From: Sycon ciliatum
Lineage: Eukaryota > Porifera > Calcarea > Leucosolenida > Sycettidae
Reading direction: 5' to 3'
Length of the DNA: 64,000 nucleotides
NCBI RefSeq assembly: GCF_964019385.1
Contig: NC_088645.1
Location: 26,747,189 to 26,811,188, forward strand
Of the stretch, positions 1 through 64,000 are shown one piece after another. Position 1 is the stretch's first letter. Each line of letters begins with the position of its first letter. A program made the position numbers and the translations under genes. The notes under the pieces were generated by a model. The model was not told the DNA's origin. It saw only the letters and a list, made by a program, of their open reading frames with translations, and did not search any database.

Positions 1-285
1 TTTGAATTCTCCGAGGAATGCCTCAGTCCCGATAGCAGCGCCCAGATACTGTACGCCACGAGACTTGACGTGGATAGTTGTGTCACCAAAAGTCTCGGCA
101 GCCAAGGACTCAAAGCCAGGCTTGACGAGTAGTTGCGTTTTTGTTTCGTTGATGTTGTAGCCGTATTTTTGGCCCTCCTCCTTAAGGAGGTTGTACCACT
201 TTCGCAATGGGGAGAGCCCTCCGGCAGCTGCCGAGTCATCTGCAAACCATCCCTGGCACACATCTGCAACATTGGTTCCGACTGA
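1..285 (-). pseudogene. Reverse transcriptase fragment (FADD-box family), runs off window edge
   Basis: Read on the minus strand the frame is open from about 285 to the window edge and encodes a recognisable RT palm segment: VCQGWFADDSAAAGG, then LRKWYNLLKEEGQKYGY, then KTQLLVKPGF and VQYLGAAIG. The FADD is the catalytic box of reverse transcriptases, and the following Trp-Tyr, Gly-Tyr and YLGA motifs fit the uncharacterised RT proteins common in sponges and cnidarians (family knowledge). There is no start codon; the 5' side stops at the GAT repeat at 288, so this is a truncated retroelement. Its orientation is opposite to the tail fragment at 3583. Whether the part outside the window is intact cannot be seen. 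Confidence 0.8.
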
Positions 286-286
286 C

Positions 287-350
<64 letters not shown>
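285..350. repeat. (GAT)n microsatellite
   Basis: About 22 uninterrupted trinucleotide units. It abuts the truncated RT fragment on the left. The poly-Asp open frame it creates on the plus strand is not a gene. Confidence 0.97.
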
Positions 351-678
351 CGCTGGTTATGGGTCGATTGCGGTGCCTGCTCTCGTTCACTTTACTCCGT
401 TGGGCAGTGACCTGTTTTCGCAGCTGCCGTAGCTCCTACCAGAAAAAGTCAGTCAAGAATTTCAGGAGTTATTGTTTGATGGGTCGTTAGATAGAGGCCG
501 GTGTTTGTGAGACTGCAATCATTTAATGTTTCTTCCTTAGTGGTGTAGGTAGATTCTGTTTTGTAAGCATAGTAGGACTACTTTTGTTTTGTAAGTCAAT
601 CTCATTCTCCACGCTTTGCTGTCATTTGGTTGATGTTTTGAAGTAGTTTTTATGACCTGATGTTTGTTTTTTATATTT
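351..678. other. Unassigned DNA
   Basis: AT-rich sequence between the GAT repeat and the left end of the next TIR element. I see no coding, RNA or repeat structure here. Confidence 0.4.
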
Positions 679-1903
679 GGCCCGATATCTGAGACTTTCG
701 ACCTTCGGGGCTACGCGTTTTTTTTGAGAAAACACTAAAAACAAATTTGTTCGCAAAAAAATCGATTCCGTCAAAGCAAAGTGCAGAGACGACAATGGCG
801 GAACAAAATTGAAGGCGATTCTTGTGTCAGTTGGTTATTGGGCTCACGGAGCACAGCAGCCGCGATCCCATGGACGGTGATGCATCGTTCTTTGTGGATA
901 TCCTGTCAAGCGGCAACAGCGCTTCTAGTTCTGAGAGCGCATGTCAGGCGAATCGATCGCAAGTGACACGCGGTACTTACCTGTCGGGGGCGACGATGAT
1001 GAGGACTTGGCCTGGATGAGTATGATCAAGGCTAACCACAGTCTGCCTCAGCGATAGCTGCTACAGCTCCAGGCAAGGACAACCAGGTGGATTCCTGAGG
1101 GTACGCCGCTTGCAAGGTCGCTGGGCGCCCTTGCGCGAGTGGCAGAACTGTTTCCTGAGTGTCACGCCAGACCTGCTAAAACAGCACGAAATGATGCGAG
1201 TTTTCTTTGCGACGATGATCCTAAAATGTTTGGGATGGCAAGCTCGATACTCGAGCTAATAATGGCGAATCAGACCATCACGGAGCACATGAGGCTGGGC
1301 AATCTCGAGTAACATTCTGTTACTTTTGAGTTGGTGGTGTGAAACGCTTGTCAGGCTGGTTTACTGATGTTTGGAAATGGTCAGTCTCCACAAAGTGCAA
1401 CAAGGCGAATCTGGACGCATTTGCTCTGTTTGACTCCTTCACAATAAGTATGTGAATGCTGTCACATGTATCATGGTGTTCCATCAAAATCTGTTGCAGA
1501 CTATCCTGTCAAGCATGTCCATCACCAGGAGAACAGATAAATCACCTCTCCTTCTAATGCTGCTATTGCTGCTGTTGCAACTACACAACCTCAATAAAGT
1601 CACGGAATGCTGGAAATGAAGTACCTGAACAGTCAAAACACTTTACTATATTAGTTGGCTAGTGATATCACATAGAAACAATTTTTGGTGGCTCCAAACA
1701 CACTGATCTTTCAAAATTGTAAAAAAAAGAACAATTCATTAACATGACTCCTGACTGTAAAATGCACTTCTACATGGTCAATATTGGTCTGATGGCCGTG
1801 AAACGAAGTCACAATACTCTACCAAGGCAAGACATCAATTTGCAATAAAAAAATCAATTTCACCAAAACAGCCCCGAAGGTCGATTTTCTCAGATATTGG
1901 GCC
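679..1903. mobile_element. 1.2-kb TIR DNA transposon, ATTT target duplication, superfamily unknown
   Basis: The ends are inverted repeats of about 34 bp: 679-712 begins GGCCCGATATCTGAG and 1870-1903 reads back as GGCCCAATATCTGAG, both continuing into TCGACCTTCGGGGCT. ATTT stands directly outside both ends (675-678 and 1904-1907), which looks like a 4-bp target duplication. The interior holds a decayed reading frame (983-1312) but no recognised transposase, so it is probably non-autonomous. The TIR does not match a superfamily that I can name. Confidence 0.75.
983..1312 (+). pseudogene. Decayed reading frame inside the 1.2-kb TIR element
   Basis: One frame stays open across 109 codons except for a single TAG at 1055-1057. 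It contains an acidic stretch (DDDEDLAWMSM), then ELFPECHARPAKTARND and MASSILELIMANQTITEHM. The composition looks like real coding sequence and its position inside the transposon suggests part of a transposon protein. I do not recognise the family. Another open stretch just upstream (around 870-960, FFVDILSSGNSASSS) may be an earlier exon or a frameshifted part. Confidence 0.4.
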
Positions 1904-2134
1904 ATTTGTAGTTCTATTGTTGACATCTTTTGTCTTTTCTTTGGGTTAAAAGGTTAACTTCATCCTCGTTTTCCTATTGCCTTGTATTGGAATTTGCCCA
2001 TAAAAGTGGCTACGGTGTGATAATGCATTTCTATAAATTATTTCGTGTTTTAAAGTTATTATCAGAAAATTGCTCTTACAATACCTTGCGTTTCATATTC
2101 ATAATATTGTTGCCCGTAAAAGCGGCTTGGTCAC

Positions 2135-2195
<61 letters not shown>
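2135..2195. repeat. (GAT)n microsatellite
   Basis: About 20 units of the same trinucleotide as at 285-350. It produces poly-Asp, poly-Ser and poly-Ile frames, none of which is a gene. Confidence 0.97.
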
Positions 2196-2196
<1 letters not shown>

Positions 2197-2575
2197 GTAG
2201 TGTTGGAGACAATTTCTTTCATTTTCGACCAATGAAAAGTTTTCAAAAAGATCAGTAAAACTGTGAGCATAACCCGAGTAAAGTTCATGTCCGCTGATTT
2301 CAGTGTTTTGCGATCTGAAAATGAGGATTCCGTGCATTGCCTTATGCACTGTGTGAGGCTGGCAATAAATTCAATTACAACCTGCAGAGATCATCAGATT
2401 CATATAGACCCTCGGACCCAGATGAACCTACCTGCAGGATGGTCAGAGACGGCCATGATAGAATCCTTGAAGAAAGAGAGGAGGCAACGAGGATGGTGGA
2501 AAAACCTTGAAGCGATCCAGACAACAGAAATTGTATGTACAAACGGTAACACACATGCCCACAGCCACATGTGCA
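2196..2575. other. Unassigned DNA
   Basis: Sequence between the GAT repeat and the CA repeat. A frame enters from here into the CA tract but shows no recognisable domain. Confidence 0.4.
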
Positions 2576-2795
2576 AACACACACACACACGCACACACAC
2601 ATACACACACACACATACATACACACACATACACACACACATACACACACATACATACGCACACACATACACACACACACACACACACACATACACACAC
2701 ACACACACATACACACACATACACACATACACACATAAACGCACCTGTGCAAACACACACACACACAAATGCATATGCACACATACACATAAATG

Positions 2796-2835
<40 letters not shown>

Positions 2836-2847
2836 TACAGTGTGGTG
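2576..2847. repeat. (CA)n / ACAT microsatellite
   Basis: Long compound tract of CA interrupted by ATAC units. The long His-Thr and Cys-Val open frames on both strands across it are products of the repeat. Confidence 0.97.
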
Positions 2848-3174
2848 CCCACATGCACACATAAAAAAGATTTACACCCAAAACAGCGTAGCGTTATACG
2901 CCACGTGCTCATATAAGCACCCCCAGTATGTGACACTGTGTAACCAGACTCACAACAGCTCGTCTCATCTCTTGCATGCCCCATTTTGACGCGACCAATT
3001 ACGTTTAACTTCCAAATATAAACCATCTTATTGTACACATAACTCATAATGAACTTAGAAAGGAGAGCCTGGAGAGCAGTATAAAAGTGGTGCTTTTCAG
3101 GCACAATCTTCCTCAGCCTACTCAAGCTCAACTGATGAGGGGTGAATTCCCCGAAACACTGTGTATTGAGCAGG

Positions 3175-3285
3175 GAGTGGTGCTTTCTTTCAGGTTTGCC
3201 GAGCGGAAGGTGCGACGTGCTCCTCGTGTGCTCCGGATGACAGTCGTGAGTCAGTCAAGTGTCAAGTTCGGCAAGAAGCGTGTGC
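3175..3285 (+). repeat. Dispersed repeat, partner at 48010-48130 (inverted)
   Basis: This stretch (GGTTTGCCGAG, then CGTGTGCTC, then GACAGTCGTGAGTCAGTCAA) matches the reverse complement of 48010-48130 with scattered mismatches. The flanks differ, so it is an interspersed repeat of unknown type. The open frame running through it shows no known domain. Confidence 0.6.
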
Positions 3286-3327
3286 TCCTCGTTGGAGCAA
3301 CCAACTTCGTAACTCATAATGTGCACG

Positions 3328-3582
3328 TTATTCCCGTAGCTATGCAGAAGACATTACTTCAGTAACGTCTGGCGCTAGCCAGGGTCCACACAGCTTTAAT
3401 TTGGTATTTGTGTGTTTGTTTGTGTGTTTGTGTCACGCCTGGCGCTATCCCGTATCTGTCCCGTACCGGTTATGCCTTTTTTAAGGCATAACCTGGGATT
3501 CGAACCCGCACTATCACCCTACATGCATTCCCCCATGCACTTCGCATTCATACTCATTCTTCCAAGTTGCTTCACGTTATGA
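3328..3582. mobile_element. Rearranged copy of the heterodimeric tRNA-like element
   Basis: It begins with the family's TTATTCCCGTAGCTATGCAG end and the 22-nt palindrome around AGACATTACTTCAGTAACG, follows the plus orientation to the GTCCCGTACC motif, then switches at about 3465 into a minus-oriented tRNA-like half (GGGATTCGAACCC is the inverted B box). The flanking reverse transcriptase frame starts directly after it, so this copy truncates that retroelement. Confidence 0.75.
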
Positions 3583-3945
3583 TCAAATCGCTCCACCTCA
3601 GTACCTTCCTGCTACCAGCGCCACGAACGGGAGAAACGCCGCTGCTATGAGGAGCATGTTCGAGAGATCGAACATGCAACTTTTTCACCTCTCGTTCTCT
3701 CCTCAACAGGCGGCATGGGCAAGTCGGCAACAGCCTGCTATAAGCGGATTGCCGGGCTCCTGTCCGACAAGACGAAGGAGCCGTACAACCGAGTAATGGC
3801 GTGGATTCGCTGCCGACTTGGCTTTGCTCTGGTTCGCTCCAGCATGGTTTGTTTGCGTGGTGCTCGGCGACGCCCCTTGCGTGTCAGCGATGTGGTGGAT
3901 GCATCTGCTACCTTGGCCGTTGCCGAGGCCCGCTGCCCTGTATAA
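3583..3945 (+). pseudogene. C-terminal tail of a FADD/GGMG-type reverse transcriptase
   Basis: The frame is open from the junction with the preceding repeat to the TAA at 3943. It reads CYQRHEREKRRCYEEHV, then REIEHATFSPLVLSSTGGMG, then YKRIAGLLSDKTKEPYNRVM, then AWIRCRLGFALVRSSMVCLR. This order (SFTPLV-GGMG-YKRLA-MAWIRC-LLRSAIMCIRG) is the typical end of the same uncharacterised RT family seen at 1-285 (family knowledge). The true coding region extends upstream of the first ATG at 3715. The N-terminal part, with the polymerase, is missing, so it cannot work alone. Confidence 0.8.
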
Positions 3946-4207
3946 CTGACTGCAAGTGGTTCCTAAACCACTTCCTATTCCTAATTGTTGCTTCTTCGTT
4001 CCCCTCTAGTTTTCTTTTTACGGTATTATAATTTTACGGAGAAGGGTGGAGAGCCCGAAAGTGTGCAGTTATATTTTTATTGTTTGCCATGGCGACCCCT
4101 CTAAGTTCAAATAACTGGCAGGGCAGGGTTGCGCCCTTTTCTTTCTTCTCGGATTTGTATGATGTCAATAAACTGTTGAAATATAAAAAAATATAAAATT
4201 AAAAAAA
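3946..4207 (+). mobile_element. 3' UTR and poly-A tail of the RT retroelement
   Basis: After the stop codon comes about 230 bp of non-coding DNA with an AATAAA signal (CAATAAAC near 4169), then an A-rich tail (AAAAAAATATAAAATTAAAAA) from about 4184. This is what a retroposed mRNA 3' end looks like and marks the right boundary of the element. Confidence 0.65.
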
Positions 4208-4265
4208 TGTACAGTGCAGTGCGTACTAGTACACAGCATGCCAGGACTGTACAGTGCAGTGCGTA
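4208..4265. repeat. Two direct repeats of an 18-bp motif
   Basis: TGTACAGTGCAGTGCGTA occurs at 4208-4225 and 4248-4265, separated by TAGTACACAGCATGCCAGGA-like sequence. The same spacer and motif recur at 5519-5560, next to the second foldback, so it probably belongs to a common flanking repeat. Confidence 0.75.
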
Positions 4266-4268
4266 CGT

Positions 4269-4385
4269 AGAGGATATAACCCGAGTCAGAGGGTTATACC
4301 GGCTGAATATAAATCCCGACTGCGATAGCAGGAGGGATTTTTATGAGGGTACGGTATAACCCGACTACGAGGGTCATATCCTACT
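4269..4385. mobile_element. Foldback (palindromic) MITE-like element
   Basis: An imperfect palindrome of about 117 bp: AGAGGATATAACCCGAGTCA on the left pairs with GACTACGAGGGTCATATCCT on the right, with nested GGGTTATACC and AAATCCC repeats in the arms. It could form a long hairpin. No target duplication is clear. Confidence 0.65.
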
Positions 4386-5165
4386 TATGCCAGGTACCCC
4401 TACGCATTTCCAGAACAACGAACCTATTTGGAGATCTCCTACATCATGCAGTACATGAACATCTTCTGATGGTTATCAGTTGTCAATTGAAAGAATGGTC
4501 GAGCAAGATCAGAAGGAGATTCCTCAGTGGATGTTTGGCATCAGATTTCCTTTCAGTTCCAGTGCATATTGTAGCATATTGTCTTGCGAGCGATGCGGAA
4601 GTCAACTGAATTGCTGGGGTGCTGGAGTTGTCGTTGAATCAAACTACCGTCACTAGTTAGACTACAGTACAGTTTGGACTCTTTGGGAGTAAGTGTTACT
4701 ATTGTCATGATTTTGGTACAGTGCTGATTTTCACATGCGGCATCTTATAATCAGGTTTGCTTACTTGCAAGTAGATGCATTTGCATACACTGTTTTGTAT
4801 CACTGTATCACATTTCAATCCATCCTAGCGTTTTTCCAATCGGTTTAGGTGGATTTGAAGTACACTCTGTATCATAAACTTAGTTACGAAGGAGACAGTC
4901 TGTTGATGATCTTCAACTATTTGAATTACAATGTACATTGCTGACCAATTCGGGATACTTCGTGGTTATTTGACGTTCTTTATTCTCAGTTTCAGTATAA
5001 TATATGTAGAATACTCGGTAGACGAATTCCAGGTCATTCTTCTTTTCCATTGTGCACTGTTCCTCGTCGGTAATGCCGTTCTGTGTGGAGTGTACACGTG
5101 CATGTGGTGTATGTTGTGAATGGTCAGTGCGCTGAGGAAAACCATCAGAAAAAAACCCACTGAGG
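4386..5165. other. Unassigned DNA
   Basis: No recognised gene. A frame at 4931-5119 encodes a hydrophobic peptide of about 60 residues but without any family signature or codon support. Confidence 0.4.
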
Positions 5166-5247
5166 AGCTTTCTTTCTCTAAAAAGGAGTGTATATAGCTT
5201 TCTTTCTCTCTAAAGCTATATTCACTCCTTTTTAGGGAAAGAAAGCT
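5166..5247. repeat. Inverted repeat with CCCTAAAAAGGAGT-type arms
   Basis: AGCTTTCTTTCTCTAAAAAG at 5166 pairs with CTTTTTAGGGAAAGAAAGCT ending at 5247. Part of the right arm is repeated again to 5263. The TAAAAAGGAGT core is the same as in the inverted-repeat element at 12651-12760. Confidence 0.7.
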
Positions 5248-5289
5248 ATATTCACTCCTTTTTGCTCTTGAGCTTGCGCATGGAGAGGT

Positions 5290-5424
5290 ATAAATATATT
5301 ATAACAAGGGACCTCGTGTATATCGAGAAATATCGACCAGTTATAAAAACCTCGGCTTCGCCTCGGTTTTTATGCTGGTCTATATTTCTCGATATACACT
5401 CGGTCCCTTGTTATAATATATACA
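5290..5424. mobile_element. Foldback element, 60-bp arms
   Basis: Left arm 5290-5351 and right arm 5365-5424 are near-perfect inverted copies (TATTATAACAAGGGACC pairs with GGTCCCTTGTTATAATA) around a 13-nt centre CTCGGCTTCGCCTCG. Most mismatches are single bases. It is a cruciform or hairpin-forming foldback MITE; the motif TAGTACACAGCATGCCAGGA follows at 5521 as it does near 4226. Confidence 0.8.
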
Positions 5425-5865
5425 CAAATCCCGCGTGGGATTTATACTGGCCAATATACCCATGGCTAGACGAGCCCTGATTGGCTGAAAACAGGCCCTC
5501 CGCACCGTACCATGGTATAATAGTACACAGCATGCCAGGAATGTACAGTGCAGCCGTGTTTGTACATCATGCATGGCTGGCCGCCCAATGCGCGCATATG
5601 CATGCATAGAATTTAAAAATAAAAATCGTCCGTGCGCCGCCAAAAATCGGTGCGCGCACTTGACAATCAAAGACAATGTCCAATGTAAATGGCACATGAA
5701 CCTACTATTTACTATTACAATAGTACCGTATAATCTCCATTATAAGCCCAGCACTTATATTTTTTCAACCAGTCCGGACCCTGGGCTTATATTGGAGACT
5801 GGGCGTCTACTAGAGACTGGGCTTAATATTTTCCAACCACCTGCTACATGAACATTGCCTATTAT

Positions 5866-6778
5866 TTTTCATTCCAGTAGCTATGCAGAAGACGTTACTT
5901 TAGTAACGTCTGGTGCTAGCCAGGGTCCACACAGCTTTAATTCCCTTAGCTATGCAGAAGACGTTACTTCAGTAACGTCTGGCGCTAACCATGGTCCACA
6001 CAGCTTTAATTTGGTGTTTGCTTGTTTGTGTGTTTGTGTCACGCCTGGCACTATGCCGTATCTGTCCAGTACCATACCGTACCATCAAACACAGCTGGCC
6101 ACATACAGCTGGCCGCAATATTCAAATAGGGCTTTCAAACGCAAGATCATAACTTGAAGCAACTTGGACAAATGAGTATGAATGCGAAGTGTATGGCGGA
6201 ATGCATGTAGGGCGATAGTGCGAGTTCGAATCCCGGGTAATGCCTTAAAAAAATAGGAGAATTTAAAAAATTATAACATCCCTTTTCTTTTTTTGCCGTC
6301 ATCAAGGCGGTAGACGGTCTGTATTACCCTCGACCATAACTGTCCCGTACCTGTCCCGTACCTGTCCCGTACCTGTCCCGTACCTGTCCCGTACCTGTCC
6401 CGTACCTGTCCCGTACCTGCCCCGTACCTGTCCCGTACCTGTCCCGTACCTGCCCCGTACCTGTCCCGTACCTGTCCCGTACCTGTCCCGTACCTATCAT
6501 GCACCGTACCGTTAAATCAAAGACGGCTGGTCACAATGCATATTCAAATAGGGCTTTCAAATACAAGATCATAACGTGAAGCAACTTGGAAGAATTAGTA
6601 TGTATGCGAAGTGTATCGGGGGGTGCATGCAGGGCGATAGTGCGGGTTCGAATCCCAGGTTATGTCTAAAAACAAAAAGTAGAAACTTATAAGAATTTAT
6701 AACATCCCTATGCTTTTTTGTCTAGGTCATCAAGGCAAAAAACATAGCGTAGGGCCCTGAGCTTCCAAGCTCTCTCGT
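5866..6778 (+). mobile_element. Heterodimeric tRNA-like (SINE-like) element, full-length copy
   Basis: Order: the AGACGTTACTTCAGTAACGT palindrome (duplicated here at 5885 and 5953), the TTTGGTGTTTG..CGCCTGGC block, monomer 1 with B box GAGTTCGAATCCC at about 6222, a GTCCCGTACC minisatellite, monomer 2 with B box GCGGGTTCGAATCCC at about 6643, and the terminal GAGCTTCCAAGCTCTCTCGT. The two monomers are related but distinct in sequence. The B box GGTTCGAATCC is the RNA polymerase III internal promoter motif of tRNAs; an A-box-like TGCGAAGTGTA stands about 40 nt upstream in each monomer. No protein is encoded, so it must use another element's machinery. SINE is the best label, but the two terminal hairpins are unusual. 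Confidence 0.75.
6340..6494. repeat. 11-bp minisatellite, 14 units of CTGTCCCGTAC
   Basis: Fourteen near-identical 11-bp units, with CTGCCCC variants. It is an expansion of a motif present once to four times in the other copies of the surrounding element. Because 11 is not a multiple of 3 every frame is alike; the Gly-Thr-Arg repeat frame on the minus strand is not a gene. Confidence 0.95.
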
Positions 6779-8399
6779 TTGGTATTTGATTGTTTGTGTG
6801 TTTGTGTCACGCCTGGCGCTATTCCGTATATGTCCCATACCCTACCGTACCATCAAACACAGCTGGCCACATACAGCTGGCCGCAATATTCAAATAAGGC
6901 TGTCAAACGCAAGATCATAACGTGAAGCAACTTGGAAGAATGAGTGTGAATGCGAAGTGCGTGGGATAATGCATGTACTTTATCAGCGCCATCGAAATTG
7001 TCGCAGTTTGACTAGTGACTTGTCACTTGTTACTGACAACTCCAGAAGCTAAACCATACAAATATTAGTACATAGTATGTTAGTCTGAAGGCTAGAGTAA
7101 CGTTCCTGGGCAGTTAGACTGAGAGTTTTCACACAGAGATGAAGGCCTCGTCGTCGATGATGTCAATGGATGCAAAAAAATCGTTCCGAAATATTACAAG
7201 GAAGGTTGCAAGTTAGTTGGTCGCGCCTCATCTCAAACGCTTTGACTTTCTCCACAGGACAAGAGCTGGTATGCTTGTCGTCTGCTAGCTCTAGATGATT
7301 TCTACTTCACCACCAACGAAGTAAGAATACACGATCGTTGCGAGGTCGGTTGATTACTCTCGGCGGAATCACCTCGATCTTGAAATGAACTTTTTTTAGC
7401 TGTGGCATGCCCATTTATTTTAGCTGTGTGGTCACAGCTCATGCAGGTAAGTGTACTATCAAGTCCAGCGCACAATATTTTCCATCATCACTGGTATGGC
7501 ACCTGCGCGTGCATCACTTGCACTACACGTAAAGTCTACACGGCTCTTGGAGGTACAATCATGTACTGAGTGTCTTGAGCCAGAGCGACAAATTATATCG
7601 CTCTTGCATGCATTTAGTTTGCTGACCCCTCGACGTTTCTCCAAGCGCTGCTGCTTATTCCACGAAGTCATTCTCACCCCAGCTAAGGTAAAACAGTGAT
7701 GAAACTTTGAGTGATTGGCTATAAACACGAGAAATGTGCTGGCTGCAACGCCTGACTGATCTCAGCGAGTCGAAAGTACCATCGCAGCGACATCAGTGAA
7801 GAAATTGCGTCTAGTTCAAAAATTTCAGCTTCCAATAACAGAAATTAAAACTTTGCCGTCGCCCTATACTGATGACCGTGGCCTATGTCCGATTCCTTAC
7901 CTGTGGTACGAGTGGTCGTGAGTAAATACCCCGTTATATATCAAAAGTCAAACTGCGACAATTTCGATGACGCGGAGGAAGTAGGGCGATAGTGCGGGTT
8001 CGAATCCCAGGATATGCCTTATAACGAAATAGGAGAATTGAAAAATATATAACATCCCTATGTTTTTTTGCCGTCATCAAGGCAGTAGACGGTGTCGTAT
8101 TACCCTCGACCGTACCTGTCCCGTACCGAACCATCAAAGACGGCTGGCCACAATGCATATTCAAATAGGGCTTTCAAATGCAAGATCATAACGTGAAGCA
8201 ACTTGGAAGAATTAGTATGTATGCGAAGTGTATCGGGGGAGGCATGCAGGGTGCGCGATAGTGCGGGTTTGAATCCCAGGTTATGTCTTAAAAAAAAGGA
8301 GAAATTTATAAGAATTTATAACATCCCTATGCTTTTTTTGTCTAGGTCATCAAGGCAAAAAAGCATAGCGTAGGGCCCTAAGCTTCCAAGCTCTCTCGT
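6779..8399 (+). mobile_element. Second heterodimeric tRNA-like element, interrupted by a transposon
   Basis: It starts head-to-tail against the previous copy at TTGGTATTTGATTG and lacks the terminal palindrome. Monomer 1 runs to GCATGTA at 6977, stops, and resumes at 7982 with TAGGGCGATAGTGCGGG, exactly the continuation seen in uninterrupted copies. Monomer 2 has its B box at about 8263 and the element ends at CTCTCTCGT 8399. Confidence 0.8.
6978..7981. mobile_element. TA-flanked TIR transposon (mariner/Stowaway-like ends), copy 1, 1004 bp
   Basis: Terminal inverted repeats of about 36 bp (CTTCCTCCGCGTCATCGAAA consensus, with three changes on the left) flank the element. TA is duplicated outside both ends (6976-6977, 7982-7983), and joining the flanks restores the sequence of intact copies of the host repeat, so the insertion site is certain. 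TA duplication is typical of Tc1/mariner elements. The interior has exon-like segments but no recognised transposase; it is related to 13103 and 14344. Confidence 0.85.
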
Positions 8400-8400
8400 T

Positions 8401-8768
8401 ATATCAGTAGCACAATGCTTCCCAGGAGGCACCCGGCCCGTGCAGTTTTGTGCTTCCTGGTACACTGAGTCTGTACTTTAGATCTCGGAGATTGCAGTCT
8501 TTTACCACAGCATGTGTTTATGTGATACTGTGTGATACTGTGTGATACTGTGTGACGTCAAATATGCATGGACATGATCCATACGGTTCTTCATTATAAG
8601 CTCTGCGCTTATATTGGAAACTGCACTTGTATATCTTTGAAGCCCTCTTGGAGTGCGCTTAAAATAAAGACTGAGCTTCTATAAGAGACTACGCTTGCAA
8701 TAGAGATAATACGGTATTCCTTTCTTCCTATAAACAAAGCTAAAACGGTTCAGGTAGGCTATGTCGTA
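8401..8768. other. Spacer between inverted ends of the heterodimeric element
   Basis: It lies between GCATAGCGTAGGGCCC at 8363 and its inverted copy at 8785. It contains three to four 10-bp units of TGTGATACTG at 8519-8556. No gene is seen. Confidence 0.45.
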
Positions 8769-8807
8769 ACGAGAGAGCTTGAAAGCTCAGGGCCCTACGC
8801 TATGCTT
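8769..8807 (-). mobile_element. Terminal fragment of a heterodimeric element, minus orientation
   Basis: ACGAGAGAGCTTGAAAGCTC followed by AGGGCCCTACGCTATGCTT is the conserved end of the family. It is cut at CTATGCTT, where a LINE tail begins. Confidence 0.7.
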
Positions 8808-9514
8808 GTTTATTTATTTATTCAACATCTCCTGGCCCGTCCGAAGACTGCCAATAAACATGAGAGGTCAGGTGATAGCCAACCACGGCAAGCTAAAAGG
8901 GGGAAAAAAAAAAGAAAGATGCTGTCAGAGAGGGAAAGGAGATAGGGAGAGAAAAAGAAAGGGAGGCACATTAATAATACATGGGATCACTTCGGATGAG
9001 ACAGTGTGGAAAGCTGGACTGTGAATTTCCTGATATCCTGGCATGTCTTAATGCTAGTAGGCAGGTTAGACCAAAGGGAGTATGCTGAGAAGAAAGGGGA
9101 TTTCAAAAACAGAGAGGAACTAGCTCGGGGCAGTGATAAGGCATTGCGTGTTGGTCTAGTGGTAACAAACCAGTTGTACTTGGCAATATGTTTCGGGACT
9201 TGGGCTAGGAAGATTTTTTGCACAAGGATACAAAGATGCTGCTGATGTCGGGCAAGAAGAGGGTGCGTGGAAGCAAGTTTATAAAGACAAAGGGAGGCAA
9301 ATGTTTGGTCTTTTCGAAACAGAATTTTCAGAAGCAAGCGTTGATGTACCTCCAGTCTGTGGAGTAAAGTCTGAGACAACCTGCACCAAGCTATATTGCA
9401 ATAGTCAAATATAGGCAAAATGTACGACTTAAAGAACAATTTTCTGCAGTTATCATTCAAGTGTTGGCAGTGGGGTTGTAGCATACCTAAGGACGCACTC
9501 GCACGCTTGCACAC
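8808..9514 (-). mobile_element. 5'-truncated LINE: RT C-terminal region and 3' tail
   Basis: On the minus strand a frame of about 175 codons (9514 to 8987) contains FFKSYILPIFDYCNIAWCRL and LLHRLEVHQRLLLKIL followed by AYSLWSNLPTSI, the typical end of jockey/CR1/L2-type LINE polymerases downstream of the catalytic box. The 3' UTR ends in a (TAAA)n tail at 8808-8822, which is a LINE hallmark. The catalytic domains are absent. The tail abuts the interrupted element end at 8807, so the LINE integrated inside that repeat. Confidence 0.8.
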
Positions 9515-9554
9515 ATGTTGTTTGCCTTACTCATCATGATTGTAATTCGATCGG

Positions 9555-9585
9555 ATGGAAACACTTTTGCAATACAATGATGTAG
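9555..9585 (-). repeat. Short dispersed repeat, copy 1 of 3
   Basis: TACATCATTGTATTGCAAAA (as read on the minus strand) followed by a TTTC motif is shared with 14082-14115 and 16076-16110. Flanks are unrelated, and its nature is unknown. Confidence 0.6.
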
Positions 9586-9597
9586 TCGATCAGTTAT

Positions 9598-9783
9598 AAC
9601 ACGGCGGTTGTCTCTTGTTTTTGGCGTAGCCTTTCGCAAGCACGGCGACTCTCGAGGCGGCGGGACCTCTCTTCTCCCATCTTCTACTCTCTGTAGGCAC
9701 TGATGTCGGCACCGTCTATTCAGACCTTCAACACTCTCACCCTAGCTGTTATTTTCCTCCTCCTCATAGTCCTCTGTTGATTT
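9598..9783 (+). repeat. Diverged direct repeat X, partner at 10702-10872
   Basis: Shares GGCGTAGCCTTTCGCAAGCA, CTCTCGAGGCGG, CCATCTTCTACTCTCTG and CTCCTC..GTCCTCTGTT blocks with 10702-10872. It is a duplicated unit of about 180 bp; a further pair of repeats (10464-10540 and 10919-10990) accompanies it, so the whole array is probably an old tandem duplication. Confidence 0.65.
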
Positions 9784-10463
9784 ACAGCCTAAATTATTTC
9801 AGTAGACGCGTGAAATTCACAAACTAAAATTTTCATCGGACAGTAATTTAGATCTCCTTTCGAGTATTCCAACAATCTCACGCTCTATGGACAGCTCTCT
9901 CCAAGACGAACACAGCCGTACCCAGTGCGCAAATGACAGAGTCGTAGGAGTAACGCCACAGCGCTATTTGAGAGCTCCAATGCCATGCCTGAGAGTGCGC
10001 TACTAAGTTCTTAGTCATTTTTAACAATATCGATCGCAGAACCGTCAATTTTTTTGCAGGAGAGAGCTTTAAAATGCAGCTTCAGAATGACGTATGCTAC
10101 TTGTGCATGCGTGGGCAGCGAGTTGGTGAAAATCCCTTGCTCGCGTTTCAAATTTACGCCGGCGCTAGCTGGCTCGTGCCAGAAAACTTCATTCGAGTGT
10201 CATAACTCTGCGTCATGACCTTGGATCGTCTTCCCTCGTCTTCCCATGACCTCGGATAGTCTTCGGGTGTTTTGGAGCCGACGACTGAGGCTTTTTTTTG
10301 ATACGATTAGACCTTTCGTTTGTTGAATTCGAACACGGATTGACTGAATGGCAAAAGTTTGAAGTCACCTCAGCATGCACTGTACAGTCAGCCAGATATA
10401 TTCGCCCTATAGGCGTTATAGGGCAAGTGCTCTTGGCATACTATTTATACAACAAGGGTACAT
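9784..10463. other. Unassigned DNA
   Basis: No coding or repeat signature that I can name. Confidence 0.4.
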
Positions 10464-10990
10464 ATTAAAACACTGCAATCTACCTTATCCTTACATTCAT
10501 GACCCTTTAGCAGCACACCCAAAAAAATTCGAATGATAATTCGACGGCCCTATGTCTACGGACCGCAGTCACCGCATCCTGAACAAGTTCGGGCATGATC
10601 ATGTATTTTCTCCTGCCCACTGGATGCCTGCTCAGCGGCCTCTTGCTGTCGATGTATCCTTTCACGAAGTCCGCAAGTCTCCGAACGACGGGATATTTGC
10701 TTGGTTGTTTCTTGTTATTGGCGTAGCCTTTCGCAAGCACACATACTCTCGAGGCGGTGAGACCTCTCTTTCCCCATCTTCTACTCTCTGTGTAGGCACA
10801 CCTGTCAATACCGTCTGCTCTGAGCTTCAACATTGCCACCCCTGTCATTTTGCTCCTCGTAATCCTCTGTTAAAGATCTCAGAATTCTAATATACCACAA
10901 CCGCGCGCATTAAAACACTGCAATCTACCCGATCCTTACATTCTCGGCCCATTGGCACCACACACAAAAGCATTTGAACGCTAACGCGAT
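10464..10990 (+). repeat. Direct repeat Y (two copies) enclosing repeat X'
   Basis: ATTAAAACACTGCAATCTAC starts both copies at 10464 and 10919, followed by TCCTTACATTC and ACACCCAAAA/ACACACAAAA. Between them 10702-10872 matches repeat X at 9598. The open frames on both strands through this array show no known domain. Confidence 0.6.
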
Positions 10991-10996
10991 AATGCG

Positions 10997-11310
10997 ACAT
11001 GGTTACCTTGATGACCTAGTTAAAAAAAGTATACAACGATGATGTTATATTTTTCATTTCTCCAATGTTTTCAAACCATAAAAATCATGGGAGCATGGGA
11101 TTCGAACCCGTACTATCGCCTTGCATGCATTCACCCGATACACTTCGCATCCATACACATTCTTCAAAGTTGCTTTATGTCATGAGTTTGCAGTTGAAAT
11201 TTATTTGATTTTATTTGAATAAGGTGACCAGCTGTCTATGATGGTACGGTACGTGACATGTATGGGATAGCGCCACATGCCGACGTCGTCAAACAAAAAC
11301 AAACAAACTG
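10997..11310 (-). mobile_element. Diverged monomer of the tRNA-like element
   Basis: Minus-strand copy with B-box match (GGGATTCGAACCC at 11097), the CTTCGCAT..CATTCTTC block, and a GTACGGTACGTGACA remnant. It is more diverged than the other copies and therefore probably older. Confidence 0.65.
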
Positions 11311-11660
11311 GGCCTATTTTGAGCATAGACAGGAAATGCAACTATGTAGTTACTTGTTGGCGTGCCTCAAGTCAGCTTATCTGTCGAAATCCGCCGATCT
11401 GCACCCCTGGTCGGCTTCTCTGACTTCATCATCGGAGTCAGCGATGTCACAGGCGAAGGGCACCATCAGCTCTTGGATTGCAACCAGTGCATCGCCTCTG
11501 TCTTGTCTGTATTCGTCTGGTCAGTCCGAAAAGCTGACGGACTTGTTGCGGGATCATCGGATCTATGCACCCGCTTTCTGTCGCTGGCGATATTGGACTC
11601 GTAATTTTTTGAAATTCACAGAATGTACATGACTGTACTGATGTATCATGATTGTAATTA

Positions 11661-12533
11661 GGGCCTATCCACACTACAACAAAAAACGCTTACAAGTCAC
11701 TTTTCCTTGTAAGTTGTCATGGAGAACCGTGGGAAACGGCGCGAAAGTGAAAAAGTCGCTTGAACGTAATCAGCAACTTCCGAACCCCGATACAAGGCCA
11801 CTTTTTACTTTCAAGTAGCTTTTCCAGGTTTCGGAAGTAGCTAGTTGTTGAAGTATTGATGTATCTTGAGAAAATGCCGAGGGTTGTGTTCTTTGAAGAG
11901 CTGGAAGGAAAGCTCATTGAGCTGTGGGCTGCAGAACAGAAAGCGAGCAATGGGACGATGAAAAAGCGGGCGGTGAACGTGAAGGAGATTGCCGTGAAGT
12001 TGAATTTATTCAGCCGCTAGCTGTATGGCGATACATTTCGGAATGAGATCACAGTGCAGATTGTCCACAATCGACGGCCAAGCGAAGTAGTGCTTGCACA
12101 CAGGAGCAGCAAGAGTCCTGCTGTGGGAAAGAAAGAAGATTATTGCTGTTCATCCGTTTCCAAATCGCTCGTGCATTCAAAAAAACTTGATCGGCTCAAT
12201 GATGGGCGGAGGTATGTCGCAAACAGCAACCTCTTTCGTCTTCGATTGTTCATAACTGGAGGCATTGTCCACTTGAATCAACAAACAGGGAGACATAGGT
12301 AGGAACAACAAGATAAAGCCTCCACGAACACATTTCTGAGTCGATACTTTCTCTTTCAGATCAATGTGGAACTCTCTGAGATAAAATTTTGAATATGAGG
12401 GGAAATTCCCGCGGGCGCTCCTCAAAAGTCACGTTTCACGCCGGCTGTTCTTGTGAGTGTGGATGCAAGTGCACTTGCACGCCACTTGAAAGAGGACGCT
12501 ACTATGTTTCACACCTGTAGTGTGGATATGACC
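11661..12533. mobile_element. TTA-flanked TIR element (Harbinger-like), 873 bp
   Basis: Left end GGGCCTATCCACACTACA and right end (reversed) GGTCATATCCACACTACA form an inverted pair, with TTA immediately outside both (11658-11660, 12534-12536). A 3-bp TTA duplication and GGG-type ends fit PIF/Harbinger. The interior carries a MADF-like reading frame instead of a transposase. Confidence 0.75.
11874..12302 (+). pseudogene. MADF/SANT-like N-terminal remnant with in-frame TAG
   Basis: An ATG at 11874 opens a 48-codon frame with FFEELEGKLIELWAAEQKAS and KKRAVNVKEIAVKLN, resembling the start of MADF or SANT-like DNA-binding domains that accompany Harbinger transposases. A TAG at 12018 interrupts it; the same frame then continues open to 12302 (YGDTFRNEITVQIVHNRRPS). 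The continuation suggests one protein broken by a nonsense mutation. The domain assignment rests on the LIELW pattern and context only. Confidence 0.45.
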
Positions 12534-12650
12534 TTACAATAATAATCGTTTAGCCGACAAGTCGATCGTTATGGTATCAGGCTATCAGCTAAGCCACTAA
12601 GGAAAAAACGTAATCGTTTCAGCACTAATTATACATATGTTAACCTTCAC

Positions 12651-12760
12651 TTTCCCTAAAAAGGAGTATTTCATGTATTTTGTTATCATTGTATTAAATA
12701 TATTTTATCGGTTCAAACTCCAATAAATACTGTTTATAAAATACTCCTTTTTAGGGGAAA
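12651..12760. mobile_element. Small TIR element with TAAAAAGGAGTATTT ends
   Basis: TTTCCCTAAAAAGGAGTATT at the left pairs with AATACTCCTTTTTAGGGGAA at the right. It shares its core with the inverted repeat at 5166-5247, showing a small family. No clear target duplication. Confidence 0.65.
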
Positions 12761-13102
12761 ATGCAGTGCTACATAGAAAAGTGCGGTGGTATTTATTGAG
12801 TCAAAGAAAATTTATTAATTTTGAATTTGATACTGTTGATGGTGTGGTCACTAATGAGTGTGGGTATTTATCAAAGGTCAATACAGGTGGAATCCTGATA
12901 ATTCGAATATGGCTTAATTCGAACACACCGCTTAATTAGAAATTTTTCCAGGACCGATTTCTATCAATACGATTCCCACATAAAATTTCCGATAATTCGA
13001 ACCCCGAACTGGACATGTCCGGTTAATAAGAAGTCCCACAGATTCCACTTACATAGAAAATGTGTGGGATTTGTGCTGATCATTCGAAGTTAGCAAATTG
13101 TA

Positions 13103-13768
13103 CTTCCTCCGCGTCATCGAAATTGTCGCAGTTTGACTAGTGACTTGTCCCTTGTTACTGACAATTCCATAAGCTAAGCCATTCAAAACATATTACACAG
13201 TATGATAGTCTGAAGACTAGAGTAACGTTCCAGGACAGTTGGACTGAGAGTTTTCATGCAGAGATGAAGTCGCCGTCGTCTCTGATGTCAATGGACGCAA
13301 AAATATCGTTCCGAAATATTTCTAGGAAGGTTGAAAGTTGGTCGCGAAAGGACAAGAGCTGCTATGCTTGTCGTCTGCTAGCTCTGGATGATTTCTACTT
13401 CACCACCAACGAAGACTAGTAAGAACACACGATCGTTGCGAGGTCGCTTGATTACCGTCGGCGGAATCACCTCGATCTTGAAATGAACTTTTTTTAGCCG
13501 TGGCTTGCCCATTTATTTTAGCTGTGTGGTCACAGCTCATGCAGGTAAGTGTACTATCACGTCCAGCGCGCCGTCTTTTTCAGCATCATTGGTATACCAT
13601 GGTACGGCACCTGCGCGTGCATCACTAGCACTACGTGTAGAGTCTACACGGCTCTTGCAGGTACAATCATGTACTGAGTGTCTCAGCCAGAGAAACGAGT
13701 GCTGGTGAGTAAATATCCCGTTTTATATCAAAAGTCAAACTGCGACAATTTCGATGACGAGAAAGAAG
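13103..13768. mobile_element. TA-flanked TIR transposon, copy 2 (internally deleted)
   Basis: Same family as 6978-7981: left end CTTCCTCCGCGTCATCGAAA preceded by TA (13101-13102); right end diverged (TCGATGACGAGAAAGAAG). About 340 bp of the copy-1 interior are missing. It retains the exon-like block with the 51-codon frame at 13264. Confidence 0.8.
13264..13419 (+). CDS. Short reading frame inside the TA transposon, 51 codons
   Basis: ATG to TAG encodes a small basic/polar peptide (SFRNISRKVESWSRKDKSCY, then ACRLLALDDFYFTTNED). In copy 1 the same sequence is broken: after RKV a stop appears and a CTTTCTCCACAG acceptor-like sequence precedes GACAAGAGC, and GAAGTAAGAATA follows as a donor-like sequence. 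So copy 1 may keep exon borders and copy 2 a joined version. I do not recognise the protein; it could be a piece of transposase or a captured host exon. Confidence 0.3.
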   Translation: MKSPSSLMSMDAKISFRNISRKVESWSRKDKSCYACRLLALDDFYFTTNED

Positions 13769-14081
13769 AAATTCAAAGTTCACTGTACACTGTACTGGTG
13801 AGTTCAGTTATCATGAGCAGGCTGTGCCGGTCAGTTCAGTGTCCATAAAATTTGTGTCTAAGGTCCATAGCGCAACTCTGCGTGACCATGAGAGCATTTC
13901 AAGTGACATACATATTGAGTCGTGGGTTCATGTTTGGATAATTAGAATGTCCGGATAATTAGAAGTTTTTTCCTGGCATTTTGAGGTTCGAATTTTCAGG
14001 ATTTCACCTCTGCATGCTTTTTTTGCCTAGCTCATCAAGCTCATCAGAACTGATGGAAATGTTTTTTTTTCATTGATTGCC

Positions 14082-14115
14082 CACATCATTGTATTGCAAA
14101 AACGTTTCAATCAGT
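14082..14115 (+). repeat. Short dispersed repeat, copy 2 of 3
   Basis: ACATCATTGTATTGCAAAAA followed by CGTTTCAATC, shared with 9555-9585 and 16076-16110. Confidence 0.6.
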
Positions 14116-14280
14116 TTGAATATGTGTGAAATGATATTTTCTCTCACTTCATCCACTTTTGGATTGCTCCTTCTTTTCCTTTTATCTCCTTATAATCGGA
14201 TTTTCTGGCTTTTTTGTAGTAATACATTGACCTGTTGAGCCAATGAGGTAAAGTTATATTCCATACCATATGGTACAATA

Positions 14281-15139
14281 TAAGGGTGAAACAATTATAC
14301 CGAATATTCGAATACTCGTTTGGATTTTTCAAATATAATCGTACTTCCTCCGCGTCATCGAAATTGTCGCAGTTTGACTTTTGATTTAAAACGGGATATT
14401 TACTCACCAGCACTCGTACCAGAGGCAAGGAATCGGACATAGGCGTTAGTCATCAGTATAGGGTGACGGCAAAGTTCTATTTTCTGTTATTGGAAGCTGA
14501 AATTTTTGAACTAGGCGCAATTTCTTCGCTGATGTCGCCGCGATGGTAATTTCGACTCACTGAGATCAGTCAGGCGTTGCAGCCTGCACATTTATCGTGC
14601 TTATGGCCATTCAATCAAGCTTCATCACTGTTTTACCTTAGCTGGGGTGAGAATGACTTCGTGGAACAAGAAGCAGCGCTTGGAGAAACATCGAGGGATC
14701 AGCAAACTAAATGCATGCAACAGCGATAAAATTTGTCGCTCTGGCTGAGACACTCAGTGCATGATTGTACCTGCAAGATTGCAGCTATGTAGACTCTACA
14801 CGTGGTGCTAGTGATGCACGCGCAGGTGCCGTGCCAGTGATGATGAAAAAGAGGGCGCGCTGGACGTGATAGTACACTTACCTGCATGAGCTGCGACCAC
14901 ACAGTGTGCAGACTGTGTGGTTAACATGTGTTCACCAGTATAGAGAGCCGAAATGACCCACCAACCAATACACCCGGAGAAGGACTGCCAATCAGTTCAC
15001 TCAGGGTTGTATCACTTAATTTTTAAGGCCTTTGGTGTGCGAATTCCTAGGACATCAAGAATACTCGAATACTCGAATATCCGATCGGAGAAGATCAGAG
15101 TACTCGAACTCGGGATCTCAATGCCAACTTTCACCCCTG
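14281..15139. mobile_element. hAT-like element, 859 bp, carrying a nested TA transposon
   Basis: Ends TAAGGGTGAAA and (reversed) CAGGGGTGAAA fit the hAT terminal pattern. The 8 bases outside are GTACAATA on the left and ATACAATA on the right, a 7 of 8 match to an 8-bp target duplication. Subterminal CGAATATTCGAATACTCG repeats occur near both ends (14310 and 15058). No transposase is visible. The TA-family copy at 14344 sits inside. Confidence 0.7.
14344..14910 (-). mobile_element. TA-flanked TIR transposon, copy 3 (truncated)
   Basis: Inverted relative to copies 1 and 2. The end CTTCCTCCGCGTCATCGAAA is preceded by TA at 14342-14343, and sequence similarity to copy 1 continues (CAGGCGTTGCAGCC, CTCACCCCAGCTAAGG reversed) to about 14910, where it is lost, so the far end is missing. 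Confidence 0.75.
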
Positions 15140-15147
15140 ATACAATA

Positions 15148-15616
15148 ACGTCCTTGCCTTGGTAATGCGCTTGTGCTTAACTGTTGCTGACGGCCGAATG
15201 CATGGTTGCCTGTGGAGCACATTAGATAACTTTACAGTCTCCTATAATACACATCCTGTCCGATGACAAAAGAGGCTACGGATTTAGTTTTTCTGCACGT
15301 TATCAGCAATGACTACTGGTCTTCAGCAACTTGGGTCTCCTATAATACAAACTGTCTACGCTTTCGTAATGCTAACATAATGCTCGGGATAGGACTCGCT
15401 ACTGATCTTCAGAAACTTGGCATGACCATCACTCACAATAAGACTGTTGTAATGTTCATCATTCCCAAGCGGTCGCTGGTTTCTCCCACAATTTCATCGT
15501 ACTGTTGTATGATATGCTATACGACACCCTTATACCGTACAAAACCGTATTGATGTCTGGCGCTATCGCCTTCATCTCTGGTGCGGGTGTAATCTAGTGA
15601 CTTCCTACATGAGTTA
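15148..15616. other. Unassigned DNA
   Basis: Contains a 95-codon open frame (15263-15553) without a recognised domain and two related TCTCCTATAATACA motifs. I see no firm gene. Confidence 0.35.
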
Positions 15617-15618
15617 TA

Positions 15619-15804
15619 CAGTCAATTTCGCTTATAACGACACTCGGCAGGGCATCAGAAAAGTGTCGTTATTCGCGAAGTGTCTTTATCCGAAGTCTCA
15701 TTATATGTGTCACAGTTGGATGGGACTTTGCTCCGGGCATGAAAATTATGTCGTTATTTGCGAATTGTCGTTATATCCGCAGTCGTTATTAGCGAAGTTG
15801 ACTG
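15619..15804. mobile_element. 186-bp pogo/Tigger-type MITE with TA duplication
   Basis: Left end CAGTCAATTTCGCTTATAAC and right end (reversed) CAGTCAACTTCGCTAATAAC, each preceded by TA (15617-15618, 15805-15806). The interior repeats TGTCGTTATTCGCGAAGTGT-like words, as in Tigger-type MITEs. No coding capacity. Confidence 0.85.
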
Positions 15805-15806
15805 TA

Positions 15807-16133
15807 ATAGACCAATCCCTTTGTCTGGGTTCGTGAAAAGGGCCACGCGTGCAAGTCAGCGCGTGTGATGTGCATGGTTTTATATCTAGTTGGTATGTAG
15901 CAGCTTAAGGGACAGAGAGACTTTTGCTCCCCGAGCTTGTGTATGTAAATAGTGTTTTACGTCGACCATGGCGGCTCGATTTGAATGGGAGAATGGCTGC
16001 TCCGATACGAACTCTAAAACCAGAAAAAAAATAATGGCTACGATTCCCAGCCATACCACAACGAACTGATCGGCTACATCATTGTATTGAAAAAAGTTTC
16101 AATCTGTTCAAATAACATGAATTATTTATTATT
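15807..16133. other. Unassigned DNA with short dispersed repeat copy 3
   Basis: 16076-16110 is the third copy of the ACATCATTGTATTG repeat. Otherwise nothing recognised. Confidence 0.4.
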
Positions 16134-16452
16134 ATTAAATGTAAAAAAGAGAAGAAACACATGGAAACAAGTTGTGCAGCAACTATCCACGACTGTAACA
16201 AGATGATAACTTGTCAGAAAGTGCGATAATAGGGCACACAACTGACAGGCTACTGAGACATTGAGCGACCCGATGCCTAGCTCTAACACATCCCCAGTGC
16301 GCAAACCAACAGCCTTCCAACTTGGAAGGTTCATGGTTACGTAGGACCGGAGAGGGGAAGGTGAGCGCAGCGAGCGAAAAATGTCGTGCATAGTTGCTGC
16401 ATAACTCGTTCTCATGTGTTTCTTCTCTTTTTTTCTTCTCTTTTTTACATTT
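16134..16452. mobile_element. Foldback element with about 60-bp inverted ends
   Basis: TAAATGTAAAAAAGAGAAGA at 16134 pairs with TCTTCTCTTTTTTACATTTA ending at 16452; similarity continues through AACACATG and GTTGTGCAGCAACTAT. The right arm has a 14-bp duplication of its TTCTTCTC motif. The minus-strand open frame inside is probably not a gene. Confidence 0.7.
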
Positions 16453-16663
16453 AATTACTGGCTCAGTATCTGAGTTAGAGAAATAACACTAAGAACAACA
16501 AGAACAACAGCAGTAAAATTTACAATTGTTAATTATATCAATGAAAGCGAGAGCAATAACGAATGCGTGTACTTACACTAAACTTGCAACTGAAAAATGA
16601 ACAAAGAAGAGAAGGGGACAAAGTGATAACAAATAACAGCAGTACATTACACCTAGAAAATTA

Positions 16664-16978
16664 GCGGACAAGCTTGGCCGCACAAAACATGACACTTGAC
16701 TTGAACAATTTCAACCCAATTATACTATCCTTCTGTACACACAAATTAGGCTTATACAGACGCTGACAGATGGCTTCCAAAACTTTTAACTGTAGTCCAT
16801 AACCATGACGACCACGGCACAATACAGTGAAAGAAGAATCGGAATACGAATTGCAACAATCAGGACAAGCCAACTGATGATTGTACACTGAAGACTTGCT
16901 CCCACGAAACCTACGCACAACACTAACCTTCTCACCGGCACTCTCACGATCACTACAATCGTAGCTCTCTCTAATTTA
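16664..16978 (-). pseudogene. GIY-YIG / Penelope-like C-terminal remnant
   Basis: The minus-strand frame reads RRFRGSKSSVYNHQLACPDC, then FTVLCRGRHGYGLQLKVLEA, then ICQRLYKPNLCVQKDSIIGL and KLF before the stop. The pattern LEA-x-KP-x-L-x-Q with a Cys pair is typical of GIY-YIG nuclease tails of Penelope-like and related invertebrate retroelements (family knowledge). There is no upstream part, so it is a fragment. An alternative is an unrelated retroelement ORF. Confidence 0.5.
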
Positions 16979-17139
16979 GATTTTCTATAATAGTTCAATT
17001 TAGTTTTCATTGTCCTTTAGTACAACGAAGATTCCTGATGAGTGTTGTACGAAAACTTGTTTGAATCCTCATTTTCTCAACATCATTTCTTCACATTTTC
17101 ATCAGTATCTGAGTTTATTATCATAAATGTATTATTTTA

Positions 17140-17265
17140 ATTTCATGAGGAGCTAGGCAATAAAGCATAGCGTAGGACCCTGATCGAAAGAAATTAACTT
17201 TCTCTTTGCATTCGAGGGTAATACGACACTGTCTACCATCTTGATGACCTAGGCAAAAAAGCAAA
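17140..17265 (+). mobile_element. Remnant of the heterodimeric element's right half
   Basis: AAAGCATAGCGTAGGACCCT and TCATCTTGATGACCTAGGCA-like words come from the end and middle of the family but in rearranged order. It is old or internally deleted. Confidence 0.5.
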
Positions 17266-17339
17266 GTTGGGCGTGCATGGTCTGTTGCTACAACCATTCG
17301 TTCTATCGCGAGCATGATCACCTAGCCAATAGTCTATTA

Positions 17340-18568
17340 GGGGCCGTCCGGGGTTACCGATTGTTTTTTCAAAACGAAAAGATTTCGTTTGGGGGTGGGT
17401 GGGTTTTGGGGGTTTTCGTTTTGAAAATAAATATTGAATGCACAAACCACGAGCCATGTACGAGTGTAATGTGTAGCACTCAGCTCACACAATATGTAGG
17501 TCTACATGATTGTATCTGTAGACGGACACAGCGCTTGGAAGCACTCAGTCCTGGTGCTTTCCGAGTACTGATACAAGATCATCCGGCCATCTTGTCACCA
17601 CACGATCATCGACAGCACAGGCAAATAAATGTCGAACGGACGACAAGATAAAAGTAACCCAGTGGAAACGGAGCACCTCTCGACACCTACCGTGGCACGA
17701 GTCTATCCTTCCTGGCATGACTGTCGTCACCGTCAGGGTCCTCAATCTCGCGGAGGGCTTTCTTCCATCAAAAAGGTCAAGCCCAAAAGGAGAAAAATAA
17801 TCACGGCTTCCCAGTAGATTTTTGGTCGAGTCGTGGAGATCATACGCGACTGCACCAAAAAGTACTGTGGATGTGAAGCTTGGCAGTCGACTGCATGCAA
17901 TGCGCCGTTTCGGGCTACATCGTGTGCGTGCATGCACTACCAACCTAGCTGCATGCAACGGATTTGGGAGCTGGCCTTGCATGGTCGTAGATCTACACCT
18001 GGGCAAAGTAGGTGGCCGAGGTGTGATTTTGAGCACCACTCGTAGATCTACATGTAGATCTACTACTCGTACAACTTTTTTTGTAGTCACTGCATCCAGT
18101 GAGCGCTGCACTCTGCCTACGCAGCCGAAGCGCACTTGCCACCGATGTACCTACGAAGGCTGTGGCGACGCATTTTCCACGCTGTACCAGCTTCAGCAGC
18201 ATAAGAAGTCAACCGGACACATCCTTGGACGAGGTCGTCCAAGGAAATCTTGAACACTGTGTATCATGTCGTGTATTTTGATAATGCCACGGACAGTGCA
18301 GATGTTTTTTGATTTCTCATACAGCTAGCTGTCTCTTGTACATACCTCTCTGAGCTGTATGCTTTACCTATCTTGACTGGGTTCAATTTCGTGATGATAG
18401 CCTTCATGAATCATATTGTATACATGGAATATACCAGGTTGTGATTATTGAAATCAATAATTTAATATATTTCGTTCTAGATGCAGAAAGGGTGGGTGGG
18501 TGGGTGGGGGCTGAAAAATACTAAATCTTTTCGTTTTGAAAAAACAATCGGTAACCCCGGACGGCCCC
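17340..18568. mobile_element. TTA-flanked TIR element (Harbinger-like), 1229 bp
   Basis: Both ends begin GGGGCCGTCCGGGGTTACCG and continue identically for about 46 bp. TTA flanks both sides (17337-17339 and 18569-18571), the target duplication typical of PIF/Harbinger. Next to each end lies a GGGTGGGTGGG-type G-rich block. The interior encodes a zinc-finger tail but no transposase. Confidence 0.85.
17822..18253 (+). CDS. C2H2 zinc finger with C-terminal AT-hook, inside a TIR element
   Basis: The last 50 codons are convincing: a classical C2H2 finger CTYEGCGDAFSTLYQLQQH ending KKSTGH (Cys-x4-Cys-x12-His-x5-His), followed by GRGRPRKS, a canonical AT-hook, and TGA. Both motifs bind DNA, so a nuclear DNA-binding role is likely. 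The upstream part of the frame is less certain and no good ATG is seen, so the gene may be spliced or decayed. The location within Harbinger-type TIRs suggests a transposon-encoded or captured DNA-binding protein. Confidence 0.5.
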   Translation: MVESWRSYATAPKSTVDVKLGSRLHAMRRFGLHRVRACTTNLAACNGFGSWPCMVVDLHLGKVGGRGVILSTTRRSTCRSTTRTTFFVVTASSERCTLPTQPKRTCHRCTYEGCGDAFSTLYQLQQHKKSTGHILGRGRPRKS

Positions 18569-18571
18569 TTA

Positions 18572-18685
18572 TATTAATAATTCATATCTTTTGCATCTTT
18601 CCCTCGAGTTGGTCTATTCTTATTAGGCAATTATCTGTTATAGTCACCACTATAAATAAAATCCAATCCAATCCAATCCAATCCA
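18572..18685 (+). mobile_element. Possible LINE 3' tail with (ATCCA)n
   Basis: A short AT-rich segment ends AGTCACCACTATAAATAAA followed by about five ATCCA units (18660-18684). Such 3' ends are common in CR1/L2-type LINEs, but no coding part is attached. Confidence 0.35.
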
Positions 18686-18999
18686 TAGGGATGTTATACA
18701 TGTTTCATTTCTCCTATTTTTTTTAAGACATAACCCAGGATTTGAACTCACACTATCGCCCTGCATGCATTCCCCCGATACACTTCGCATGCATACTCAT
18801 TCTTCCAAGTTCTCGTTAAGATCTTGCATTTGAAAGCCCTATTTTAATATTGTGGCCACCTGTCTTTAATGGAACGGTACGGGATACCGGCAGGCATGCT
18901 GATGGCGCAAACAAGCAAACAAACACGGAATTAATGCTGTGTGGACCCTGGCTAGCACCAGACGTTACTGAAGTGACATCTTTTGCATAGCTACGGGAA
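18686..18999 (-). mobile_element. Monomeric tRNA-like element
   Basis: Minus-oriented copy with one tRNA-like half (GGATTTGAACTC, a degraded B box at 18738), then the GTACGG remnant and the terminal palindrome and CTACGGGAATAA end at 18999. The second monomer is absent. Confidence 0.7.
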
Positions 19000-19671
19000 T
19001 AAGAGACAGTGTGGTATACACGGCAAGAGTCATGAGTGTGTATGCGTGCCTGAAAAACAGGGCATTTTCACAGTGCCCAGTTCATTTTCATCATTTTCGT
19101 GCACACATCTACTCTCATGTCCATATGGACGTGGCCATGTACGCCTCCTGCATGTCTATAAAATACTTGGAATCAAAAAAAAACTTTCTTGACCACAAGG
19201 CGTGTTTGAAATTGCTTCGCATTCCATGTAAGTCTGGTGGAGATTCGCAGCTGAGTCCCCGTGACTCTTTCTTCTGGTACGTTTCCTCAATTTTTGAATT
19301 TCAATGACATCCCATATGGAACGAACTGTTGCTGTGTTGATGTGAGGCCCCTCCGAGGATGAATGGAGCAAACCTTTGAGCGAAATGGGGAATTTGGTTT
19401 TTCATAGATGTGCGGCGGATGCAGTCACTGGTCTGCTTTTGCCGCTTATCGCGCAGCAGCCCACCAGGAATCCATGGGGCAACAACATCCTAGCGGCACT
19501 CGGATACACTCCGTGACAGATGTGTACTAGACTACAACAATCTCATGGGCAGCTTTGCACACAACTGTACGCCCAACATACAGTAGGGTGCTAGACTTCG
19601 TGCACGCATAACATAATCAATGGCAAGAATGTTTTGATACCAGCCCGAAAAACGTTCTAGCATTCCTATTT
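19000..19671. other. Unassigned DNA
   Basis: No recognised coding or repeat structure. Confidence 0.4.
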
Positions 19672-20051
19672 CCGTACTCGCGCGATTAGTGCTCCTGAGG
19701 CACTTTTCAATGTCCATCACAGATTGGGCAGTATTCAAGAGAGGGCACTGTTTTTTCATTGCTGGTACATTTGCGTCATCCAGCTTAAAACAAAGAAAAA
19801 AACAGAGGCTAAAGTGTACTGTAAACGCTCACGACTCCACAGAAACGGTAACAAGACCTGCGATTTTGTTCCTGAAAACACCAGTGCAAAGCAATGGCCA
19901 AGAACATTTATAGCAAAAGAACACCAAACTTGCACATGGGCTTGGTTACAAGGCCGGGTGGGGAGCACTATTCAAGAAAGGGCTTGATTTTTCCCTGACT
20001 CTTGGAGACTAGGGCACTTTTCGAGAGAGGGCTCTAATCGCGCGAGTACGG
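19672..20051. mobile_element. 380-bp MITE with CCGTACTCGCGCGATTAG ends
   Basis: CCGTACTCGCGCGATTAG at 19672 is matched exactly by its reverse complement ending at 20051. The interior repeats TTCAAGAGAGGGC-like motifs three times (19735, 19972, 20018). No target duplication is clear and nothing is coded. Confidence 0.7.
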
Positions 20052-20207
20052 TAGTTGTGTCGTAAGTTTGAGGAGATTCGTTCCATTGGACATCAGGGAT
20101 CGACTTCGTAAGCCTCCCATTGGCTCCCGCTGCTACTCAGATTCTGTCACGTTGCGCTCCGTCGAATGTAATCGAGGCATATATTCGCAGTAACAAGAAC
20201 TCACCTG

Positions 20208-20425
20208 AACAACGATGGCAACTCGTCGGTTACAGACGCCGGTATACGAACAACTGCGAGAAGAGTAGAACTACTGAAATCAACTTGACTGAATAACTTT
20301 GGCCCGCACTTGAAACTGGTAAGCTTACACTCGCTTGCCAAACGTTTAGAAAACAGCACTCGTCTGACCAAAACAATGGCTTCACTTCCTTCCCAAACAC
20401 CTTTCCACCTCCAAACGACCAAAGC
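20208..20425 (-). CDS. Possible exon upstream of a strong donor site
   Basis: On the minus strand an open frame (RVLFSKRLASECKLTSFKCG, then FSSSTLLAVVRIPASVTDEL) ends at TTGTTCAG followed by GTGAGTTC, a good splice donor. Composition looks coding, but I recognise no family and no partner exon. An alternative frame is also open, so this is a weak call. Confidence 0.2.
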
Positions 20426-20856
20426 ATTACATTGTATTCTGTTTCTGCTGGCATCTTCTCACTAGAGAGGTTGCGCACAACGAAAATTTGTAAGATTTCG
20501 ACCGTCCGGGTTCGAGTAACGAAAGTTGCTACAAAGATCCGTCCAAACGCGACCGAAACAGAGCAAATCTACGAAACTATTTTTCGTTGCATGGAGTACT
20601 AAAATACTGATATTTTACAACTCCCGGTGTTCAGTTGAAGCCCCACATCAGGGGTCAAAGGTGTGAACTTTGACCTGAAGACTGAATCTTGTCCGAATTG
20701 AGGAAGAACATTTTTATTTGGTTGGTTGGTTGGTTGGTTGGTTTTTATTTCACTTCGCACAGTTGCGCTTTCATGTTCACATTTTGGCTCGTTCCCACAT
20801 ACCTTTTCTTGTTCATCTCGACAGTTGTACTTTTGACTTCTTCTTGTAACGTTGCC

Positions 20857-22175
20857 ATGTCTCAGACTCCTGACCCCTCTTTCCTGAAACCAACGTCTGT
20901 CGCCATGAGCCCAGTGGCATATGCCAGTCCTAGTCGTGGTGGCGTTTCACCCAGTATAAGTGTAAGAAGATCGTTCGATTTGTGTATGGACCTTGCCATA
21001 CTGAGGCAACTGCGGTCGCATGAGTGCCCCTTTAGAAGAGGGAGCCCAGCTATGGACATAGTTGCTGCTGAATTATCCAACTCGGATCCAACCAAGTTTT
21101 GTGGTATCAACAAAAAGGGTGTGCGTGATCGAGTTTTGCTGCTGCTCGAGCTCTTCAACAAAGGCGATGAGTGGAAAAAAACGGCAGTAAGTTGTTTTGG
21201 GTGTTCATGTATCAAGATACAAGTACATGTACAATACATGTATGTATTTGTTGCACTGAGGTATACCCCTCCCCCCCCCCCACACACACACACCAATGCA
21301 AAAAAGTGATCTTAACGGTATTTTAAATACCTTTAGACATCAAGCAAAAGAATCCACAGAGCCGTGCAGAGAGGTCGTTTGCATATACAGGTACATATGG
21401 AACATGGTACAGAATGGTTAGGCAGGGGACTACATGTAGATGAATTTGCAGTGTTGCTTTGATGCTCATATGGAATAAGTTTATACGGCACATCGACGTC
21501 CCATCCAATCCATGGAAACTCATCCTCTCATGTTAGATGTACATGTACATGTATGGGGTGAAGGACAAGGCTGAAATTTAAACCGTATAAATTGACGTTT
21601 AAAAGTTATCTTTTGGTGACTCATTCATGTTTGTCTAAATATGCTTTCTTTCACCTTTCAGATCTGGCACTGAGGAGGAGCTAACGGAGAAAGGCCAGCT
21701 TCTGGCTGAGCTCCAGGAGCTTTATGCTGAAAAAGCCCAGCCCAAGCCTGCTGGTGATGGCGAGAAACAAGCTGCCCTCCAGGCGAGAAAGGATGCGTGC
21801 GTGACGCTGGCCAGTAAGAGTAAGGAAGCAGCAGATGAGCCCGCTGCAAAGCGGAAGAAACATGGAACGTCGAGCGTTGAACTCGCTATTGCTTACCTGA
21901 AGACCTCACAGGAGGCGGATGCAGCAGTAAAAAAAGCACAGCTAGAACTGGAACAGCAGCAGCATCAAGACAAGCTGCTATTAGATAAAGCCAAGATGGA
22001 CCTTGAGGAAAGGAAATTCATCGCGGATGACATACAGAGGAAGAAGAAACAAGAGATGGACGAAAAGGATCAAGCAGCCAGGCTGAAAAGAGAGGACGAG
22101 AGGGAAGAAGATGCAGCTGCTGAGCGCCGGGCACTCATAGATTTAATGAAAACATTTGCTTCCAAGTTTTCATAA
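20857..22175 (+). CDS. Harbinger Myb/SANT-like accessory protein, two exons, one frameshift
   Basis: Exon 1 (20857-21186) starts ATG with a CCATG context and encodes a Ser/Pro-rich N-terminus, then RSFDLCMDLAILRQLRSHEC, a helix around SPAMDIVAAEL, and KKGVRDRVLLLLELFNKGDE. It ends before GTAAGT. Exon 2 (21662-22175, after CACCTTTCAG) begins SGTEEELTEKGQLLAELQEL and continues into a long charged coiled coil rich in Glu, Lys and Gln up to TAA. The pattern RDR-LLLELF..SGTEEE is that of the Myb-like partner that helps Harbinger transposase reach DNA and the nucleus. The exons join in frame only if one A of the seven-A run at 21175-21181 is removed (giving EWKKRQSGTEEE); as written there is a 1-base frameshift. 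Confidence 0.75.
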
Positions 22176-23353
22176 TTCCCCGCCACAAATCCAGCTTGTG
22201 ACCTCAGGCCACATCACCGAGCCACCAAGCTGAGAATTGAGGCGTCATCGAGTCTTTGCCCTCCCCACCACCCACTCCACCCGCCTTCAACGTTCACCCT
22301 TGTACTCCGCATGCTCTCAGTACAACCACCTGCCACGACACTTTTATTCCCTCCGAGAAATAGATGCATTCAAAAGAGAAGGTACCCTGATCATAGTATT
22401 GCAGTATCCCTGCTTAACAGTTTACACATGACTAGTACATGTATTTTGCATGACTCTTATAATTACTCTTGTTACTACTTTCGGACACGTCCTACATCAT
22501 GTACCTCACACATGACTTGATTACATCAGGAGTACCGCGCTTCTAGAAAGATCCTAGATCTTCCATGCATGCTGCTGTCATCACTTCTAGTGTCACTTCC
22601 TTTTAGTTAGTACAGTCATGCACAGTCATGTACATGTATGTCATGTTGTTCCGGACTATTCCAGACCTTCCACGTCATATGCCCGATGAGTAACGTTGCT
22701 GACTAAATTGCATAATATAGATATCTCATCTTCTAGAATGCCTCGCTTAGTCATTATGTTAATGTTACGCAATGCTCACTTCATCTACCTGTATAGCAAT
22801 GATGATCTAGGTTTGCCTTCTCCACTATTCTAGAACTTGTACTAGAAGGATGATTTCGTAATCACTGCAATTTGCAATGTCATATACTTTGCTCGCCTAT
22901 AAAAGCTGCTGTCTTTTCTGCCACCATGAGATTAGCTCAGATTAGATTAGAGATTAGATTAGAGAAGAGATCGGAGAGATCCGATAGATATCAGAGAGAG
23001 AACAAGATAGAGTTCTGTTCACTTAGGAATATTTGATATAAGATAACCTCCAGGCCGTGCCGGAATAAGTTCTGATACGTTCGTTGACTGACTGTGGGTA
23101 GTTGCCTCCTTGCCTTAGACCGAGCACATTACAGGATCATCAATTTGCACATGCTCCAACCCCCGCTGTAGCCCAGCCTAGGAATATTATTTTAATCAAG
23201 CTCTATCGCCTACCTGTCTTCGCAGTGGATATACTTCCTTCTTCGTCTTTACTTAAAAATGAAGCACCCAAACCACGGCTGCCACTAGCCACTGTTTCTC
23301 CCGGTTTATTGCACTCACTCTGATTGATAACACCTAGTACTGTCTCTCTCTTA
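22176..23353. other. Interior of the Harbinger element, unassigned
   Basis: 3' flank of the Myb-like gene. A TATAAAAG sequence stands at 22899, followed by an AGATTAGATTAG-rich stretch; this could be a solo LTR or a promoter, but no boundaries are visible. No gene is recognised. Confidence 0.35.
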
Positions 23354-23771
23354 GGGCCGGGTTCCACTGCGGCTCCGCGGCTCCGCTGCTCCGCGGCACT
23401 TGGCTGCATGCAGCGGAGCAGCGCGGTTCCACTGTCACTCGCCATTCGCGGTACCGCGGTCGTGGTCCACACTTTTTGATGACGTTTCACCTGCCTGCGC
23501 GCGCGAAATCAAACAAATCCTCGTGTTCTGGCCTGCGCAACGAATTAAAATTTGAATTATAAAATTCTGGCGTATAAAACAATGCAAAGTACGGGAAACA
23601 GGTCGAGCCGCGACCGCGGCTCGCAGTTTTTGGTCAAGAATCGTAGCAAAAGCTCGCGGTGAGCCGCGGACTCGCTGCTCCAGCTCGAGCCGCGGTCACT
23701 ATGGTAATGATGACGTTTCAAGCCACGAAAGACGAGCAGCGGGGCAGCGGAGCCGCAGTGGAACCCGGCCC
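23354..23771. mobile_element. 418-bp GC-rich MITE with TTA duplication (Harbinger-like)
   Basis: Both ends read inward GGGCCGGGTTCCACTGCGGC and then TCCGC; TTA lies outside each (23351-23353, 23772-23774). The interior repeats CCGCGG/GCTCCGC words, giving a strong local GC peak. No coding capacity. It is nested inside the 20465-26725 element. Confidence 0.85.
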
Positions 23772-23796
23772 TTATTGGCTACGGGCATCGTGAGAA

Positions 23797-23960
23797 TAAA
23801 GATAATAATAAATAAGAAATAATTCGCCGTCACACGCTACAGTGTACTTTAGTAATAGTATTATCTTTATTAGGATGACCCAGAGGCTTATCGCCTATCA
23901 AGGGGTTCACCGCTTTGAAGGGTGTACATGTACATGTATGAGCTAAAGTGAAAGTAGTGG
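23797..23960 (-). mobile_element. Possible LINE 3' UTR fragment
   Basis: On the minus strand the sequence reads GGTGAACCCCTTGATAGGCG, then CTGGGTCATCCTAATAAAGA and ataat repeats, resembling 3' tails of CR1/L2-like LINEs. No coding part is present. Confidence 0.35.
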
Positions 23961-24002
23961 AAAGTAAAAGTTGTTCAGCGTGAATGCGTAGGGGAGCACA
24001 CA

Positions 24003-24027
24003 GGGGGGGGGGGGGGGGGGGGGGGGG
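24003..24027. repeat. Poly-G tract, 25 bases
   Basis: An uninterrupted G run; assembly length may be unreliable. Confidence 0.9.
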
Positions 24028-24369
24028 AGGTATGTACATGGCGTGGGCATACCGGAGAGCGAAGCACTATGTTTGAAGTTACATGCTTCGTTTAAAAAAA
24101 TTATATTATTATATACACAAGAGAGAATTTGGAAGCTTTGTTACAACTCTGAGTTTCACGTATTACTACGATCATCAGGCAACTGATGGATCCAAAACAA
24201 GCAGCCAGAACATAAGGGGGAGCAAGGTGGGAAATCCTGAGGGGTGTCATAGGCGACGCGTATCATAGCGCAAGAGTCAGGTGCAGGCGTGAAGTTGCCA
24301 AGTCTTCAGATTTGGGGCTATGCAGCAGTAGTTCCGGCGTGAATGATATAGAATAGAGCAGGGGAAAAA

Positions 24370-24478
24370 TGCCAAATCCACACATGCCCACACCACTACA
24401 CAAACATACACCCACACCCTCTCCCTTTTCTCACATACACATACACTCACACGCGCGTCGTCACACACATTCTCTAAA

Positions 24479-24518
<40 letters not shown>

Positions 24519-24561
24519 GCACACACACACACGCACACACACATTCATTCTCTATATCTCA

Positions 24562-24634
<73 letters not shown>

Positions 24635-24705
24635 TCTCCAAATCTCACACACACATTCTCTAAATCTTACCTATACACACACACATTCTCCAAATCTCAC
24701 ACAAA

Positions 24706-24757
<52 letters not shown>

Positions 24758-24883
24758 TATATACACACACACACACACACACGGCCACAATACTCATCCT
24801 TTCATTCTCACACCTACCGCACACATATTTGCACCCGCACTTATCCAATCACCCACACGCACTCTCTTTCTCACGCATGCACA

Positions 24884-24914
<31 letters not shown>

Positions 24915-24928
24915 TCAAACATGCACGT

Positions 24929-25003
<75 letters not shown>
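24370..25003. repeat. (CA)n and (TC)n compound microsatellite
   Basis: Over 600 bp of CA with CTCTCT blocks and ATTCTCTAAATCT-type interruptions. The long His/Thr open frame across it is an artefact. Confidence 0.95.
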
Positions 25004-25005
<2 letters not shown>

Positions 25006-25027
25006 GCAGCGGGACTACCAGCTAGAT

Positions 25028-25213
25028 TCACTTGACCTTGCGGGCAAAGTTACAGAGGTAGAACTTGTTTTAATGACGACACTTGGACACAAGCTCTGAC
25101 CTCTTGTTGAGGGAGCGGGTCTTGTCGGCCCAGGCTATCTCTAGCTTCTCGGCCAGACACAGGTTGCAGCGCTTCGAGATGTTAGAGTATGGTGCGGCTC
25201 TCCTCACAACGGA
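25028..25213 (-). pseudogene. Retroelement C-terminal Cys-rich fragment with in-frame stop
   Basis: The minus strand reads RWSVVRRAAPYSNISKRCNL, then CLAEKLEIAWADKTRSLNKR, then SELVSKCRH, a TAA, and NKFYLCNFARKV before TGA. The SKRCNLCLAEK..LNKRSELVSKCRH pattern is a well-known tail of GIY-YIG/RT proteins in many invertebrates (family knowledge). The single stop after CRH shows decay. It lies beside the CA tract within the Harbinger element, so it is a later insertion. Confidence 0.7.
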
Positions 25214-25276
25214 CCACCTGATACTGTAAGGTTTGTTTTATACATGAAACTCCGAAATAAATTGTGAGAGTTCTGT

Positions 25277-26572
25277 TCACCGTAGATACTGCACGAGTTC
25301 AGGTGGTTGCAGTTCAAAGTACGCTGACGTCTTGTTCCCTCGGCGAATGATAGTTCTGCAATTGCAAAGCAAAGCAGCAACTTTGTAGTAAACAGCGATG
25401 GGCTGAAGTCCAAGCTTCAGCTGCTTGTAATTGTTGATCAGCGCCCAGTAGGTGCTCACTTCACCAAATGCCCACTCCACCGTTTGACGCGCGGAATTCA
25501 TGGCCGTGTTGAACTCACGTTGTTGTGGAGTTACATTCCCACCAAGATACCCCTTCTGGATGAATTGGCTGAAAGGATACGCTGGATCACCGTACAGTGC
25601 ATAGCACCGGCCATCGGGAAGGCGCACGTTGTTCTGAAGCTCGACCAGGAGATGGCTTTCCGCTAAGACTCCTGCATCGTGACGGCGGCCTTCTACAGGG
25701 CCAAATAGATGGGTGATTAGTCCATCCGGTGTGGTCACTGCTTGAAATTTTAATGCATGGACGCGCTTGTGCCCGTTGTAAAAGATGCGCTGATTATGCC
25801 CGGGACGGCTCATGGGGCGGACTGTACCGTCAATGAATCCCCAGATGAGCATATCTACACCAGTTTTCCGTTGGATAGCGTCGCTGTAGGACCGCAATGT
25901 AGCTGGGGTGAGGCATCCTTGGTCAAAAGTGTTTTCGATCACGTGACTCCACCGGTTCCATATCCATGGCAGTGTCGTATTAAATATCCGACTTATATCT
26001 TCTTCGTACCGCCCAAACTCCTCAGCCAGATCTACCAATCGGCAAGGAAATGCCAATCGCCTCAACACAACCAGTAGACCATCCATCCCTGTCCACGTGA
26101 TCCTATTGACGCCTTTCATAGTCTGAGGCATACGCAAAGCATCGCACAATTCGTGTAACTCCGCCTTGACAAATCGAAATCGGAGCATGCAAGCGTCATC
26201 TGGCAGAGATCGTATGCAAAGACGTGGAGGGAGTCTCCTCCTTTCGATGTTCAACTGGCAATCATCCTCCAACGCAAGGATAAGCAAAAGCAGCTTATCC
26301 TTACCCAGTAGACCTTTGTCGTAGGCAAAGAGCAAAACTGCCAACGTCTGATCAAACTCTTCAGCCATGCCCAACTCGTGCAGATAACGCTGTTTGCAAA
26401 GCTCATACACTAAAAAGCAGGGAGTAGTCGATTGCGATATGTTGTAGTCGAAGTAAGTTTGACTACAACAAAAAAATACGTCCTCCCCTTCGACTCGTAA
26501 GTTCGTCGGAGTGTTTGGAGATGAAGCTTTCAAGCGCTTCAACTCCTTCATATCATGAGAACACGGGGTCAT
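25277..26572 (-). CDS. PIF/Harbinger DDE transposase, 431 aa, apparently intact
   Basis: An uninterrupted frame from ATG 26572 to TAG 25277. The N-terminal 150 residues are helical and include the LRFRFVKAELHELCDALRMP block; a helix-turn-helix-like region follows (LVDLAEEFGRYEEDISRIFN). The DDE_Tnp_4 core is complete: first Asp at about 248 (IWGFIDGTVRPMSRPG), then GRRHDAGVLAES at about 296-307, second Asp at about 329 (LYGDPAYPFSQF) and Glu at about 366 (RQTVEWAFGEV). These are the three catalytic metal-binding acidic residues. The length of about 430 aa fits the family. It is convergent with the Myb-like gene, inside matched TIRs, and may be active. A domesticated HARBI1-like gene is less likely because of the surrounding TIRs. 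Confidence 0.92.
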   Translation of the reverse strand: MTPCSHDMKELKRLKASSPNTPTNLRVEGEDVFFCCSQTYFDYNISQSTTPCFLVYELCKQRYLHELGMAEEFDQTLAVLLFAYDKGLLGKDKLLLLILALEDDCQLNIERRRLPPRLCIRSLPDDACMLRFRFVKAELHELCDALRMPQTMKGVNRITWTGMDGLLVVLRRLAFPCRLVDLAEEFGRYEEDISRIFNTTLPWIWNRWSHVIENTFDQGCLTPATLRSYSDAIQRKTGVDMLIWGFIDGTVRPMSRPGHNQRIFYNGHKRVHALKFQAVTTPDGLITHLFGPVEGRRHDAGVLAESHLLVELQNNVRLPDGRCYALYGDPAYPFSQFIQKGYLGGNVTPQQREFNTAMNSARQTVEWAFGEVSTYWALINNYKQLKLGLQPIAVYYKVAALLCNCRTIIRRGNKTSAYFELQPPELVQYLR

Positions 26573-26727
26573 GGGGTCATGTACTCTTGGTACGCGAGCA
26601 AACCAGACACGAAAAAGTTCACACGTAACGTTGTGCGCAACCTCACAGTTTACGAATATTCGTTAACTACTTTCGGTAAAAAATTTCGTTACGACGCTAC
26701 GAATTTTCGTTGTGCGCAACCTCTCTA

Positions 26728-27100
26728 ATATCCAACCGTTTATAACGGCAGTCTTGCGCGAAGGCCACCGACTCCTTTCACCGACACTGCCGAAGCTGCG
26801 TTTTCAAAATTTGAAAAATCCATGGAAACGGCTATGATGTGACCTTGGCTTGACCCTCGGCCTCGGCCTCACAGGCTCCGATATGCGCATGATTAGGCAA
26901 TCTCCAAATTTCTGACCCGACACGTGATCATCACTCAGGTACTGGCAAATAGCCATCTCTCTTTTCGCGGACACAAGCAGCTCATTGTGCTCGAATGACG
27001 ACATTTTCGGTAAGCAGCGGAGGTTGACCTTCCGACCTTCGAACCTCAACTTCTGTTAAAGCCTTAAAGGGGAACTGTCATCACCACAACTATTTCCCTT
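26728..27100. other. Unassigned DNA
   Basis: Right flank of the Harbinger element. TTAAAGGGGAACTGTCATCA at 27064 resembles a transposon end but its partner is not seen. Confidence 0.4.
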
Positions 27101-27103
27101 ATA

Positions 27104-27420
27104 CTTATAGCAAGAGTAGATAAACAAGAGTGTGCAACTCCGGATCTCTTCTGCACAATCTGCAGATACCCCCGCCCGCGGCGGAATTTTTTGTTGACGT
27201 CACATTTTTTCAGAAGAACGCGCATTTTGCCCCAGAGCAGTGTGAGAGCACGTGCTGGGCACCGACTTTGTAATGTAAAGCCCGGCCAAGTGCACGAGGC
27301 AAAACTTTCCAAAAGACTCGCAGCGCGTGCATCGTCGAAAAGATTACGTCAACAAAAAATTCCGCCGCGGGCCAACCCATCCCGGAGTTGCACACTCTTG
27401 TTTATCTACTCTTGCTTATA
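27104..27420. mobile_element. Foldback element with about 75-95-bp arms
   Basis: AGCAAGAGTAGATAAACAAG at 27107 pairs with CTTGTTTATCTACTCTTGCT ending at 27417; a second part of the arm (CCGCGGCGGAATTTTTTGTT) pairs with AACAAAAAATTCCGCCGCGG. The left arm has an additional 20-bp insert. No coding capacity. Confidence 0.8.
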
Positions 27421-28040
27421 GGTAGGTAGGTGTATTTTTACTTGAATTCGCCGAACCAAACGTGCGGTATCGCCCAGATACGTGGACGAGAATGGAAACA
27501 ATAAACTAGTGTAGAAAATAGCCTAATACTACTTTTATGATAGAGCAAAGCAAACAACGCCCAGTCAATGAATAAAGTTACATGTATAAAAAAAAACAGG
27601 GGAGGCGTCAGATAGCACACGACGTACGAGTGGTACTGTGGAGTACCGCAAACGTTCAAGGGTACACGTAGAGTTCAGTAGTCGGTGCTATCAAGACAAA
27701 AGGGGAGGCAGGCATGCTTGAACTCGTGGTGCTGGGTAATCAGTGGTAATACCACACACGTCGGATGGCAGGTTGTTCTATAAAAATGGACCCGCGAGCG
27801 GTTGGGCGGTCATGGCCGGCTTTGGATAGGGTAATACCACGGGAGGTCAGTGAACGCAAGGCGCAGGCCTACACTCTGCGCATGCATTGCGTCATCGATT
27901 TTTTGAATGTGATCGCGGTGGCGCCGACAGAGAAAACATGGCCGCGGTCTGTTTGCACCGCTGGGAGTCGTAAAATTACTGTTCTTCTGTCCCGGATCCC
28001 CGCGACCATTCAAATCATACGCGACACGGAGGACTCACGT
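27421..28040. other. Unassigned DNA
   Basis: No recognised gene. GGGAGTCGTAAAATTACTG at 27964 resembles a hAT end of the family at 34979. Confidence 0.4.
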
Positions 28041-28049
28041 ACTCACCAC

Positions 28050-28170
28050 GTTCTCAAGGCGAGGACGCATAGTGCTCCTGACTACAACCATAACCCGGTT
28101 GGCAGAGTCCCGGTCTTGCGACCATTTGAACCGTATTTGGAAACCCAGGTTCGGACCCTCGTTACTCCAG
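28050..28170 (+). mobile_element. Second tRNA-like SINE family, candidate head
   Basis: GGTTGGCAGAGTCCCGG at about 28099 looks like an A box and GGTTCGGACCC at about 28148 like a B box, at tRNA-like spacing of about 50 nt. The upstream part (GGACGCATAGTGCTCCTG and ACAACCATAACCCGGTTGGC) is repeated inverted at 50460-50530, proving that it is a dispersed repeat. The extent of the body is unknown. Confidence 0.45.
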
Positions 28171-29374
28171 GGGTTGTTAGGATTTAGAAAATTTCTTTTT
28201 TTGTGTTGTAGAAGTCGTCGTGTTCAGTCCATGCGCCAAGACCGAAAAAGTCGTCTAAAAGTTCAACGGTACTTTTTTATGCAGATTAGCCACTTTTCCG
28301 AGCTGAATATATTCGAATCTTCGTCGAAAAATTGTCAAGAAAATGTTAGATGTCTCGAGTCGTTTGCAATTTTCTCTCCATCAGTGCTTGTTTGCGGAAG
28401 TTTTGCTTTCCGGACACCTTGATTGGGCCTTTCACCTTATGGATGTCAGTTGTAGTGGTCGTTACTCATTGTCTCGACGTCGCTGGGAGTGTTCTTGTGG
28501 GAGCTATCAAATATTCGTAAAAATCAGGCAAGTGGCAAAGAAAAATTCGCCAAATTTTTGGGCAAGATAGTATGTAGACATCGATGCTTTCCTTTGACTC
28601 TCCACCGATGTGGAAACACTTCCAGAAGCGTTCAGCGGTGTCCGGTTCTTGATGGGGTCGTGGTGGCCTCCTCGGTTTGGAACAAAACAAAATCAATGCA
28701 TTGTCTGTTGTCACCAGTGGGAGACATATTACATGGCAAAGAAACGCACCAGCACCCGTATTCACTCTTGAGGGGCCTGAGATAGAAGCCCACATCATCT
28801 TCGTTCAAATGACAAAGTTCTAACCAGGGTCTGCAGACCGTAATTTCAATGTCATTTTTTGGTCCCTTTTAAAAAATGGCCTAGCCAACAGCCTGTATGT
28901 AGTTTATGAAGCATTGGCGTGTTCTTCGGGTTTGCAATCATGTTATACTACTCATGACCTTCTCTTGTAAGATTCGTGCGAAACTGAAAGTTGTAATGTA
29001 CTCTCAGGACAGCTTGAAGTAGGTTTCAATTCTCGGTGAAGGGCAAAGATCTTAAACCGTCATTGTGAATGTCAATGGGAATATGATCCAAGAGTCCACA
29101 ACCCCAACGGAAATGTATGATGGACTCTTAGTATGATCTGTGCGCAAAGAACTGCAGTTGAGTCATTGTTTTAGCAATATGTGTGCGTTCTGAGTTTTAG
29201 CACATTCTTAGACTCTTATTGTGCTGGAGTGTGCACTTTATAACACGTGTACATGTATAACAAAAGCTGAATTATACAACGGTAGAAAATGATATGCCCC
29301 ATTCTCAGCTTTGGTTTCTGGCGTTCTTTTAATTATTAGTATTTCAGGCTGCGTGTTCTTGGGCTCCGTGTTCT
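28171..29374. other. Unassigned DNA
   Basis: Contains the 26-bp word AAAAATTCGCCAAATTTTTG at 28541, repeated at 45564, but no recognised gene. A 98-110 codon open frame on each strand around 28480-28800 lacks domain signal. Confidence 0.4.
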
Positions 29375-29378
29375 TTAA

Positions 29379-30227
29379 AGGGGAAGTATACCCTAAAATC
29401 AAATTTTCACCAGTTGTAGTCTTCGGGGTGCTGAGTCGAATGGTTCTTGGCCCGAGGAAGCTGAGACACTCCCTTCCTCCTTTATTCCCAATCGAACTCG
29501 CGCACTTCCACCGAAACTGGGTGACTGCGCCCTACTAGATAGGGATTTGTATGGAAAAATCACTAAAAACGCCGTTTCGTTCTTATAAAAGTGCGGATGA
29601 CCGCGATTGGCGTAGTCTTTTGGCCGCTGAGTCGACTGGTTTTGGTCCGAAAAGGCTGCGATGCAGCATTCGGCCCTTATTCCCAATCGAACACGGTTGA
29701 GTAAGCGGTCACGTGCTCACTTACAGCCTGTTTGGGCCCGTTTATGTCACTCGAGTTGAACCTTTGAACCAGGGAGTCGCAAAAGCCTCTTACGACTCCC
29801 TGCTTTGAACCTTTGAGTTGAACCTTGATGTGAAAATTGTGGCCTGCAGGCACGGTGACCAGGCGGCTGGTGTACGCATGACCACGTGACCGCTTACTCA
29901 ACCGTGTTCGATTGGGAATAAGGGCCAAACGCTGCATCGCAGCCTTTCTGGACCAAAACCAGTCGACTCAGCGGCCAAAATACGACAACATATGGACCAA
30001 CTGTGGTCATCCGTGCTTTTATAAGAACAAAACGGCGTTTTAGTGACTTGTTCCATACAAATCCCTATCTAGTAGGGCACAGGCACCCAGTTTCAGTGGA
30101 AGTGCGCGAGTTCGATTGGGAATAAAGGAGGAAAAGAGTGTCTCAGTGTCCTCGGACCAAGACCATTCGACTCAGCACCCCGAAGATTACAACTGGTGAA
30201 AATTTGATTTTAGGGTATACTTCCCCT
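29379..30227. mobile_element. TTAA-flanked element with about 350-bp inverted arms
   Basis: Ends AGGGGAAGTATACCCTAAAA read inward from both sides, and arms stay similar for about 350 bp (29379-29725 against 29880-30227: CACCAGTTGTAGTCTTCGGG, ATTCCCAATCGAACTCGCGC). TTAA flanks both sides (29375-29378, 30228-30231). The loop holds a tiny hAT palindrome at 29770. TTAA duplication is known for piggyBac, but the end sequence is not typical, so the superfamily is open. Confidence 0.75.
29770..29802. mobile_element. 33-bp palindromic hAT derivative with perfect 8-bp duplication
   Basis: CAGGGAGTCGC and TACGACTCCCTG form an inverted pair with almost no interior. CTTTGAAC stands on both sides (29762-29769, 29803-29810), an exact 8-bp target duplication as made by hAT transposases. 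The ends match the 2.5-kb hAT at 34979. Confidence 0.8.
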
Positions 30228-30231
30228 TTAA

Positions 30232-30529
30232 GCCTAAAATCAAATTTTCACCAGTTGTAGTCTTCGAGGTGCTGAGTCCAATGGTCTTGGTCCGAGGAAG
30301 CTCAGACGCTCCCTTCCTCCTTTATTCCCAATCGAACTCGCGCACTTCTACCGAAACTGGGTGACTGCGCCCTACTAGATGGGGATTTGTATGCCTAATG
30401 TCACTAAAAGCGCCATTTCGTTCTTATAAAAGCACGGATGACCGCGATTGGCCCATATGTGATAGTCTGACTCAGCACCCCGAAGACTACAACTGGTGAA
30501 CATTTTGATTTTAGGCTTAACTTCCCCTT
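30232..30529. mobile_element. Second, shorter copy of the TTAA-flanked long-TIR family
   Basis: Directly adjacent to the previous copy. It repeats CCTAAAATCAAATTTTCACC through ATTCCCAATCGAACTCGCGC and ends with inverted GACTACAACTGGTGAA..TTCCCCTTT. The right arm is only about 60 bp, so most of it was deleted. Confidence 0.75.
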
Positions 30530-30550
30530 TGACGTGGCTCTACTGTACGT

Positions 30551-31793
30551 GTACCGTAAAGTACCGTTGATCCGCCCCCACGCCATGTCGCTTCCCAGCT
30601 GGGTTTTCGGCAGGGGGCGGGAATTAGATCAAGGCTGTCAAGTGCAGTACGATGTACAACAACGTAGAAGTTCAGACTCGATGCGCTGGATTGTGCACAT
30701 TTTGATCCTGGATTGGCAAGTATTGTGTACAGCAGTGCATGCGTCGGCTCAACATCGTATTTCGTTGTATACGCCGAAGTCGCTTCACAAGGAGAACATC
30801 GACAGGGGGCGGGAATTAGGGCGCGCTCACACTGCGACCAAAACCAGCGTCCATGCGGCCATGCGGCCAAGTTGCATGGCAACGGCATGAACTTGACCAA
30901 AACGCGACGGCCACGTTTCAAATCGTGGCCGCGACCCCCGGAGGGGGGTGCCACGACTTGGCGGCAACATGATCGTAGACGTGAAGCGTATTTGTGTACA
31001 ACCTGGCCTGAAGTATGTTCAATTTCTCAAATTCCGGTGTGTTGATTCATGAACATCGGCGGTTGTCGATGTCACCTCGACATTTGCACATTTTTTTAAA
31101 ATTTTTGTAGTTGTGGTCCTGCACGCACGCACCGCCATATATGCATTATTAAGCCCTTTTTGGACGATGTCGATTTTGTTTTTGTAGTTGCTTCGTTGTG
31201 ATCGGATCGACCAATTTCTACAGTGTACTCGTTCAATACGATGGCAGCTTGGTCTGGCTTTTCGGTTTCGAAATTATCTTTCTCTACTTTTCTGCGATGA
31301 TGGAATGCCATACCTCACTGAAGACATTTCAGTTACATATCATCGGAAAATACAGTTCTCATCTCGGCAACAGACGAAAGAAACCACTACCGGAATTTCC
31401 ACTGCACTGGCACTTGCTCTGACCACGAGGTCAGGAAAGCGAAAGCGCTTGGATGTCAGCGGCAGTCCCTCAAGAGTCCAAACTTACCTGATTGTATGAA
31501 TTATTTTCGTCGACTTCAAGAATACGAGCCACGAGGCACTTCCTCCAACATGCAACATGCGAAAAATTACATCCAAAACGGGCCACGACTTTATTAGGAA
31601 ACGCACGGACTCTTTTGGATACGAACTGCAATTCGTAAAGTTTGTGTGACAACTTCACGTCTACGCGTGTACGAGGCCTAGTGTGAGCACGACTGCCACG
31701 TTTCTGCGTTTTGCTGACGCATGGACGCGTGCTCATGGTCGCAGTGTGAGCGCGCCCTAAGAGAGGGGGCGGATCAACGGTACTTTACGGTAC
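30551..31793. mobile_element. Outer TIR element with 29-bp perfect ends
   Basis: GTACCGTAAAGTACCGTTGA at 30551 is matched perfectly by TCAACGGTACTTTACGGTAC ending at 31793, continuing into CCGCCCC/GGGGCGG. The element at 30819-31757 lies inside, so the outer one is older. No target duplication was identified. Confidence 0.75.
30819..31757. mobile_element. TIR element with GGGCGCGCTCACACTGCGACC ends (Harbinger-like)
   Basis: Ends GGGCGCGCTCACACTGCGAC read inward on both sides, continuing into CGTCCATGCG. The left flank is TTA, the right TAA, so a Harbinger-type TTA duplication is possible but not exact. The interior open frames on both strands (for example RPRTRVDVKLSHKLYELQF on minus) are not recognised. 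Confidence 0.65.
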
Positions 31794-32679
31794 ATGTAAT
31801 GTAAAGAACTTGGTGTGCCCCCCCCCCGTCAATTTCTACCTGTAAACAACTTGAGCACATACACCGGAATACAGCGCTGAACCAATTTAATTATCACAAC
31901 TATGCACATGGACCACATGATAGTACATTCGAGCGCAGGTATTCCGGGGGGGGGGGGAACTTTACATTATTTCACTTGCAAACACATTGCACGTTACGTG
32001 CGATTTCGATTCCTTCACTGTACATGTAGATCTACATAAGAAAAGGAACAAGTTACAAAACAGCCGAGCTGCAGCATGCATTCTTGATCAATAATCTGGC
32101 ACACCCTGGTTTCAGTCAACCACATGGTAGCAGCTAAAAGTGCTTATAGCTGAGACACAGGCAGGAAGTGCTATATGTGTGCTTTCTTTTCCATCTCCTT
32201 CACAATGAGGAAACTCAATACAAGTGCAGACTGCCTCTTTTACGGCCAAAGAAACACAGTGTATGGTAAAGAAAGTGTCCTAAGGCCGAGAAAAGGAAAT
32301 AGCTAAGTAATAGGAATGGTAAAGCTACTATAAAAAAAAAGACTGAAACCGAACCCTTTAAACAACTTCCAGCTAGTATGTGACATACAAGTCAGTTAGG
32401 TTCAACACTATGCCAGTGGATGACAGGGCAGTGCCCAACTCCGATGCCAGCCAGCCACGTCATGGACAGACGCACCAATGAGATGATGGTTAGGGATAGT
32501 CAGAGGCGAAAGTTAACCACAACTTGGAAGAACGGAGAAATTGTGTACAGCTACAAACAGGATCCGGGAACACAAGCTTTCGGTCAAAGGGAATGAATTC
32601 TACACGAGCATCTTGAGAAAAGCACTTGTGTCATTCCCCATACTTCACAGTCTAGCCAGCACCAGCATTTACACACTGA
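31794..32679. other. Unassigned DNA with C- and G-homopolymers
   Basis: AATGTAAAG..CCCCCCCCCC at 31798 and GGGGGGGGGGGG..CTTTACATT at 31946 form a loose inverted pair that may mark a small MITE. Otherwise nothing recognised. Confidence 0.35.
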
Positions 32680-33088
32680 ATTATAGCAATAAAAACTGCT
32701 TTATGGCAGTTTTCTAAAAAAAGTTATTGTGTTCTAGTCCATGGACCCCGTCCAAAAAGTAAGAAATTACCGAAATGTGAGAGCTGGAAATTAAAATTTC
32801 ACCCAAAACCTCACAATAATCACAACACTTGAAATGCTGCTTTCAACTTTAACTTGTACTGCACCAACAATTGGCAACATGCATGCATAGGAAAGAGGAT
32901 CACGAGGGGAAAAGGTCTTCTACATGTAGCTTTTCATTCTGTGTGTGATTATTGTGAGGTTTTGTGTGAAATTTTAATTTCCAGCTATCACATTTCGGTA
33001 ATTTCTTACTTTTTGGACGGGGTCCATGGACTAGAACACAATAACTTTTTTTAGAAAACTGCCATAAAGCAGTTTTTATTGCTATAAT
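32680..33088. mobile_element. 409-bp foldback with near-perfect 140-bp arms
   Basis: ATTATAGCAATAAAAACTGC at 32680 pairs with GCAGTTTTTATTGCTATAAT ending at 33088; identity continues through AAGTTATTGTGTTCTAGTCC and CACAATAATCACA. Arms are almost identical, suggesting recent insertion or gene conversion. It has no coding capacity. Confidence 0.85.
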
Positions 33089-33132
33089 TTCTTTTGTTTT
33101 TTTCTGTCACCAATCAATGGAATGCCCTATAT

Positions 33133-33166
33133 CAAGAGTACATAACCCCGAGGTTATGTACTCTTG
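33133..33166. repeat. Perfect 14-15-bp stem hairpin
   Basis: CAAGAGTACATAACC and GGTTATGTACTCTTG around CGA. The word TATGTACTCTTG recurs at 41751 and 26577. Confidence 0.6.
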
Positions 33167-34213
33167 CCTGTATCAATAATTATGTAAATGATGGCCTTCA
33201 CATCATATCAAGAGGTTTATGCACTCTTGATCATATCAATACCGTATTATACGCATTGATGTGCAAGCCTTTTCTGGCAGAAAATGGCACTAGCATGATA
33301 ATGCATGTTCTCCTGCAGGTGAACATGTGAGTAGTGGTGGTTATACTTTTTTATACGGAGTTCACTCTGTGCATGTTGCTGTTGCAGAATTTCATGACTC
33401 TGTCATAAATTTGTCTTATTATTATTTACTTTCATTTTACTAGGCTGCGCCTTGATCCTTTAAGGGTGGTGGCGTTCCTACGGATGCGGAAAGCCCGGCT
33501 TCCAGCCGAGTCTCACGCAAACCGTGACTTTTTTTTTTTTACTAGGGTGCTTCCCACAGATCTATGGTCTTCTTACGGGAGCCCCTAGGAAGGTTATGCA
33601 TGAGTCGTGCCTTTCAGATATTTCAGATTTCCCCACCCTCGATCAGATTTGTTTGAGAAATGTAGCCATGCGCCAGGTGCGTGTCGCAGATGTTTTTGGT
33701 TGATTCTGTGTTTATATTGGTTTATAATTATGGGTTATCGTGATAAGGTCATCCACCATCATATTGCACTGAAATCGTAATCCTGTTGATGTCGATACAA
33801 CTTTTGGAAGTAGTTCAATGACTTCAAACTGTTAGTCCACGATTTTCTAAAACAACACAGCAAAGGAGGAACAATAAACATGTATTAAAATGTAAACAAA
33901 TACATTGCTGAGTCCGACACCTCGTTCCAACAACTACACTGATCCTGAGGATAAAAGGGTCAAGGCTATGGTTGGAGGTACTGATACTGAGAGATAAACA
34001 AGGCACTCCATGATAATAAAATCTTACACATCTTTTGGTGAGTATGAATGATATCCAGTCGAACCTCTTTAGGACGAACACCAAGGGACCGATGGTATTT
34101 ATTCTGTGAGTTTGTCTTAACCTATTTTATAACCAGTGAATACAATTATTTCTCAAATAGACATACGAATAGATTTATTCTACAGCGAAAGATTCTAAGC
34201 CGCACCGACTCAT
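33167..34213. other. Unassigned DNA
   Basis: A GC-rich island at 33445-33590 (CCTTGATCCTTTAAGGGTGG, then AAAGCCCGGCTTCCAGCCGA) stands out from the AT-rich surroundings but matches no RNA gene that I can name. CAGTCGAACCTCTTTAGGAC at 34056 resembles a single pogo-type end. Confidence 0.35.
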
Positions 34214-35276
34214 TAGAGAGGTTTTGCATTCCGAATTTCGGAATGATTTTCGACTGTGCTTTTCCGAAAAAAGCGCGTTCCGAAAAACGGTATTTTCAGT
34301 GTTTTGCATTCCGAAAATCTGATTCGACTTCGTTTCCAAGGGTTGCCATGCAAAACAAAATGGAGAGCGTCGAACGGGTTGAGCAGGATCAAATCCATGT
34401 GCGCAGGTCAAACTGAATTATTTGGGTGCGGTTCGAAGACGAGGACGTACTGATGGTGGACCAAGTGATCCAACAGCTGAAGACGAGGTTGGCGAACTAC
34501 TGTCTTGTACTGTCAGTAGGCTCCATGGCGAAGGAAGATAGAGTGTGATGGAGTGTGAGAAGATTAGTCAACATGGCGAGATCAGCGAGAGCAGCAAAAC
34601 CAGCAAAAATCAAAACTACATACAGTCTGTATCGGCTATAGAGTGACCGGATATAAGAATATATCGGCTACAGTGATATTGGTACGAAATATCAAAAGCA
34701 AAACGTATTTTATCCTGTACAAATATCACTATAACCAATATTATCGGATGTAATGATATATCGGATATTATGATGGCAACAAAGAATCAAAACATGCATA
34801 ACACACTACATTATTGTCGGCTATAGTGATAACTTTAAAATACATGTTGCAATAATAATATTAATATCAAAGGCCCTATTTTTTTACTTTCTTAACCGTT
34901 GCTTATTTTGATAGTGACACATGTACATAACAGATTTTTTTTATGGAAATGCGGGCACTGTCAACTATGCATATGCAGCAGGGAGTCGTAAAATACCGGG
35001 AGGCGACACGAGATGCACAACCGCGTCGGATGATTGCCTCAGCTCGGGCACGAGTGCTGAGACCTCACGCGCTGCATGGCGAGGGACTTCCCATGAGGTC
35101 AAAGCGGCGCAGGTCATGCAAAAGGACGCGTTCGCTGTTTGGTCCAAAAAATTTGAAAACTCAATAAAATTATCCTGCACACAACGAATCCAGTGTCAGC
35201 AGTTCGTTTTGTTTTTCTAAGTAATAATACTTTGTGCCTTGGCCTTCGAAGTAAAGGATGATGGAGCTTGACAGAG

Positions 35277-36397
35277 ATGACTGCCAAAGTGATGATGATT
35301 GAGTCCACCGTGGAAGATGTAGATGACGCCACGTATTCACTTGGTGACCTGAGTTGTGGGGATGTTCAGCTGTGGGCTACAGGTGAGATTCTTTCGTTTG
35401 CATGTTTTTGTCTCTTCCTTGTGGACACGAATGTATAATCCGTAGCATACCTAAGTGCCCAAACTGACCCGATAAATTAGGTGGTCGACACCATCCTTTT
35501 CATCCTAGTCTGCCCACGATGCATTGTCTGTTCACTGTGACAGGATATTTATTGAAGTCCTGAAAATTTACGTGTGTACCTAGTATGTATCATCACCGTA
35601 GATGATGTAAACCTCCATCCTCAAACCATACTTTGTCTATGTGCAGATCGATGTAAGAGTGGTAGTGCCATCATGGTGTACAGGCCTATGGAAGGTGCAG
35701 TGATCCATGGAATTTGCAAACTGCTGACAATGAGACAGGCGAGTGTTACTGAGGCGACGGAGTCATTCCTGCATGTTATTATGACACGGTTACACAAGGC
35801 ATCAGGTACTGCAAATCTGCTACGCCAGGAAGTGTGCCAGCTGAAGGCATGCAAGGGTGCTGATATTTCGCAAGCATGGCAACAAATGCTGTCCGTCATC
35901 GCAACAGCTATTCCCGAAGTGAAAATCAATTGTGAAGGTCAGTGCGTTTTGCATGCATGTTGGAAAAAAATTGGCTTCTGACTAGGTATGCAAACGCTGG
36001 CTTTTGAATACTAGTACAGTCTCTGCAACCACCAGTCCTTATATGTTGTCTTTTTCTTTTCTCTTCTTCAGATTTGGAAGTTACATCTGCAGTGCTAGCG
36101 AATCTGATAAGCTACCTGCATGCCACGGCTGCCGCTGCTATCAGGAAAGCGTCAATAGCACCATCCAAAGCTGCTGAAGCCATCCCCGAACCGGTGATTG
36201 ACAATTTGTCTCACCTTGCTGAAAAGTACCATGGTGGTTGGTGCTTGGTGGCCGTGCGGCGTGAGCTGGAAGGAGCAAGGTGTCGCAACGATAACTTGCT
36301 GCAGCTTATACCTTTACTTGGCAAGGATGCCGTGACAAGCCTTCAGCCTTGTTTGGAGAATTCAGGTGGCCCGGCGTGGCTCCGAAGCTCTGTATAA
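35277..36397 (+). CDS. Spliced gene of unknown function inside the hAT element
   Basis: Three exons join in phase with consensus sites. Exon 1 (35277-35382) starts ATG after GACAGAG and ends CTACAG/GTGAGA; exon 2 (35647-35937) follows TATGTGCAG and ends GAAG/GTCAGT; exon 3 (36072-36365 or to the TAA at 36397) follows a CTCTTCTTCAG tract. Both introns are phase 1. The product is about 240 aa: a short acidic start (IESTVEDVDDATYSLGDLSC), then helical segments such as IHGICKLLTMRQASVTEATE, ADISQAWQQMLSVIATAIPE, VLANLISYLHATAAAAIRKA and HGGWCLVAVRRELEGARCRN. No signal peptide, membrane helix or known motif is seen. It ends either by reading into TAA (SGGPAWLRSSV) or by splicing on. It is not a hAT transposase; a captured host gene or unknown transposon protein are the alternatives. 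Confidence 0.6.
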
Positions 36398-36452
36398 GAC
36401 ACCATACGTCACAGATAAAAACAACTGAACCAGTGATATGTGAATTTTGCGC

Positions 36453-36513
<61 letters not shown>

Positions 36514-36720
36514 TCTGTGATAAGTGGTATAAGCAGTCCACAGGGTATTCACCTTGAGTGCATTCGCCGATAGTGTGACTTTCGTCGCACAGAACCTTCT
36601 TCAGTTGGTCAGGTGACTCGGCGTGGCTCGGAAGCTCTGTATAAGACAAAATACGACACAGATAAAAACAACTGAACCAGTGATATGTGAATTTTGCGCT
36701 TGTGTGTGCACGAGCATGCA

Positions 36721-36752
<32 letters not shown>

Positions 36753-36850
36753 CTTGTGTGTATGCTACTGTGATAAGCGGTACAAGCAGTATACAGGATA
36801 TTGACGGGTATTCACCTTGAGTGCATTCGCCGATAGTGTGACTTTCGTCG
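36366..36850. repeat. Tandem duplication of about 250 bp with GT microsatellites
   Basis: GGCGTGGCTC..GAAGCTCTGTATAAGAC, GATAAAAACAACTGAACCAG, a (GT)n run (36457-36511 and 36719-36746) and GGTATTCACCTTGAGTGCAT occur twice in the same order. The duplication lies at or just after exon 3 and copies its donor site (TCAG/GTG). Confidence 0.85.
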
Positions 36851-37940
36851 CAGAGAACTTTGCTCAGTCAGTGAGGCGACTCGGCCTTACGTTTCCTGAA
36901 GGCAATGTGTTCAGAACAGTTATGAACAGCTATGAACAGTTAAGAAATGACAAATATTGTTTGCAGTTCATGAGCCATATAGATGTGAAACACTTTGAAT
37001 GCAGAAGAATGAGGATAGTGGCATCAAATACTGCATGGATTCTGTTTGATATGCTACTTTTTTTCCCTTCCATGGAAAGGTGAGTACATCGTCGAACTTC
37101 ATCTCGAAACTTCACACAAACCTAGAATGGAACTTGGACAACATGAAGGGGCCATGGGCATGGTGTGTTTAGTGGAGAACTATTCCGAAAACAGGGTGTC
37201 ATTCGCATTGACTCAATTCAAATTTGAGTACATTTCGTGAATAACTTACCTTGACATTCCGTCGTCTCCAAAGCAGTGAACTTCCAAAAAAAAATTAAAA
37301 GCCACGGCTCAACCTAAGGTAATGCGTGGTACGTATCAGAAACAACCAGCTTTCGCACTGGAGATCCAGAATAGCCTCGAAGCATATAGCAAAAACAATT
37401 GAGAAAAAGAAGATGACGACGACGTTTCAATCACGCTTCAAATTTCGCGGGTCGAGTGCGGCAATCCTCGGATCGTGAAATGTGTGGCGTGTCGCCTCCC
37501 GGTATTTTACGACTCCCTGATATGCAGCATAGCATATGCTCATTTGTCAAAACGCCATGCTGGAAGTATTTCATGTGTCGATTGAAAAAAATCGATCGTA
37601 TCGCATATAGTGATGCATCGGTTATAATGATAAAATCACGGAAATCAAAAGGGTACGCTATAGCCGATACAGACTGTACGTGGAAATGTTTTCAAATAAT
37701 CGAGAGCAGCAGAAAGCAAAAATACAAACATGAAAAATACACTTTTTGTATTCAAATATGTACTCCCAAACATGAAAGAGCCGAAAATCCATTTTCGGAA
37801 AACCATGCACTTTCGCCACCACACTTCCGAAAGTTCGACTACTTTTTCGACTCCTGCCGCCACATTCCGAAAATAATTCCGAAATTCGGAATGCAAAACC
37901 TCTCTATTGACTCGTCTTGTATCAAACAAAAGAGTCACTA

Positions 37941-38218
37941 GAGAGGTTCTGCAAAACGAAAATGCGTACAAACTTTCCCTCTACATCAGGAGGTGCGAAA
38001 CTTCGCACGAACTTTCGCAACTTTGGAAGCGAAACTTGCAGGGAACACGAAATGAACTGTCGTAGGAAATTTCGTGAGATCGGGTCATAGCGTACGTGCA
38101 TTTGGCCCGCGCAAACTACGAAAATGTGCAGAACGCAAAGTTCGTGCAAAAATTCGTACACACTTTCGCAAGGACTGTCGCGAAACTTCGTTCGAATTTT
38201 CGTTTTGCAGAACCTCTC
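37941..38218. mobile_element. 278-bp MITE with GAGAGGTTCTGCAAAACGAA ends
   Basis: GAGAGGTTCTGCAAAACGAA at both inverted ends, TA outside (37939-37940, 38219-38220). The interior repeats CGAAACTT/TTTCGCA words. It is related in its ends to 34216 and to the autonomous Harbinger at 20465, which may have mobilised it. Confidence 0.8.
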
Positions 38219-38278
38219 TACTGAACCTTTCTTTACTTGACAGCAACTGAAAGGAGGCCTCGGCAGCGGAAAAGCTAA

Positions 38279-38804
38279 ATTTAGAAAGGAGATCCTGTCA
38301 GCTTTTCCATTATTTATTTCATTCCGCCCAAAATCAGCACACTTTTGGTAAATGAAAGAGTCAACACAAGCAAATGAATCAAAGTGAACTGGTCAACTCA
38401 CCTGTCATTGAGTAATATTCCGCGAAAGGAGGTCTCAGCAGCGCCGAAACGAAATAAGCCAGGCCAGGAGACAAAATATCCGAAACAGCTCATACAAGAA
38501 GCAGTTCCAAAGAAGGAAGTTCGTCGTGCATGCACATCCGAAAAGGCAACAACAAAAAGTCTGCAATGCACACGCATGCGGCCAGCCGGCCGCGCGATGG
38601 TAGGAGCCAGGGAGTAGTAAAATACAGTATTTTACTACTCCCTGGTAGGAGCCATGGAGTAGCTCCCTGGTCCAGGACCAGGTACCGAGCATCTTACGTA
38701 GAAACTTACGTAGCTACGTAGACAACGTGTCTGAATAGCGGTGTCGTTAGGTAGCGCCATGTGAACACAATAATAGAAAAGCTGACAGGATCGCTTTTCT
38801 AAAT
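38279..38804. mobile_element. Inverted-repeat unit, about 29-bp arms
   Basis: ATTTAGAAAGGAGATCCTGT..CAGCTTTTC at 38279 is matched inverted at 38776-38804 with one or two mismatches. The interior contains a mini hAT palindrome (38608). No target duplication found. Confidence 0.5.
38608..38644. mobile_element. 37-bp palindromic hAT derivative with perfect 8-bp duplication
   Basis: CAGGGAGTAGTAAAATAC and GTATTTTACTACTCCCTG meet around a single A, a perfect palindrome. GTAGGAGC stands on both sides (38600-38607, 38645-38652), an exact 8-bp target duplication. Confidence 0.88.
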
Positions 38805-40205
38805 GTCGGCATAAGACAGAGTGACCAAATTAAGACAACATCACCAGGGCTGGCCATCAAACAGAAGACTGTTGTCGAGAGCCACCTGGATCTGTATGCA
38901 GTGACCATGACCATGATACTCGATAGGCACTTGGATACCCATATGTGCACAGAATATGATTGGAAAAACCTCAACCAAGACAGCGGCACTGAAAATCTGT
39001 CTCCAGTGGCTTGTTCAAACACGGCTACGAATCCCACCAGACCAAACTTACACAATCCACTACAAACGAGCTGTAAATGGTCAGCGTGCTGTGTTCGAAA
39101 CGCTCGACCACGTTCCTCGGCAAAGGACACCACGGGTGTGCACGTACTCTTAACCAGTTCAGCCGTGCATGGGATGTGACAGTATTGCCTGTGACCGAAC
39201 AGCTTGAAAAAGAACGAGACAATCCCTCTAGTCACTGCATATGGCCCATTTCACAAGGCATATCCTTGGCCTGAGAGTACACCATGACGATTGTTCCTTC
39301 ATTTCTCTGACCAGTTGGGCCCACACTTGAGGTCCATAATCAAGATGGAGAGCAGCCAGCTTGCTCTATGAACGCATGCGACAATATTCAGTAGACGGCA
39401 TAATCCTGACTCCTGCATGGACAAAAACAAAATGAAAAGTCACACCAAGTCATAAGCATCGTGATTAGTATACATGTAAACTACTACAATGTATTCTGAA
39501 TGCAATTGAACCTCGGAACATAAGCCATACCCCTGGCAACTGCATACTCTCGGTGGAAACTAATTCAAACTATTACTTCACAAAACGGGGTTTCCAGTAC
39601 GTTTTGAACTTAACATCCCTAACGAGTAATCTATAATGTAACGATTATGAAGTTGATTGTGAGAAATTATTGATCAATGTCCGAGTAATCGGTATAATCG
39701 TTTCAGCCCTACTTGTACTTCATAGGTCAACCCAATCCCACGGGCCACGACACGCTGATACCACCATAATTATGCCATTTTTACAGGGTTTAATGCACAG
39801 CTTCCACATTTCATACTGGTAACACAACTACAAGCACATGCGCGCACCTCTATGTGAGACCAATCGACCTGCAAAAGTTACAAACACGGCAAAAGCGTGT
39901 GTATGCGCATGGGCCATTACGATATGGTCCTCTTGTCAGGGTCTGTTCACTGTTATGCTGTCCTTTTTTTTTGGCTTACGGGGCAGGAATGTCCCCGTTG
40001 TGTTGGTGATGTGCAAGCGGCGTGGGCCGGCTAAGAGTGCAGTGTGGAATGGTGGAGCGAGTTAATTCACCTAGAAAACGATGAAGGTAATAATTGCGCC
40101 TGCCAAACACCATGAGACTCCAGAATATGTGTTTGTCTATGGAGTAAATAAGAGTGCATACATACTTATTTAATTCTACACACATTCCCATGACTACCAT
40201 GCATG
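38805..40205. other. Unassigned DNA
   Basis: Long overlapping open frames on both strands at 38750-39280 (up to 162 codons on minus) show no recognisable domain. Nothing else is seen. Confidence 0.35.
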
Positions 40206-40558
40206 AATCGTAGATTCCGCTAGGACCCGCAGGGTCCGACGTGGAATCGGGGTTACACGAGGAGTGAAGGCGAAGAATGTGACAGTGTGTTTGGCCTCAA
40301 ATCGCTCTAGTTTTCCATAAATTTCCAGCGATTTAAAGATAAAAATGCAAATGCACGCCTTGATTGCACCTAGCACCTCTTGCTTTCTTTGGCCTTTTCT
40401 GAGCGACCAAAATGATAGTGCAATCAAGAGTAGTGACAGTGAGGGGTGGGCGACACCAGCACAATGGGTGGGAACACACTGTCACATTCTTCGCCTTCAC
40501 TCCTCGTGTAACCCCGATTCCACGTCGGACCCTGCGGGTCCTAGCGGAATCTACGATT
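40206..40558. mobile_element. Foldback with 84-bp arms
   Basis: 40206-40289 and 40475-40558 are essentially identical inverted copies (AATCGTAGATTCCGCTAGGA; GGTTACACGAGGAGTGAAGG; GAATGTGACAGTGTG). The sequence between the arms, 40290-40400, is itself repeated inverted at 45176-45286. Confidence 0.85.
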
Positions 40559-40594
40559 ACACTTCGGAGCTTCGGCTTCGAATGTGACAGTGTG

Positions 40595-43500
40595 ACTTTT
40601 AAAGTGATCCACCTCCTCAACCAAAGCAAGGGCGTAGCCAAGCATTATGCGCGAAGGAGAAGTGCGCATGTGGAGTGAAGGAACAGGCATCTCGCAGAGT
40701 GCCTGATATACAGTAAAAATGTCGCTATGTATCGAGGATACACCATATGTACAGGTGCCCTTCAAGTCGGAGACATGAAGGGAGAAAAGGGTGACAGTCT
40801 ATTATTAAAAACGACTAGCACCGGACACAGATAATAATACTGCGACACCATGGCGAGGCTGTGTCAAAATATGGAATGTCACAGTACTCCTCGAGCCAGG
40901 AATGTGGACAAAGAAGTTTGTCCCTTGCAAACCAGGAAACCAGGAAGGTCTTAGATCTGGAACCCTAGACATTCGTCTTGCTGACGGAGGCAAGGGCGAA
41001 CGCAACACGTACCTTCGGGAGTTGATGGCAGTGGAATACGGACAGACTGTGAAGCTCCGAGGTGAACGGGGAGCCTGAGTCAAAACTATCTACATGAGAA
41101 CGTGCCGCGTCAGACGTTTCCGAGGCAATTGGGATTGGGTCCCCAAGCCTGCAGAACCTCCAGAACATTGATGACACTCCATGTGCTGGCAGGCCAGCAG
41201 TAATAGACATCGGGCATCAAATGGGTGGTCGCTACATCAGCCTGACCAATACTCCAAGAGGCCCTGAACACGTAGCTGGAGTGTCGACGAGAGAGGAGAA
41301 AGATGCATTGGTAATTGGTCTATACTGCCTCCCTACATCGCACTGGGTGGCTAAGGAGTTGGTCCGACTGCGATGAACTCCAGACCGGACCCACCAAGAG
41401 CACTTGCTATATGTGGTGAATAGCACTAACCATCAGGATGAGGGAGAATGGAGGGTGCAGAAGTGCATTCTCCCACTGGTCTGGTCTGCCGGAAGGACCA
41501 AGGAAGCCTGGCCCTCGGCCTCAGGATCTGAGCGCTAACTCACATACTGATCCAGTTAGCGGGTATGGCTGTCCACAAATAGGGCAAGTGGGCTGTACCA
41601 ATGATGTAACTTTGTAAGGACCTACCTGTCCAACAGGTAGTTGCCGCTGTCTGCAGACCGTGACGGTCGTTTGGGTCGTGGACGATGTCCCGAACATTGA
41701 CGGCGACTAGGTGGAGCCACCGGGGTCGCGCCAAAAGTAATAGTTATGTACTCTTGGTAGCGCTAACAGACAGATAGTTATCCACTGTTTCTTTCCTTGG
41801 ATACGTAAGCAACAGCCATCACATGATCAATCTCGACATGCAAAGGTACTCCCGTTATGCCATGCACTGGGGCTTGCAGACCAAGGCACTCCGCCCACAA
41901 GCAGTAGATGAATGGAGTTTAACTCCTGCAGAGTCATGTGGTTATGGGTGGCTGCTGTGCATGGGTCCTGAAGTGACGGGCTCTCGTAGCGCAGCGATGG
42001 CACCTGTGAGGTGACTGGCTGGCCATCCCCGACTGAAAAGTGACAGACCCAGTAATGGAGACTTGTCAATTGAATCACCAGACCATATATCGAGGTTGCA
42101 CAGCCCAGGCTGTGGAGCTCTATCCTGCAAGCCCTATATTCTGTAATGAATTGATCGACTGTGAAGCTGGGCTAGCGGGAACGCCTTCCTCAATTCCGGA
42201 CGCTTCACGTTCAGGCGCCTCAAGTGGCTTGGTGATGGCAGAGATGGTGAGCCTCATACATTCCAGGGACTGCACCAGCTACAAGCCGGACTTGTGCAGG
42301 TTCACTTGGAGCTCGAGATGCTCCAGGAGGCGGATCGTTGCTTGCACTATGGTGTGCCGCAACCAGACCGCACACAATAATGAGGCAGGTGGCAATGTAC
42401 ATCACTACCTTCACCGCCCATGTCCGGAAAATGCAGACGATCGATGCAGACACTTGGTGTATGTGCGGAGTGAATAACACATGCCGAACGGTAGACATGT
42501 GTACCGCCCGCCACTTCCGGATGGATGCCGGTCGAGTGACACACGTCCTGCATGGCCAAATAGCACATTGTCTCCATGAGGCTGGCAACATCGCCAGTGG
42601 CCGTACCGGGTCTCCAGCTTGCAGGGACCTGTGGTGATATAATCGTCATATTCAAGTGCGCAGCGATGGTAGAGATGACGCAGGATGCGGAGCCAATGGC
42701 AGCTTGGATGGTCATTTGAACTGGACATAGTTTATATCCGTAGATCTCAGGTATATGTATGGCTTACTCAGCTATTGCACAACATGGTCATGGACCTTGG
42801 GAGTGCACAGGACGTCTACGGCAAGACTAGGGTGAATGTACATGTAGGTCATCAAGTTCTTCCTCGACGGTGAGAACACAAAGACATCACATACTCACTG
42901 ATTTCCTTCTGCGCTAGGAAAGCAGTTTTCTATACAATATACATAACTGTATATTTGTTTACAAAGAGGCGTCTTTTCGAGGGTAGAGGGCTCAACACGA
43001 TGCGGAGCACTATGATGATTTCATTGCGTAAGGAACTCAGAGTTGCAACAAACTCTAAGACCTCCTTGTGCCTGTTGTGCATATACCTGTTCTGTATATT
43101 TTATACTTGAAGTACATTTATGCAAATGTACGCGTATGCGTACCAAGTAAGGCACACCGTGAAAGGCCACCGACAGCCGAGCAGGCTGGTAGTGTGGACC
43201 ATTGGCTGCACCATTACGGGATTGGCACGACATGCATCCAGCTGCTTCAGCTCGTCTGCCAAGCCCTTGTTGGTAACGAAAGCCTGGTACATGGTGGGTC
43301 GGGCACAAGGCACACGTGCATGCAGTACCGGCGTATCCGCCATATCAGTACTAAACAGTACGAGACTGATCTGGTTGCTAGCTATGGTTGTTAGCTATAA
43401 TATAAGTAGATTCCTTCTGGGTGCGTAGATATTCCAGGATACGTACGATGAAATGCTATCCACAGTAGTAAATTACAGATATGGTTACTTGGACCTGCCG

Positions 43501-44312
43501 TTGTACGGAAAGGGCCGCGCTGATATGCACATATCATATGGGCAATGAATTGATCCCAGTTATGGATGCGGCAGTAATCGTGCAAGGCCTTGGCTGGCCA
43601 GACCAAGAAGGGGGGTGGTCCCTCGCGGTGCCCGAGGTGGGCACTAACTTGAGTAGTGGAAGGCAGTATACCATGGTATACCACAAGTCATAGCGTACAC
43701 AAAGGCAAGTGTACATGACATTGCACTCTTGGCACTACGCTCAGCAGATAGCTGGAGCGCGCGTGTCCGTATGTGCTCCAGCCACCTAAGGTCAGACTGA
43801 GGCATGGCAACAGTAAAAGTGTTATATGCTTCACCACTTCGAGGTTGCTATCACAAAAGGTGCTTGAGCAATAGGAGTGGCAGTACATTGTTGGCACTGC
43901 ACAAATGGCAACCATTTGATGTTTATTTTTCATTGCTCACAGAGGTGCATCATCCACCTCTGACATCGTGATCATGCTTCCAGAACCATGTATCTACATA
44001 CAGGTAAACCTGCCTTAACCGGACGCCCGTGGTGCAGCGGAAACTGGTCTGATATGACATTATTCCGCTTGACACAGGGATGCACGTTCGATCCACAGCC
44101 CTTTGGTGCAGGAACATTTCCCGTCAATACGGGATTCTGCTTGGTATAGGAACAAGCAAACACAGGTAGAACTGTACTTGCGAAAGAACAATATGAGCAT
44201 GGCAGAACGGCATTAAGTTATGGGCGTGACTCTGGGCATGAAACAAAGCACTCGCCGGTGCTTGCAAAGCCACGAGACCATCGTCGTTCATCACCAATGA
44301 ACTAATGGTTAG
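40595..44312. other. Unassigned DNA, many short open frames
   Basis: Several frames of 80-145 codons overlap on both strands (for example 41965-42728), which is unusual for plain intergenic DNA, but I recognise no family. A tRNA-like pair (GGTGCAGCGG at 44032 and CGTTCGATCC at 44088) may be a degenerate SINE head. Confidence 0.35.
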
Positions 44313-44760
44313 AGTGTGGTAAGGCCCCCGACAGGGCCTGCCCACTGGCGTGACGGAAGCCACCATATCTACAATGACCGCACAGTCCACCGACATGGGT
44401 GGATGCGAGTTAGGCACAGACATTGGAATGGCACTCCTGCTTTTCATGAAATTGCCCTGACCACACCAGGAAGGCACACGACAGGGCCTGCCCAGTGGTG
44501 TGACCATCGTCCATCGACAGTGGATGGATGGCTAGAGTGTGGCAAGGCACGCGACAGGGCCTGCCCACTGGTGAGACCGTCGTCCATCGACAGTGGACGG
44601 ATGGTCTGAGTGTGGCAAGACACGCGACAGGGCCTGCCCACTGCCGTGACAGAAGCCGCCGCATATCCGCGTCGTCCATCGATGGGGTTGGATACCAGTT
44701 ACTTGTAGGTACAGAGATTGGCAAGGCACTCGTCAAGGCCTGCCCAATGACGTGACGGAA
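44313..44760. repeat. 73-bp minisatellite, about five diverged units
   Basis: ACAGGGCCTGCCCA cores at 44331, 44481, 44554, 44627 and a variant at 44733. The middle three are spaced exactly 73 bp and share GTCCATCGACAGTGGA and GGATGG..TGAGTGTGGCAAG. Open frames through it are repeat-driven. Confidence 0.85.
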
Positions 44761-45175
44761 GCCGTCTGTTGATGTTGCTACGCGCTAAGCGCAGAGCCTT
44801 GGCAAGGGACTCGAAAGAGCCTGCCGAACTCGTGAAGGCCGCCCTGACCCAACAGGGAAATCGTGACTCGTGGCATGAAACAAGGCACTCGTCGGTGCTT
44901 GCAAACCCACGGAACCATCGCAGCGTCGCCATCAGCATTGGCCGCCGAAAAGGCCGAAATTTCCATATCGGCACAAACTAGTTACTTCAGCACTTACCTA
45001 CACGGACAGCACGTCGATGCGGTAGGAACTCCTACTAGTCCTAGGCCTGGACTGCGAGCTTCAGCTTCGGAGTCATTATTACACAATAGACACTGCCATA
45101 GCGGCAGTAGAAGACTTACTGAGTCTCAAGGATACCAGACAAAGGAAAAAGGTAACCTATCAGCAAAGAAGCGAA

Positions 45176-45324
45176 AGAAAAGGCCAAAGAAAGCAAGAGG
45201 TGCTAGGTGCAATCAAGGCGTGCATTTGCATTTTTATCTTTAAACCGCTGGAAATTTATGGAAAACTAGAGCGATTCGAGGCCAAACACACTGTCACATT
45301 CGAAGCCGAAGCTCCGAAGTGTAA
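45176..45324 (-). repeat. Inverted copy of the foldback loop 40290-40400 plus end
   Basis: GGCCAAAGAAAGCAAGAGGT, GCTAGGTGCAATCAAGGCGT and GAAATTTATGGAAAACTAGA match 40290-40400 inverted, followed by the 38-bp TTACAC end. Identity is very high. Confidence 0.85.
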
Positions 45325-47326
45325 CTGCGAAATCGGGTGAAGTGCCTCAATGGACATCGCTCTGAACTACAATTTTGACCCTCGTTTGCACCTGATCTGA
45401 GAACGCGATCAGCCTTTTGAAGTGTATCTGTTCACATTCAAAACACCTATTAATATTTGTAACATCGTAGATAATTGTTCTCAAGTTTACGAGAAGAAAA
45501 TCAGAAATCCATCAGCCATACTAGTTTTCGTGGTTCTCGTGCATTGGCAACTAGGGTATTAGGAAAAATTCGCCAAATTTTTGGGCAAGTTACTATCAAG
45601 ACAATTTTTGCTTTATGAGCAGCCTAGGACAATGGACTATACATACCTGAGGTCTGGGTGGTGTCCGGTAGTTCTTTTTTGGTTCTCACGCCATCAAGTA
45701 TTTCGGCATCCAAAAATCATAAATTCTGGAGGACGCAAAATTGAGAAAAGTGGCTCTCCTGCAACATGACGGAAAAATCTCTGGCGTTCCGGCTTCCAGA
45801 TTTTGTTTCGACTACCGGTATCCTAGCCCTCAGCAGGCCAAGTTACAACAGCATTCATGAAAGTCTTCCATGCCAAATCGAAGACGATCAAAATGGTGAT
45901 TCTGCTCAAAATTGGTCGCAGAAAAAGTCGAAAAAAAGCGGCGTCGTCATCTTCATTTTGCATAAAGATTCGGGTGATTTTTGGCCCTTGGCGCATGGAC
46001 TGTGTTGCCGCCGCAGTATTGTTAACGTTGTCGCGTTGCTGCCGCTGCAGGGATCACGTCTGGAATGTGATGTTGTTATTTTCTTGTCTTCCTCTGTAAT
46101 TTGTAAGTTATCTTTCTTTTTCCTTTTGTTCTTTTGCTCTTTTTTTTGTCTTTTCCAACTTCTGCTCATGGCATCCTTCTCTCAGCTCGTCAGCTGTAAC
46201 AGTCATAGTGATCACCATGACGACTGTTGTGAGAAGGTGCTCGCTGCCGACGAGGTTAGTGATGTTCCGACGAGGCCATGCGTAGGCCTACACCACGTCG
46301 GAACACCCCGTCTGCACGTTGGTGTTGATGGACGTTGATGTTGTTGTAGTAGTAGTTGTTGTTGTTGTCGTTTTTCTTAGTGTTGTTCTCGTTGTTGATT
46401 CCACATATAAAACAGAGTCATATTTCGTTAATCAGCTTCAGGGTACTTTTTTCTTCAGTTGTGAACGATTTGTGGAATGTTGCAATTGGTAACACGGGAC
46501 ATAAGTTCAGTGCAGCGCCCAGGATGTTTTTCAGGCGAGGTACGCCGGTGTTAGGGGTCAAATGTCGGAGTCAGCATTGCTTACTTCGGCTGTTGTGCTG
46601 GACCGTCTTGGGTTCACTCGTAGTTAATTAATTGTGCCTCCCCCAGGGGGGTGGGCTCTCCGGTATTAATCCTTTGTTGAAACGAGAAATTGTTTACTAT
46701 TATTAATAATTGATGAATGGGTTAGTGTTGTATCACGTTCCTCGTGGCGTGGGCTGAGTCTTCTGTCAGGTGAACGGAGCTATAAAACACGCAGACAGCG
46801 GTTATTGGTGTATCGAAGGAGGAAAGAAGTCTCATTGGTGGGTCTCTAAAAGAGACGCGTGTTGACTTTGGACTTATCGTGAGATCTCTCCAGGTTGTCC
46901 GAGGAGCTGGTAAGATGGTCGTCGACGTGGAAGGTGAACGTAGGCTGAGGAAGATATGTGGAGTGTAGCCGGACACGACGTGAAGGCTTCTTGTTGTCGT
47001 CGCGAGTTGTGCTCTGGAGACGTCGATCTTGCGTGGTGTCGTAGGTCGCGCGCGGGGATCGCGCGTAGATCTGCGTGCGGTGATGATGGCGCGCGTGGTA
47101 CTCCGGAGTGTTTGTCGTCCTCGTCGTTTCGACAAATGCGAGTCGTACTTGCGGACTTGCTTCTTTCGCGATTGTGCGTTGCATCCCCGCCGTTGGGGTC
47201 AGTATTTGACCGGGGCGTTGTCCATACCGCTTGTTTTGGATATGGTGCGCGGTGAGGTGAGTGTGCGGTCTCCGTTGAGCTGGGTTTGCGGTGCCCAGGT
47301 CACGAGTACGAGTCCGTAGACTCTAT
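45325..47326. other. Unassigned DNA
   Basis: Contains the AAAAATTCGCCAAATTTTTG word at 45564 (shared with 28541), a GTT-rich patch at 46320-46400 and open frames without recognised domains, one of 190 codons at 45766-46338. No firm gene. Confidence 0.35.
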
Positions 47327-47345
47327 GGGGCTGTTAAGTGTGACG

Positions 47346-47636
47346 TCACGGCCCCTTCGATACGCATAGCAACGAAGAGCACTGGGGACAAACAAAAGTC
47401 GCGTCCTCTGGATGGAACCAGATGTCAAGGGCAACAGCATCTAAATGACTGGAGAGAAAGCAGTTTTTCTTTGCTTTTTCTTCAAGCGATTGTTGTCGCT
47501 CTTTACTCCTTGTTATTTCCTCTACAAATCTCCTGTAGTCGTCGAGGGCATTCATAATGGCTGTGAAATTGGCTGCCCACTGTAAAACTCCGTGTTTGAG
47601 AGTGCTTTGAAGATTCTTCGCGTCCTGATGGATCAA
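47346..47636 (-). CDS. Cys-motif tail encoded across the left inverted end
   Basis: The minus frame runs through a coiled-coil-like stretch (EEITRSKERQQSLEEKAKKN) and ends ATFVCPQCSSLLCVSKGP in the terminal repeat. The right end (plus strand, 50300-50380) encodes the same tail, DDATFVCPQWGSLLCVSKEL, with the second Cys changed to Trp. The match of both reading frames supports real coding origin. The family is not recognised; the intact gene is not present. Confidence 0.35.
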   Translation of the reverse strand: MIHQDAKNLQSTLKHGVLQWAANFTAIMNALDDYRRFVEEITRSKERQQSLEEKAKKNCFLSSHLDAVALDIWFHPEDATFVCPQCSSLLCVSKGP

Positions 47637-48009
47637 AGTACGAGCGCTCCCCGTGGATTCGATTATATGTAGGTGAGTTGTTCAAGAAATCAGTGTCTTC
47701 TTTCTGTCTCTGCCCTCACGCTGGCACAATGTCAGCCTCTATATCCATGACAGCTCGCACCTCCCGTAAACTGCATGACTTAGATATATTCTCGCCCTCC
47801 GTGGTGATTGAAGACCCATGGAAGAAGTTATTATATTCAGAATGATGTCCTGAGAATATAAAATACAATAATTATAGGGAATTGTTACAGGGTACTAGTA
47901 TTTTGGAAGGATGGAGAGAGAGAGAGAGAGCACTGTTTGAAGTGTTTGTCTCACTGTAATTACTCCAAATTATTGAATGGTGTATGATCTAAGAAAGGTT
48001 TGCTCCCCA

Positions 48010-48130
48010 CACCGGAGCTCGGGCTATTCCGCCGACTTTACTTGACACTTGACTGACTCACGACTGCCATCCAGAGCACACGAGAAGTCCATCGAACCTT
48101 CGACTCGGCAAACCTGCAAGAATGCACCAC
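48010..48130 (-). repeat. Dispersed repeat, partner of 3175-3285
   Basis: Reverse complement matches GGTTTGCCGAG, CGTGTGCTC and CAGTCGTGAGTCAGTCAAGT of the first copy. Confidence 0.6.
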
Positions 48131-49063
48131 TCAATGTGTATGATGTGTATGATCTACTCGATATTTTCCACAATGGTTTTTCCTGATTTGCGGGATCTCT
48201 TCTTTTGCTGTTTGCTGTGTACAGGAAGTGACTGTCTGGTGTATCCGCACCAGATCCTGGGAAAATGAAGTCAGATGCAGAGGCAGGGTCGTCCAGTGAT
48301 GCAACACTGCCGTTCTATGTGCAACGTCACCGCTAATTCCCCCGGCGAAAACACAAAAAGACAAACACGTGAAGAGACTACAGTATTGACCGTTCTGGTA
48401 ATGAATCGTAACTGCTCGGACAGTCGATAATCGAAACACAGAGCACCAGCATTATGTTTTGATATTGGGAACCACACACCAGCTCAATTCTCAAGCCCAA
48501 AAATTGATGAATACAAAACACAGAGCGACGCAACAAGAGATCATCCGGCAACCAAACCAACCTGGGTCTAATGCACTGAATAGTCCTGAAATACGCAGGC
48601 CACACAAAGCAGTGCAAGCACATACTGTTACAAGGTACATGCATTGCAGAACAAAGTGTAACCAAAGATACACAGGGTTATAGCTGCACACTCGTGCATG
48701 TGCTCGCTCAGCCCAAGAACACGCATGATGATAGAAATAATCCGGGGGAAACACGCTAGTACCGAAGTAAGCATCAAGACGTAAATAGTGCAGCTCTGAA
48801 AAAGTAAAAGTTACATTGACATGTACATTGGTGTGCCGAGTAGTATCATCCTTGATTACCCATCCAACCAAGACGTTATCAGGTCACAGACGCCGAGATC
48901 GCACGCCGAATGTGAAGTGCATCTAGCCTTGAACCTGTTGCACAAGGCACACACATAAAAATGACATCCACTCCGATTATTTCCAGAAGCCAATCATAAC
49001 AGAACACAGAAATGAAACCACGGGCTCAACAAAATAAACGCAAAGGAAATTAGTTAAAACAAT

Positions 49064-49316
49064 TAGTGGTGTGCACGGGTAGTCGGGTACCTGTGCTACC
49101 CGTGAGGACCTCGGGTAGACGGGTACCGAATCGTACCCGAAAACCCGAAGTCGCAGATGACATCATGTAGAAAGAGTAGAGAGAGGTATACAGTGCACGT
49201 GTACAAATAATTCACGCATGTCTACCCAGTGTGTAAGGGGAGGGGCCGGTGTGCATTGTGGTCTTACCATGGAAACATTACCCGATCGGGTACCCGTGCT
49301 ACCCGACTCAGCCCTA
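49064..49316. mobile_element. 253-bp hAT-like MITE
   Basis: Left end TAGTGGTGTGCACGGGTAGT and right end (reversed) TAGGGCTGAGTCGGGTAGCA are imperfect inverses rich in CGGGTACC words. The flanking octamers AAAACAAT and AAAATAAT match at 7 of 8 positions, consistent with a hAT duplication. It is nested in 47327-50400. Confidence 0.7.
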
Positions 49317-50306
49317 AAAATAATCCATGAAGTGCTATTTTAATTCCAGCGCTGACTGCAGTGTGGCGTCATGGCCCGATACCCGCTGAGCATAGACACA
49401 AACTCCATTTGACAGGGGCAAGACATACTATTTTGGAATAAAGTCAGAAAGTACAGCATTCCAATGACATGACGGACACCTCGTCCAAATGCGTGGTCTG
49501 TTCATCCGGCCAACTCGGCCACGCATGAGAGTGTGTGCATGTACGCGCGCACGCAAGCGCGCGCGCGTGCACACACACCATGTATTCGGTGCGTATGGCG
49601 TACCTGTTGCGGAGATATGAAGATGGAATCATTATCATGATGTTACATGCACATGTACAGTGTATGTTTTGAGTGTAAAGTAAATTTTATTTTATTATAT
49701 TACACATTTCTTCGACACAACTTACTCCACATCTTCGCATTTCTCATAATCCATCCACCTACACTCCGTCTCAGTTGAGGAAAAACTCTCCCAGGTATAC
49801 ACTAGTCATCACAGCCATGTGATGACATTGGGATGGGTCCCAAGCACGATTGCACTCTCCAGTTACAATATAATTTATTTGTCCAGATTATCTGTGAAGA
49901 CAAAATGCAATGCATAGCGGCAATTGATGGATGTAGAGAGAGTTTGTAAATACACATATCGTTCCACTTGTTCAGGAGCTTACCTTTTGGAGTTCACATC
50001 GTTTACACGATCTCTTATGCTGTCTTGCACCTTGGCTTTGTTGACCATGGATACGCCATCCCAGAAGACATTCTACAGGAGCTACTAATGCAGAGCGTTT
50101 TTCACGCTCGATCTCGGCGATCTACCTCGTCACGCCAATAAAATCCTCCGTGACACTGGCTACAGTCACAAGGGACGTCTCAGTAAGGTAATGAGCACGA
50201 CAACACCGTCGAGATCAAGAACAAAGAGAAAACAAAACACTCACTGAAAACAGCAAAGAAGAAACGAAGAAATGTACACGATTCCTATATGTTGCCACTG
50301 ACAACT
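49317..50306. other. Unassigned interior of the 3.1-kb element
   Basis: Includes an alternating CG/CA tract at 49535-49580. No gene recognised. Confidence 0.35.
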
Positions 50307-50459
50307 GGTTCGATGGAGACGACGCTACTTTTGTTTGTCCCCAGTGGGGATCGTTGCTATGCGTATCGAAGGAACTGTGACGTCATCACTTAACAGCCCC
50401 ATCGCCTAAACCGTGTGTGTTGGGTTAATTATTTTTGTGGAGATCGAAAAAATAATCTC

Positions 50460-50530
50460 CGATCCGATTGGGACTCTGCCAACCGGGTTATGGTTGTAGC
50501 CAGGAGCACTATGCGTCCTCCCCTGGTAAC
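50460..50530 (-). repeat. Copy of the second tRNA-like SINE head
   Basis: Minus strand: GGACGCATAGTGCTCCTGGC, ACAACCATAACCCGGTTGGC and AGAGTCCC match 28060-28110. Confidence 0.6.
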
Positions 50531-50627
50531 ATGCTGTCAAAATCGAATCACCACGTTCTCCCCCGTCGATTTCTCTGAAAGTTTGCACATCATGAAACAG
50601 CGCGTCACGTAAGTGATAGCATTGACG

Positions 50628-50847
50628 ACAGCTCATTGCCTGTGTCGCGTGTGCTGCAGCTTCTCGACTCGTTCAGAGAGGAATTTCGGGGGGGGGGGGG
50701 GGGGTTATGAGAATTGCACTTGCAGATCTCCTAGCTCCTCTCGAAAACCGCATGACGAAGCTAGAGTCGTAGAGAGACAGATATTGCAACTGCAAAAACA
50801 GAGTGAGAAGCTGCAGACTGATGTCAACAAATGCAAGGCTGCAGGTG
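50628..50847 (+). pseudogene. LINE ORF1, 5' part, frameshifted
   Basis: Translations read LPVSRVLQLLDSFREEFR, then MRIALADLLAPLENRMTKLE, then VVERQILQLQKQSEKLQTDV and NKCKAAGD. This is a leucine-heptad coiled coil as in LINE ORF1 proteins that trimerise on RNA. A poly-G run (50688-50704) and at least one more shift near 50772 break the frame. The inserted repeat cuts it at 50847. Confidence 0.65.
50688..50704. repeat. Poly-G run, 17 bases
   Basis: It interrupts the ORF1 coiled coil; length may be uncertain in assembly. Confidence 0.9.
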
Positions 50848-51584
50848 ACGAGAGAGCTTGGAAGCTCAGGGCCCTACGCTATGCTTTTTTGCCTTGATGA
50901 CTTAGACAAAAAAAGCAAAGGGATGTTATAAATTCTTATAAATTTCTACTTTTTGTTTTTAGGCATAACCTGGGATTCGAACCCGCACTATCGCCCTGCA
51001 TGCATCCCCCGATTCACTTCGCATACATACTAATTCTTCCAAGTTGCTTCACGTTATGATCTTGTATTTGAAAGCCCGATTTGAATATGCATTGTGGCCA
51101 GCCGTCTTTGATTGTACGGTATGGTACGAGACAGTTACGGGACAGGTACGGGACAGGTACGCGACAGGTACGGTAGAGGGTAGTGCGACACCATCTACCG
51201 CCTTGATGACGGCAAAAAAAGAATAGAGATGTTATACATTTTTCAATTCTCCTATTTTTTCAGGCATTACCTGGGATTCGAACCCGCACTATCGCCCTAC
51301 ATGCATTCCCCAATACACTTCGCATTCTTACTCATTCTTCCAAGTTGCTTCACGTGATGATCTTGCGTTTGAAAGCCCTCTTTGAATAGTGCGGCCAGCT
51401 GTATGTGGCCAGCTGTGTTTGATGGTACGGTACGGTACGTGACAGATACGGGTAGCGCCAGGCGTGACACAAACACACAAACACACAAACACACAAACAC
51501 ACAAACACCAAATTAAAGCTGTGGGGACCCTGGCTAGCGCCAGATGTTACTGAAGTAACGTCTTCTGCATAGCTACGGGAATAA
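50848..51584 (-). mobile_element. Heterodimeric tRNA-like element inserted in LINE ORF1, 737 bp
   Basis: Complete minus-oriented copy: ACGAGAGAGCTTGGAAGCTC end, monomer 2 with inverted B box GGGATTCGAACCCGC at 50971, three to four GGGACAGGTAC units, monomer 1 with inverted B box at 51271, and the palindrome plus CTACGGGAATAA end at 51584. Coding sequence stands directly on both sides, so the borders are well defined and the element postdates the LINE. Confidence 0.85.
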
Positions 51585-52221
51585 AGCCAATTCTGATGTC
51601 GACAATGGCGGGAAATCCGCCATTGTTGTCGACCTTCGGCGCCAGGTTGACGGCCTCTCTGCCAAACTCAGTGACGTGGTAGATAATTTGCCAAATAAGG
51701 TTGACCTCGCTACATTGGTTCAGGAAACGACCTCTTCGCGCACTCAGCAAGTTCATGTCATGCGTGACGTCATGGCAGAGGAGGTGGCGAAGCGGGACCG
51801 CAGCAACAACGCGGTTCTCCGATGCCTAGTGGAGGCTGACGGAGAACAACTTCAGTCCATTGTACGGGGTCTCGTTCCAGGTCTCGATGCTGGTGATGTC
51901 CTCAGCGCAGAGCGCATTACACCAAAGAAGCGGGGTGAGGCAACTGGGAACGCCCGTGCTGGCCCAAGACTGGTAAAAGTCAAGCTCACAGAGAAGGGAA
52001 AGCGAGTGTTAATGAATGGAAACGTGCTGCTAAATATGGCGCACGTGATGTTTTTTGTCAACCACGATCTGACACCACAAGAGCAGGCCAGACGTCGTGA
52101 GTTGATTCCAAAGTGTAAGGCCCTCCGAGAGAAGAATTTCCCCTGCACCCTACCTCGGGACATGATCCTGAGTAAAGGCCGTCCTATGACCATGGATGAA
52201 ATTGCTCGCATTCTGCAATAG
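51585..52221 (+). CDS. LINE ORF1 protein, 3' part
   Basis: The frame is open from the inserted element (NSDVDNGGKSAIVVDLRRQV) to TAG at 52219. It shows a coiled-coil end, then RSNNAVLRCLVEADGEQLQS and a basic, RRM-like region GPRLVKVKLTEKGKRVLMNG, then FFVNHDLTPQEQARRRELIP and KCKALREKNF. The motif VNHDLTP-x-EQ-x-RR is common in LINE and related ORF1 nucleic-acid-binding proteins. The start codon lies upstream of the insertion. The product would bind LINE RNA in the RNP. Confidence 0.8.
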
Positions 52222-55142
52222 GATGCACGTGGGAACCCTTCTGTTGATGTCACATGTCCTAGTCCTATACAAGATTCCGAATTGAATATTGCTCATATCA
52301 ACATTTCTACATGTAATATACGAAACAAAGTGCATGATGTTCACAAAATATTACATGACCATAACATACACGTTCTATCCGTCAATGAGACATGGCTAGA
52401 TGACTCCATCACTGACGCAGCCATCCACATTCCACAGTACTCCGTCTTTCGCAATGACCGTAATCGGCATGGCGGTGGTGTTGCACTCTACATCCAAAGT
52501 CACTTGGACGCAAGATTAATTCAACTCCCATCGTCAATTACCACGGCATTAGTACGTCCTGAGGTGGTCTTCGCTGAAATCAATGTGCCACATGCAAAAC
52601 GAGACCAACTGATCACTGTTGGCACCGCTTACAGACCACCAGGACAGCCTGTCGCATTTTGGGAGACCTTCTCCTCCGCTGTAGACCAAGTCATAGCGCG
52701 GAATGACAAGACCATCATTCTAGGAGATTTTAAGGTTGATGTCCTAAAGAATACATCACCACAATACGGACACCTACGTCAACACTGCCAAGAATTTTGT
52801 CTGCGGAATGTCGTGACCCAACCGACCAGGCTGCCCTCGGGTACCTGTCTCGATATAGCGCTATGCTCTGACGACCTCAAAACTTCCGCATGTCATGCCA
52901 TAGCCCTGCACGGCATTACTGACCATCAGCTGGTCTTAGTAAAGACTGTCTTGCCTATGACTAAACCTACGAGAGTTGTGCGGCAGTTACGGAAGCCGCC
53001 ATTGTGGAAACTGCCTGCAGACGAATGCACCGATTCCATGCTTGATGCACTCACTGATTCCGCCTTCCGCAGAGTACCCCCAGATGGCTCACCAGACGCT
53101 AACACAACGGCAACTAGCTTCTCTATTCTATGCAAAAGAGTTCTGAACGAAAAGTCGCCTGTGAAACAAATTACCATCAGTGCTAGGGCTAAGCCTAAAC
53201 CACAGCCTTGGGTAAGCGATCAACTCCGAAGGTTGTTAGAAAGGCGCAAGCACCTCCACGCGAAGGTTTTGAAACATCCCGGAAATGAATCTGTGAAACA
53301 ACAGTACAGGGCAACAAGGAGGGAAGGCACACTGTTAAATAGAAAGCTGAGACGAGAGTATTACAACAGGGAGTTTCGAGATGCGAAGAATAAGCCAAGG
53401 CAACAGTGGGCGCTTCTAAACTCGCTCACAGGGCGCAACTTTGTCCGTGAACAACCAAAAGCTACGTTAGGCGATCTGAGTGCCATATTTGCGTCCATTG
53501 TCACTGATCCTAATCCTTGCCCACCCTTGAGCAACCTAATACCTGACATCTCGACAACAGCTGACGCAGACGCCCCTTCTTTTAAAGAATTTCGTGCCGT
53601 TTCAGCTCTGGAGATAAGCGACCTGTTGAAGCATTTGAACTGTGCCAAGGCAGCTGGATCGGATGACATTCCTCCTCTGCTCCTACGCCTCTGTGAGCCT
53701 GCCGCTGCAGGTCCCATAGCGCAGATCATTAACGAGTCCTTGAGTACTGGAATGGTGCCAGACGTGTACAAATTGGCTACAGTGTGTCCTGTCCACAAGT
53801 CAGGGGACAAATCTGAAGCGTCGAATTATCGCCCCGTTTCACTTTTGCCGATTGTTTCTAAGATCCTTGAGAAGGTAGTACATCGGCAAATGATTCGGTT
53901 CCTTCAAGATCACGCTGAGCTTCGTATTCTCCCAGACGAGCAGTTCGCCTACCGGAGAGGGCACTCCTGTGAGGATGCGTTAACTCTCGCAGTAAACCGC
54001 TGGATGATGAGTGTGGACAAGGGCGAGTATCGCGGGGTTATACTCGTGGACATGAGCAAGGCCTTCGATCGGGTACGCCATGAACTACTTCTTAACGAGC
54101 TTAAAGCTATTGGCATAAGCGGAGTAGCACTACAGTGGTTCTCCAGCTATCTCCAGGGTCGACGACAACAGGTGAAAATTGGAAATAACAGAGGAGACGA
54201 GACACATTGTACACGAGGCGTTCCGCAAGGGTCGGTGCTAGGGCCTCTGTTATTCTCTTTGTACGTGCGACATGCCCCTGGAGTACTTCGCCACGCAGAG
54301 TCCCAACAGTATGCTGACGATATCGCCTTTTATATACACTGTCAGTCTACTGGAGAACTTCAGCACAAGTTGACAAGTGAGTTGAACAGACTAAATACGT
54401 ACCTTGGAAGCATTGGTCTCATCTTGAATGCCCAGAAAACGAAGTTCATGGTGCTTCGGAAGAAGGCTCTGCCTCTTCCGCCGGATCTTACCATTGCATG
54501 CGGTGGTGTCGATATTCGACCTTCTGCCACAGCGCGTTATCTTGGCCTCATTATTGACCATCAAGTCAACCACGTATGTACATCTGTTTATAAGAAGATA
54601 GGAGCATTCCGCCGCTGCCGCCGTACAGTAGACCACACAACTAAGCGAATATTTTATTTATCCCTCATCCAATCCACTATTGAATACGCCAGCAACTCGT
54701 ATGCTCACTGTCTTACACCATCTTTATACTCTCGCCTTGTTACTTTAAGTCATATGAGCATGAAACAGGTTTTTGGTCTCCCTCGCCGTACCCCGACTGT
54801 CGTTGTTTTGCGGCACGCTAAGTGTTACTCTCTCGAATCTCGTCTCAACTTGAGGCTTTATATTTTTGTTTTCAGCTGTATTCATCAGCTTACAATTCCT
54901 CTTCATTCCTTAATGTTCACCCTCCAGTCGGCTGCTACTTGCACCAAGAGGCGCAATCATTCTCTTCACTTTCTTTGCCCGCTGCTACCATTAGATATGG
55001 CATGTTCTCTATTTCTTTCCTTGGCGCTGATAGGTGGAATTCTCTGCCTGTCTCGTGTCGTCAGGTTGAGCATCTATCCGTTTTTGTTTCGCTCTGTAAA
55101 GAGCACTTAGGGTTCCCTGTAACAAGACGGCAACGTCTGTAG
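52222..55142 (+). pseudogene. LINE ORF2: AP endonuclease plus reverse transcriptase, one frameshift near the end
   Basis: Counting from the TTG at 52282 as residue 1: endonuclease 1-225 with NETWLDD (catalytic Glu 36), GTAYRPPG, LGDF at 148-151 and TDHQLV (Asp 214, His 215); RT about 440-760 with SNYRPVSLLPIVSKILEKVV, ILVDMSKAFDRVRHELL, GVPQGSVLGPLLFS (646) and the catalytic YADD (677-680); then a C-terminal domain with YLGLIIDHQVN and IEYASNSYAHCL. The frame is the same as ORF1, separated by TAG only, and no ATG occurs near the endonuclease start. Around 54955-54985 the conserved ending (RYGMFSISFLGADRWNSLP) shifts to another frame, so the last about 55 residues are lost; GDFN is changed to GDFK. 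It nicks DNA and primes reverse transcription in intact relatives. Confidence 0.88.
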
Positions 55143-55200
55143 GGCCTTCCCTATCAAAATAATAAATTCTACTACTATACTACTACTACATGCAGACGTT

Positions 55201-55521
55201 ATGCAGGGAAAGATGACGACGCCGGTCAGTAAATTGCTGGCCGATTTATTGCCTACCTCGAGGCCAGTCGGTGAAATGAGGGCTTCCTTCTTCAAGAAAT
55301 ATGTTGCCAGTCGTTTGTCGGATGCCACTCGTCTTCTAAACATCGTACTTTATGCAACCAGCGCAGTTGGATGGACGGGAGGCGAGGAATTTATCGTTTT
55401 CGATTTTCACCCTATTCCGGGTTGCCATAACATTGCAGCTGGCAGCACCACGACGGAATTTTTTTGCACAAGGGACACTAGGTGTATTCAACTCGTCAGA
55501 GATATCGCCATGACAGAGTAA
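55201..55521 (+). CDS. Possible host exon after the LINE
   Basis: An open frame of 106 codons begins near ATG 55201 (KMTTPVSKLLADLLPTSRPV, then FFKKYVASRLSDATRLLNIV, then LVRDIAMTE) and ends at a GAGTAAGG donor-like sequence. Composition is protein-like, but no family is recognised and no second exon is seen. Confidence 0.3.
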   Translation: MQGKMTTPVSKLLADLLPTSRPVGEMRASFFKKYVASRLSDATRLLNIVLYATSAVGWTGGEEFIVFDFHPIPGCHNIAAGSTTTEFFCTRDTRCIQLVRDIAMTE

Positions 55522-56140
55522 GGTTATTTTAGCCCTGAAATTGTGTACAAACCAACGGCACGAAATTATGGAAATATTTATTTTTTCGCAATAATTGCAT
55601 GTTTGGTGACAAAATGTAGCCATCATTGTATTGTGGCATCCTGGCGGTGTGTTTCGTAACTATACTGCATGACAATAGTTTTTATGAGAAATGGCAGCGA
55701 TTGCAGCGATTGTGAACAATGTACAATCAATAGCATTGGTCCTAGCTTGAAGCGATGTATGGTATTTGCTTACATTTGAAAGCCATCTGCTGGAAGGCAG
55801 TCAAATGGGTTTTTCGTCAAACACAACCCTACCAATGGAATGAAGACACCGGGGCCGGAGAGCAGAGACCACGAATAGTAGAGTCACGAGGTGGCTGTGC
55901 CGGTGGGGAAGATCCAGCTCAACAAGGTGTTCTTGCAAGTTTGATCAGTACACCACCCTGGTTCGAATCCTCAATATCAGTGAATCTTACAGATTGATGG
56001 CTGCTGCCTTGACTCGTGATGCCTACGATAGGATACAAACTGCTCGAAGTATGTTTCAAATAAGAGTACAAGCATGTACATGTATCTTGGACTTAGCATG
56101 AGAGGCATCCACGTCGTTGATAACAGCAGAACCTTTTCAT
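55522..56140. other. Unassigned DNA
   Basis: GTACAAACCAACGGCACGAA at 55546 recurs at 58381, a short dispersed repeat. No gene is recognised. Confidence 0.4.
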
Positions 56141-56167
56141 CAGGGAGTCGTACAATACGACTCCCTG
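56141..56167. mobile_element. 27-bp palindromic hAT derivative
   Basis: CAGGGAGTCGTA and TACGACTCCCTG around CAA. The flanking octamers are CTTTTCAT and CTTTGCAT, a 7 of 8 match to an 8-bp duplication. It is the smallest of the three such palindromes here. Confidence 0.75.
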
Positions 56168-56457
56168 CTTTGCATGACTGTCATAACACTCTCCTTATTG
56201 CAATATTTAGCCAATACTCCATTTGTTGTAGCAGCTACCACCCCACTACAAGTATGCATTCATTTCCTGGCTGGCTTGTGTAAACTTATGAATGCAATCA
56301 TGGGACGCTTCGTGTACACATGCTCCCATACTTTAGTGCATGTGCGTGCGTGTGGTCGGGTATGGGTGTGTACGTTCGTGCACCTGCATGTACATGTATG
56401 TGTGCGTTTTCATGTACAAGCAGTCATGCAGACATGTGTGCGTCTGTTTAAGTATAT

Positions 56458-56526
56458 GTTATCGCATGGTTGCGAGGGCCTTATGGCAATAATATGCCAT
56501 AAGGCCCGCAGCAACCATGCGATAAC
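56458..56526. repeat. 69-bp hairpin, 31-bp arms
   Basis: GTTATCGCATGGTTGCGAGG pairs with GCAGCAACCATGCGATAAC, continuing through GCCTTATGGCA/TGCCATAAGGC, loop ATAATA. Two mismatches only. Confidence 0.85.
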
Positions 56527-58545
56527 AAATTTATCACATGGCCCACAGAGCAGACCATTGGGCTGCTGTTGAAACTAGCCCAAATGCCAACACATTATGA
56601 CCACAATGTATATTGATGTGCTATCATTATCAAAACAGGAAAAATGAAGATATTTCTCCTACACCCTAACAAAAAGTCTGCTACAGGCCATCAAAGAGTA
56701 TACACTACTGAAACAGTGAAAGACGGAGACAGAAAAAATAAGTGCCGACACGGTATCGTCATAGCAATAGACATGACAACCACAATAAAACACAGCAGAA
56801 TCATAATTTCAATTGAAAATTTAAGAGTGCTACCACAAAGAGTTTCTTCATGTTTACATGTGTATCAGGAAGTTAGTTGCCAAAGTATTTGACGACTCCC
56901 TGGCCTGGTGTGTATGAGGACAATTTTTCTTCTTTTTTTCAGCTCCAGATGGCTGTATTTTTTCATTGCAAAACATTCCTGAATTGATGTGTTTGTTGTT
57001 CAAGCAAAGGTGAAGGCAGAGGACAGATGAGCCTGGTAAGAGTTTTGCGTGGCACAGGAAGACCACACACAGGCAGTGACTTTGCGAGGATCTGAAAACG
57101 CACGATGCTGATTGGAATTTGTGTTATTTCAAATACTTGTTTGTGATCACAGTATAGTAGCACATCGAGCAGAACTGAATCTTATCCACAAGCTTACCAA
57201 CGGTCACGCTGCCAACATGACTGAACAAATGATCCCTGCAAGCACCACACGGCTGATAACCGAGGCCATATCCATTGTCCATCTCCAAAAAGAATTCCAT
57301 CTCCAAAAAAATCCATCTTCGTCTCAATGCTACACTGCGACTCGTCGTCGAGTCGTACAGTCCACAGAGTCGTGGTATACGCGTAGTCACGCGATCACTG
57401 AAATAAACTATCTTTTTGCGGGCAAATAAACTATTTTTTTGCGGGCAATATCGCATATTATTGCCCGCGGCGCGAAAGATGCTGATTCGCTGGAGTACGG
57501 GCAACAATCACGTGCCATGTGATAAAACCGCATGAACACATGTCAGATCCCGTGTGCATGTATGTACGGGTGTGCACCGCCTTGTCTCTGCTTCTGCCGC
57601 ACTGGCGGTTACCGAGGCTAGGATTGTGGTCTGATCCGGCTCAGGAGCGGTATTGTGTGGGAACTGAACTATTGTTATCGATTTCACTGTACTACATTTT
57701 TTCTCTTTTACGTTTACTTTATACCAGGCGTGGGCCATCTCCTGTTCATAGGTGCCATCATTTTTCTTTTTTTCATGTACGGGTGTGCGGGTAAGCATAT
57801 TCTTTGCTCTATGCGTCCACTGTGCATGAATGTACGGGCATGTGTACTTTATGTGTTGTAGCTTGTTGCATGGCGGTTGTGCTGTAAACAGTAGCACCTT
57901 ATTCGGCCATCCGCAGATGCCATTTTTTAACTTCAATTCTGCATTGGCTCAGGTACTGTGTTTGTAGTGTCATCCTCTCTGTATGAATTATTTATGTTTC
58001 TTTCCCACCTCAGTGCTGTATTTGGCTTGATATTGTTGCTGTTGTACATACAAGTATAGGCACATGCATTGATCTGTGAGGGTTTGTGTTTGGAGCTCCA
58101 GCAACCTGTTGAGGTTCGTGTTGTTTATAAATTCGTGGTCTACGGATACAATGATCTGGCTGGTACATCGCAGAATATTAGGACCCCTTGAACGATTCTG
58201 TCGGTCGTTCCTAAGTTCACCAATTGAAGACATGTGTGTGTCCAAATGTGTCAAAAATACAGTGTTGACAAAACGGTTGGTATCACCGCTGTCGGATATT
58301 TTGCACAAGCCAAAATTGGAAGATGCACTGTTGGCTAATATCTCTTTCTAAATAAATAAGCAGGAAATAGCGAAACCCTTGTACAAACCAACGGCGCGAA
58401 ATTATAGCATGTTCAACCAAAATATCAGCGACATAACGAAAACGCAAGCGACGAGCGAGAACTCAACTTCTCGCTATTTGTTATCGCCACGGACAAAACT
58501 TGTTATCGCCACGGACAAAACTTAGGGCAGAGAACAACTATTCAG
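56527..58545. other. Unassigned DNA
   Basis: No recognised gene. Notable items: CGACTCCCTG at 56892 as an orphan hAT-type end, a TTGCGGGCAATA..TATTGCCCGC hairpin at 57437-57468, and a tandem 24-bp repeat TTGTTATCGCCACGGACAAA at 58477-58525. Confidence 0.4.
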
Positions 58546-58773
58546 TTGGATTTCGACAACGATCTGAGACGAAGATCTCACGGGAGACATAAACCAAAGG
58601 ACAACGAAGGTGACGCCATTGAGTATTCGTCTCGCGATATCTTGAGAAAACTGCGAAATCTGGCAAATCTGGAAAATAAAAGTGCAACTTTTAGACGACT
58701 TTTTCTGAACTGGCGCACGGACTGGATGTCTTCGCTGCGATTGTCAGAAGCGATGGACCATGAATTTCTTTGA
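58546..58773 (+). CDS. Possible small reading frame, unknown
   Basis: About 75 codons, strongly charged (DLRRRSHGRHKPKDNEGDA, then FRRLFLNWRTDWMSSLRLSE). No family match that I can name; could be an exon or chance. Confidence 0.2.
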   Translation: MDFDNDLRRRSHGRHKPKDNEGDAIEYSSRDILRKLRNLANLENKSATFRRLFLNWRTDWMSSLRLSEAMDHEFL

Positions 58774-59082
58774 GAGTCTCTGGGTGCTACTATTCCTGAG
58801 CCTAGTTTTCAGCCATTCCCTGCATCTTCTTCGCACGATTTATTCTGCAAAAAAGGAAAGTGTTCATGTGTTTTCTTGTCGGCCGCGCGTAGTTGGGCCA
58901 GGCTGACCTGCGCAGATGGGCAGTGCGTTCGCTGACATTCCTACTTTGGAGACAGATTTTGTCTGCGATGATGGGAAGTCGCTTAGAATAGCGTATGTAG
59001 TTGGCGACAATTGAAATGTAAGTTCCACAAACCTGTCGCCAAGTAAAGACTCAATCTCTACTCTCTGGAATTTCGTAGTCAA

Positions 59083-59156
59083 CAACGATGTCAAGCCCGC
59101 GTCCTCAACGCCTGCATAAAACGATGTCAAGCCCGCGTCCTCAACGCCTGCATAAA
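59083..59156. repeat. Tandem duplication of 36 bp
   Basis: ACGATGTCAAGCCCGCGTCC..TCAACGCCTGCATAAA occurs twice in succession, with a diverged third piece after it. Confidence 0.85.
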
Positions 59157-59543
59157 TACATATGAATCAAGCCCGTGTCCTGGTCTCTGCCGTTCAAGTG
59201 TCCAGTGGACCTGAGCGTGGTGAACTTGGATCGGACAGTAGAGCTGCGTAGATTGGTAGATCTACATGTACGTAATACGAAAGGAGAACGCCAAACAGGT
59301 AGAGGTAAACCCACTTGTAGCCCAATGTCTAGCCTTCAAATTGCCTAATTCTGCTAGTTTATTTATTATCATTTTTTATTCATATATTTATTTGTTTCGA
59401 AGATGTTAGTGGGACTTCGGCGACACTCTTCCCCTTTATTTAAGTTTATATGTTTCGTGAATAGTTCTACGAGACAGGCACCAGCGGAGGCTACTATGGT
59501 CAAACGGGGTCTTGATTAATACGACACGGAAATGTACGAAAAT

Positions 59544-59712
59544 GAAGCCTTGTTCCATGCCACTTTCGGATGATGCTGAAGCCATCATCCCGACTCCCGA
59601 AAGAACGTCGCTGGGAGAAGTCTAGACACTCCGTGAAGTCTTGGTGAACTCGATTCATCTGGCTGCTGACGATGAATCGATGGAAGACTCAGAGTCAGAG
59701 GGCGAGCTGTAA
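59544..59712 (+). pseudogene. Remnant of an acidic protein tail with one stop
   Basis: The frame MKPCSMPLSDDAEAIIPTPE, TAG after GEV, then TLREVLVNSIHLAADDESME and DSESEGEL ends at TAA. The acidic C-terminus looks coding, with a single nonsense change. Family unknown. Confidence 0.25.
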
Positions 59713-59893
59713 CCTCATTCGTTCCAGAGCCGTGCCGGCAAACACGCAACCTGCTCACTGTGGCACACGTGTGGCACTCTTGCACCGTACATGAGAACAG
59801 ATGGCTCGGAGCACGTTGGGAGCCCGTCCAATTAATCGTCAAACTTTCAGGAACACAGCACCTCCTTGTTGCTCGACTCGCAGGTTTTTCGGG

Positions 59894-60187
59894 AGCTCAC
59901 TCCTGCTCTGGGAATGGGTGTGTCCACCCTAGTAAACTCACTATTTGTCTGTAGATTACGGGTACTGAATGAATTTCAAGATAATAGTGGGTTTTCCCCC
60001 AGCACGAGACGTCAAGGGAATCAAGGCATACCGCTGTGTGTGATGCAACGTTTTCTGGACGACTTCAAATCCTTACAATACACACACACACACACACACG
60101 CTAGTAGTAATACTGGGAAGCAGGGCAAGCAGGGCCAGACAAACAGTGGTCATAGGCGACTTCTCCGCTAGGGCGTCTAAAGTGCAT
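59894..60187 (+). repeat. Duplicated block, copy 1 (copy 2 at 61653-61943)
   Basis: AGCTCACTC..GGGAATGGGTGTGTC, TGAATTTCAAGATAATAGTG, GATGCAACGTTTTCTGGACG, a (CA)n run and GTGGTCATAGG occur in both copies at more than 90% identity by eye. Together with the adjoining 226-bp unit it forms a dispersed duplication. Confidence 0.85.
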
Positions 60188-60638
60188 CACACCGGTAGTT
60201 AACAGTCTCGTTTTGGTGTGCAGATACAATGTACGTGCGTGCATAAGTTGACAGAAAGGCTAACAAGTAACAGGTGCATGTCATGTGGTCACACCAGCTG
60301 ATTTGTGCGCGAGCAGGTCTTTATATCTGGTGCTTATCTGGTGCTTATGTGAAAATAAGCAGGTATGTATGAAGTGTAGACGAGGCATTGAGATAGTTCT
60401 ATTGTTTCGTTTTCACACCGGTAGTTAACAGTCTCGTTTTGGTGTACAGATACAATGTACGTGCGTGCATAAGTTGACAGAAAGGCTAACAAGTAACAGG
60501 TGCATGTCATGTGGTCACACCAGCTGATTTGTGCGCGAGCAGGTCTTTATATCTGGTGCTTATCTGGTGCTTATGTGAAAATAAGCAGGTATGTATGAAG
60601 TGTAGACGAGGCATTGAGATAGTTCTATTGTTTCGTTT
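60188..60638 (+). repeat. 226-bp tandem duplication, two near-identical units
   Basis: Unit 1 60188-60413 and unit 2 60414-60638 start CACACCGGTAGTTAACAGTC and end TTCTATTGTTTCGTTT; they differ at about one base. A partial third copy is at 61944-62057 and the GAGCAGGTCT..GGTGCTTATGTGAAAATA part recurs at 63930-64000, at the window edge. Confidence 0.93.
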
Positions 60639-61652
60639 GTGAGAGTTAACAGACATACTAGTAGGTGAGAATAGAGGCGATACCAGAGTAGATTGCCACC
60701 AGCAACAAAATTTTCAAATAGGTATTCGGATTTCAAATCTCAAGCCTTGCGGTATACATGTATATCAGCGACATAGGCTTTACTAAGCTCACTGGATTTA
60801 TATCAATCTGCTCGTTACAACCAACCTTCCGTTTTTTCTTTCTCTTTTTCTCCTATCTCTACTTATCCACAATATCCTTTAAATATATATTATTATTCAC
60901 AGTGGGTCCAATGTTATAAAGTAGGCAGTTTGCCTGTTTTGATTTCCACTATAAAGACAAAGAAGGGCAGTGTTACAGAGTCATCAAGGGCGATAGCGAC
61001 AGTAACCCTGGAACATAACAAGCGGGAAGAGGGAGAGAGAAAGCACCACGTTGCTAAACCTGGTACAGGTGGCGCCATGTTGAGAAAACAACTCATGTAT
61101 CTGATGGTGGTAACAGCGCACTGTTGTCGCCTCTATTCCCATCACCACGTCCACACTTCACACATACGCGCATTAACTTGCACACTAGCACCAAATATCT
61201 AGACCTGCTCGTAGAGGACTCAATAGTAAAATGCTGCTACACCCATATTCAATCTATACAAAGGCAATTCTCTCCCATGTAAATGTATACACGTGTCAGG
61301 TCTGTATACACGTGTTTGGGTCCAATGAAGGACGGTTGGACAGCCTGCTATTTAAGAAGGCCGTCTTGGATCGAGGCCAAAGCGTAGAAGAAGAATAAAC
61401 TTCAACAGCAGTGAGCATGTCGTCTAAAACTATCCACTGAGAAGGTTGCTTTGCAACGTCAAGTCTCCGGACGACGCCGGACGGGCTCAGAGGCACGATT
61501 TTCGGAACTGACATGACACCGTTGTCGACCGGCAATTATGCTTGTAATGCTAATTTTGCATGCGAAATGGTGTTATAATGGCAGCATTATGTCACCTGGA
61601 AAAAGGGACTATAATGCCAGCCATAATGCTAGCATTACCCGCCCATGCCTAG
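60639..61652. other. Unassigned DNA
   Basis: No recognised gene; open frames under 90 codons only. Confidence 0.4.
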
Positions 61653-62057
61653 AGCTCACTCGTGCCCTGGGAATGGGTGTGTCACCCTAGTAAACTCACT
61701 CTTTGTCAGTAAATTACGGGTACTGAATGAATTTCAAGATAATAGTGGGTTTTCCCCCAGCACGAGACGTCAAGGGAATCAATGCATACCGCTGTGTGTG
61801 ATGCAACGTTTTCTGGACGACTTCAAATCCTTACAATACACACACACACACACACACTAATAGTAGTACTGGTAAGCAGGGCAAGCAGGGCCAGACAAAC
61901 AGTGGTCATAGGTAGCCTCTCCGCTAGGGCGTCTAAAGTGCATCACACCGGTAGTTAACAGTCACGTTTTGGTGTACAGATACAATGTACGTGCGTGCAT
62001 AAGATGACAGAAAGGCTTACAAGTAACAGGTGCACGTCATGTGGTCACACCAGCTGG
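61653..62057 (+). repeat. Second copy of the 59894-60413 unit, truncated
   Basis: Same block order as copy 1; it diverges after GTGGTCACACCAGCTG at 62057, where unrelated sequence follows. Confidence 0.85.
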
Positions 62058-63926
62058 GCTTTGCTGGGCCCTGACACTGTGCGAGTTGTTTTTACTCTCG
62101 GTGTTCAAATTTTTGTTCCATCAACCAAACCAACCCAACTGGACTCTCCTGCCGACTTCGACAAATTGCTGCAGACTACCATCAGTAAAGAGACACATCA
62201 GCGGTAGTGAGCTCCTTCGTACACTTGTTTCGAGGTTAAAACTTTCCTTGGCGAAGGAAGGTATTGTTCAAGGCCGAATGGTGCTGTTTACCCTTGTTTA
62301 ATCACTTTTACAACTTGTCAGCAGTACGATTGTCATTATTTTGATCCATACCTGCAAAGAAAAAAACTGCGCCTATTTTTAGCGCATATTCCAATTAATT
62401 ATCACACTCACTCAGATACCAAGTGATTAGTGACTTGTGCCATGAACAAAATTTAATATAAGTGTTTTGTTTTGATTCTTACAGTAGACTGCAAGGCGTT
62501 AACTTATCTGCACGTGTATGGCTTGCAATATGGCCGATTTCATGCTTTATATTAGAGTCACTCCGAGCAATTAGAGGACATAAAAGGTTTTCGGACCTAC
62601 ACACAGAGGTAGAAGGAAATATAATTATCTTCTCTCGTACCTTCAGTCATTTGTGACGGCTTCAAGTTCACCAGCTTTGTTTGACAAGCCTAGGGCAAAT
62701 TCAGCATGCATGACTGTCTGCATGACACTAATTACACTTGATGTGTCACTGACTGTGCTGTGAAATAGTTTACATGAATGCAGGGAGTACTGGAGCACAG
62801 CGCAAAGCAAGGAAGCGATCTTATAATCACAACACAAATTGGCGGGCAGTGGGGGTAAGAGTACATTTCAAAAAGAGTATCAGAGTGGGCGAATGCCAAT
62901 AACGACGATGGCATTCAGCAGGAGTACCAGTGCGCAGCGAGTGGATTTTAGAGGTAAGTTGAATTGAATTACCAAACTTAGTAGGTTGGTCTACGACCGC
63001 GATTCAGACGGGAATGGCACCTTGTTCCAGTCCTTCAATGGGCCAGGTGTCCAGCCGTTCTGCTCAGCACAGAAAACAGGGAACGTGTGGCCTAGCACAC
63101 TGGCTGCATGTACATTATGTAGGCAAATGCGCCTAAGTGAGCGTCCCGCACCCGTGCCCATAGTTGACTCTAGCTCTCTACCCCTCCCCCTCCCCAACCA
63201 TTAAGCACTGGACTTGTAAGTTTCTTTGAGAAAAGAGCATAACAGCAGTGAAGCCAGTGAAGCCAGACGTGGGAACAGGAGGGACGTGTCGTGCCCTCTC
63301 CTTCAGGGAATGGTTGGGTTACAAACATAAACAAAAGGCAGCTACACATCATGCAGCTGTATTTGTTAAGTGAGAACAGGATGTAAGATAAAATTCTTCA
63401 TTTTGGCTAGTGTAGAGCAAACCGAGCAAGTCGTGTACTAGGTAAAAAAATTATTATTATTATTTTTTTAATTATGATATAGTTTGGGAAAATTCGCCCA
63501 CGGCACCCGCCACACACACATTCCGTGAGATCGTGGATCCACCACTGCATAATATGTATTATACTTGAAGTACTATTACCTGAAGCCGAATTGAGTACCC
63601 CCGATGTTTGTATACGTGGTGAATATCAGGCCATACTCACGAAGCTGAAGGTAATACAGTGTATTAGATTTATACCTAGGGTGACATTCAACTTCGTTTT
63701 TTTGTCGCGATCGCCGCCCTCATTGCCAAACTCATCTTCGACAAATTCGAGTTTGAGATCGATAGTACAGCACAGTGAAGGACTGTACGAGTGCAAGATT
63801 GAAAACTCGCCATGAGCTGTGGGGATCAGCTAGACCCCGTAGCAGCTACTGACTTCTCTAGTCGGATCAGGCAAAACAATTGACCAATCACATTGAAGCG
63901 CAGGATCAAAATTTGACCAATCATGA
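62058..63926. other. Unassigned DNA
   Basis: No recognised gene. An AT-rich patch lies at 63445-63480. Confidence 0.4.
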
Positions 63927-64000
63927 TTAGTGTACGAGCAGGTCTATACATCTGGTGCTTAATCTGCGGACAGTCTGGTGCTTATGTGAAAATAGGCACG
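63927..64000 (+). repeat. Third fragment of the 226-bp repeat, cut by the window end
   Basis: GAGCAGGTCTATACATCTGG and GGTGCTTATGTGAAAATAGG match the middle of the unit at 60298-60360 with an insertion. Confidence 0.7.

Follow-up and report, generated by a model that had tools for sequence, protein, structure and literature searches.

A short transposon of Sycon ciliatum with a spliced gene, read as an internally deleted member of a two-gene P-superfamily family

A transposon of 2541 bp (34979..37519, + strand) encloses what looks like a spliced gene in a stretch of 64,000 nucleotides of the sponge Sycon ciliatum (the window: the whole stretch of DNA that was analysed). To which superfamily does such an element belong, and where does its gene come from? 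The original prediction, made from the sequence alone, saw a hAT element which had either captured a host gene or encoded an undescribed accessory protein. The termini and the duplication are as exact as it had stated: the 32-bp terminal inverted repeats (TIRs; 34979..35010 on the + strand and 37488..37519 on the - strand) are perfect inverted repeats of each other, and the 8-bp target site duplication (TSD) ATATGCAG can be read from the sequence on both flanks (34971..34978 and 37520..37527). The three-exon gene was also found, with 240 aa when the segments 35277-35382, 35647-35937 and 36072-36397 are joined and with two phase-1 GT-AG introns (35383..35646 and 35938..36071), although neither its start nor its 3' end is the original one.

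The ancestral start is the ATG at 35258, which opens exon 1 (35258..35382, + strand). Read from this ATG, the window copy meets a stop after 14 codons, since an insertion of 7 bp at about 35292-35301 disrupts its frame. This insertion is private to the window copy (1 of 40 copies, see below), and it is because of it that the ATG at 35277 is in frame with the gene. Exon 1 is intact from the upstream ATG in 36 of the 40 copies, and the window is among the four exceptions. Exon 2 (35647..35937, + strand) is followed by the 5' part only of exon 3 (36072..36361, + strand), which includes the conserved motif YHxGWCxVAxR and is the start of an exon of about 400 codons in full-length elements. The reading frame then runs through a deletion junction into 36362..36397 (+ strand), where its tail and its stop are supplied by the 3' region of the element. 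Since the 3' end of the frame lies past the junction at 36362, about the last 11 residues of the product are foreign to the original gene. A repeated 3' region with TG microsatellites extends over 36362..36885 (+ strand). In Pfam the best match of the product, at 0.0069, stays below the cut-off, and no hAT family is listed for it at E<=10; the PDB gave no match.

Elsewhere in the window, tRNA and Rfam scans found nothing. An open frame of 461 aa at 25280-26662 (- strand) matches DDE_Tnp_4 (E 2.1e-23), and we take it to be a PIF/Harbinger-type transposase. A LINE-like element at 51559-55107 (+ strand) has an ORF of 220 aa without Pfam match, then an ORF of 962 aa with endonuclease and reverse transcriptase domains.

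Other copies with the same TIRs, for which the original prediction had suggested searching, proved to be numerous. With the first 30 bases of the TIR and at most three mismatches, we counted 519 ends (249 and 270 on the two strands) in the genome of 538 Mb, and none in the reversed control; this is about 260 copies' worth. A DNA search with the element gave 186 candidates, the best 40 of which were scored, and 40 loci were extracted, including the window. Both TIRs were found at 35 of these loci, with an exact 8-bp TSD at 29 and a mismatch at the other six; the five remaining loci have one end missing, masked or outside the extracted stretch. The TSDs follow the pattern xTxxxxAx, T and A being present at these places in 27 and 26 of 33 TSDs. 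Of the 40 copies, 39 have retained the four splice dinucleotides, and the exception (L040) is unaligned there owing to an insert. L040 is a window-type copy of 3608 bp, with extra inserts in both its 5' and its 3' parts. Two other loci, L035 and L036, have an identical TSD, CTAGTAAC, and are perhaps one duplicated locus. No unfilled site for the insertion in the window was present among the extracted loci.

When the copies are aligned beyond the point at which the frame of the window departs, one group of copies reads on, and at the locus L029 the frame extends far beyond that. L029 is a full-length element of 6926 bp (C5:19783693-19790618) with identical 32-bp TIRs and an exact 8-bp TSD, ATTCGAAC. 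A second full-length copy, on C11, has 6939 bp, the same TIRs and an exact 8-bp TSD, GATTTCTC. The full-length members contain two convergent genes: a P-type transposase gene (see below) on the antisense strand and a spliced accessory gene on the sense strand. Both reading frames are uninterrupted in the C5 and in the C11 copy, with 1002 codons for the transposase and 535 for the spliced accessory ORF. At a third locus, C5:12818599, the transposase ORF is whole and the accessory part has a stop. The repeat which the C5 element has entered also exists as an unfilled copy, at 38078-38213 of the window (97.8% identity in 136 bp that span the joined site). The window element is made of positions 1-1390 (97.8% identity) and 5779-6926 (97.0%) of the full-length element. 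Aligned to the C5 copy, the window type has undergone a deletion of 4.39 kb (full-length positions 1391-5778), which took away the 3' part of the accessory gene and the transposase. We concluded, with a probability of about 0.92, that the window element belongs to a young P-superfamily family, of which it is a non-autonomous copy with an internal deletion, and that its gene is a truncated version of the accessory gene of its full-length relatives. The transposase of the full-length copies, acting on the shared TIRs, would move the short ones. The deletion has left the three 5' exons of the accessory gene still open in window-type copies.

The assignment to the P superfamily comes from domain tests run on the transposase of the full-length relative (P0001), the window copy having no transposase. 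P0001 matches the Pfam families PF21787 (TNP-like_RNaseH_N) at 5.8e-19 and, barely over the cut-off, PF21788 (TNP-like_GBD) at 2.9e-5 (24.9 bits versus 24.8); its match to PF21789 (TNP-like_RNaseH_C) is below the cut-off, at 0.01. Its best match in the PDB is the P transposase of Drosophila (6p5a, E=1.9e-6). The three catalytic residues reported for P transposase, D230, D303 and E531 (PMC7776569), are aligned with D619, D711 and E942 of P0001. No THAP family is found among the Pfam matches of P0001 at E<=10, though exons further upstream may have escaped us. Ahead of the catalytic core there are two C2H2 fingers. As a THAP domain is described in the P and THAP9 transposases (PMC7776569, PMC10983969), it must be noted that our call is based on the catalytic core and not on THAP.

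Could the element nevertheless be a hAT transposon which captured a host gene, as in a Pack-hAT-like event? hAT elements have an 8-bp TSD, TIRs starting with CAG and a transposase with an hATC dimerisation domain, and xTxxxxAx is also a hAT target pattern. The 8-bp TSD with this pattern, a TIR which starts with CAGGG and the kept introns all speak for such an origin. However, the 8-bp TSD, which was seen at the 29 loci mentioned above, in both full-length copies and in a second family (see below), is common to P and hAT and hence does not discriminate between them, and the target pattern alone fails to separate them as well. What decides is the coding content: the transposase of the full-length relatives, whose TIRs are identical, is of the P superfamily, and no hAT family is listed for P0001 in Pfam at E<=10. 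Hence the element is a P element, and the hAT assignment of the original prediction was not borne out. A short copy can thus mimic a gene-capturing hAT element.

The capture of a host gene can also be judged from the distribution of the accessory gene. In the full-length element this gene is on the sense strand, with three exons and 535 codons to the first stop (about 460 codons if the donor at element position 2065 is used). A query made of its C-terminal 143 residues gave 33 matches in the genome at E<=10, which were merged to 25 loci. The transposase gave at least 47 matches at E<=1e-5 (the best 46 of 304 candidates were scored), merged to 34 loci. At 16 of these 34 loci an accessory match lies within 1.4 kb, 15 times tail-to-tail and once on the same strand, while about 0.004 such pairs are expected by chance according to our own arithmetic. 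In six of the 16 pairings the accessory match has an E between 0.004 and 0.02; for one of these six, a comparison of the entire protein brought confirmation at 2.6e-15. When we counted by hand the transposase loci spanning at least 2 kb, 13 of 15 had an accessory match beside them. The 18 loci with no accessory match within 6 kb are mostly short, 16 of them spanning less than 2 kb and two spanning more. Conversely, nine of the 25 accessory loci have no transposase within 6 kb.

Several families of elements can be told apart among these loci. The element of family 2 has 10,893 bp, perfect 32-bp TIRs which share 28 of their 32 bases with those of family 1 (our own count), and the TSD GTACATGC. 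Its transposase is 54% identical to that of family 1 over 785 codons (37% in the N-terminal stretch) and its accessory protein is 37-41% identical. In families 3 to 5, which were read for the accessory gene only, the transposases are 39-42% identical to P0001. The motif YHxGWCxVAxR and a block SKxKQ...LR recur in the accessory proteins of all five families. Phase-1 junctions could be read by eye, at matching places, in three of the four other families (2, 3 and 4): for intron 1 in families 3 and 4, and for intron 2 in families 2 and 4. A predicted accessory protein is therefore common, in this one species, to at least five families whose transposases are 39-54% identical. With matching phase-1 junctions in several P-element families, we take the accessory gene to be a long-standing component of these elements rather than a recent capture. 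No parental gene free of TIRs was seen among the best 92 of 374 candidates, not every one of which was checked for TIRs. The gene being tail-to-tail with the transposase in at least five families, hence old and borne by the element, we consider its capture from the host by a hAT element to be hardly credible. The other option of the original prediction fared better: an accessory gene does exist in families of elements, although the window has only its truncated 5' part.

Two further loci were noticed in these searches. At C1:54075424-54078627 (- strand), seven weak consecutive matches (E 0.03-0.08) to the accessory C-terminus follow one another, with no transposase match within 6 kb. At C14:16447316-16448929 (- strand), a frame of 889 aa encodes a distant P-type transposase (26% identity), with no accessory match within 6 kb. 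Viral contigs scanned with the accessory alignment and with the transposase gave no relatives.

We then asked how these genes evolve. When family 1 is compared with family 2, silent sites have reached saturation (pS 0.80-0.94) and replacement sites have not, pN being 0.31 for the transposase and 0.41-0.43 for the accessory gene. This shows purifying selection on both genes between the two full-length families compared. The short copies behave differently. Among 37 of them we counted 27 replacement and 13 silent variants (gapped codons being skipped and the full-length locus L029 being left out), which fits neutrality (P 0.19-0.45). In L044, a distant short copy, the dN/dS of exon 2 is 1.18 (7 silent and 27 replacement differences). 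From the selection between full-length families and the neutral-like variants of the short copies, it follows that the full gene is maintained and that the short copies probably drift. As the accessory gene accompanies transposases which are 39-54% identical, shares the intron positions that can be read and is constrained between the two full-length families compared, it is probably of importance to the element.

The window-type copies taken separately raise the question of a repressor. In the 24 of them that were compared, 10 replacement variants stand against 9 silent ones, a ratio slightly low for neutrality (P 0.03-0.09), and there may be a weak constraint on their truncated product. When the 25 window-type copies (L001-L024 and L040) are read from the ancestral start and without forcing the frame, 22 give an uninterrupted truncated protein of 243-244 aa, and the three exceptions are the window copy, L019 and L024; two of the 40 loci, L030 and L034, were left out of this frame-true splicing. 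According to a review (PMC7776569), small non-autonomous P elements frequently code for repressors, one of which is the KP protein (207 aa) of Drosophila, and the three-exon product of the short copies could likewise be kept for damping transposition. A truncated protein of the same length in so many copies and their low proportion of replacements are in favor of this. However, KP stems from the transposase, whereas the product of window-type copies stems from the accessory gene and is deprived of its SAP-like end (see below); the pooled variants fit neutrality; the frame of the ancestral start is lost in the window copy; and intact truncated frames are expected anyway because the copies are young. 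We therefore find a functional repressor quite improbable. In keeping with the deleted, drifting copy that we prefer to see in the window element, its truncated product probably does nothing.

What, then, does the complete accessory protein do? The SAP domain (PF02037) is over the Pfam cut-off in one of the five families, family 5 (2.3e-9); it is found below threshold at the C-terminal end of the accessory proteins of families 2 and 3 and is unlisted for families 1 and 4. The three profile matches of the accessory proteins to the PDB (E 0.07-0.6) are two structures named THO1 and one named "putative DNA-binding protein", all of which we take to be SAP domains. The C-terminus being SAP-like, we tentatively hold the accessory protein to be, most likely, a partner of the transposase that binds DNA or chromatin and would help the transposase to bind the ends of the element or its targets. 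A stronger version, which we entertain with some doubt, is that of a P lineage with an obligate, spliced, SAP-type DNA-binding partner kept together with its introns in families that diverged long ago, in which transposition would need two proteins and the partner would replace THAP in the recognition of the ends.

Two other roles must be weighed against the binding partner. The accessory protein might be an anti-silencing factor acting against control by host chromatin or small RNAs, as VANC does for VANDAL (PMC10398659); a conserved, separate second gene beside the transposase fits this precedent, but Pfam and PDB searches found no enzymatic or chromatin domain in the accessory protein beyond its SAP-like end, and we hold such a function to be rather doubtful. 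Alternatively, the accessory ORF might be the other half of a split transposase, supplying for instance the DNA binding, both halves being needed for catalysis. This agrees with a transposase ORF which has two C2H2 fingers and no detected THAP, and with the SAP-like end of the accessory protein in some families. It is nevertheless unlikely, as matches to RNase H and GTP-binding domains are already found in the transposase ORF, together with zinc fingers of its own, and as the accessory protein matches no transposase domain in Pfam. Retaining a binding partner as the preferred role, we note that the two apparently intact and nearly identical full-length copies make a direct test of two-protein transposition possible.

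Finally, the elements of Sycon can be compared with known systems. With hAT elements they share the 8-bp TSD and the TIRs starting with CAG, and they differ from them by a transposase without hAT domain. P elements, which are the reference system for eukaryotic transposition, are about 3 kb long, whereas the full-length elements of Sycon reach 6.9-10.9 kb. MuDR also carries a second gene which does not encode a transposase, MURB, and belongs to another superfamily. As described for Drosophila P and zebrafish Pdre2/THAP9, the P superfamily is otherwise alike in its RNase H/GTP-binding transposase with the three catalytic acids aligned, in its 8-bp TSD and short TIRs, and in its internally deleted copies, elements with one transposase gene and their deleted copies being reported in flies and zebrafish (PMC7776569, PMC10983969). 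These review accounts describe one alternatively spliced transposase gene (PMC7776569, PMC10983969), whereas Sycon has two convergent genes, and a transposase with C2H2 fingers and no detected THAP. No two-gene P element was described among the matches listed in the open-licence literature, a coverage which leaves out Repbase entries. Likened by gene content only and not by sequence, VANDAL with VANC (PMC10398659) and, like MuDR, the fungal DNA transposons with a TET/JBP gene (PMC12730594) are DNA transposons of other superfamilies with a second, non-transposase gene. A two-gene layout is known from Kolobok elements: KolobokP and Kolobok0 have a DDD/E transposase and a second protein, and the second gene of KolobokP lies downstream on the complementary strand, as in Sycon, but they form another superfamily, and what they encode beside the transposase is a His-Me finger nuclease or KolX, not a SAP-like protein (PMC9587614). 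P elements, their deleted copies and the two-gene layouts of Kolobok were thus known already; what we found no description of is a P-type lineage with a conserved partner gene.
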